Positions 1 to 34,977 of a stretch of 34,977 bases of DNA are shown here, piece after piece. The notes under the pieces were generated by a model. The model was given only the letters and a program-made list of their open reading frames with translations, was not told the origin of the DNA and did not search any database. Position 1 is the first letter of the stretch; each line of letters begins with the position of its first letter. The translations under genes and the position numbers were made by a program. This DNA comes from Bdellovibrio sp. (GTDB taxonomy: Bacteria; Bdellovibrionota; Bacteriovoracia; Bacteriovoracales; Bacteriovoracaceae): the NCBI GenBank assembly GCA_022729855.1, contig DZBG01000016.1:1-34977 (forward strand), given 5' to 3'.

Positions 1-47
1 ATACTAACGGAAGAAAACAGAATTAGAAGATGTGGTTCATGGATCGC

Positions 48-284
48 TTACGATTTAACTCCAGAAACAGGGACAAGCTCTCCATTGATTTCCTGGCAAA
101 TAACAAGATGATCGGCCATAAAATCGACATCACTTATAGGTAAAATCCCATAGGGATAATACTTGGTATAACCATCAAGCTTTAGCTTGAAAATCTTTCC
201 GAGAAAATCTCTCGTTTCAAACGAATCAGAATAGGTATCATAAGGCTTCTTAAGAATAACAAAATGTATCTTTTTAGATTCCAT
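48..284 (-). CDS. Small protein resembling the N-terminus of a FeeM/exosortase-associated N-acyltransferase
   Basis: The 78-residue protein starts at ATG 284 behind a strong ribosome binding site (GGAGGG, 3 bases from the start codon). Its C-terminal half runs KLDGYTKYYPYGILPIS, then ADHLVIC, then GELVPVSGVKS. This resembles the start of GNAT-type N-acyl amino acid synthases and PEP-CTERM/exosortase-linked acyltransferases, where a D..ADHL strand is followed by a strand that varies as VSGxKS/VGTxRL. Those proteins are normally over 200 residues, and here TAA comes just after the second strand. It may therefore be a truncated gene or a short relative. No signal peptide or membrane segment is visible. 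The family match is from memory of motifs and is tentative; the gene call itself is better supported by the ribosome binding site. Confidence 0.5.
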   Translation of the reverse strand: MESKKIHFVILKKPYDTYSDSFETRDFLGKIFKLKLDGYTKYYPYGILPISDVDFMADHLVICQEINGELVPVSGVKS

Positions 285-391
285 GTGCCCTCCATTGCCA
301 GCATTATTCCACGTAAAAGTAATAATATGTTCTAGGCAAAATATTCTTTAAACTTCACTTCATAAAAACTTAATTTTTCTTAAGTACGTAA

Positions 392-420
392 TTGGTAAAA
401 AAATCCCTCTAACATATTTT
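392..420 (+). promoter_or_regulatory. Candidate sigma-70 promoter for the methyltransferase gene
   Basis: A -35 box TTGGTA (392-397) and a -10 box TATTTT (415-420) are separated by 17 bases, about 44 bases before the ATG at 464. A perfect 6-base inverted repeat (ACTTAA/TTAAGT, 368-385, 6-base loop) sits just upstream of the -35 box and could be an operator. The rest of the 285-463 gap shows nothing else convincing. Confidence 0.45.
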
Positions 421-463
421 ACTAAAAGAAAATAATCTCATGATTGAGATCATTGGAGGAATA

Positions 464-1243
464 ATGAGCTATGTTTTAGAAAACTTAGGTGAGTCTGAAA
501 GATTGGAGGCCCAAGAAAAAATTGAGTCTTATAATATTCGGCAAGATATCTCAGCAATGTCTTTCAATGATGGTGAGCTTCTCTTAGATGCTGGTTGTGG
601 GAGTGGACTCATCTCTAGGCTAATACAAGATGAATACCCTAATTTAAAAGTGGAAGCTTGTGACTCAAGTCCTGAGCGCATCATACAGGCCAAGGAACGA
701 TCTCTTGATTATAATATTTCCTACTATGTGAGTGGTTTAGAAAAAATTGATCGACCATCGAATACATACAACAAAATTATTTGCCGTTTTGTTTTTGAAT
801 ATCTTCCTGATCCACAAATTGTCGCAAATGAACTCTACCGTATTTGTAAATCTGGAGGACAGGTTTGTTTAATTGATATCGACGGACTTCTTTTTAATCT
901 CGTCACGGCCAATACTGAATTACAGTCGTATTTAAAAAAATTAGAGATCGAATTTTACCGAGATCATCATTTGGACCTTTTTGCAGGCAGAAAGCTCTAC
1001 TCTTTTTTAATGAAAGCTGGCTTTAGTAAAATTAATTACACAGTAAGGACAATGAAGTTTAATGAACACGACCTGAAGCTTGAAAAAGAAAACTATATTC
1101 AGAGATTTAATTTTGCGAACAAACTTTTCGAAAGTGTTTTAGGAGAAAAATCTGAAAGATTTAAACAACTCTATCTCGCAGAACTAGAAAATCCTAACAA
1201 TATCATTTTCTACAATAACTTTATTGTGGTTGGAGAAAAATAG
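464..1243 (+). CDS. Class I SAM-dependent methyltransferase
   Basis: The protein (259 residues from ATG 464) has a Rossmann-type methyltransferase domain. Motif I is LLLDAGCGSGLIS at about residues 39-51; the acidic end of strand 2 is VEACDSSPERI; motif IV is the IICRFVFEYLPDP segment. It should transfer a methyl group from S-adenosylmethionine to an unidentified small molecule, in the cytoplasm. I chose ATG 464 because GGAGGA lies 3 bases upstream. An in-frame ATG at 440 adds eight residues but has no ribosome binding site. The C-terminal third does not match a substrate-binding domain I can name. The last 60 bases overlap the convergent hydrolase gene. The fold is sure; the substrate is unknown. 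Confidence 0.85.
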   Translation: MSYVLENLGESERLEAQEKIESYNIRQDISAMSFNDGELLLDAGCGSGLISRLIQDEYPNLKVEACDSSPERIIQAKERSLDYNISYYVSGLEKIDRPSNTYNKIICRFVFEYLPDPQIVANELYRICKSGGQVCLIDIDGLLFNLVTANTELQSYLKKLEIEFYRDHHLDLFAGRKLYSFLMKAGFSKINYTVRTMKFNEHDLKLEKENYIQRFNFANKLFESVLGEKSERFKQLYLAELENPNNIIFYNNFIVVGEK

Positions 1244-2059
1244 CTCTCCCTGATCTTGAATATACTGGAGAAGAATTTGATTAAATTCTTCGGGGTGATC
1301 CATATAACAAAAGTGAGATCCTATTAATCTATGAGAAGATCCTTCCCACAAATTTTGTATTGTGAGGTTGTGAAAATGATCAGCATTAATAAAGCGATCC
1401 TCAGATGCACAAACAACTGCCACAGGAAAAGGAGCTTGCTCAATGGCCTTAACTTCATCTGCAAAATTCAGTTGTCCGATTGAAGCCCCTAGGGAAGGCC
1501 GAGCATCAGTAGAAGTTTTTCCTACAATCTTAACCATCGTATTCAACTCGTCTTTCCACTCACCAAAACATTGTGAAACAAACTCAATCGCCTCTTCTTC
1601 AGTTAAAGTTGGTGCGTAAAGATAAGCTCCAGCTGGATTCGGCAAAAAAGCGCCTACTTCCTTGATCGGATTTGAAAGTGGCGGAGTCCCCCAAACAAAC
1701 ACTCCTGAGATTTTTTCAAGCTTCTGAGCTAGGAGTTCAAGAGCAATATGACCACCAAGACTATGGCCAGCAATGACTAGATTTGATAGCTCAAGCTCTT
1801 TAATAAACTCAGCAATGAGTTTTGCATATTGAGGAAGATGATATCCAAAAGGATTAAGTAAGCTTTCAGAATCTCCGTGACCGTAAAGATCTAAAGCAAT
1901 TAAACGATAGCCTTCAAAGAGTGAAGAATTAAACTGTTCAGAAAATGTTTCAGATGAAAATGAATTACCGTGAATGAATAAAATAGTCCCAAGTTCAGCT
2001 TCACCTTTTTCAAGGTATGAAATATTGGCGGTGAGGATTTTAATACTTTTCTTATTCAT
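1184..2059 (-). CDS. Alpha/beta-fold hydrolase
   Basis: This 291-residue protein has the standard alpha/beta hydrolase layout. The oxyanion region is FIHGNSF (residues 28-34), the nucleophile elbow is AGHSLGG with Ser100, the likely acid is in SEDRF (about Asp220), and the catalytic histidine is His249 in SHFCYMDHPEEF. It probably hydrolyses an ester or related bond in a small molecule; family members cannot be separated by motif alone. No signal peptide is seen. ATG 2059 has AAAGG 7 bases upstream. About 19 C-terminal residues extend past the usual domain end, and their codons are antisense to the last codons of the methyltransferase. A candidate promoter lies directly upstream. Confidence 0.85.
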   Translation of the reverse strand: MNKKSIKILTANISYLEKGEAELGTILFIHGNSFSSETFSEQFNSSLFEGYRLIALDLYGHGDSESLLNPFGYHLPQYAKLIAEFIKELELSNLVIAGHSLGGHIALELLAQKLEKISGVFVWGTPPLSNPIKEVGAFLPNPAGAYLYAPTLTEEEAIEFVSQCFGEWKDELNTMVKIVGKTSTDARPSLGASIGQLNFADEVKAIEQAPFPVAVVCASEDRFINADHFHNLTIQNLWEGSSHRLIGSHFCYMDHPEEFNQILLQYIQDQGELFFSNHNKVIVENDIVRIF

Positions 2060-2079
2060 AATGGCCTTTGATAAGAAAT

Positions 2080-2108
2080 CTTATATCCTTCTCAAAAACC
2101 AATATCAA
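2080..2108 (-). promoter_or_regulatory. Candidate sigma-70 promoter for the alpha/beta hydrolase
   Basis: Reading the minus strand, TTGATA (2108-2103) and TATAAG (2085-2080) are separated by exactly 17 bases. Each box matches the consensus at five of six positions. Transcription would start near 2073, giving a leader of about 14 bases that carries the AAAGG ribosome binding site. Confidence 0.6.
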
Positions 2109-2139
2109 ATTTTTATTTTATGCTCGAATTTTTAGTATG

Positions 2140-3135
2140 TTACAAGTTCGACAAAGTTTGTTGACGCGCCTCAGATCTAAGTTTTTGATTAATTGCATCC
2201 GCTGAGTTAACAGCATGGTCCCAGGCCGTATAGATCTGTTTTTTGGCATTGGCCCTAAGATCTCCGGCCACATAAAGACCCTCAACACTTGTCAGCCCTG
2301 ACTCATCCGTTTTTACAAAACCACGATCATCCAAATCTACCTGTAACTCTTTGGCCAATTCATTATAGATAATCATTCCAAGAGAAACAAAACTCATCTC
2401 CGCTTGAATAATATTTCCATCATCCAGAACAAATCCTTTCAGATTTTTTCCTTTATCCTCACCTTGAATTTCAGTAATCGTATTCTCCAGAACTCGAATT
2501 TTATAAAGCTCTAAAAGTTTTTTCGTATCTTCACTAAACTCAGCTGGCTTCCCATGAGTTAAAATAGTCATCTCTGGTTGTTTGTATCTCTCATAAAGCA
2601 TGATCGCGACCCATGCAGCGCCATTACCATGGCCAATAATTGCTGTCTTTTTCCCGAGGGTATGATGCCCATCACAGCGAAGACAATAATCGACAGTCTG
2701 TGCATTGGCATAATCAAAAATCGTTTCGATTGAACCCTTAATTTCAGGTTGAACATCCATCACACCAGTACAAAGAATAACATTCTTTGAAAGGTAGCTG
2801 GCACCTTTTGAATCAGTGAGAACAAAAAGGCCGTGGGCATTTTTTTGAATTGAGGTGATTCCAAGATTTTTTTGATAATGAAATTTTGAAGCAAATTCAG
2901 AAGATTCAATCCACTTGATGGTCTCTAAATTCGGCTCTTCAATCCCACGCTTATAATTAAAATGCGCAGGCATATTTTCAATTTTGCGTACCCATAAGGC
3001 ACGAGACTTCTTTTTATCTTTTGGAGAACCTGGGAAGAGGAGAACTTCATCATTATTGAGGACACATCTTAATGTGGCCATGATTCCTGCGGAGCCTCCG
3101 CCAATAACGGCCACAGGATAGATTTTCTCAGTCAT
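2140..3135 (-). CDS. Thioredoxin-reductase-like FAD/NAD(P)-dependent oxidoreductase
   Basis: The 331-residue protein carries both dinucleotide folds of the low-molecular-weight thioredoxin reductase family. The FAD site is VIGGGSAG (residues 10-17), the NADPH site is IIGHGNGAA (166-174), and the C-terminal FAD segment is GLYVAGDLRANAKKQ. A redox CxxC is retained as CLRC at 151-154, followed by DG as in thioredoxin reductases. The N-terminal region (KKSRALWVRKIENMP) departs from TrxB, which argues for another disulfide or flavin partner. It follows the CorC-like gene with only two bases between them, so the two are probably co-transcribed. The fold is sure; calling it true TrxB would go too far. 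Confidence 0.85.
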   Translation of the reverse strand: MTEKIYPVAVIGGGSAGIMATLRCVLNNDEVLLFPGSPKDKKKSRALWVRKIENMPAHFNYKRGIEEPNLETIKWIESSEFASKFHYQKNLGITSIQKNAHGLFVLTDSKGASYLSKNVILCTGVMDVQPEIKGSIETIFDYANAQTVDYCLRCDGHHTLGKKTAIIGHGNGAAWVAIMLYERYKQPEMTILTHGKPAEFSEDTKKLLELYKIRVLENTITEIQGEDKGKNLKGFVLDDGNIIQAEMSFVSLGMIIYNELAKELQVDLDDRGFVKTDESGLTSVEGLYVAGDLRANAKKQIYTAWDHAVNSADAINQKLRSEARQQTLSNL

Positions 3136-3137
3136 GA

Positions 3138-4472
3138 TTATTTAGCTCCAATTGCCTTATTCTCGTCATCTTTTCTTTTCATCGCGATCTCATGATCTGC
3201 ATTAGAACTACGAAGGTGATGATCCCCGCTTACAGACTTAATCTTCACTTCTTTAATTTCATAGTTTTTAACTCTCATGAGTTCAAAAGAAAATCCTTCC
3301 CAAATAATCATATTTCCTTTTTTAGGAAATGAATTACCTATCTGTTCAAGGATAAATCCGTTCAGTGTTGAGTAGTTATCATTAAGAGGAATCTTAATAT
3401 CATATTCATTATAAAGGTCACGCAGAGAGATGGTGGCAGGAACTAAAATTCCCTCCTCACTCTCTATTCCTGGAATTCCGTCTTCCTCATCATCATGCTC
3501 ATCAGAAATTTCACCAAAAATTTCTTCCATAATGTCTTCTAGTGTAAGCATTCCTACCACAATACCATTTTCATCTTTCACTAAGGCCAAGTGAACTTTT
3601 TTGCGATTCATATGATCAAAAACTGCTTGAATCTTCATGTGCTCATACACAAAAAATGGAGGTTTGATGTATCTTGCTACATCAAAATTTTCTCTCTCAC
3701 CAAAAGTAACAAAGGCCAAATCTTTTATATGAAGGAATCCAAGAACATCATCAAGATCATCTGTGTAAACCGGATAACGGCTATGCGCCACCTCTCGTAC
3801 AAGATTGATGACTTCATCAAATGAAGCAGTATTTTTCACACATTCAATATTTGTGCGAGAAACCATAATGTCTTTTACTTTAATTGAAGGAAATTCAAGA
3901 ATTGATGAAAGGAGATCCAGTTGTTTAGAATCAATTGTTCTTGAGTCTTCCGCCATCTCAACCATGACTTCAATATCATCACGAGTAACCGCACGACTTC
4001 TCATCTGTGCATTTTTCCCAAGTACCATTGAAATAATGAACATGAAAATTTTCACGATGGGGTAAAGCATATAATAGAACGCGACAAGAATAATGGCGAA
4101 GAGTGGCGCGAGTTTTTCTGCAAAATTTCGCCCAAAAGTTTTTGGTACAATTTCTCCAAAAATAAGAATCACAACAGTTGTAATCCCTACACTCACGGCC
4201 AGAGCATCACTATCAAAATAACGTTGTGTGATTGCCGTCGTGAGTGCTGCAATAAAAATATTCACGAGGTTATTCCCAACTAAGATAGTTGTAATAATAT
4301 CGTTTGGATTATTCACCCAATGTTTCATTGCTGCAGAATCAACTCCATGTTCATCAGCAATTTGTTTTGCTTTCTCGTGAGGCAGAGACATAAGTGCGGC
4401 CTCAGAACATGAAAAGAATGCTGATAAAAATATAGAAAGAGATAACGAAATTACCTCGAACTCGGTGCTCAT
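3138..4472 (-). CDS. CNNM/CorC-HlyC family membrane protein with CBS pair
   Basis: The 444-residue protein has the three-part build of the CorC/HlyC (CNNM-like) family. It has an N-terminal membrane domain with about four helices (residues 5 to about 155, including EIVPKTFGRNFAEKL), a pair of CBS domains (about 195-325, with VKDIMVSRTNIE and GMLTLEDIMEEIFGEI), and a C-terminal CorC_HlyC domain (about 340-415). Family members act in divalent cation (Mg2+/Co2+) efflux or resistance; some have been called hemolysins. An acidic stretch (EHDDEEDGIPGIESEEG) joins the last two domains. The final tail is charged and low in complexity. A candidate promoter lies about 115 bases upstream. The exact ion cannot be read from the sequence. 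Confidence 0.9.
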   Translation of the reverse strand: MSTEFEVISLSLSIFLSAFFSCSEAALMSLPHEKAKQIADEHGVDSAAMKHWVNNPNDIITTILVGNNLVNIFIAALTTAITQRYFDSDALAVSVGITTVVILIFGEIVPKTFGRNFAEKLAPLFAIILVAFYYMLYPIVKIFMFIISMVLGKNAQMRSRAVTRDDIEVMVEMAEDSRTIDSKQLDLLSSILEFPSIKVKDIMVSRTNIECVKNTASFDEVINLVREVAHSRYPVYTDDLDDVLGFLHIKDLAFVTFGERENFDVARYIKPPFFVYEHMKIQAVFDHMNRKKVHLALVKDENGIVVGMLTLEDIMEEIFGEISDEHDDEEDGIPGIESEEGILVPATISLRDLYNEYDIKIPLNDNYSTLNGFILEQIGNSFPKKGNMIIWEGFSFELMRVKNYEIKEVKIKSVSGDHHLRSSNADHEIAMKRKDDENKAIGAK

Positions 4473-4585
4473 GAATTTTTCCTAGGGTACATAAAAAAGA
4501 TAAGAAATAAGTTATTGGAATAACTGAAGGATTCAGCCGGGGGTTCTATGAAATTGCTCCTGTTAAGACTTCAAAACAACAATCT

Positions 4586-4613
4586 ATTTTACCACAAAGC
4601 ACTCGAATTACAA
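4586..4613 (-). promoter_or_regulatory. Candidate promoter for the corC-like/flavoprotein operon
   Basis: On the minus strand TTGTAA (4613-4608) and TAAAAT (4591-4586) are 16 bases apart. The start would fall near 4579, giving a leader of about 105 bases before ATG 4472. The leader holds only a weak CTGAA/TTCAG hairpin. This marks the end of the upstream ATGA-chained operon and the start of a new unit. Confidence 0.45.
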
Positions 4614-4649
4614 AAGAGCCCATAAATTTTATTGTGACCATACGTAAAT

Positions 4650-5102
4650 TCAATGAGATAGTGGTTTCCCCTTAAAATCATGGTCTGAATAAACGATGCG
4701 ATCATTCATTTCATGGTCATAAGGTCTAATTTCTTCAATATTTGAGACATCTCTAAAATTAGTCGTACATTTATAGCAAATCACTACTGGGCCTAAAACT
4801 TTATGCAGAATAAAGTCAGCAATATAAAGAACCACAAAACTCATTCCATAAGTCCAGATAGATAAAATGGCCGCAATCACAAAAAGAAGAACTCCGATTT
4901 TGCGATTAAAATCTTTTTGCTGATAAAAATCCATTCGTGAACAAACAGGACATTCTTTTAAAATTCCCGCTTCATGCTCTTTAGTAAAATGAACTTCCGT
5001 AATATGAGAACAGACATGGCACTGGGCCTTATCTGACAAATGATCAGGATGTACTTCAATACCTGATCCACAATTTTTACAAGTAATCTGAACTGACATC
5101 AT
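4650..5102 (-). CDS. Membrane-anchored double zinc-ribbon protein, function unknown
   Basis: The 150-residue protein has four CxxC knuckles: Cys8/11, Cys28/31, Cys51/54 and Cys109/112. The first two make a classic N-terminal zinc ribbon. The third and fourth are separated by a hydrophobic hairpin (about residues 68-104, two short helices), so the second ribbon would be closed across a membrane loop. The C-terminus is polar and acidic. The start ATG overlaps the stop of the upstream gene (ATGA), pointing to translational coupling. I do not recognise the family. A role in binding protein or nucleic acid partners at the inner membrane is possible but unproven. It ends the five-gene cluster that begins with the SDR gene. 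Confidence 0.8.
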   Translation of the reverse strand: MMSVQITCKNCGSGIEVHPDHLSDKAQCHVCSHITEVHFTKEHEAGILKECPVCSRMDFYQQKDFNRKIGVLLFVIAAILSIWTYGMSFVVLYIADFILHKVLGPVVICYKCTTNFRDVSNIEEIRPYDHEMNDRIVYSDHDFKGKPLSH

Positions 5103-5878
5103 AAAACAAATCCAAATTTAAAAAACAAATAGGCCGCGATCATCTCACCTACTATCACAAAAAATTCCATAATGTACAACACACCTGTTGCACTCTGGAT
5201 TGATCGCATACGACAAAGACGATAAGTAAAATAACTAAGAACGAGTGGAGCAAGAATTCCCCACAAATATCTCATTACAAAAAAGAGTGTATTAAAGAGA
5301 TAGCCATCACCTACTATTGTGCCCTCTTCAAAATAACCCATCTTGTAGGCAGCACTTACACCGATCACGCCGAGAATAATTTTGATCACCATTGCTAGCC
5401 AATAAGAATATAAACAGATGATGAGTGGTTTCTCTGATAATTTAGGGACCACTAAGTAGTAGTGTCCTAAAATCATTGAAAAATTACTGATCCCAAAAAA
5501 GAGCATCGTGGATGCAAACATCAGAAGTGACGCCGTCGCTCCAAAACTAAGATAACTGAGAACACAGAAGCTCAGGACTTGAAGAAAATAAATTCCCCAC
5601 ATCACAGAAGTTTTCTCATCTCGATGTTTAGCAAAAGTAAAAATATTTGAAGTGATAAGAAAGAGATAACAAATAAGCTCACCAGTCGTGAGAGAAGGCA
5701 GCATGAAATAATCAAGCCCCATTGAACAAAGAAGGGCCCCTAAAACAATTCCTCCACCAAGGCGGTAGAACCCAGGTCCCGTTAACTTTGTACTCACTAG
5801 TGGTGAATAGAGCTGAGTTCCCATAGAGAGAGCAAACAGCAATAAAAAGGCTACATATTGGGTAATACTATTAATCAT
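5099..5878 (-). CDS. Polytopic inner-membrane protein of unknown function
   Basis: This 259-residue protein is almost wholly hydrophobic, with about eight predicted helices (roughly 7-24, 38-58, 66-83, 92-112, 115-140, 150-173, 190-215 and 225-250). A notable conserved-looking segment is GHYYLVVPKLSEKPL (about 137-151). It resembles a GHWYLVxPxL motif I associate with uncharacterised membrane proteins, and histidine in such a place could bind heme or metal. Other possible ligands or charged pairs are RYLWG near residue 205 and E236/E242 in the last helix. Both ends overlap neighbours by four bases (ATGA). I cannot name the family. A role with the neighbouring zinc-ribbon and Nudix proteins is suggested only by the tight coupling. 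Confidence 0.8.
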   Translation of the reverse strand: MINSITQYVAFLLLFALSMGTQLYSPLVSTKLTGPGFYRLGGGIVLGALLCSMGLDYFMLPSLTTGELICYLFLITSNIFTFAKHRDEKTSVMWGIYFLQVLSFCVLSYLSFGATASLLMFASTMLFFGISNFSMILGHYYLVVPKLSEKPLIICLYSYWLAMVIKIILGVIGVSAAYKMGYFEEGTIVGDGYLFNTLFFVMRYLWGILAPLVLSYFTYRLCRMRSIQSATGVLYIMEFFVIVGEMIAAYLFFKFGFVL

Positions 5879-6300
5879 TGGTGCTTATCATATAGGTAGC
5901 GGCAGAGATCATCAATAATTGCATGATTCGGATGAGGAATCTTTCCTGTAAGCGGTGCGCTCTTGGTTGTAAAATCAATAGTTAGCCACTCACCTTTGCC
6001 TTCCAAAATAGGATTGGCCTCAACCAAAAATGGAAAGAGAACAATTCTTTTAGTCGCAGTTAAATTTTCGTAATGACCGAGAAGTTTTCCTTCATTATAA
6101 GTGATAGCGGAATCAACCTCTTCTTGAACCTCACGAAGTCCTGCAGCAAAGGGAGTTTCTCCAGCTTCAATCTTACCACCTGGAAATTCTAAGAGACCGT
6201 GAAAAGGTCCATCATCAAATCGAACCTGTACCCAAAGTTTTACATTTTCAGAAGTCAGTTCTTTGTAGAAAAGAACAATCGCCACATGAAGAAGTTTCAT
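5875..6300 (-). CDS. Nudix hydrolase, MutT-like
   Basis: The 141-residue protein has a Nudix box at residues 42-63: G42, E48, R56-E57 and E60-E61 fit GX5EX7REUXEE, but the usual following glycine is Asp63. LLEFPGGKIEAGE and a short C-terminal domain match MutT-type enzymes, which hydrolyse nucleoside di- or triphosphates such as 8-oxo-dGTP. The length is close to MutT (about 130). ATG 6300 sits in an ATGA overlap with the upstream membrane gene, and the stop overlaps the next start. Being embedded in an operon of membrane proteins is unusual for a plain nucleotide-pool cleaner, so another diphosphate substrate should be kept open. Confidence 0.85.
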   Translation of the reverse strand: MKLLHVAIVLFYKELTSENVKLWVQVRFDDGPFHGLLEFPGGKIEAGETPFAAGLREVQEEVDSAITYNEGKLLGHYENLTATKRIVLFPFLVEANPILEGKGEWLTIDFTTKSAPLTGKIPHPNHAIIDDLCRYLYDKHQ

Positions 6301-6725
6301 AGTGGTGGTGGCCCATCATCAGGAAAAAAGTTAACAAAGACTAGGCTTAAACCTTCATAACTTAAACTTCCAAAAAAGCAAATCCACCAAGGGATATCAC
6401 TCCCTAGAGAATGAGCAATAAGTCCCCAAAAAAGACCTGCGGGAATGATTGAAATTATTTTATTAGGCCACTTGTATTTGAAGTTTGATAAAGGACGTAA
6501 AAATAATTGATGAATATTTTTAATCATTTTCAAAGTTGAGAATTTGTAACGAATATTTTCCTGAACATAAAGCAGAGGCTGAGAAACGGTCCAGTTCCAG
6601 ATATAACCAAAAGCAAAAAGAATACACATTGATGGTGTGGGAGCAAAAACAATGATGATTGTTAAAAGCAAAGGAAGTGGCAAAAGCTCCATCATCTTGC
6701 GACGATCGGCCATGAATGGCTTCAT
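6297..6725 (-). CDS. Small integral membrane protein, unknown
   Basis: The 142-residue protein has an N-terminal hydrophobic stretch (about 14-50, probably two helices with a PTPSM turn), a basic amphipathic middle (KFSTLKMIKNIHQLFLRPL), and two further helices (about 88-110 and 113-132). It ends in DDGPPPL. It resembles small unannotated inner-membrane proteins and I do not recognise a family. The start ATG at 6725 overlaps the SDR stop (ATGA), and the SD-like AGGA lies in the last SDR codons. An in-frame ATG four codons on is possible. Codon use looks like that of its neighbours, so I regard it as a real gene. Confidence 0.7.
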   Translation of the reverse strand: MKPFMADRRKMMELLPLPLLLTIIIVFAPTPSMCILFAFGYIWNWTVSQPLLYVQENIRYKFSTLKMIKNIHQLFLRPLSNFKYKWPNKIISIIPAGLFWGLIAHSLGSDIPWWICFFGSLSYEGLSLVFVNFFPDDGPPPL

Positions 6726-7402
6726 TCCAGAAATCCTTCGCGATGAAGAAATGTAAACTCTGGAAATTGAATTGTGTGAGGAGCTGAAATAATAAAATCA
6801 AACACACTCATAAACTCATCAACTGAAAGCATCTTCTCACGAGAAAAGCTCGTTCCCATTTTATCCCAAAGCGGAGTATCGATGGCCCCTGGAAAGAGAT
6901 TCGTAAATCTCATATGTTGATCTTTCCATTCTTTCTTTATGCTTTGTAAAAAACCAAGGGCCCCAAATTTAGAAGCATTATAAGCACTCACATTGGGATA
7001 ACCGTATTGAGCTGCCGTTGAGAGGATAGAAACCACATGAGTTTCTTTTTTTACAATAAATGGCTCAAGATACTTAAACATATGAAACATCCCCACAGTG
7101 TTTGTGAGGAGTGAGTTTTGAAATTGATCTGAGCTCATCTCATTGATTGAGCTCATTTCACAAATACCGGCATTATTTACAAAGAGATGAATTCCATCGG
7201 TAAAGTCTTTGATGGTCTCGTAGAATTCAATAACTGATTCTTCTGAAGAGACGTCTAATTCCACATCATAGAAGCTGTCATGCTCAATATCAGTTCCAGT
7301 GCGAGATCCACCGAAGACAGTGAATCCCATATCTAAAAGTGATCCTGTCATCGCCAGACCTAAACCTGAGGATGAACCGGTGACTATGGCACATTTTTGC
7401 AA
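6722..7402 (-). CDS. Short-chain dehydrogenase/reductase (SDR)
   Basis: The 226-residue protein is a classical SDR. It has the cofactor loop TGSSSGLG (residues 8-15), NNAG (76-79), catalytic Ser128, the YxxxK pair Tyr141/Lys145 (YNASK), and the PG motif in FPGAIDTP. It should oxidise or reduce an alcohol/carbonyl substrate with NAD(H) or NADP(H); residues after the second strand (GGSRTGTD) hint at NADPH. The start is TTG at 7402, supported by AAGGAG six bases upstream; no in-frame ATG fits the family start. It lies 21 bases after rny and leads the ATGA-chained cluster. The C-terminus is somewhat short for the family but complete in the core. Substrate unknown. Confidence 0.88.
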   Translation of the reverse strand: MQKCAIVTGSSSGLGLAMTGSLLDMGFTVFGGSRTGTDIEHDSFYDVELDVSSEESVIEFYETIKDFTDGIHLFVNNAGICEMSSINEMSSDQFQNSLLTNTVGMFHMFKYLEPFIVKKETHVVSILSTAAQYGYPNVSAYNASKFGALGFLQSIKKEWKDQHMRFTNLFPGAIDTPLWDKMGTSFSREKMLSVDEFMSVFDFIISAPHTIQFPEFTFLHREGFLE

Positions 7403-7423
7403 GGCCAGCTCCTTGTGGGAATC

Positions 7424-8977
7424 TTACTTAGCAATACCTACAGCGCGAGTCTCACGAACCACTGAAACTTTAATTGTTCCAGGGTATGACATCTCTTGCT
7501 CAATTTTCTTCGCGATTTCACGAGAAAGAAGAATTGTTTGCTCATCAGATACTTTTTCGTTTTCAACCAGAACGCGAACTTCACGACCTGCTGAAATGGC
7601 ATAACTTCTATGCACTCCTTCAAAGCTGTTAACGATTTTTTCAATATCTGAAAGACGAGAAACATATGATTCTTTAAGAGCTTTACGAGCACCTGGACGA
7701 GCACCTGAAAGAGCATCAGCGGCTGCCACTAAGTGAGCAAGAACTGATTCTGGTTTTTCATCATCATGGTGAGCACGGATAGCGTGAACGATATCTGGTG
7801 ACTCTCCATATTTTTTTGCAAAGTCAGCACCAATAACAGCATGAGAGCCTTCTGCCGAAGCATCAAGAACTTTACCGATATCATGCATTAGTCCTGCACG
7901 ACGAGCTTGCTTAACATTAAGACCAAGTTCAGCGGCCATGTTTCCACAAATAAATGCAGCTTCAAGAGCATGTTGATATTGGTTTTGTGTATAAGAAGTA
8001 CGCCAGTTAAGAGCACCAATCAGTTTTAGGATTTCAGGGTGAATCCCATGAACACCAATTTCCATCTGAGCTTTTTCACCTAAGTCACGAAGACGTGATT
8101 CAAATTCAGACTTACATTTTTCATAAAATTCTTCAATTTTCGCAGGGTGAATACGTCCATCAGAAATAAGACGCTCAATTGTCATACGGGCAATTTCTTT
8201 ACGAACAACATTGAATGTCGAGATTGTTACGATCCCTGGAGTATCATCAATAATTAAATCAACACCACAGATTTGCTCAAAAGCGCGAATGTTACGACCT
8301 TCACGACCAATCAAACGTCCCTTGATTTCATCACCAGCAAGTTCCACTGATGAAATTGTTTGTTCCGCAACATACTCTCCAGCAAAACGCTGAATCGCAA
8401 TCCCTACAATTCTCTTAGAACGCTTCTCAGCTTCTTCGTTGGCTTCTTCTTCAATCTTCATAATTGATTTAGCAGCATCAACTTTTGCTTCTTCTTCGAT
8501 AGCAGAAATTAACTCTTGTTTTGCTTGGTCTTTAGTCATCCCAGCAACCATTGTTAATTTACCAGCAAGCTCATCTTGGATTTCAACATGTTTTTTGATT
8601 TCAACATCAAGCTTCGCTTTCTTCTCATCAAGCTCAGACTCTTTCTTTTTCATTTTTTCAGCTTCACGAGTTGTCGCTTCAAGCTTTTGCTCTAGGGCCA
8701 CTTCTTTTTTCGTAAAATTTCTTTCTTGATCACTAAGTGATTGTTGCTTACGAGTGAATTCTGTTTCAAGTTGCTGACGCTCTTCTTTTACAATTTGCTT
8801 AGACTCATTACGTGCATTACGTCTCATCTCTTCAGCTTCAGCTTGTGCTTTCTTTACAATATCTTGAGCCGCAGCTTCTTTCGCTTTTTGAGCAGCACCC
8901 ATTTGCATCTTTAAAATAACAAAAGACACAATCGCACCGATTAAAACGCCAACGACGGCCATAACCATTGGACTCAT
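7424..8977 (-). CDS. rny: Ribonuclease Y
   Basis: This 517-residue protein shows the full RNase Y layout: an N-terminal membrane helix (about 5-22), a long charged coiled coil (about 28-200), a KH RNA-binding domain with GREGRNIR (224-231), an HD phosphohydrolase domain with His365-Asp366 in LMHDIGK, and the RNase Y C-terminal region. RNase Y is a membrane-tethered endoribonuclease that starts mRNA decay. ATG 8977 follows the fau stop by one base, and the ribosome binding site AAGGGG is within the last fau codons, so translation is coupled. Length matches the family (about 520). The SDR gene follows. Confidence 0.97.
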   Translation of the reverse strand: MSPMVMAVVGVLIGAIVSFVILKMQMGAAQKAKEAAAQDIVKKAQAEAEEMRRNARNESKQIVKEERQQLETEFTRKQQSLSDQERNFTKKEVALEQKLEATTREAEKMKKKESELDEKKAKLDVEIKKHVEIQDELAGKLTMVAGMTKDQAKQELISAIEEEAKVDAAKSIMKIEEEANEEAEKRSKRIVGIAIQRFAGEYVAEQTISSVELAGDEIKGRLIGREGRNIRAFEQICGVDLIIDDTPGIVTISTFNVVRKEIARMTIERLISDGRIHPAKIEEFYEKCKSEFESRLRDLGEKAQMEIGVHGIHPEILKLIGALNWRTSYTQNQYQHALEAAFICGNMAAELGLNVKQARRAGLMHDIGKVLDASAEGSHAVIGADFAKKYGESPDIVHAIRAHHDDEKPESVLAHLVAAADALSGARPGARKALKESYVSRLSDIEKIVNSFEGVHRSYAISAGREVRVLVENEKVSDEQTILLSREIAKKIEQEMSYPGTIKVSVVRETRAVGIAK

Positions 8978-8978
8978 A

Positions 8979-9542
8979 TTAAACTTCCCCTTCTAAGAAA
9001 CATTGTCGTGAAATACTCCAACGACCTTGCTCTGTAATGATTTCATCTACTTTTTGATCATGTCCCTCAACAGGAACCTGATCGACTACTTGCTCAGACC
9101 ACGTCACTGCGATTTTTGTAACGTCTGTCTGTGCCGCAAGATACTGATCATAAAAAGAGCGCCCTCTTCCTAATCTGTGTCCGGCCTTATCAAAGGCCAT
9201 TCCCGGAATCAATATCAACTGAGGTGTGTGGATCTTTCCCGGACTTTTCAGCCAAGGCCCCGTCACCAATTCACCCGAAGTTTCGGCAAACTTCATTTTT
9301 CCAAACTCTTCAATCGGATAAACCCAAATAAAATTTGGACACTCTTTTTGAAGTAAGTTCGGATCAGGAGCGACCTCACCTTTCATTTGAAGAAAGCTGG
9401 CCACAACTTGCGACTGGTTTTTTTGGGATTTAAGAAATGTGATCACATGATGAGTGAGTTCAGTGCAAATAATTGAATGCTCTTGTGAAGAAAGCTGGTC
9501 TAACTTAAGTTTTATCTGAAGTCTGAGCTCTTCTTTTTTCAC
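8979..9542 (-). CDS. 5-formyltetrahydrofolate cyclo-ligase
   Basis: The 187-residue protein matches the 5-FTHF cyclo-ligase (MTHFS, ygfA/fau) family, which uses ATP to turn 5-formyl-THF into 5,10-methenyl-THF. The signature is LIPGMAFDKAGHRLGRGRS followed by FYDQYL, and the N-terminal basic helix (KEELRLQIKLKLDQL) is typical. The start is GTG at 9542, two bases after the zapA stop; no good ATG lies in the right place and the ribosome binding site is weak. In many proteobacteria zapA and this gene flank the 6S RNA gene ssrS, but here only three bases separate them, so there is no room for it. Confidence 0.9.
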   Translation of the reverse strand: MKKEELRLQIKLKLDQLSSQEHSIICTELTHHVITFLKSQKNQSQVVASFLQMKGEVAPDPNLLQKECPNFIWVYPIEEFGKMKFAETSGELVTGPWLKSPGKIHTPQLILIPGMAFDKAGHRLGRGRSFYDQYLAAQTDVTKIAVTWSEQVVDQVPVEGHDQKVDEIITEQGRWSISRQCFLEGEV

Positions 9543-9545
9543 GTA

Positions 9546-9830
9546 CTATTCGCCAAGGGCGTTCATCGCTATATTCAGCGACTCTTCTAGTTTAGCAATA
9601 TTGCCTTTGTACTCGTTCTCTAACGACACCATATCTTTGGCCACCTTAAGGGCGATCAAGACTGCGACGTCAGTATCTCTTAACTGTGGCCTAGCTGTTT
9701 TTAAAGAAACAATTTCTTTATTCACTAACTCGATCACTGCTTTTGCAATGTGACTATCATCTTGTTCTGGATTGTAACGAACTTTACAGCCCAGAATCGA
9801 AATTTCTTTTTCCTGACTCATACCAGTCAT
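9546..9830 (-). CDS. zapA: Cell division protein ZapA
   Basis: The 94-residue protein matches ZapA: a short beta hairpin (ISILGCKVRYNPEQD), then helices including ELVNKEIVSLKTARPQLRD and the VAVLIALKVAKDMVSLENEY segment, ending in a coiled-coil helix. ZapA bundles FtsZ filaments at the division ring. Two in-frame ATGs occur (9830 and 9821) and neither has a clear ribosome binding site, so the start is uncertain by three residues. It lies 46 bases after ftsY and directly before the cyclo-ligase gene. Confidence 0.9.
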   Translation of the reverse strand: MTGMSQEKEISILGCKVRYNPEQDDSHIAKAVIELVNKEIVSLKTARPQLRDTDVAVLIALKVAKDMVSLENEYKGNIAKLEESLNIAMNALGE

Positions 9831-9876
9831 AGTAATTAAGGTAGGTTAGTCCCGTATAAAAGTCAACGAAACTCCC

Positions 9877-10983
9877 TTAGACCCTCTCCTCTAAACCCGT
9901 AAGGGCACGTAAGTATTGATCAAGATCAAAGCGGTCTAAATCATCAACTGACTCACCGACTCCAATATAAGTAATAGGTACTTGAAGCTGCTCTACAATT
10001 CCAACAGCACTTCCGGCCTTTGATGAACCGTCACATTTTGTAAAAATAAGTCCCGTTAAATCTAAAGCCTTATTAAATTCCTGAGCTTGCTTCATAGCAT
10101 TTTGCCCAGTAATAGCATCAAGCACAAGAAGAACTTGATGAGGTGCTTCACTATTTATCTTACTCATAACACGCTTAGTCTTCGTCAACTCTTCCATCAA
10201 ATTCTGATTTGTATGAAGACGTCCGGCCGTATCGATTAAGCAGTAATCGTATTTCTCACTGTAGGCGCGGGCCACAGTATCATAGGCCACACCACTTGGA
10301 TCAGCGCCATCTTTAGCACGAACCATGTCCACACCTGCACGCTCACACCAAACTTGAAGTTGATCAACAGCGGCTGCACGAAATGTATCACAGGCCCCAA
10401 CAATAACTTTGGCCCCTTGAGATTGAAGTTTTGTTGCAAGTTTTCCAATAGTTGTTGTTTTCCCTGCACCATTCACACCAACAATCATAATGACTTTAGT
10501 GCCAGTTCCAGCTTGATGAGTAAAAATCTCGCTGGCCACTGATGATTGAGCAGTGATCATTTTCGATTTAAAAAAATCAAAAACCATTTGAGAGATTTCA
10601 TTTGAAGTTTTTCCCTTGGCATCTTTTTCGAATTTTTCGATAAGCTGTTGTACAAGGGCAGTAGGAATATCGGCAGTATATAAAATCTCTTCGACTTCAT
10701 CTAAAGCTATATTTTCAGAGCTAAAAATGGTCCCAATCTTTCCCCAAACATCTTGGCGTGAACGCTCAAGCCCTTTAAAAAGTCTTGCACTCCATGAAAT
10801 TTTTGGAATCTCAACTTTAGGGATGACGACTTTTGATTCAACAGGTGCAGCTATAGGAGCACTCTTCTGAACTTCTGGTTTAGTCGGAGTAATTGTTTTC
10901 TTTTTACGAGTAAGAAAGAAAAGGGCGATGCCTAAAACGGCAACGATTGGCAAAATAATTTCAAATGGCATTGCTTGATCCAT
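9877..10983 (-). CDS. ftsY: Signal recognition particle receptor FtsY
   Basis: The 368-residue protein is the SRP receptor GTPase. It has an N-terminal membrane helix (about 7-24), a variable basic/proline linker (26-60), the helical N domain (about 65-150) and the G domain: GVNGAGKT (169-176), DTFRAAAVDQL (199-209), DTAGR (251-255), TKCDG (315-319), ending with GVGESVDDLDRFD. It docks SRP-bound ribosomes at the inner membrane. Having a true N-terminal helix differs from E. coli FtsY, which has an acidic A domain instead, but is known in other groups. ATG 10983 has AAGGA about nine bases upstream. Confidence 0.97.
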   Translation of the reverse strand: MDQAMPFEIILPIVAVLGIALFFLTRKKKTITPTKPEVQKSAPIAAPVESKVVIPKVEIPKISWSARLFKGLERSRQDVWGKIGTIFSSENIALDEVEEILYTADIPTALVQQLIEKFEKDAKGKTSNEISQMVFDFFKSKMITAQSSVASEIFTHQAGTGTKVIMIVGVNGAGKTTTIGKLATKLQSQGAKVIVGACDTFRAAAVDQLQVWCERAGVDMVRAKDGADPSGVAYDTVARAYSEKYDYCLIDTAGRLHTNQNLMEELTKTKRVMSKINSEAPHQVLLVLDAITGQNAMKQAQEFNKALDLTGLIFTKCDGSSKAGSAVGIVEQLQVPITYIGVGESVDDLDRFDLDQYLRALTGLEERV

Positions 10984-11021
10984 ACTAAGTCATCCTTCTT
11001 TTTTAAAACGCTGAATTTTAC

Positions 11022-11618
11022 CTAAGACTTGCTATTAAAGTAAAGTCGCAAGAAGTCCCAAATCATTCTTGCTGTTGCTCCCCACAAGAGGTGAGAATCA
11101 GAAGAGCCTTGAAGAGTTTTACACTCTTTTGACTCGAATGGAAAAAAAAGAACCGGATTTATCTGAGAAACAATACGTGACGAGTAATCCCAGCGTTTTT
11201 CATCAAGAAGTGCCCCCCATGGCATAGCAAAGCATTGCTCCCACTCACCATTGGTCACAACATTTTTAAAAAAATGATCTACAGACTCTTTATAGTGGGC
11301 CACAACAGGAACGACACTCTGTCCTCTGGCAGTCCAAACCACAGGTAATGTCCCTAGTATTTTTAAATCTTTTAAATTGAGAGAGCTCTCTTCAGAGAAT
11401 TCTCTCATCGCCACTTCAATAGGAGAATCTTCATCTGGTTTTCTGTTTCCACCAAAAAAGGCAAGTTGACCCGCATGAGATGGCATCAGCTCACTTCTTT
11501 TAATGAGAAAAACATATTCCTCAGTGAGAAGAAATAGAACAGCACCACGCCAATTGATTTTATCAAAATTGTGATCATGATCTAAAAAATTAATTTTATA
11601 TAAGTCTATTTTATCCAT
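11022..11618 (-). CDS. CoA-type Nudix pyrophosphatase
   Basis: The 198-residue protein fits the Nudix subfamily that hydrolyses coenzyme A (NudL/YeaB type). The CoA motif region reads LIKRSELMPSHAGQLAFFGG (residues 38-57), with the usual FPGG changed to FFGG, and the Nudix helix is EVAMREFSEES (68-78). A late IWG-like segment, LLWGATARMIWDFL, is typical of this group. It would cut CoA or its derivatives to 3',5'-ADP and a 4'-phosphopantetheine product. The start overlaps the end of mscS by eight bases, so the two are probably co-transcribed. The Pro-to-Phe change could alter activity. Confidence 0.85.
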   Translation of the reverse strand: MDKIDLYKINFLDHDHNFDKINWRGAVLFLLTEEYVFLIKRSELMPSHAGQLAFFGGNRKPDEDSPIEVAMREFSEESSLNLKDLKILGTLPVVWTARGQSVVPVVAHYKESVDHFFKNVVTNGEWEQCFAMPWGALLDEKRWDYSSRIVSQINPVLFFPFESKECKTLQGSSDSHLLWGATARMIWDFLRLYFNSKS

Positions 11619-12498
11619 GAGTGAAAATATTTGGAGCAGAACTTCTTATATGTAAGTCACGTTGTGGAAATGGTATTTCGATATTTTCTTCTCGAAACAA
11701 ACGACTAATATCACAACGAATATCCCCGCAGACTCTTTCCATCTCCCAGATATTTGAACACCAAAAGCGCAAATCAAAAACGAGAGAAGAGTCTCCAAAG
11801 TCCTCAAAGACACAACCAGCCGGTGGACTCTCTAGAACTTCTTTGTGTCCTTCAAGTGATTTCAAAAGAAGAGCTTTCACTTTATCCACATCTGAACCAT
11901 AGGCCACACCAACTTTAATATGCTTTCTAATTGTATGACCTGAATAACTCTCACTAATGACTTCTTCAGCTAAAAGTTTTGAATTAGGGACAATAATCGT
12001 CAGATCATCTCTGGTTTGAATAAGTGTTGATCTCACTCGAATATCGATCACTCGTCCCGATGAATTCCCTACTTGAATAATATCCCCTACTTTTACTGGG
12101 CGCTCAAACAGAAGAATAATTCCTGAAATGAAATTTTGTGTAATATTTTGTAAACCAAATCCGATCCCCACCATCAATATCGCACCCACTGCGGCGAGCG
12201 ATTTAATAGAAATCCCCATATTATCCATAGAGAATAAAATCCCCACAGTGATAACGACGTATTTTGTAAATTTCTCAATGGAATCTCTGACACCAGAATC
12301 AACATCTTTATTTTTAAGTGCCCTATTGATACCTTTTCCAATGAGTGAGGCCACACGAAATGAGGCGACAACAATAAAAAAAGAAACAATAATACTAAAA
12401 ACAGAAAGTTTAGTTCCGTTAATTTGGAAGATGGGCCTAGCAAAAAGTTCTAAGACACTTTTGGCTTCTTGCATAATGCTTTCAAACGAATTATCCAT
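11611..12498 (-). CDS. MscS-family mechanosensitive channel
   Basis: The 295-residue protein has about three membrane helices (roughly 25-50, 70-90, 98-130). The last is the glycine-rich pore helix with VGIGFGLQNITQNFISG, followed by LFERPVKVGDIIQV, the hallmark of the MscS beta domain. The cytoplasmic vestibule follows (about 140-280) and ends in EIPFPQRDLHIR. It should open on membrane tension to release ions and solutes during osmotic downshock. Length equals E. coli MscS (286). Its start is only 31 bases from the divergent epmA start, so its promoter must overlap epmA. The ribosome binding site (TAGGA) is rather far from ATG 12498. Confidence 0.95.
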   Translation of the reverse strand: MDNSFESIMQEAKSVLELFARPIFQINGTKLSVFSIIVSFFIVVASFRVASLIGKGINRALKNKDVDSGVRDSIEKFTKYVVITVGILFSMDNMGISIKSLAAVGAILMVGIGFGLQNITQNFISGIILLFERPVKVGDIIQVGNSSGRVIDIRVRSTLIQTRDDLTIIVPNSKLLAEEVISESYSGHTIRKHIKVGVAYGSDVDKVKALLLKSLEGHKEVLESPPAGCVFEDFGDSSLVFDLRFWCSNIWEMERVCGDIRCDISRLFREENIEIPFPQRDLHIRSSAPNIFTHG

Positions 12499-12529
12499 AA
12501 ATGAACTGATCCTAATATAGAGAAATGAA

Positions 12530-13498
12530 ATGATGAGACTTCGTTATCAATTTGAACTTATTCAGCTTATTAGAAAGTATTTTACCGAACAAGAGTTTTT
12601 AGATGTTATGACTCCACCCGCTGTTGAAAATCCCGGAATGGAAGTCCATATTCATCCTTTTCAGCTTTACTCGCTCCATCAAAAGAAAACTGTACCATAT
12701 TACTTGCACACTTCTCCTGAGTTTTGTTTAAAAGAACTGCTCTCAAACCCAGATGAAAAAATAGAAAATGTCTTCTCTTTGAGCTACTGCTTCCGGGATG
12801 AGCCGAATTCTCCTATTCATCGTCATCAATTTTTAATGCTGGAATGGTACAGGAAACATGCTCGTTATGAAGCCATCATGGATGATACCATTCATCTGAT
12901 TCAAAATATTGTGACTGAATTTTCTAAACGAAATTATCCTGTAAAAAAACAAATGCAAAACCTCAAGGTCATCAAAAAGACCATGCAGGAAATTTTTCAA
13001 GAAACTATTGGTATTGATATTTTAAACTATCTAACTGTTGATTCAATTAAAGAACTTATTAAGAATAATTTTCCAGATGTCCCTCTCCCCAAAGCAGAGC
13101 TTCTCTGGGATGATTATTTCTTTCTTCTGTACTTAAACAAAGTTGAACCTGAGATAAACAAGTATCCTGCGATTCTTGTTTATGAACTCCCGGCTCCTCT
13201 CGCAGCTCTTTCAACATTAAAAAAATCTGATCCACGAGTTTGTGAACGCTTTGAAGTATATCTAGGCGGAGTTGAGCTTTGTAATTGTTTTAACGAACTG
13301 ACTGATGCCGATGAACAGAGAAAAAGATTTACTGAGCAAGGGAAGATAAAAAAAGACATTTACAAATATGAACTTCCTGAACCCAAAAAGTTTTATCAGG
13401 CCATAGAGAGAGGTCTTCCACCTTCAGCAGGTATCGCACTTGGAGTGGAGAGACTTCTCTATTCTATCCTTGAAATCGAGAATCCATTTTTTTATTGA
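12530..13498 (+). CDS. epmA: EF-P--lysine lysyltransferase EpmA (GenX)
   Basis: The 322-residue protein is a class II lysyl-tRNA synthetase paralogue without the anticodon-binding domain, which is the EpmA/PoxA/GenX build (E. coli 325). Motif 2 is CFRDEPNSPIHRHQF around residues 87-101, and motif 3 is GIALGVERLL near the C-terminus. EpmA attaches beta-lysine to a lysine of elongation factor P so ribosomes pass proline runs. The partners epmB and efp are not in this window. Two adjacent ATGs (12530 and 12533) compete and no clear ribosome binding site is seen. The last seven bases overlap the convergent exported-protein gene. Confidence 0.93.
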   Translation: MMRLRYQFELIQLIRKYFTEQEFLDVMTPPAVENPGMEVHIHPFQLYSLHQKKTVPYYLHTSPEFCLKELLSNPDEKIENVFSLSYCFRDEPNSPIHRHQFLMLEWYRKHARYEAIMDDTIHLIQNIVTEFSKRNYPVKKQMQNLKVIKKTMQEIFQETIGIDILNYLTVDSIKELIKNNFPDVPLPKAELLWDDYFFLLYLNKVEPEINKYPAILVYELPAPLAALSTLKKSDPRVCERFEVYLGGVELCNCFNELTDADEQRKRFTEQGKIKKDIYKYELPEPKKFYQAIERGLPPSAGIALGVERLLYSILEIENPFFY

Positions 13499-14319
13499 AG
13501 GACTTGAAGCCTATTCATAATCGTATGAAGCTTAATTAAAACTTCAGATTTGATTTGCTGAAGAGGCATTTCTTTGGCCCAATTATAGTGAAACTCAACA
13601 CTCTGATTTGTTCGTACCACACCAGAGAGAGCATTCGGGTATTGTGTCGCCATATCCGCTGAGAAAACCGCATACCAGCGATACATATCATCTAAATTCG
13701 TTGTCTCATAATGCCCAAGAATATCTAGGGCCTTTTCTGCAAGAATTCTTTTAAGTGAGTAAACATTCAAATCCTTTACTGCTTCAGCACTAAAAGTTTG
13801 ATTGATGTATTTTTGTGAAAAATCGAGACAGAACTTAATCAGAGTATCATTTGATTTTTCCTCAATACTCTCCAAACTTGTGTAAACGTCATCAAGAACC
13901 AAAGCTTGATAGAGTCCATCACGTGATCCACCTTGCTCCAAAGAGTTGAGCCATTTTGAATAGTCTTCATCTCTTGGTGGGGTTTTTCTTGTGACGAGGT
14001 AAATTTCGTTAATGAAATTATAATCGTACTGTCTCTTTTTTTCAGGAGGCAGTTTATCGAACTCTGTAGGATCTTTTTGAATACGATCAAAAGATTTCAA
14101 ATTTGTATTATCGTGAACAGACTTCGGAATTTCAGGAAGTGTAACCGTTGCTTCAACTTCAGGAGCCGCCCCTAAAATTTTAATAGCAAAACTCTCGCTA
14201 ATATATTTTGAAATATAGGGCCTCACCATTCCTTTCCACCCACTCTCCGCTGCTGCAGTTGTTTGAGAAAAGATAGAACTAGAATAGCAGACTAAAAGAA
14301 TCAAAATCAGTTTATTCAC
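13492..14319 (-). CDS. Exported protein of unknown function
   Basis: The 275-residue protein starts with a Sec-type signal peptide (NKLILILLVCYSSSIFSQ), so it is likely periplasmic or secreted. The start is GTG at 14319 with AAGGAG eight bases upstream. The mature part is mostly alpha-helical and polar, with a charged middle (EFDKLPPEKKRQYDYNF) and tryptophan-rich patches near the end (DDMYRWYAVF, EFHYNWAKEMP). There is no cysteine pair, lipobox or enzyme motif I can name. It converges with epmA with a seven-base overlap. I do not recognise the family; it may be restricted to this lineage. Confidence 0.75.
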   Translation of the reverse strand: MNKLILILLVCYSSSIFSQTTAAAESGWKGMVRPYISKYISESFAIKILGAAPEVEATVTLPEIPKSVHDNTNLKSFDRIQKDPTEFDKLPPEKKRQYDYNFINEIYLVTRKTPPRDEDYSKWLNSLEQGGSRDGLYQALVLDDVYTSLESIEEKSNDTLIKFCLDFSQKYINQTFSAEAVKDLNVYSLKRILAEKALDILGHYETTNLDDMYRWYAVFSADMATQYPNALSGVVRTNQSVEFHYNWAKEMPLQQIKSEVLIKLHTIMNRLQVLQ

Positions 14320-14433
14320 AAGGTAACTCCTTAATAATCTGATTTTAGCCTCAAACTCCTGTGGGCATAGTAGGCAATCTTTCCCGCTCTCGAGATTGGC
14401 ACCAAAATCAGCTAAAATGAGTCAGAGGTTTCC

Positions 14434-14739
14434 ATGCTTAATTTCTTTAAAAAATCTAAGTCTCAAGATCAAATCAATAAACACACAACTGATGTCGTTG
14501 ATCACTTGTACAATCGCCTTGATATGCGTTTTCGTGAGGTTGAATCTCAGATTAGAGAACTTGAATTGGGTCTTCAGCAATTAGAAACAAAGCTTCTTGT
14601 GAAAGACATTAATGATAAACAAAACTACGGCCAGCTTCACTACAAACTGCATGAAGTGAAAAATCAAAAATTAGAAGATGAGGCCAAGTCTCTTCAATCA
14701 GAACTTAAGAAAAAACTGATTAAAGAAACTGATCACTAA
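14434..14739 (+). CDS. Small coiled-coil protein, unknown
   Basis: The 101-residue protein is highly charged and predicted to be almost wholly helical. From residue 20 to 98 it has heptad-like spacing of Leu/Ile/Val (LYNRLDMRFREVESQIRELE and onward), consistent with a coiled coil. No membrane helix or signal is present. ATG 14434 has AGAGG seven bases upstream, which supports this frame over the shorter overlapping one that starts at 14396. The stop shares four bases with the stop of the convergent beta-barrel gene. Function unknown; it could be a structural or adaptor protein. Confidence 0.7.
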   Translation: MLNFFKKSKSQDQINKHTTDVVDHLYNRLDMRFREVESQIRELELGLQQLETKLLVKDINDKQNYGQLHYKLHEVKNQKLEDEAKSLQSELKKKLIKETDH

Positions 14740-15371
14740 TTAAAATAATAAATAATCTGCCCTGTGAACTGTTGAAAACTTCCTCCAAGAGGTTCAGAAA
14801 CAGGAGCATCACTGTCCCACTCTTCGTCGTTACTCCAACCACGTGCCTCATAAAGAAATCTAAAATCAAGAAAGCGAAAAAGCGGTAAAACAATACCTGC
14901 TTGGATAATGGCCCCCGTATAATCACTCTCTCCTTTTACTATATAAATATCAGTTGGATCGCTGAGGCTAGAAAATCTAAAATCGTGCTTTCCAGATACT
15001 TTGCTATATCCAAGCCCTAGAGTGAAAAATCTCCAAAAATAATATTTAAGAATAATATCGAATGAATTGGCCTTGAGTTCTGCTTTATCAATCCTTATTT
15101 GTGGCGCACCAAAAATGGGGTTGGCCACTCCTGGTTCAGAAGCTAAATCAAATTTTGAGTACCCGAGCTCCAGTCCCCAGCTCACCCATCGATAGCCAAG
15201 AACAGCACCATAGGCCGGCCCTGTCAGCATTTCGCTTCCTGTACCACTATCTGCAACAGTGGAATATCCCCCACCGATATAGAGGCCATAATCACTGCTT
15301 GAACTATCTTTTTTTTGAGAAAAACCGGTTAGTGGAAAAATGAAAAGAAAAAATAAAACAAAAAACTTCAT
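14736..15371 (-). CDS. Outer-membrane beta-barrel protein
   Basis: The 211-residue protein has a signal peptide (KFFVLFFLFIFPLTGFSQ) followed by alternating strands such as YGLYIGGGYSTV, AYGAVLGYRW, WGLELGYSKFD, FDIILKYYFWRFFTLGLGYS and a final strand FTGQIIYYFN rich in aromatics. This is the pattern of an eight-stranded outer-membrane barrel of the OmpW/OmpA-like 'porin family' kind. Most such barrels end in Phe; here a last Asn follows. The gene starts at ATG 15371, and its AAGG ribosome binding site lies inside one arm of the palindrome at 15381-15417. It converges with the coiled-coil gene and ends within its stop. Substrate or role unknown. Confidence 0.8.
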   Translation of the reverse strand: MKFFVLFFLFIFPLTGFSQKKDSSSSDYGLYIGGGYSTVADSGTGSEMLTGPAYGAVLGYRWVSWGLELGYSKFDLASEPGVANPIFGAPQIRIDKAELKANSFDIILKYYFWRFFTLGLGYSKVSGKHDFRFSSLSDPTDIYIVKGESDYTGAIIQAGIVLPLFRFLDFRFLYEARGWSNDEEWDSDAPVSEPLGGSFQQFTGQIIYYFN

Positions 15372-15380
15372 CCTGAAGTA

Positions 15381-15417
15381 CCTTGGTTAATAATAATTAA
15401 TATTTTATTATCCAAGG
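15381..15417 (-). promoter_or_regulatory. 37-base palindrome over the ribosome binding site of the beta-barrel gene
   Basis: Arms CCTTGG (15381-15386) and CCAAGG (15412-15417) are continued inward by TAATAA/TTATTA (388-393 and 405-410 of this kilobase) with one mismatch, making an almost complete dyad centred near 15399. On the minus strand the start-proximal CCAAGG arm contains AAGG, eight bases before the ATG. It could be an RNA hairpin that hides the ribosome binding site, or a DNA operator; a -10-like GATAAT overlaps the far arm. Confidence 0.55.
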
Positions 15418-15449
15418 ATCACAAAAAATATCGACACAATTTTTCTTAA

Positions 15450-16337
15450 TTAATTACAGCTATAAAATCCCATCTCTTCAACTATAGTCTTCGCTCCAAT
15501 ATATGAGTCTAGGTCCCACACACGTGGCTCACTCCAATCAGAGTCAAGAACAAGAAGCTTTCTGCGACCTTTGGCCACAAAAGCTGCTGCGGCGGCTATT
15601 GAGTGTCCTCCGGCATTTTTTTGAGATTTTGTACGAGGAATCCAAAGTCGAGGGTCCATAAGTTTTTTGGTTTCATAATCTTGAAGCTCATAACTTGATG
15701 TCACCATATCAGGTCCAAGATTAAAATCAACGATCACAGGTTTTCCGTCTTTTGCTTTTTGAAAAACAAAATCAGCTGCTTTTTTAGGATCAGTAAAATG
15801 AGAAGACTTACATTTAAAACCAAATCTTTTTCCATATGAAGTCATGATTGAGTTCGTAGTCCCTCGGCGATCTAAATAGTATCTTCCAAGAGATTCTTCC
15901 AGTAGTTTCAGTCTTTCTCTCTCATCACTCATCATATGATCAAATTCGGCTGTGCCTTTATAATCTGCCCAATACATTTGTTGCCAGAAGTGGATGAAAG
16001 AATAAGCGGCACAAGTTCCACCAAACTGATCCATGGGTCTCAAGATGGCCTGAGCTTTACTCTTACCAGACTTCATTTCGATGTTTTTATAATCGATCAA
16101 ATAGACTCTTGTCTTTTGCTCATCTAAAAATAAAAAATCTTCAGCAGTTCCATCTTGATGAACCATCCGCCCAAGAAAAGTCATCTCCTGCTTCTTACCC
16201 GCGAATTGAAGATACATCTTTGAGCCAATGGCCAAAGCTCCTTTTGCCGTCTTCAATGTTTCGAGAGGGGTGACCACAATTTTCTGGGCCCAGACTGAGT
16301 ATGAAAAAAGAAGAGTAAAAAATAGGAGTAGTTTCAT
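15450..16337 (-). CDS. Exported papain-like cysteine peptidase candidate
   Basis: From ATG 16337 the protein has 295 residues and a clean signal peptide (KLLLFFTLLFSYSVWA). A papain-type active site can be traced: Gln104 and Cys109 in MDQFGGTCAAYSF, His245 in NAGGHSIAAAA, and Asp265 in LVLDSDW where papain has Asn. Order and spacing fit a papain-fold or C39-like peptidase, but the N-terminal domain (about 20-95) is not familiar. If active it would cut peptides in the periplasm or outside the cell, which would suit a predator. A longer version starting with TTG at 16361 is unlikely because that codon lies in the terminator T-tract. The assignment by motif alone is moderate. Confidence 0.65.
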   Translation of the reverse strand: MKLLLFFTLLFSYSVWAQKIVVTPLETLKTAKGALAIGSKMYLQFAGKKQEMTFLGRMVHQDGTAEDFLFLDEQKTRVYLIDYKNIEMKSGKSKAQAILRPMDQFGGTCAAYSFIHFWQQMYWADYKGTAEFDHMMSDERERLKLLEESLGRYYLDRRGTTNSIMTSYGKRFGFKCKSSHFTDPKKAADFVFQKAKDGKPVIVDFNLGPDMVTSSYELQDYETKKLMDPRLWIPRTKSQKNAGGHSIAAAAAFVAKGRRKLLVLDSDWSEPRVWDLDSYIGAKTIVEEMGFYSCN

Positions 16338-16360
16338 AGAGTGATTACTACCTTTACCCA

Positions 16361-16391
16361 AATAAAAAAGGGATGGTTTTTACCATCCCTC
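16361..16391 (-). terminator. Rho-independent terminator downstream of rimO
   Basis: Stem AGGGATGG (16369-16376) pairs with CCATCCCT (16383-16390) around a six-base loop. Read on the minus strand the stem is followed by a run of T (opposite 16363-16368 and further A-rich bases). It lies about 26 bases after the rimO stop and ends that transcript before the peptidase gene. Confidence 0.9.
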
Positions 16392-16416
16392 TGTAACTCT
16401 TATATATCTCTTAATT

Positions 16417-17811
16417 CTAGTTTTCTGTAATAATTCTTCCCACAAGGTCATAATCAAGAACTTCAGTAATCTCAACCTTAACGATATCTCCAGCTTTGGC
16501 CATACCATCGTTGATAATCACTTTACCGTCGATATCAGGAGCTTGTCCTGCGTGACGTCCTTGAAGGAGAAGATCAGTTTCTTCATGTGGTCCTTCAACG
16601 AGAACTTCAATCACTTTTCCAAGAAATTCTTGATTGAGTTCACGAGCTATTTCTTTTTGAGCTTCATAAAGAAGTTCAAATCTCTCATCTATCACTTCTT
16701 GAGAAACTTTATTTTTAAGACGAACTGCTGGAGTTCCTTCTTCATCAGAGTATTTGAAAACTCCAAGGTGGTTGAAACGAGCTTTTTTAATTCCTGTAAG
16801 TAGAGCTTCGAAATCTTCTTCTGTTTCTCCAGGGAAACCTACGATGATTGATGTTCTTAGAACAATTCCAGGAATTTTTGAACGAAGAGTTGCTATCTTC
16901 TGGTGAATTAATTCTTCCGTTGCACGACGATTCATGCGCTTTAAAACACCGTCAGCAAAATGCTGAACTGGCATATCGAGGTATTTTGTAATTTTAGTAG
17001 ATGAGGCCATAAGATCCATCACATCTTCAGTAAGATCATCTGGGTAAAAGTAGAATACACGAACCCAATCAATACCTTCGACTTTCTCTAAACGAGAAAG
17101 AAGCTCGTAGATCATTGGATTTTTACCTTCTTGCTTTCCACCACCATCAAGATCAACTCCATAATCAGAGAAGTCTTGAGAAATAAGGTTAAGCTCTCTT
17201 ACTCCTGTTGCTGCTAATTGAGTGGCCTCTGCCACTAGAGAATCAACAGAGCGTGAGCGAAGTTTCCCACGAAGAGTTGGAATAATACAGAAAGTACAAT
17301 TTCTGTTACAGCCTTCAGAAATTTTTAACCAGGCCATATAAAACGGCGATGTATTTAAACGAGGATCAAATTCTGTATGAATAAACTTAGGAATTTCTAC
17401 GAATGACTTTTTCTCAAGCTTTCCATCTTCCATCGCTTTTAGAAGTGGAACGATTTTGTGGTACTCACCTGTTCCGATGAACATATCAATTTCAGGCATT
17501 TCATTTTCAAGTTCATTTGAATATCTTTGGGCCATACAACCAGACATCACCAGGGCCTTACAGTTTCCTTCTGACTTATGTGTGGCAAGATCAAGAACAG
17601 TTTCAATTGACTCTACTTTAGCCGCTTCAACAAACGAGCACGTATTCACAATAATCACTTCTGCATTTTCTGGAGCATCAGCAATTGTGAATCCATCAAG
17701 TTTTAAGTGTCCAAGCATCACCTGAGAATCTACTAAGTTTTTCGAACATCCAAGAGATGTAAAATAAAGAGATTTTTCAATGAACTTAGGATTGTTCTGA
17801 GTCGTTGTCAT
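16417..17811 (-). CDS. rimO: Ribosomal protein S12 methylthiotransferase RimO
   Basis: The 464-residue protein has the methylthiotransferase three-domain build. The N-terminal UPF0004 domain carries cluster cysteines Cys22, Cys58 and Cys92. The radical SAM domain has CxxxCxxC at Cys168, Cys172 and Cys175 (SEGCNRNCTFC). A C-terminal TRAM domain follows (from about 395). TSLGCSKNLVDSQ marks RimO rather than MiaB. It adds a methylthio group to an aspartate of ribosomal protein S12. Length is close to E. coli RimO (441). It is transcribed away from a small exported-protein gene, and a strong terminator follows. Confidence 0.96.
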   Translation of the reverse strand: MTTTQNNPKFIEKSLYFTSLGCSKNLVDSQVMLGHLKLDGFTIADAPENAEVIIVNTCSFVEAAKVESIETVLDLATHKSEGNCKALVMSGCMAQRYSNELENEMPEIDMFIGTGEYHKIVPLLKAMEDGKLEKKSFVEIPKFIHTEFDPRLNTSPFYMAWLKISEGCNRNCTFCIIPTLRGKLRSRSVDSLVAEATQLAATGVRELNLISQDFSDYGVDLDGGGKQEGKNPMIYELLSRLEKVEGIDWVRVFYFYPDDLTEDVMDLMASSTKITKYLDMPVQHFADGVLKRMNRRATEELIHQKIATLRSKIPGIVLRTSIIVGFPGETEEDFEALLTGIKKARFNHLGVFKYSDEEGTPAVRLKNKVSQEVIDERFELLYEAQKEIARELNQEFLGKVIEVLVEGPHEETDLLLQGRHAGQAPDIDGKVIINDGMAKAGDIVKVEITEVLDYDLVGRIITEN

Positions 17812-17881
17812 AAAGTTTGGTCCAATAGTAAAAGTCTAAATGTCCGAATTTTTAAAGCATTGGCACTGATAAGTCCAGAAA

Positions 17882-17904
17882 CCATGACTAGTTATTAGAC
17901 ATGG
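17882..17904. promoter_or_regulatory. 23-base imperfect palindrome in the rimO divergent region
   Basis: The arms are CCATG-a-CTA (17882-17890) and TAG-a-CATGG (17896-17904) around a five-base centre: eight of nine positions pair. This is the size and symmetry of a dimeric repressor site. It lies 71 bases upstream of the rimO start and 67 bases upstream of the plus-strand gene, so it could act on either. Confidence 0.4.
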
Positions 17905-17958
17905 CTGTAAAGATTACCTGTTTGGGCCATAAAACCTCCCTCAGATTCGATCTCTTCC

Positions 17959-17964
17959 TATAAT
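17959..17964 (+). promoter_or_regulatory. Perfect -10 box (TATAAT) six bases before the start codon
   Basis: TATAAT is followed by AGGGGT and then ATG 17971. Transcription would begin at or next to the start codon, so the message would be leaderless. No good -35 box is found at 16-18 bases. AGGGG is too close to the ATG to serve as a normal ribosome binding site. Confidence 0.4.
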
Positions 17965-17970
17965 AGGGGT

Positions 17971-18423
17971 ATGAAATTATGGTTTTTAAGTCTCGTTATT
18001 CTATTTGGGTTAATCACATCGAAGGTATGGGCCAGCTCACAAACTGAGTGTATGCTAACTGACGGGATTTACCGCAACAGCCAAATCAATCTTGGAAATT
18101 TCTACTTTTTCTCTTACGCTGATGTTTTTTCAATTAGTAATGCCAAATCATTTATTATGCAGATTGATGGACAAGAAATGCATTTTCAACGAGATAATTA
18201 TCAAGATCGTCGTCAGACACAAATGTCATATATAGCGAAAACAGCAAATGGTTACCGTAAGGTTTTTATCCTTATAGATAGATCACCAAAAGATATTTTA
18301 AAGACGAGGTCATTTATTGGAAATGTGGTTCTTTCTCCAGAGAAGAAAGATTCTAGTATTTTAATGTTCGATCTTATTAAAGAGAGTCGCGCTCAAACCT
18401 TTAACTTTAGCTGTCGTTTCTAA
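17971..18423 (+). CDS. Small exported protein, unknown
   Basis: The 150-residue protein starts with a signal peptide (KLWFLSLVILFGLITSKVWA, then SSQTEC). The mature part (about 128 residues) is rich in beta-type segments (INLGNFYFFSYADVFSI, AKSFIMQID, FIGNVVL) and has two cysteines, Cys27 and Cys148, at its two ends, which could form a disulfide. No family is recognised. The start is fixed by the signal peptide because the frame is closed upstream by TAA with no other start codon. The last four bases (CTAA) overlap the convergent nadB stop. Confidence 0.75.
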   Translation: MKLWFLSLVILFGLITSKVWASSQTECMLTDGIYRNSQINLGNFYFFSYADVFSISNAKSFIMQIDGQEMHFQRDNYQDRRQTQMSYIAKTANGYRKVFILIDRSPKDILKTRSFIGNVVLSPEKKDSSILMFDLIKESRAQTFNFSCRF

Positions 18424-19994
18424 TCTTTTAAGTAAAAACAACCTGTCGATTCTTTGTTTCTCATTGAGGCATTAAGCACCATAAAGCCCACTTCTACTCC
18501 ATTACGAAGCCCGATTAATTCATCATGAAGTTTTGCATTCTTATAGAATTTTGAAATCTCATCTTGAAGCTCCATAAACATCGCGCGAGCTCGAGCAAGA
18601 CGATTACGTGAACGAGAAAGGCCCACATAATTCCACATGGTTTGCTTTAACGTCATCTGATCTTGATTCACAAGGGCCAGATCCACTGCTTCCCCGCCTT
18701 CAATCCAGTCTTTCACTCGACTCAATTGGTAATCGGGAATTTCAGAAAGATGAGGAAGAATATCCTCTGCTGCGATATAACCCCAAGTCAGTCCTTCTAA
18801 AAGTGAAGTTGAGGCCAAACGATTGGCGCCATGAAGTCCTGTTGAAGCCACTTCACCTACGGCATAAAGATTTTTAAGACTCGTGCGTCCTTTAAGATCT
18901 GTCTTCACTCCGCCACATGTATAGTGAGCCGCAGGAACGACAGGAATAGGCTCTTTTGTCATATCAACTTTATTATCCAAGCAGTAAGCATAGATTGTAG
19001 GGAATCGGTCTTTTAACCAATCTGCCGAACGGTGAGTGATATCTAAGTAAACACAGTCCTCTTTGCTGGCAATCATCTCTTCAGAGATCGCGCGAGAAAC
19101 CACATCACGAGGAGCAAGCTCTCCTTCTGGATGGTATTTTTTCATAAAGGCTTCGCCCTTAGAATTAATTAAACGTCCTCCTTCTCCACGAAGTGCTTCT
19201 GAAATCAGAAAACGACGGTGAGAAGCTCCATTAAAAAATGAAGTGGGATGAAATTGAATAAACTCCATATTAGAAACGAATGCCCCAGCTCTATAGGCCA
19301 TGGCATGGCCATCTCCACGGGCACCTTCAGCATTTGTATTATGGAGATAAAGAGCACCGATACCACCAGTCGCAAGAACTGTGGCCTTAGAAAGTATCTT
19401 TCGAACCTCTCCATTTTTCTGATCCAGAATATAGGCACCAAGAACTTGGTTCTCTTCATAACGTTGAGTGATATCTACCCCATGGTGATTGGGAGTAATT
19501 AAATCAATGGCTGTATGAGAGGTAAGAAATGAAACATTAGGAAATTTCACTGGATCATTAAGGTAATTCAAGAGAGAGATCTCAATTGATTTCCCTGTCA
19601 TATCACCTTTATAAATAATCCGCTCTCTTGAGTGAGCCGCCTCTCTTGTGTAGAGAAGTTCCCCTTCAGCATCTTTAGCAAAATCAGTATGGGATTTATG
19701 AATGAGCATCTCATCAATAATTTCTGCAGAACGAGTCGCTAAAATTCTCGCGGCTTCTTCATTTGAAGTATGAGAACTCGCTTTAATAATATCTGTAATT
19801 AAATCTTCTTGGTCGTTTAGATCTGTTGGACTGTAGATGATTCCACCCTGGGCCCAAAAAGTATTTGTGATCTCTGGTTTCTCAGCTCTTGTGACAATAG
19901 TGACTTGAACTTTTTGCTCAGCAAGCTTGATTGCAGATGAGAGTCCTGCGACTCCTGTTCCAATAATTAAAACTTCTGTATTAAAATCTTTCAT
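18420..19994 (-). CDS. nadB: L-aspartate oxidase
   Basis: The 524-residue flavoprotein matches NadB, which oxidises L-aspartate to iminoaspartate in de novo NAD synthesis. The FAD loop is IIGTGVAGLSS (10-20), NTFWAQGG follows, and the succinate-dehydrogenase-like core includes FIQFHPTSFF, RGEGGRLIN and LAPRDVVSRAI with the catalytic arginine. The C-terminal helical domain is present. Length is close to E. coli NadB (540). ATG 19994 overlaps the nadC stop by four bases, so the two are translated together. nadA, the next enzyme in the pathway, is not in this window. Confidence 0.97.
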   Translation of the reverse strand: MKDFNTEVLIIGTGVAGLSSAIKLAEQKVQVTIVTRAEKPEITNTFWAQGGIIYSPTDLNDQEDLITDIIKASSHTSNEEAARILATRSAEIIDEMLIHKSHTDFAKDAEGELLYTREAAHSRERIIYKGDMTGKSIEISLLNYLNDPVKFPNVSFLTSHTAIDLITPNHHGVDITQRYEENQVLGAYILDQKNGEVRKILSKATVLATGGIGALYLHNTNAEGARGDGHAMAYRAGAFVSNMEFIQFHPTSFFNGASHRRFLISEALRGEGGRLINSKGEAFMKKYHPEGELAPRDVVSRAISEEMIASKEDCVYLDITHRSADWLKDRFPTIYAYCLDNKVDMTKEPIPVVPAAHYTCGGVKTDLKGRTSLKNLYAVGEVASTGLHGANRLASTSLLEGLTWGYIAAEDILPHLSEIPDYQLSRVKDWIEGGEAVDLALVNQDQMTLKQTMWNYVGLSRSRNRLARARAMFMELQDEISKFYKNAKLHDELIGLRNGVEVGFMVLNASMRNKESTGCFYLKD

Positions 19995-20836
19995 AACTTT
20001 TGAAACTTAAATGAAATATCAACACGAGGAGCCGCATTCGTTAATGCTCCCACGCTGATAGCATCTATACCTTTAATGAGATAACCCTCTAAGTTTTCCA
20101 AACGTACACCGCCGGAAACTTCATAAGTCATTGAGTCTGTTTTTAACTCAATGGCCTTCTTTATATTCTCAGGAGAAAAATTATCCAACATGATATTTTT
20201 AATTCCTAAATCTTTTGCTTCTTTTAATTCTTCAAGGGAATGAATTTCAACTACTGTATTATTATAGAATGAACCTTGGTTTTGAAAAAACTCCCAAGCC
20301 CCTTTAAGTCCACCCATCGAAGTTTTATGATTATCTTTAATCATCCATGAATCAGTTTGCCCAAAACGATGATTAAAACCACCACCTAATCTCACTGCAT
20401 ACTTCTCCAAAGAGCGAAGTCCTGGAGTCGTTTTTCTCGTATCAAGAATTTTTATATTATAATTTTGGGCCTTATCCACAAACTGAGAAGTGAAAGTGGC
20501 TATTGATGAAGCGTGGGCCAGAAGATTTAAAGCAAGTCTTTCTCCATTCACAGCATTTTTAAAAGTCATGGGACCTGTGAGTTCTAAATTTTCACCGGCA
20601 TTAAATTTTTTCCCTTCATGCTTCATGAGAGGTTCAAATAATTTAGATTCCACACCTAATGTTTCAAAGACAGCAGCAAAAAAGGGAAGACCAGCTAAGA
20701 CAAGTGGCGACTTTAGTTTGATCACACCTTGAACTGAAATCTGTGGAAGATTTTGTTGGTAGTAGAGGTTCCTAAGGAGGTCATCCTCCTCAAGCCAAGT
20801 TTGGATTTGAGACTTAAATAAATCTAAATGCTTCAT
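19991..20836 (-). CDS. nadC: Nicotinate-nucleotide pyrophosphorylase (quinolinate phosphoribosyltransferase)
   Basis: The 281-residue protein matches NadC, which makes nicotinate mononucleotide from quinolinate and PRPP. Landmarks are the N-terminal open-face domain with AGENLELTG, then ERLALNLLAHASSIAT, DTRKTTPGLR, the HRFGQTDSWMIKDNH segment, MLDNFSPE, and EVSGGVRLENL before VGALTNAAP. In most homologues the last segment is VGALTHS; here His-Ser is replaced by Asn-Ala. A candidate promoter lies 42-70 bases upstream, inside the start of the divergent comEC-like frame. Gene order nadC-nadB with overlap shows a dedicated NAD operon. Confidence 0.95.
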   Translation of the reverse strand: MKHLDLFKSQIQTWLEEDDLLRNLYYQQNLPQISVQGVIKLKSPLVLAGLPFFAAVFETLGVESKLFEPLMKHEGKKFNAGENLELTGPMTFKNAVNGERLALNLLAHASSIATFTSQFVDKAQNYNIKILDTRKTTPGLRSLEKYAVRLGGGFNHRFGQTDSWMIKDNHKTSMGGLKGAWEFFQNQGSFYNNTVVEIHSLEELKEAKDLGIKNIMLDNFSPENIKKAIELKTDSMTYEVSGGVRLENLEGYLIKGIDAISVGALTNAAPRVDISFKFQKL

Positions 20837-22006
20837 GGAGAAGAATTATCGCGCATCTTTTCCCAAGGCAAGGAGATTTTATATTACTCGCTGCTATATT
20901 TTCTAATAATCTTAAATATTTATCTTTTTAAGCCGTGGCCCCATCCATGCAATCACTTATTTATGAATCAGCAGCTATGGCTAAAACTTATCCTTATCCT
21001 TTCTATTACCCTTCTCGCTCTCACAATGGGCCATGAGAAGCTGGCACTCAACAAATCGTACAGATGGTTTGCCCCAGTCAAACTCCCCTATTCTCCCCAG
21101 TCTTCTGCTGATTCCGCCTCTTTCTGGGAAGCCACATTAAATGGAAATTCAAGACAAATAGGAAAAGAAAAAAAAGAGCAACTCAAGGCCTTGGGTCTCG
21201 CCCATATTTATACGCCCTCTGGGCTCCACCTTTCCTTGATCCTTAATCCACTATTTTTTTTCCTCAGATCCACACTGATTAAAAGTATTCTGTTGGGTTG
21301 TCTTTTTTTGGCCAGCTCATTGTTCTTACCTGCATGGATGGCCATTAAGAGAGTTTTAGAAATTAAACTCTCCCAAACTCTTCTAAAACCACTGGGTGTT
21401 CAAAATCATCATACCTTTTTGGCCGTGATGTTTTTAGATATGGCTTTTGGAACATATCAAGAAGGAACCTTGAGTTTTTGTTTTAGTTTTCTCTTTCTAG
21501 GTTTTCTTTATGCACGGATGAATTTTCTTCTGAGTGCTTGGTGGTTTTTTATCGGTCAGCTCATTATTAATGTCTTCTTGGAGCAAAACTTTTTTATAAC
21601 CAATATTATTTTTACTCCTCTTCTGACATTACTCTTTTCTAGCATCTTTCCTCTTTTTCTCATTCTCAGAGTCATCCCTCCTCTGCACTGGGTAGGAGAA
21701 GCAATTTCTGGGTACTATTTAGATATCGTAGAACTTATCTACAAACTCTCCTCATTCATTCCAAAGGTAGAGGCGACACCCTTTCTTATTGTGATTTTAT
21801 TTTTGATACTCTATCAGAGACCAAAACTTGTTCTCGCGAGTCTTATTTTTTTCAGTTGCTGCTTGAACAATAACGAGAATGCGTATCAAACGAATTATTT
21901 GAACCGAAAATATTATTATGTGAGTAGTGAAAATGAGAAATGTAAAAAGGAGGGAGGATTTGAGAAGTGCTCCTACCGGAGTAGGAGCACTAAGGAAGCT
22001 TTATGA
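20828..22006 (+). CDS. ComEC/Rec2-family membrane protein lacking the nuclease-like domain
   Basis: The 392-residue protein has about ten membrane helices and the ComEC competence-domain signature LKALGLAHIYTPSGLHLSLI (residues 119-138). In competent bacteria ComEC forms the inner-membrane channel for single-stranded DNA. Full ComEC (about 700-800 residues) adds an N-terminal OB-like region and a C-terminal metallo-beta-lactamase domain; neither is present. The tail after residue 345 is short and polar. The start ATG 20828 has no ribosome binding site and overlaps nadC by nine bases; ATG 20963 (residue 46) is an alternative. The last codons contain the hairpin next to tig. It may be a reduced channel or another transporter. 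Confidence 0.7.
   Translation: MLHGEELSRIFSQGKEILYYSLLYFLIILNIYLFKPWPHPCNHLFMNQQLWLKLILILSITLLALTMGHEKLALNKSYRWFAPVKLPYSPQSSADSASFWEATLNGNSRQIGKEKKEQLKALGLAHIYTPSGLHLSLILNPLFFFLRSTLIKSILLGCLFLASSLFLPAWMAIKRVLEIKLSQTLLKPLGVQNHHTFLAVMFLDMAFGTYQEGTLSFCFSFLFLGFLYARMNFLLSAWWFFIGQLIINVFLEQNFFITNIIFTPLLTLLFSSIFPLFLILRVIPPLHWVGEAISGYYLDIVELIYKLSSFIPKVEATPFLIVILFLILYQRPKLVLASLIFFSCCLNNNENAYQTNYLNRKYYYVSSENEKCKKEGGFEKCSYRSRSTKEAL
20878..20906 (-). promoter_or_regulatory. Candidate promoter for nadC-nadB
   Basis: On the minus strand TTAGAA (20906-20901) and TATAAA (20883-20878) are 17 bases apart. The -10 box is good and the -35 box is fair. The start near 20871 gives a leader of about 35 bases. The site lies within the divergent comEC-like frame, which weakens the case for that gene's upstream start. 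Confidence 0.45.
21966..21991 (-). terminator. Hairpin with UCCG tetraloop just downstream of tig
   Basis: An 11-base perfect stem (AGTGCTCCTAC at 21966-21976 with its complement at 21981-21991) closes a four-base loop. On the minus strand the loop reads C(UCCG)G, a UNCG-type extra-stable tetraloop; on the plus strand it is not. It begins 9 bases after the tig stop, so it probably caps the tig mRNA. No T-run follows directly, so it may be a 3' stabiliser instead of a simple terminator. Confidence 0.55.
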
Positions 22007-23281
22007 AACTTTCATTTCTTTTGTAAGTTGTTCAAACGTTTTTTCTTCGCGGATGGCATACATCATATTGCGTTTAACGTTTTCGTTACCTTTGTAGAAT
22101 TTTTTGATCTCTTCTACTTTCATTCCTGATTGAGTCGCCATTTCAGCGATTTTTGCATCAAGATCTGATTCAGAAGCTTCTACATTGTATTTGCGAGCAA
22201 GTTTATCAAGGATAAGACCTGAACGAACTTGGAAATCAGCTTTTTGAGTTACATCAGCATCCCAACGCTCAAAATATAGACCCATCATTTGCTCGTTAAA
22301 TCCTTGAGATTTAAGGTTACGAGAAAGATCTTCTTTTACAGAAACTTTTTGATCGTTAACAAGAGCAGCTGGAATATCAAACTTGTTATCCGCAATAAGT
22401 TTTTCAAGAATTTCTTGTTGAAGCTTAGCTTGAACTTCGCGATTTTTTTGATCAACAAGTCTTGCTTTGTTTTTTGTATCAAAGTCAGCTACTGATTCAA
22501 ATCCAAATTCTTTAGCGATTTCGTCATTGAATTCAGGGTATTTTTTTTCTTTGATTTCAAGAATTTCTACAGAGAAAGTAACTGGCTCACTACGAAGACC
22601 TTCGTCATGGTAATCAGCTGGGAAAGTTACTTTAATATCTTTTTTATCACCTTTTTTAAGACCAATCATTCCGTCTTCAAATCCAGCGATGAATTGGCCT
22701 GAACCAATTTCAAGCATATATTCATCAGCTTTCATATTGTCTGGTTGAGAACCATCAGCTCTTGTTCCAGTGAAATTGAAAACTGTATGGTGACCCATTG
22801 CAATTTTTGCAGCAGCATCAGTAAGCTCAACAATTTGTGCTTTAGAGTTAAGGTAGTTTTTCTTAACAGCTTCAATATCAGCATCAGTTACTGCTGCTGT
22901 ATCTTTTTTGAAAGTATATTTGCTGTAATCTTTTAATTCGAAATCAGGAATAACTTCTACTGTTGCTTCGAAAGAAACTTTCTTTTCTTTATAATCTGTT
23001 TTATCGAACTGTGGGTAACCAACAGCACGAACATTTTCTTTTTTAACGGCTTCAAAATATTCTTTTGAAACAAAACGATAAAGAGCATCGTTTTCAATTT
23101 GTGGTCCGTACATTTTTTGAACCATATCAAGTGGTGCTTTCCCAGCACGGAAACCTTTAAGGTTTGAAGATTTTTGTTTTTCAACAAGTGCTTCTTTAAT
23201 TTCTTTAGTTAGATCAACTTGATCAAAGTTGAAGATAAATTTCTTAGTACATCCGTTAACATTTTCAATGGTATACGACAT
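22001..23281 (-). CDS. tig: Trigger factor, ribosome-bound chaperone and peptidyl-prolyl isomerase
   Basis: The 426-residue protein has the three trigger-factor domains. The N-terminal ribosome-binding domain has the signature loop LKGFRAGKAP (41-50). The FKBP-type isomerase domain (about 150-245) includes FTGTRADGS, IGSGQFIAGFEDGMIGLKKG and VTFPADYHDE. The C-terminal helical arms follow. It binds nascent chains at the ribosome exit. Length is near E. coli (432). A candidate extended -10 promoter lies upstream, so tig is probably expressed separately from the large pyrH-truA operon before it. Unlike in many bacteria, clpP and clpX do not follow it. Confidence 0.97.
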   Translation of the reverse strand: MSYTIENVNGCTKKFIFNFDQVDLTKEIKEALVEKQKSSNLKGFRAGKAPLDMVQKMYGPQIENDALYRFVSKEYFEAVKKENVRAVGYPQFDKTDYKEKKVSFEATVEVIPDFELKDYSKYTFKKDTAAVTDADIEAVKKNYLNSKAQIVELTDAAAKIAMGHHTVFNFTGTRADGSQPDNMKADEYMLEIGSGQFIAGFEDGMIGLKKGDKKDIKVTFPADYHDEGLRSEPVTFSVEILEIKEKKYPEFNDEIAKEFGFESVADFDTKNKARLVDQKNREVQAKLQQEILEKLIADNKFDIPAALVNDQKVSVKEDLSRNLKSQGFNEQMMGLYFERWDADVTQKADFQVRSGLILDKLARKYNVEASESDLDAKIAEMATQSGMKVEEIKKFYKGNENVKRNMMYAIREEKTFEQLTKEMKVS

Positions 23282-23321
23282 GGTCCCATCCTTTATATCG
23301 AGTTAAAAAGTGAATTGAAGA

Positions 23322-23349
23322 TATTTAACACACCCGAGGGCAAATTCAA
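23322..23349 (-). promoter_or_regulatory. Candidate promoter for tig
   Basis: On the minus strand TTGAAT (23349-23344) and TAAATA (23327-23322) are 16 bases apart, with TG one base before the -10 box (extended -10). The leader would be about 34 bases. A second TATAAA box nearer the gene leaves too short a leader and was not chosen. Confidence 0.45.
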
Positions 23350-23361
23350 GTGATTTCGCTC

Positions 23362-24132
23362 TTAGTAGGTGACTTTCACGAGGTAAAGTCCATGCGGCGG
23401 AGCAACAGGGCCAAGTCTTTTGCACGGAGTGCTACTCAGTGCAGCTTCAAAGTCTGAAAGTGAGACCTTTCCACGACCGATATTCCAAATAGTTCCCATA
23501 AGTAAGCGCACCATTTGTTTGAGAAAACCATTTCCAACAATTCTGAGAGCATAATGATCTGGCATAAAGGCCCAGGCACTATTTCCTGAAATGGTGAAGA
23601 TCTCACACTCAAATATCTCTCTAACCGTCGAGTTCACTTCTGTTCCTTCACAAAAGAAATTACAGAAATCATGCTTGCCCACTAAAATTTTGCAGGCCTT
23701 TTGCATTAATTCTAAATCTACTTCAAAGGAATTATTCTGAATGAAATCATTTTGAAAGGCGCGAGAGCTATCATTTAAACTGAAACGATAATGGTACTCT
23801 TTAGAAATCGCATGATTCGTTGGAAGAAATTCATGATCTGACTCCTCAGCACTTAAAACTCTTATATCTAATGGTAAATTGGCATTGAGGGCCTTCACGA
23901 GATTTGCACAAGGAATAACAAGTGGCATTTCTATTTTTACCACTTGCCCTAAAGCATGAACTCCAGCATCAGTTCTCCCAGACCCTAGAGATCTCACTTC
24001 AGTGGACTTAGATAAAACTGAAAGAGCTTTATTGAGTTCACCTTGAACAGTTGTCCCCGCACCTTCGGCTTGCTGTTGCCAGCCGAAATAGTGAGTGCCT
24101 TTATATTCAAGGACAAGACGGTAATAGGGCAT
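23362..24132 (-). CDS. truA: tRNA pseudouridine(38-40) synthase TruA
   Basis: The 256-residue protein matches TruA. The N-terminus YYRLVLEYKGTHYFGWQ is typical, and the catalytic Asp55 lies in LGSGRTDAGVHALGQV. The later motif FLKQMVRLLMGTIWNIGRG is the family's second signature. It converts uridines 38, 39 and 40 of the tRNA anticodon arm to pseudouridine. Its start ATG shares a base with the pssA stop (TAATG), so it is translationally coupled and probably the last gene of the large operon. Length is near the usual 260. Confidence 0.97.
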   Translation of the reverse strand: MPYYRLVLEYKGTHYFGWQQQAEGAGTTVQGELNKALSVLSKSTEVRSLGSGRTDAGVHALGQVVKIEMPLVIPCANLVKALNANLPLDIRVLSAEESDHEFLPTNHAISKEYHYRFSLNDSSRAFQNDFIQNNSFEVDLELMQKACKILVGKHDFCNFFCEGTEVNSTVREIFECEIFTISGNSAWAFMPDHYALRIVGNGFLKQMVRLLMGTIWNIGRGKVSLSDFEAALSSTPCKRLGPVAPPHGLYLVKVTY

Positions 24133-24887
24133 TATTTATCTTCGTCTTCTTCATCATTTTTCCACGCAAAAATCCCTGCAAATTTCTGACGATGAGTTAA
24201 AAAATAAAAAAGAGAAATGAGAACATAAGCTGTAATGATAATCGGAATCATTACTTCTTCATAAATAAAGAGTGAGGCAATAATGGCAAACATAATCATC
24301 AGTGTTTGTTTTTTATGTTTTCTTACCCATTCCGAATTTTTGAAACTTGTGAATGGGATATTTGAAATCATAAGAAGCGCATAAAAAATTAAATAGCCTA
24401 CAGCAAGTGGAGTGTAATCTTTGAGCTCCGGAAATTGCAGAGACACAAGGATATAACCAATAACAGCAGTGGCCCCTCCAGGAATAGGAAGACCTTGAAA
24501 ATAATCAGATTTAACATGCCCAATATTCGCATTAAAACGAGCTAAGCGAAGCGCTCCACAAAGCATAAATACAAAGGCCGTGACCATTCCCACTCTTCCC
24601 GAATCTTGAAGAAAACGGAAATAAAAAATAAAAGCAGGTGCCACACCAAATGAAACTAAATCACTTAATGAATCAAACTGCTCTCCGAAATTAGACTGAG
24701 TATTTGTCATTCGGGCCACACGTCCATCCATACTATCAAAGATAGCACCGAGAACGATAAGCATGCTCGCCATATAAAAGTGTCCACCTAAGGCTTGAAT
24801 GATCCCACCAAAGCCACAGGCCATATTAAGAGCTGTAAAAGTATTAGGAAGAAAGAAAGCTAACTTGCGTTTATTTTGAGTAAGCAT
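24132..24887 (-). CDS. pssA: CDP-diacylglycerol--serine O-phosphatidyltransferase
   Basis: The 251-residue membrane protein carries the CDP-alcohol phosphotransferase motif as D54-G55, A58-R59, G68, D72 and D76, within DGRVARMTN and FGEQFDSLSD. About eight hydrophobic helices follow. It joins serine to CDP-diacylglycerol to make phosphatidylserine at the inner membrane, using the product of CdsA encoded in the same operon. AAGGG lies before ATG 24887. The C-terminus is acidic (KNDEEDEDK). The Psd-like gene precedes it by 13 bases, a common pairing for phosphatidylethanolamine synthesis. Confidence 0.95.
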   Translation of the reverse strand: MLTQNKRKLAFFLPNTFTALNMACGFGGIIQALGGHFYMASMLIVLGAIFDSMDGRVARMTNTQSNFGEQFDSLSDLVSFGVAPAFIFYFRFLQDSGRVGMVTAFVFMLCGALRLARFNANIGHVKSDYFQGLPIPGGATAVIGYILVSLQFPELKDYTPLAVGYLIFYALLMISNIPFTSFKNSEWVRKHKKQTLMIMFAIIASLFIYEEVMIPIIITAYVLISLFYFLTHRQKFAGIFAWKNDEEDEDK

Positions 24888-24900
24888 CTAAGAACCCTTT

Positions 24901-25566
24901 TTATTGATTTCTAAGTGCTGCTATTACTGTTTGTCCTGGAAGAATTTTTTCACCTGGATAAACAAGAATATCAGTATGTAATGGTAAATAAATTAGCAAA
25001 GTTCCACCGAAAGGATAATACCCAAAACACGCTGCTCCGCGCCCACGGTCACCAGATTTCATCCAAATATGAGCTCGACTTCCATATTTGCAATCAACAA
25101 AACGCAATACTGTTTGAACTTCATTTTTGCTTTTAAGCATAACGTCAGTATGGGCAAGCTCTGTTGTTCCCGTTAAAAAAGATTCAGGCTTCCCATAACG
25201 GTAGATACCTTTCCCTTTATAAGCACGGAGAAAGCTCATCTCGGCCACAGTTGGAAGATACAAACCGTGTTCATCTAAAAAATGCGAACTCACCCTTACT
25301 TCAAAAGCTTCAGGTAAAAATTCAAAGACATTTTCCACGCGACGTATGGATTCTACTTTTCCATAAAGTGGAGACAAAAATATCTCTCCTTCATTTTTAA
25401 GGGTGTCGCGGTAAGGAATATAATAACGTCTCATATAGAGAAGAATAAGAAGGACTGAAATAACCAAAATACCTTTCACTATTCCCGTTAAGAAAAAATA
25501 AGAAATAAGGATAAGCACCATTAAAAGAAAAAAGAGTCCTTGAGAAAGGAAAAAAAATCTTTTCAT
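24901..25566 (-). CDS. Phosphatidylserine decarboxylase-like protein lacking the pyruvoyl serine
   Basis: The 221-residue protein follows the short (archaetidylserine-decarboxylase-like) Psd family. Two N-terminal helices (4-28, 30-45) come first, then SPLYGKVESIRRV, the FEVRVSSHFLDEHGLYLP block in the place of IFMSPFDVHVNRAP, and the end block FGYYPFGGTLLIYLP. In active enzymes that last block is GLIRFGSRVDVYLP, and self-cleavage before the serine makes the pyruvoyl cofactor. Here the aligned residues are Gly188 and Thr189, so no serine is present; I checked the codons (GGT GGA ACT). It is either an inactive scaffold, uses Thr189, or is a sequencing artefact. Its place between tsaB and pssA supports a phospholipid role. 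Confidence 0.8.
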   Translation of the reverse strand: MKRFFFLSQGLFFLLMVLILISYFFLTGIVKGILVISVLLILLYMRRYYIPYRDTLKNEGEIFLSPLYGKVESIRRVENVFEFLPEAFEVRVSSHFLDEHGLYLPTVAEMSFLRAYKGKGIYRYGKPESFLTGTTELAHTDVMLKSKNEVQTVLRFVDCKYGSRAHIWMKSGDRGRGAACFGYYPFGGTLLIYLPLHTDILVYPGEKILPGQTVIAALRNQ

Positions 25567-26195
25567 AAACTTGGCCTAAATTCATCTTCTGGAGCACGGA
25601 AATAATAACTTGGCTCATAAGATTGAGAACCAATCACATGATGAAACAATTTTTGGGGAGCGGTTTCAATAAAAGTGACTGTTTCTTGATAACTGGTTAA
25701 ATGCTTTTTAAGTTTCTCATCAATCGCCGATTCTTGATGAACAAAAAATGGCACACCTAATTTATTCCATTTTTCAAAATGAGCAGCGAGCTCACTTTCT
25801 TGCAAGAGAAACTTCTCTTCTTTATCTTGGTTCCAAAGATAAAAGAAGTACTCCCCTCTATAGGCCTTTGTCATCCAGAGGCCTGCCTCATGTCCATACC
25901 ACTTAGGCAGCATGAAATTATAATACGAGTAATGTTCAAGACCCTTGAGCTTAAAGACATCCGCCACACCTTCAGAGAGCCTCATTCCTGTATAAAAACC
26001 AGGCCCTGATGAAGTGATAATGCCGTCGATAGATGAAACTGAAAGATTTTTTTGAATAAGAAGATTGTAGATTTCTTTTTGAAGAATCTGAGACGCTTTG
26101 AAGCCTTTAAGGATGGTCTTGCCTTCCCAAGTACCGTTGGTACCGAGAAGGCCAATAAACACATCATAACTGGTATCAATAAATAGCTTAATCAC
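25563..26195 (-). CDS. tsaB: tRNA threonylcarbamoyladenosine biosynthesis protein TsaB
   Basis: The 210-residue protein matches TsaB, the partner that joins TsaD and TsaE to make t6A at position 37 of tRNAs. The ASKHA-type start is LFIDTSYDVFIGLL, and the motif SSGPGFYTGMRLSEGVAD corresponds to the GPGSFTGxRxG signature. As is usual for TsaB it lacks the metal site of TsaD. The C-terminal half is divergent. The start is GTG at 26195, in a GTGA overlap with the rseP stop, and its stop overlaps the Psd-like start by four bases. Length is close to the usual 230. Confidence 0.88.
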   Translation of the reverse strand: MIKLFIDTSYDVFIGLLGTNGTWEGKTILKGFKASQILQKEIYNLLIQKNLSVSSIDGIITSSGPGFYTGMRLSEGVADVFKLKGLEHYSYYNFMLPKWYGHEAGLWMTKAYRGEYFFYLWNQDKEEKFLLQESELAAHFEKWNKLGVPFFVHQESAIDEKLKKHLTSYQETVTFIETAPQKLFHHVIGSQSYEPSYYFRAPEDEFRPSL

Positions 26196-27748
26196 AACAC
26201 TAGTTTAGTAATATCGTTGAATAGAGCGATAAAAATTAAAAAGAATAATAATGAAAGACCAATTCTTTGAGCGAACTCAAGTTTACGTCTCGAAAGTGGT
26301 CCACGATTAAAGAACTCAAAAACTAAAAACATAATATGTCCGCCATCAAGAACCGGAATAGGAAATAAATTGATCACTCCAAGATTGATTGAAATAAAAG
26401 CCATCAATCTAAAAAACATTGAAAGTGAAATATTAAATGAATCTGAAGCAACTTTCCCAATCGCAAACGGGCCACCAACATTACTCAGGGCCACTTCTCT
26501 TGTGATAAGTTTTTTATAACCACCAACAGTTTTTTCGATCCCATCCCATGTTCTCTGAAGACCAACAATGAGGGCCTCACCAATAGAGTCAGCTTTGGTT
26601 TCGATTAGCTTAGGTGGGATATACTCTACTGAACTATAAACACCAATCGTTTTAACTTCGCCTTGGCCTTTGATCTCTTTTACTTCTGGAATCAAAGTCC
26701 CCGTAAGAGTTTTTCCAGCACGAAGGTATGAAATCTCAACACCGATCTTTGCGTCTGATTTTTGAACTTCAGCACGAAGCTCATCGAAGGCCTTCACTGG
26801 AATTTTATTAATTGATACAAGGATATCGTCTTTCTTAAGACCTAGTTTATCAGCAGGTGATGACATCACAATACTTTGAACAACAAGATCAATTGGATAG
26901 AAGCCAGCATCAGTTAAGGCCTCAAGTAGAGTCTTTGACTTATCTGCCTTAAATAAGCTCTCCGATGTTTCATCAAAGCTTACTTTGTTCTCATCCATTT
27001 TAAATTTATAGAAATAGACTTCACCAGCAAATGATTGGCCCATCTCTTCAAGTGAGAGAGTTTCCACTTTTGCTTTCGGACTTAAACTTAAATAGAACTG
27101 CTCACCTTCTGAATTCACTACAATAGGTCTTCTCACTACAGGGAGAAGTTTAGAAAACTCATCAATAAATTCTTGAAGCGACAATTTAACATCGACGATT
27201 TTTGTCACGCCAGCGCGCTCAACAGTCACCGTATCAATATTTGAAGCCTTGATATTAAGATCATCAAAGCTCATGATTTTTTCATCATTGATCATCTTAA
27301 TAGTGTCACCAGAACGAAGACCTCTTGAATGGAAAGCAGAATTATCAGGGATAAGACCAAATTTCGTTTGAGGAACCTTCTCTCCAATGATCAAAAGACC
27401 AAGATAAAGAACGTAAGCAAGGATGAGGTTTGCGAGTGGACCACCGAAAATAATCCAAAAGCGTGCCCATTTAGTTTTATGGTTAAAGGCGACTTTTTTC
27501 TCATCTTCAGTTAGAGGAGTTTCAGAAAAAGGATCATCGCCGAACATTTTTACGTATCCACCAAGTGGTATAAGTGAAACAGCATACTCAGTTCCACCTT
27601 TTACATATTTAAAAATTTTCGGGCCAAAGCCAATTGAGAATACTTCTACTCGAACTCCAAAAAAACGAGCAAAAAAGAAATGCCCCAATTCATGGAAGAA
27701 TATAAGTGGACCTAAAAAAACGAGAAATATTAAAACTTTTTCGAACAT
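26192..27748 (-). CDS. rseP: Site-2 intramembrane metalloprotease RseP
   Basis: The 518-residue protein is an RseP-type protease. The zinc motif HELGH has His19, Glu20 and His23 in the first membrane helix, and the second metal motif NLFPIPVLDGGH is near residues 460-471. Two PDZ-type regions lie between (about 125-190 and 300-375, the latter with SSPADKLGLKKDDILVSIN). It cuts anti-sigma factors or signal peptide remnants within the membrane. At 518 residues it is about 70 longer than E. coli RseP, mainly from an insert near 195-290. In many bacteria dxr sits between cdsA and rseP; here it is missing and only 12 bases separate them. Confidence 0.95.
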   Translation of the reverse strand: MFEKVLIFLVFLGPLIFFHELGHFFFARFFGVRVEVFSIGFGPKIFKYVKGGTEYAVSLIPLGGYVKMFGDDPFSETPLTEDEKKVAFNHKTKWARFWIIFGGPLANLILAYVLYLGLLIIGEKVPQTKFGLIPDNSAFHSRGLRSGDTIKMINDEKIMSFDDLNIKASNIDTVTVERAGVTKIVDVKLSLQEFIDEFSKLLPVVRRPIVVNSEGEQFYLSLSPKAKVETLSLEEMGQSFAGEVYFYKFKMDENKVSFDETSESLFKADKSKTLLEALTDAGFYPIDLVVQSIVMSSPADKLGLKKDDILVSINKIPVKAFDELRAEVQKSDAKIGVEISYLRAGKTLTGTLIPEVKEIKGQGEVKTIGVYSSVEYIPPKLIETKADSIGEALIVGLQRTWDGIEKTVGGYKKLITREVALSNVGGPFAIGKVASDSFNISLSMFFRLMAFISINLGVINLFPIPVLDGGHIMFLVFEFFNRGPLSRRKLEFAQRIGLSLLFFLIFIALFNDITKLVL

Positions 27749-27760
27749 AAGATTCCTTTC

Positions 27761-28588
27761 TTACGCGTAAATGGCCATCACAAAAAAAGCAAAGAGTGGG
27801 GCCACAAACATTAGACTATCTATTCTATCATACACTCCCCCGTGTCCGGGAATAAGGGAAGAACTGTCTTTTATGTCAAACTGACGCTTAAATTTTGATT
27901 GAATAAGATCACCTATTTGCGAGCTACAAGCGACAACTAGGAAAAATGGAATAAAATACGGATTAAATCCGTTGAGTATATAATGCCAATAAAGCGAGGT
28001 GAAAATAACCGACGCAAGCACTCCACCGATGGCCCCCTCAATTGTTTTCTTAGGACTTACTGCTTCCCATAATTTGTGTTTCCCAAAATACTTTCCCGAA
28101 AAAAAAGCAAATGTATCTACGAGAAAATTCATAAGTAAGAGACCAATAAGAAGTTCTCTCCAACCTGGCTTACCTTGATGAATGACATAGCTCATCGACA
28201 TAAGTGGAATAATGACAAAAATACCGACTCCCCATGAAGTCATTTTAAACAGTTTTAGAATGAGAGGAGATTTTTTGAAAATAAAAAACAAATAACCAAG
28301 TAGCACTACATTTAAAAAGACACCAAGAGAGATCCAAAAATTAAATGAGGCTTTACTGATTTGATAAAAGTTAAAAAATAAGTAATTACAGACAAAGATA
28401 GATTGGGCCACGAGGTACTTCGGTGACACTCTCGACTGGTCATAAAAATTAGTAATAATTTCATCGACAACTAAAATCCCAAGTACTCCTATCATAACAA
28501 GACTGGCCGTCCTTCCAGTATAAAGACAGGCCGAAACAAGAATAACAAGAACGAGTCCAGAGAGGATTCGAATTTTAGTATTAGACAT
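27761..28588 (-). CDS. cdsA: Phosphatidate cytidylyltransferase
   Basis: From ATG 28588 the protein has 275 residues with about seven membrane helices. It ends with the CDP-diglyceride synthetase signature: KFKRQFDIKDSSSLIPG, then HGGVYDRIDS. It makes CDP-diacylglycerol from phosphatidic acid and CTP, feeding PssA in the same operon. I chose 28588 because AAGGG lies six bases upstream and the start overlaps the uppS stop by eight bases, as expected in this operon. A longer frame from 28693 would add 35 residues, all antisense-free but lying in uppS coding and unlike the family. Confidence 0.95.
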   Translation of the reverse strand: MSNTKIRILSGLVLVILVSACLYTGRTASLVMIGVLGILVVDEIITNFYDQSRVSPKYLVAQSIFVCNYLFFNFYQISKASFNFWISLGVFLNVVLLGYLFFIFKKSPLILKLFKMTSWGVGIFVIIPLMSMSYVIHQGKPGWRELLIGLLLMNFLVDTFAFFSGKYFGKHKLWEAVSPKKTIEGAIGGVLASVIFTSLYWHYILNGFNPYFIPFFLVVACSSQIGDLIQSKFKRQFDIKDSSSLIPGHGGVYDRIDSLMFVAPLFAFFVMAIYA

Positions 28589-29351
28589 TTTGACCCTTGA
28601 GTCCTCTAGCAAAAGCATGCTTATTAACTTCAGCCTTGTCTGCACTTGAAGAGAGATCGGACTCTGATGATATATTTCCAAAGCGACGTTCACGCTGAGT
28701 CACATTGTTTAAAATTTGTTTAAATTCTTTGGCAGAGAAATCTGGCCATCTTGTAGGAGTGAAATAAAGTTCAGCGTAGGCCATCTGCCATAAAAGGAAA
28801 TTAGATATTCTCTGATCTCCGCCTGTGCGAATGAGGAGGTCCACATCCCCTGTTTCAGGATTGTATAGATGAGACGTTAAATCTTTTTCTGTTAATTCTT
28901 TACTCGGATTATTTTTAATGAACTCATTTACTGATTTTACGATTTCACTGCGTCCACCATAACTAAAAGCAAAAGTCAGTTTCAGACCTTTGTTCTCTTT
29001 TGTGATTTCTTCAGTTTCAGAAATTAGCTTTTGAGTCTCAACAGGAAGATTAGCAATATCGCCAATGACCTTAAAACTTACATTATTTTTAATAAGTCGA
29101 GTTCGTTCTTTTAATAAGAATTTTTTTAAGAGATTAAACAGTGTGCTCACTTCTGCAATGGGACGACTCCAGTTCTCAGTAGAGAATGCATAAAGAGTCA
29201 GAGCGCTCAAGCCTTCATCATCAGCAGCTTCTACGATACTTGAAATAATCGATGAGCCACGGATATGACCCCATACGCGTGGACGAAGGCGCTTTTGCGC
29301 CCAACGTCCATTACCATCCATAATGATTGCAACATGCTTAATTGATGACAT
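28581..29351 (-). CDS. uppS: Undecaprenyl diphosphate synthase (isoprenyl transferase)
   Basis: From ATG 29351 the protein has 256 residues and starts SSIKHVAIIMDGNGRWA, with catalytic Asp12. The family's ending motif is DLLIRTGGDQRISNFLLWQ followed by AYAELYFTPTRWPDF. It extends farnesyl diphosphate with isopentenyl units to make the lipid carrier for peptidoglycan and other wall polymers. The start lies one base after the frr stop; the longer start at 29387 would lie within frr. The C-terminal tail (SSESDLSSSADKAEVNK) is extra and polar compared with most homologues and probably disordered. Confidence 0.96.
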   Translation of the reverse strand: MSSIKHVAIIMDGNGRWAQKRLRPRVWGHIRGSSIISSIVEAADDEGLSALTLYAFSTENWSRPIAEVSTLFNLLKKFLLKERTRLIKNNVSFKVIGDIANLPVETQKLISETEEITKENKGLKLTFAFSYGGRSEIVKSVNEFIKNNPSKELTEKDLTSHLYNPETGDVDLLIRTGGDQRISNFLLWQMAYAELYFTPTRWPDFSAKEFKQILNNVTQRERRFGNISSESDLSSSADKAEVNKHAFARGLKGQNV

Positions 29352-29352
29352 A

Positions 29353-29910
29353 TTAAACTGTAAGAAGTTCTTTTTCTTTGGCATCAACTATTTTATCAAC
29401 TTCTTTGATATAGTTGTCAGTTAGCTTTTGAATTTCGTCTTGAATTTTTTTCGATTCATCTTCAGATACTGATTTAGCTTTCTCAGCAGCTTTAACTTTA
29501 TCATTTTGTTCACGACGTACATTTCTCACGATAACTTTAGAATCTTCGCCAAGTTTTTTTACATCTTTTACAAGAGCTTTACGCTTATCTTCAGTCAGAG
29601 CAGGAAACATAATACGAATAAAGTTTCCGTCGTTACCTGGGGTTACACCAATATTTGCGGCAAGGATTGCTTTTTCAATTGAAGGAATAAGAGTCTTATC
29701 AAATGGCTGGATTTGAAGAAGACGTGCTTCAGGAGTTGAGATCTGTCCTGTTTGTTTAATCGGTGTTGCTGTCCCGTAGTAATCTACCATAATACCATCA
29801 AGAACATTTGCCGAGGCACGTCCTGTTCTAACTTTAGTAAGATTATTTTGAAGCGATTTAATCGCTTTGCTCATTTGATCATCAATTACTGGTTTAAGTT
29901 CATTCATCAT
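29353..29910 (-). CDS. frr: Ribosome recycling factor
   Basis: The 185-residue protein matches RRF: the helical LTKVRTGRASANVLDGIMV, the domain II strand VDYYGTATPIKQTGQIS, and the late helix VRNVRREQNDKVKAAEK. With EF-G it splits the ribosome after termination. Length equals the family's 185. Two ATGs stand together at the start; the first has AAGGAG seven bases upstream. It follows pyrH by 11 bases, in the usual rpsB-tsf-pyrH-frr order. Confidence 0.98.
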   Translation of the reverse strand: MMNELKPVIDDQMSKAIKSLQNNLTKVRTGRASANVLDGIMVDYYGTATPIKQTGQISTPEARLLQIQPFDKTLIPSIEKAILAANIGVTPGNDGNFIRIMFPALTEDKRKALVKDVKKLGEDSKVIVRNVRREQNDKVKAAEKAKSVSEDESKKIQDEIQKLTDNYIKEVDKIVDAKEKELLTV

Positions 29911-29921
29911 GATTTAACTCC

Positions 29922-30638
29922 TTAGATCTTTTTTGTAACAAGTGTTCCAACAGTTTTGTCACCGTTGATAACTTTTTGAATATTTCCTTGCTCAAACATA
30001 TTGAACACAACAATATCCATGTTGTTATCCATACAAAGTGTGATGGCCGTTGAATCCATTACTTTAATTTCTTTATTTAAAACTTCGATATATGAAAGTG
30101 TATCAAATTTTACTGCGTCTTTAAATTTCATAGGATCTTTATCGTAAATCCCATCAACCTTTGTCGCCTTCATGATTAAACCTGCGTTTATTTCATTGGC
30201 ACGAAGGGCAGCTGTTGTATCAGTTGTAAAATACGGATTACCTGTTCCTGCAGCAAATATCACCACACGTTTTTTTTCTAAGTGGCGAACAGCACGACGA
30301 CGAATATAAGGCTCTGCTACCTCTTGCATATCAATCGCTGACATCACTCGAGTATAAACACCTTTTCTTTCTAACGAATCTTGAAGGGCCAGTGAATTGA
30401 TAACTGTTGCCATCATTCCCATATAATCAGAAGTTGATCTATCCATCCCTGTTGTTGCACCAGCAACTCCACGGTGAATATTTCCTCCTCCAACGACTAT
30501 CCCAATTTCAACACCAGTTTTTTGGAGCTCACAAATTTCAGAGCTAAGTTTTTCAAGAACTTCTCCTTGAATCCCATGTCCCTGATCTCCAGCAAGAGCT
30601 TCTCCAGAGAGTTTTAAAAGAACGCGTGAATATTTCAT
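29922..30638 (-). CDS. pyrH: Uridylate kinase
   Basis: The 238-residue protein matches the bacterial UMP kinase of the amino acid kinase family: [21 protein letters not shown], the UMP region [34 protein letters not shown], and [11 protein letters not shown]. It phosphorylates UMP to UDP and is usually a GTP-activated, UTP-inhibited hexamer. The AAGG ribosome binding site precedes ATG 30638. The terminator after tsf lies just upstream, so expression may depend on readthrough or an undetected promoter. Confidence 0.98.
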
Positions 30639-30658
30639 GTGATACCTTTATAAAGTAA

Positions 30659-30680
30659 AAGGGGACTAAAAAGTCCCCTT
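30659..30680 (-). terminator. Terminator/attenuator between tsf and pyrH
   Basis: AAGGGGACT (30659-30667) pairs with AGTCCCCTT (30672-30680) around a four-base loop; on the minus strand a T-rich tract (TTTTACTTTA) follows. It lies 25 bases after the tsf stop and would end most rpsB-tsf transcripts, lowering downstream pyrH-frr expression. Confidence 0.85.
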
Positions 30681-30704
30681 CACTTATAAAACAATTTTTT
30701 ATTA

Positions 30705-31625
30705 CTAGGCTTGTCCGCTAGTCATTTTTGCAACTTCTTCTGCAAAATTGTCTGCTTTCTTCTCGATACCTTCACCAAGATTGAACTTAATGAATTTAGT
30801 CACTGTCAGTTTCGTTCCTGTTGCATTAGAAACAGTCTCGATCAGTTTACCAATTGTTGTATCTGGATTTTTTACAAAAGATTGCTCATAAAGACATACT
30901 TCAGAAGCAAGTTTTGCAAGTTTACCTTTAACGATATTTGGAATCATTGCTTCAGCTTTACCTTGCTCTTTTAATTGAGCAGCATAAATTTCAGCTTCTT
31001 TCGCTTTGTATGATTCATCAATTTCAGATGAATTAAGGAACATTGGGTTAGCTGCTGCAATTTGCATACAAATATCTTTAGCAAGTTCAGTTACTGCTTC
31101 ATTGTTTGTTACATCTTTATCAGCTTCGATTTTCGCTAGAACACCAATTTTTCCAGAGTGAACGTAAGAACCAATGACTCCATTACCTGTAAGAGTAAGA
31201 GTTTCAACACGACGGATATCGATTTTTTCTCCAATCTTAATTGTAAGCTCAGAGATTAGATCTTTAACTGTCGTATTTGAACTAACGTTTACTGCAAGTA
31301 GACCATCAACAGTTGCAATTGAATGCTCAACAGCTTTAGCTGTTACTGTATTAGAGAAAGCAAGAAAATCTGTATTTTTAGCAGCAAAGTCTGTTTCAAT
31401 ATTTACTTCTACTAGAGAAGCTTTGTTTCCAGAAACTAATGCTCCAACAACACCCTCAGCAGCTACGCGAGAGGCTTTCTTTGCAGCAGCGGCAAGACCT
31501 TTAGCACGTAGATAATCTACGGCTTTCTGGAAATCACCCACTTCATCCAAAGCTTTCTTGCAGTCCATCATCCCTGCACCAGTTGTTTCTCTTAAGTTTT
31601 TTACGTCAGCAGCTGTATATGCCAT
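30705..31625 (-). CDS. tsf: Elongation factor Ts
   Basis: The 306-residue protein matches EF-Ts. The N-terminal UBA-like domain has VKNLRETTGAGMMDCKKALD, the core includes VEVNIETDFAAKNTDF (TDFV-type motif contacting EF-Tu), and a second core half follows with GSYVHSGKIGVLAKIEADK. It exchanges GDP on EF-Tu. Length is a little over E. coli (283). AAAGG precedes ATG 31625. It follows rpsB by 33 bases and is closed by the terminator before pyrH. Confidence 0.98.
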   Translation of the reverse strand: MAYTAADVKNLRETTGAGMMDCKKALDEVGDFQKAVDYLRAKGLAAAAKKASRVAAEGVVGALVSGNKASLVEVNIETDFAAKNTDFLAFSNTVTAKAVEHSIATVDGLLAVNVSSNTTVKDLISELTIKIGEKIDIRRVETLTLTGNGVIGSYVHSGKIGVLAKIEADKDVTNNEAVTELAKDICMQIAAANPMFLNSSEIDESYKAKEAEIYAAQLKEQGKAEAMIPNIVKGKLAKLASEVCLYEQSFVKNPDTTIGKLIETVSNATGTKLTVTKFIKFNLGEGIEKKADNFAEEVAKMTSGQA

Positions 31626-31658
31626 GTGAATTTTTCCTTTCTTTTAAATAACTGAAAA

Positions 31659-32444
31659 TTAAACTTCGTCTTCACCTTGAAGATCGATATCTTTTGCATA
31701 TTTCGCAAGAATTTCTTTTTCAAGATCAACATCACGATCAGCAGAATCAGTATCTTTTCTGTTTTTCGCTCCACCTTCAACAACTGCATTTGAAAAATAA
31801 TCAATGAATAGATTGATTGATTTAAGTGCATCGTCGTTACCTGGAACAACATAATCAATTCCTGTAGGGTCACAGTTAGTATCTGTGATTGCTACAACAG
31901 GAATTCCAAGAAGGTTCGCTTCTTTAACTGCAATATCTTCCATTGATGGATCGATGATGAAGATCGCGCCTGGGATCTTTCTCATGTTCTTGATTCCACC
32001 AAGGTTTTTTTCAAGTTTAGCTACTTCTTTCTCAAGTCCAGATTGCTCTTTTTTTGTAAGAAGTTTGAAGTCACCATTTTCTTTCATTTTTTCAACTTTA
32101 CGAAGTTTATCAACTGAAAGAGCGATAGTTTTATAATTAGTAAGCATTCCACCTAACCAACGTGAAGTAACATGGTAAGCACCACATTCTTCAGCTGCTT
32201 TCTTAAGAGCGTCAGCTGCTTGTCTTTTTGTTCCTACGAAAAGAACAGATTTACCAGCAGCAGTTGTTTTCTTAAGAAACTCGTAAGCTTTTTCTGCCAT
32301 AGGAAGAGTTTGTTGAAGATCGATAATGTAGATACCGTTACGTTCACCGTATACGTATTTCTTCATTTTTGGATTCCACTTGTGAGTCTGGTGACCAAAG
32401 TGAGCTCCTGCTTCGAGAAGTTGTTTAATTGATAGTGTAGCCAT
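31659..32444 (-). CDS. rpsB: 30S ribosomal protein S2
   Basis: From ATG 32444 the protein has 261 residues and begins ATLSIKQLLEAGAHFGHQTH, as S2 proteins do. Other landmarks are WNPKMKKYVYGERNGIYIIDLQ, VGTKRQAADALKKAAEE, RWLGGMLTNY and VAITDTNCDPTGIDYVVPGNDDA. The start is set by AAGGAG eight bases upstream; a longer frame from 32504 reads through the leader and is rejected. The C-terminus has an acidic extension (DREVDLEKEI-like, ending QGEDEV). The leader carries structured elements that could mediate feedback by S2. Confidence 0.98.
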   Translation of the reverse strand: MATLSIKQLLEAGAHFGHQTHKWNPKMKKYVYGERNGIYIIDLQQTLPMAEKAYEFLKKTTAAGKSVLFVGTKRQAADALKKAAEECGAYHVTSRWLGGMLTNYKTIALSVDKLRKVEKMKENGDFKLLTKKEQSGLEKEVAKLEKNLGGIKNMRKIPGAIFIIDPSMEDIAVKEANLLGIPVVAITDTNCDPTGIDYVVPGNDDALKSINLFIDYFSNAVVEGGAKNRKDTDSADRDVDLEKEILAKYAKDIDLQGEDEV

Positions 32445-32474
32445 GTGATTTCTCCTTGGGTGGTTATATTTCAG

Positions 32475-32517
32475 ATCATCCATTACCGAATCTCTCCGGA
32501 CCAACCAATTGGATGAT
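32475..32517 (-). promoter_or_regulatory. Structured rpsB leader hairpin
   Basis: ATCATCCA (32475-32482) is exactly complementary to TGGATGAT (32510-32517), with an inner CCG/CGG pair (32486-32488 and 32497-32499). The structure would form in the rpsB 5' leader about 30 bases before the start codon. A separate small stem TTCCCC/GGGGAA (32524-32541) lies just upstream. S2 is known to repress its own leader in gamma-proteobacteria; a similar role here is inference. Confidence 0.45.
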
Positions 32518-32563
32518 TAGATTTTCCCCTTAAGTGGGGAATTTAGTTACAAATTGTCTGATT

Positions 32564-32592
32564 TAAATAACACAAGCCTGAATCTCCGGCAA
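32564..32592 (-). promoter_or_regulatory. Candidate rpsB-tsf promoter
   Basis: On the minus strand TTGCCG (32592-32587) and TATTTA (32569-32564) are 17 bases apart, with TG one base before the -10 box. Matches to consensus are modest. The start near 32557 would give a leader of about 113 bases holding both inverted repeats. Confidence 0.35.
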
Positions 32593-32616
32593 GGAGGTTT
32601 TAACTGTCTGCCGGAG
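32584..32616 (-). terminator. Hairpin across the ftsK stop codon
   Basis: CTCCGGC (32584-32590) pairs with GCCGGAG (32610-32616) around a 19-base loop that contains the ftsK TAA. No T-run follows on the minus strand, so it is at most a weak terminator or an mRNA end stabiliser. It overlaps the -35 box of the candidate rpsB promoter. Confidence 0.35.
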
Positions 32617-34897
32617 GAGAAACGAGAACTTTGCGGGGTTTAGATCCTTGCGCTGGGCCAACAATTCCCTGACGCTCCATTTCTTCGATAAGATTAGCTG
32701 CTCGGTTGTATCCAACACCTAAACGACGTTGCAAAAATGATGCACTTGCTTGGCGATAAGTAGCGACAATTCTAATCGCTTCTTCATATTTTTCATCTTT
32801 GGCCGAAGGTGAGTCACCATCGTCTCCCAATGACATCTCCCCATCAGGTTCATTCGCTCCGTTAATGAAGTCCATGGCCTTCTGAGAATAACAAACTGGA
32901 ATAGTAGCAAGTTTGGCAACAAGGGCCTCAATTTCTTCTTCATCCACATACGCAGAGTGCATACGAAGAGTATCGATACCTTTTTTAAAGAGCATATCCC
33001 CTTTACCAAGAAGTTTTTCTGCTCCTGGAGTATCAAGAATTACTCTTGAATCCATATTTGTTGTGACACGGAAGGCAGCTCGTGTCGGGAAGTTTGCTTT
33101 AATTACACCAGTAATAACATCTGTTGATGGACGCTGAGTTGCGAGTACAATATGGATCCCAGAAGCACGGGCCTTAGCGGCGAGACGGCTAATTGAATTC
33201 TCAATACTCTTTCCAGCTTTTGAAAGAACAAGGTCAGCAAACTCGTCTACTACAACCACAATATAAGGAAGCTCATAACCACCAGTCTCTTCATCACTAA
33301 ACTGATGTGAAATTTTCGCAATAAGTTCAGGAGAAGCCGTTCTTAATTTCTTGTTATAACCATCAATATTTTTAACCGCGAAATCTTTGAGAATTGTATA
33401 ACGTCTCTCCATTTCCTCAATCGCCCAGAGAAGTGCTGCTGAGGCCATATTTGGATCAGTCACTACTGGCATGATCAAGTGAGGGAGCGTTTGGTAAAGT
33501 GCTAATTCAAGTTGTTTTGGATCGATAAGAAGAAGTTTTAACTTCTTCGGTGAGAGCCTGACGATTAGTGAAACAAGTAGAGTATTAATAAATACTGACT
33601 TACCAGCACCTGTAGTACCGGCCACAAGAAAGTGGGGAGTTTCAGTTAAGTCTAGAATTGAAGCATCACCATAAGCATCTTTCCCCATAGCAATAGGAAG
33701 TCTGCAAGTGCTGTTTCTGTATTCTTCAGTTTTTAGAACTTCATCTAAATAAATAACTTCACGTGGATTACGAGGAACCTCAATACCAATTGTTGATTTC
33801 CCCTTCATTGGGTAAACCATACGAATAGGAGCTCCCATAAGGGCCATACTAAGTTCGTTAATTTTATTTGTAACACTCGTTACTTTTACACCTGCACCAA
33901 GTTCAAGCTCAAAAGTATCCACAACTGGACCTTTAAGAACATTGATAATTTGGGCATGAACATGAAACTCTTTGAGCTTATCTTCGATTGAATATGAAAT
34001 TTTCTCAAAGTATTCAGAATCAGGATTTGTTGAGACAGAAGATGTTTTCTTAGGAACAAGACACTCGACGAGTTCAGACTCTAAAAAGAATCTTTCTTCC
34101 TCAGCTGTTAGTTCATGAACAGGTTCATCTTCATCACTATCCTCGTCCTCTTCAATTTCTTCATCAAGAGAATCATTAATTTCTTCTTCATCCTCTTCTT
34201 CTTCAAATTCTTCGTATTCCTCTTCTTCAAACTCTGAAGTGATTTCTTCCTCTTCTTCTATTTCAGCGCGAGGAGTTTTTACAACAGGGGCCTTAAGCTC
34301 TTTAGTCTCAGGACTTGGAAGCCCTAGTTTCCCCATAGGGAGTGCGAGTAGAGGAGTTTTAATTTTATCAGCAAGATTCGAGTAATCTATTTTTTGAATT
34401 TTACGGAAAAGTATCTGCAATTTTTTATTGCACCATTTTGTTGTTTGGAAAAAGTGTTTCTCTGAAACGAGATAGAAGAAAGATGTGGCAAAAAAGACAA
34501 AGCTGAGTGCTGCGTAAAGCAGATTCATATTTTCTTTTAAGAAGAAGAATAGACCGTCACCTAATGCTAAGGGAAAAACGATATATCCAAGAATGATTGT
34601 TAATGGAATGAGTGAAGCAAAAACAAGAAGTCGCTTCCAATCATTACGTTTTTGAATTGAATAATAAAAGATTCCTGCGAAAGCAAAAAAACTCACTACT
34701 ACCCATAGGCCAGTCCAGTATCCAAAGTTAGCAATGAAGCTGATTGTGTAATAAGAAAAGAAATTGATGGAATTATTCTGAGAACTGATCTCAAAAAAAT
34801 TATCAGGTAATGAATCTCTAAAATAAAAATAGAGTAAATTCAGAATTGAGAGTGAGAATAATGTAATTAATTGAATTTTAAGAATTTTTTTTTGCAT
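32600..34897 (-). CDS. ftsK: DNA translocase FtsK
   Basis: The 765-residue protein has four N-terminal membrane helices (about 7-26, 47-80, 90-112, 125-145), a linker (about 150-290), the alpha/beta motor and a C-terminal gamma winged helix (about 704-760, YNRAANLIEEMERQGIVGP) that reads KOPS-type DNA sequences. Walker A is GTTGAGKS (427-434) and Walker B is IVVVVDE (546-552). It pumps chromosome DNA at the septum and activates XerCD recombination. The linker holds a very acidic tract (211-258, 34 of 48 residues Asp or Glu). ATG 34897 has no ribosome binding site; a TAGAAT box lies six bases upstream. Confidence 0.97.
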   Translation of the reverse strand: MQKKILKIQLITLFSLSILNLLYFYFRDSLPDNFFEISSQNNSINFFSYYTISFIANFGYWTGLWVVVSFFAFAGIFYYSIQKRNDWKRLLVFASLIPLTIILGYIVFPLALGDGLFFFLKENMNLLYAALSFVFFATSFFYLVSEKHFFQTTKWCNKKLQILFRKIQKIDYSNLADKIKTPLLALPMGKLGLPSPETKELKAPVVKTPRAEIEEEEEITSEFEEEEYEEFEEEEDEEEINDSLDEEIEEDEDSDEDEPVHELTAEEERFFLESELVECLVPKKTSSVSTNPDSEYFEKISYSIEDKLKEFHVHAQIINVLKGPVVDTFELELGAGVKVTSVTNKINELSMALMGAPIRMVYPMKGKSTIGIEVPRNPREVIYLDEVLKTEEYRNSTCRLPIAMGKDAYGDASILDLTETPHFLVAGTTGAGKSVFINTLLVSLIVRLSPKKLKLLLIDPKQLELALYQTLPHLIMPVVTDPNMASAALLWAIEEMERRYTILKDFAVKNIDGYNKKLRTASPELIAKISHQFSDEETGGYELPYIVVVVDEFADLVLSKAGKSIENSISRLAAKARASGIHIVLATQRPSTDVITGVIKANFPTRAAFRVTTNMDSRVILDTPGAEKLLGKGDMLFKKGIDTLRMHSAYVDEEEIEALVAKLATIPVCYSQKAMDFINGANEPDGEMSLGDDGDSPSAKDEKYEEAIRIVATYRQASASFLQRRLGVGYNRAANLIEEMERQGIVGPAQGSKPRKVLVSPPADS

Positions 34898-34922
34898 TCA
34901 TAGATTCTAACGCATAAATGCC

Positions 34923-34953
34923 AAAAAAAAAGCCCTCTTTGCAGAGGGCTTTT
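34923..34953 (-). terminator. Bidirectional-looking terminator upstream of ftsK
   Basis: AGCCCTCT (34931-34938) pairs with AGAGGGCT (34943-34950) around a TTGC loop; flanking A- and T-runs lie on both sides, with the longer T-run (nine) on the minus strand. It ends the minus-strand gene that lies beyond the window. That gene's last five codons (QDAPS, then TAA at 34958-34960) may be visible, but five codons cannot identify it. Confidence 0.85.
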
Positions 34954-34977
34954 AAAATTAAGAGGGTGCATCTTGCT

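Follow-up and report, generated by a model that had tools for sequence, protein, structure and literature searches.

Introduction

The transposase leaders of IS10 and IS50 block read-through translation; they carry an inverted repeat with the Shine-Dalgarno sequence (SD) in its near arm, and the gene's own transcript starts inside the repeat. Another precedent is gene e of phage T4, where a helix covers the SD on the long early transcripts and the late transcripts, free of the 5' strand of that helix, are translated well, as the cited accounts outline it (PMC3014915, PMC2988022). A hidden SD may also serve another end, and an RNA thermometer is described for an outer-membrane protein gene, Yersinia ompA, in the account at hand (PMC8245352).

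Here, we analyzed a locus on the minus strand of a 34,977-nt stretch of a Bdellovibrio sp. genome (hereafter the window), where the SD of a gene that we call P0001 lies in an inverted repeat. As in the IS10 and IS50 leaders, the SD is in the near arm and the gene's own transcript may start inside the repeat, but the neighbors of P0001 include no transposase and no second copy of the hairpin was found in its own genome. With the T4 leaders of e, soc, 49, and I-TevI, to the extent that the cited accounts describe them, the locus shares an SD placed in a helix on upstream-derived transcripts (at P0001, putative run-on transcripts), a far arm lying over a promoter-like box, and the lack of a terminator T-run at the site; it differs in lying on a bacterial chromosome, with a weak candidate promoter and no phage late promoter, and in that its run-on and native start are both putative (PMC3014915, PMC2988022).

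The locus and its two genes

The features of the locus are as follows.

14736..15371 (-): P0001, gene of an orphan protein (211 aa) that, by reading of the sequence, has a signal peptide and a C-terminus of barrel-like character
15381..15384 (-): AAGG, the most plausible P0001 SD, in the near arm (whose end is CCAAGG), nine bases upstream of the ATG (15371-15369)
15381..15417 (-): inverted repeat, predicted RNA hairpin over the P0001 SD; predicted energy at 37 C, -10.0 kcal/mol
15405..15417 (-): far (5') arm, anti-SD; begins CCTTGGATAATAA
15407..15412 (-): GATAAT, weak candidate -10 box in the far arm; 9/12 promoter match, TCGATA-16-GATAAT
15450..16361 (-): P0002, 303 aa, co-directional gene 78 nt upstream of P0001
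16367..16392 (-): terminator-like hairpin with T-run, 3' of the UPF0004/radical-SAM/TRAM gene that precedes P0002

P0001 is likely to encode an outer-membrane barrel protein. The initial annotation had called it an outer-membrane protein outright, and while its signal peptide and barrel-like appearance agree with this, family matches all fall below cut-off: OMP_b-brl (PF13505) at E 0.0054 and 17.4 bits against a cut-off of 28.7, and the AcfA family NF033908 weakly, at 21 bits against 100. The best hits of a PDB sequence search had E values of only 0.18 and 0.21, and single-sequence structure prediction gave a mean pLDDT of 34.9. P0002, which by reading of its sequence has a signal peptide and more likely starts at the ATG at 16337, shows a weak, below-cut-off match to BtrH_N. 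On the other side of P0001, a small open reading frame with no confident family (window 14434-14739, plus strand) is convergent with it and overlaps its gene end by 4 nt.

P0001 had no homologue but itself among 59 genomes or among 368 genomes of the phylum, and none was confirmed in genome_contigs or viral_contigs by scans that detect close relatives only; P0002, used as a second anchor in genome_contigs, gave none either. In genome G024, where no homologue of P0001 was found, another gene comes 2 nt after a P0002 homologue. When the gap between the two genes was compared by BLAST with the 59 genomes, 50 had at least one match at E ≤ 1; the strongest from another genome (L011, E 1.0e-4) shows no such dyad by eye.

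A predicted hairpin covers the P0001 ribosome binding site

The initial annotation placed a 37-base palindrome at 15381-15417, with AAGG in the start-proximal arm. We confirmed a dyad there with AAGG in that arm: the 13-nt arms (15381-15393 and 15405-15417) are complementary at 12 of 13 positions (92%). It is an imperfect inverted repeat spanning the whole interval rather than a perfect palindrome, with an A.A mismatch and an 11-nt middle. Read as minus-strand RNA, the order is CCUUGG, the A.A mismatch, UAAUAA, the loop, UUAUUA, A, and CCAAGG, and the predicted stem has an outer helix of 6 bp with four G-C pairs, the A.A mismatch, and six A-U pairs. In leaders 100 to 300 nt long, more than 99% of the P0001 SD is predicted to be paired at 37 C, which would place it in a local helix as in a block of the T4 gene e type. 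The hairpin lies 32 nt from the P0002 stop, and with this spacing a ribosome ending on P0002 is not expected, on geometry, to melt it. The dyad does not have the form of an intrinsic terminator, as there is no T-run and the sequence after the near arm is TACTTCAGG.

We then compared the dyad with chance. The 78-nt gap was shuffled 3000 times with its dinucleotide composition preserved; any 12/13 dyad was present in 14 of the shuffles, and one with at least four G-C pairs in none. Opening the SD of the P0001 leader costs 6.6 kcal/mol, a value that 0 of 100 shuffles reached when the SD and the start were fixed and the upstream part alone was shuffled; the uniform run described below, with up to 340 shuffles, gave a weaker p of 0.009. 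The whole 110-nt leader folds moderately better than its shuffles (z -1.94, with 8 of 200 as good), and among 185 genes P0001 ranks 16th by SD opening energy and 9th by accessibility. Equally strong dyads form 30 clusters, many of which resemble terminators, in our first genome sample outside the window (284 kb), and one inside it. A 12/13 dyad with its 3' arm over the SD zone was found in three of 280 leaders, of which the P0001 leader alone has a scored SD. What is unusual is the position of the dyad on the SD, not its strength as such.

A chance structure in an A/T-rich gap would account for strong pairing that is limited to the outer 6 bp, for a 12/13 dyad of some kind turning up in shuffles, for a rank of 16th among 185 by opening energy, and for a p no lower than 0.009 within a search over 635 leaders. 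It does not account for the absence of G-C-rich dyads from 3000 shuffles, nor for a setting in which hairpins of this class are in excess (see below), and we regard it as improbable. The claim that a hairpin hides the SD in RNA is backed by the folding prediction and the shuffle statistics, and we consider the dyad over the P0001 ribosome binding site real and, as modeled, probably functional as RNA.

The hairpin is not predicted to melt with temperature

One function proposed for the hairpin at the outset was that of an RNA thermometer for a surface protein. When we folded the leader at 12 temperatures from 5 to 60 C, the predicted unpaired fraction of the SD stayed between 0.000 and 0.020, with 0.004 at 37 C. 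With the SD at least 98% paired throughout, melting in the living range is not expected and the thermometer is not supported. The locus resembles outer-membrane protein thermometers such as that of Yersinia ompA, which make this function a known one for such proteins, in having its SD paired in the leader, and differs, as far as the cited account describes ompA, in a hairpin that by prediction stays folded at up to 60 C (PMC8245352). The outer stem, a perfect 6 bp with four G-C pairs, and an unpaired fraction of merely 0.02 even at 60 C make a thermometer highly improbable. A search of the window against Rfam returned no family at gathering score and only one match, at chance level.

Promoter evidence and the operator reading

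The other function proposed at the outset was that GATAAT is the -10 element of the P0001 promoter, making the dyad a DNA operator. The box does lie in the far arm (15412-15407); as a -10 element it is no better than chance, since one 9/12 match was found in a 501-base region where 1.2 are expected. On a promoter weight matrix, the GATAAT site scores 5.1 and a site at -87, the best promoter-like site of P0001, scores 7.6. The latter is upstream of the whole hairpin, and a transcript from it would contain both arms and leave the SD hidden; the promoter evidence at P0001 thus speaks rather against a start inside the hairpin, as far as sequence can indicate.

An operator overlapping the promoter would agree with the center of the dyad (15399), which is near the start expected from GATAAT. 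Besides the chance-level promoter match, two things make it very unlikely: 37 bp is long for a DNA operator, and no second such architecture was found in this genome, either by gap BLAST or by the one pattern tried (CCTTGG-N20-30-CCAAGG), which occurs in three places, the other two with unrelated interiors. By the same pattern search and gap BLAST, which revealed no second copy of the hairpin, we rejected a dispersed repeat element. The promoter and hairpin readings can be combined if the far arm holds a promoter and the hairpin forms in the RNA of longer transcripts.

The site at -87 would suit a regulated translational switch, in which the hairpin sits on the main transcript and is opened by a factor acting in trans (a protein or an sRNA) or by processing; the near-complete pairing predicted for the SD in leaders of different lengths would suit it too. 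Such a switch is nonetheless rather unlikely, since no Rfam family matched, the hairpin sequences vary between genes, and their scarcity at divergent genes, documented below, is not what it predicts.

SD-hiding hairpins form a class in the genome

Because clear SD-hiding hairpins turned up at other genes in the ranking by opening energy, we compared the SD opening of each leader with that of shuffles of its own upstream sequence. Three samples of the genome, covering about 40% of it, provided 635 SD starts, called by a simple open reading frame rule after exclusion of leaders whose SD was shorter than 4 nt or that lay too close to the end of a stretch. At p ≤ 0.01, we found 7 of 185, 5 of 159, and, in the third sample, 9 of 291 leaders, i.e., 21 of 635 when pooled against 6.4 expected; at p ≤ 0.003, there were 10 of 635 against 1.9. 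The same pipeline at p ≤ 0.01 yielded 7/227 in the related genome G004, 2/190 in G041 from another family, and 2/137 in E. coli.

By reading of the proteins, the class members include eno, gltX-like, guaB, tyrS, lepA, glmS-like, thyA-like, and a TonB-receptor-like gene, and the hairpin sequences differ from gene to gene. Of 34 class members, 9 have a T-run (at least 5 T of 8) downstream of the SD, as do 54 of 270 other leaders; a first rough count, with a test window that began inside the stem for several leaders, had given 3/27 and 18/184. Since T-runs are not enriched, ordinary intrinsic terminators do not account for the class as a whole. In three members (L022, L024, and L134) the stem is followed by a strong T-run, and these stems could be terminators doubling as SD cover.

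Within the window, the leader of an alpha/beta-hydrolase gene (1184-2059, minus strand) has a second strong SD-hiding hairpin at 2059, with an SD opening of 8.3 kcal/mol (0 of 100 shuffles) and a co-directional gene 80 nt upstream.

The class is concentrated behind co-directional genes

We next sorted the leaders by genomic context, 40 of the 635 having no called neighbor. Where the upstream gene is co-directional and at least 45 nt away, 28 of 160 leaders had SD-hiding hairpins at p ≤ 0.05; the numbers were 6 of 165 for divergent leaders and 8 of 270 for those with a gap under 45 nt. As controls, pseudo-SDs gave 20/330 in coding sequence (330 of 482 candidates used) and 10/123 between genes. 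The co-directional class differs from divergent leaders (Fisher 2.9e-5), from coding pseudo-SDs (1.0e-4), and from intergenic pseudo-SDs (0.016). The extreme tail of the coding control is not empty, with 6/330 at p ≤ 0.003.

With p ≤ 0.03 and gaps of 45-300 nt, samples 1 and 2 together had 14 co-directional and 0 divergent class members against 80 and 70 other leaders (P 2.6e-4). These cut-offs were fixed before the fresh third sample, which by itself gave 8 and 4 against 50 and 70 (P 0.088); when all three are pooled, the numbers are 22 and 4 against 130 and 140 (Fisher 2.5e-4). The co-directional-to-divergent ratio has the same lean, not significant, in G004 (6/2 versus 44/36) and G041 (3/1 versus 46/40); the single E. 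coli case is divergent. In the sampled 40% or so of the genome, SD-hiding hairpins are concentrated behind co-directional genes.

This bias is predicted as well if the hairpin belongs to the 3' end of the upstream message, protecting or ending the P0002 mRNA without a U-tract and overlapping the next SD for want of space. The intergenic pseudo-SD control, somewhat raised at p ≤ 0.01 (5/123), and the three class members with T-runs point the same way. Conversely, the P0001 dyad has no T-run and the class is not enriched in them, and true SDs in co-directional gaps are more often hidden (28/160) than intergenic pseudo-SDs (10/123). We judge a 3'-end role unlikely, though worth weighing.

Leaders of class genes in relatives

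Four genes chosen for a hairpin in their own copy were tested in relatives, with the own copies excluded from the counts. Among the matches listed, p ≤ 0.01 was reached by 3 of 19 leaders of eno, 3 of 25 of guaB, 0 of 22 of tyrS, and 0 of 10 of lepA, which amounts to 6 of 76 against about 0.8 expected (Poisson 1.4e-4, at a 1% rate and with relatedness ignored). The matches dropped were 10/30 for eno (7 without the motif, 3 without an SD), 4/30 for guaB, 7/30 for tyrS, and 19/30 for lepA. Among those listed, some eno and guaB leaders of relatives have SD hairpins of different sequence; the guaB leaders L173 (own genome) and L174 (G024) both have long SD hairpins, with changed arm sequences. The hairpin is absent in most of the relatives tested among the matches listed, which indicates either fast turnover or that they do not need it.

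A proposed insulator against read-through

We propose that the dyad is an RNA insulator against read-through from the upstream gene, like that of T4 gene e, a reading to which we give a probability of about 0.4. No site of terminator-like form with a T-run was found in the gap between P0002 and P0001, which makes run-on transcription into P0001 plausible. Run-on transcripts from P0002 would contain both arms and, if they fold in the cell as predicted, would hide AAGG, so that P0001 would not be translated from them. Translation of P0001 would depend on a shorter transcript that begins in the far arm or immediately beyond it and so lacks the anti-SD strand. A block of read-through explains why hairpins are found behind co-directional and not divergent genes.

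Such a start inside the hairpin can be gauged across the class. A first test placed the promoter start inside the hairpin in 13 of 21 members against 7.7 expected. Once the null was improved and every sample included, it was 16 of 38 against 12.6 (P 0.14), sample 3 having 4 against 4.0; counting only promoters that score at least 6, it was 12 of 20 against 6.9 (P 0.01). Alignment of promoters on the far arm had P 0.05 pooled, 0.10 in the own genome, 0.58 in sample 3, and 0.25 in other genomes. For the class, support for a native start within the hairpin is therefore weak, and for this reason insulation comes first at no more than the probability given above, with the 3'-end role second and the regulated switch third.

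The position of the hairpins, mostly behind genes of the same direction, suggests that they stop translation of accidental run-on messages. A broader and more tentative reading, which we hold to be possible though doubtful, is that in this genome, and probably in related genera, SD-hiding intergenic hairpins are general translational insulators. Among genes that follow a co-directional neighbor across a real gap, about one in eight (28/160 less 8 by chance), including eno, guaB, and the gltX-like gene, would be silenced on run-on transcripts and translated from their own transcripts only, each with a hairpin of its own sequence and with geometry alone under selection. Leaders that part run-on from native transcripts by hiding the SD are already known from phage genes; within the literature searches made, no title dealt with such a pattern in bacteria. 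Chromosome-wide use behind co-directional genes, if true, would mean that genes transcribed together need not be translated together, that operon maps from RNA-seq overstate protein output, and that bacteria with compact genomes have a second barrier besides terminators.

Other recurring hairpins

Two further families of hairpins were seen in the genome. A full or partial palindrome with AGGTGCCAGCTACCTTT-like arms recurs between genes, at L026:13989-14030 and within the L160 6231 (+) and L141 10590 (-) leaders, and looks like a dispersed REP-type repeat. Near-identical terminator-like hairpins (AAAAAAAGCCTCCGCAAGGAGGCTTTTTTT) are present at L031:8101-8130, L031:19804-19833, and L039:5604-5633.
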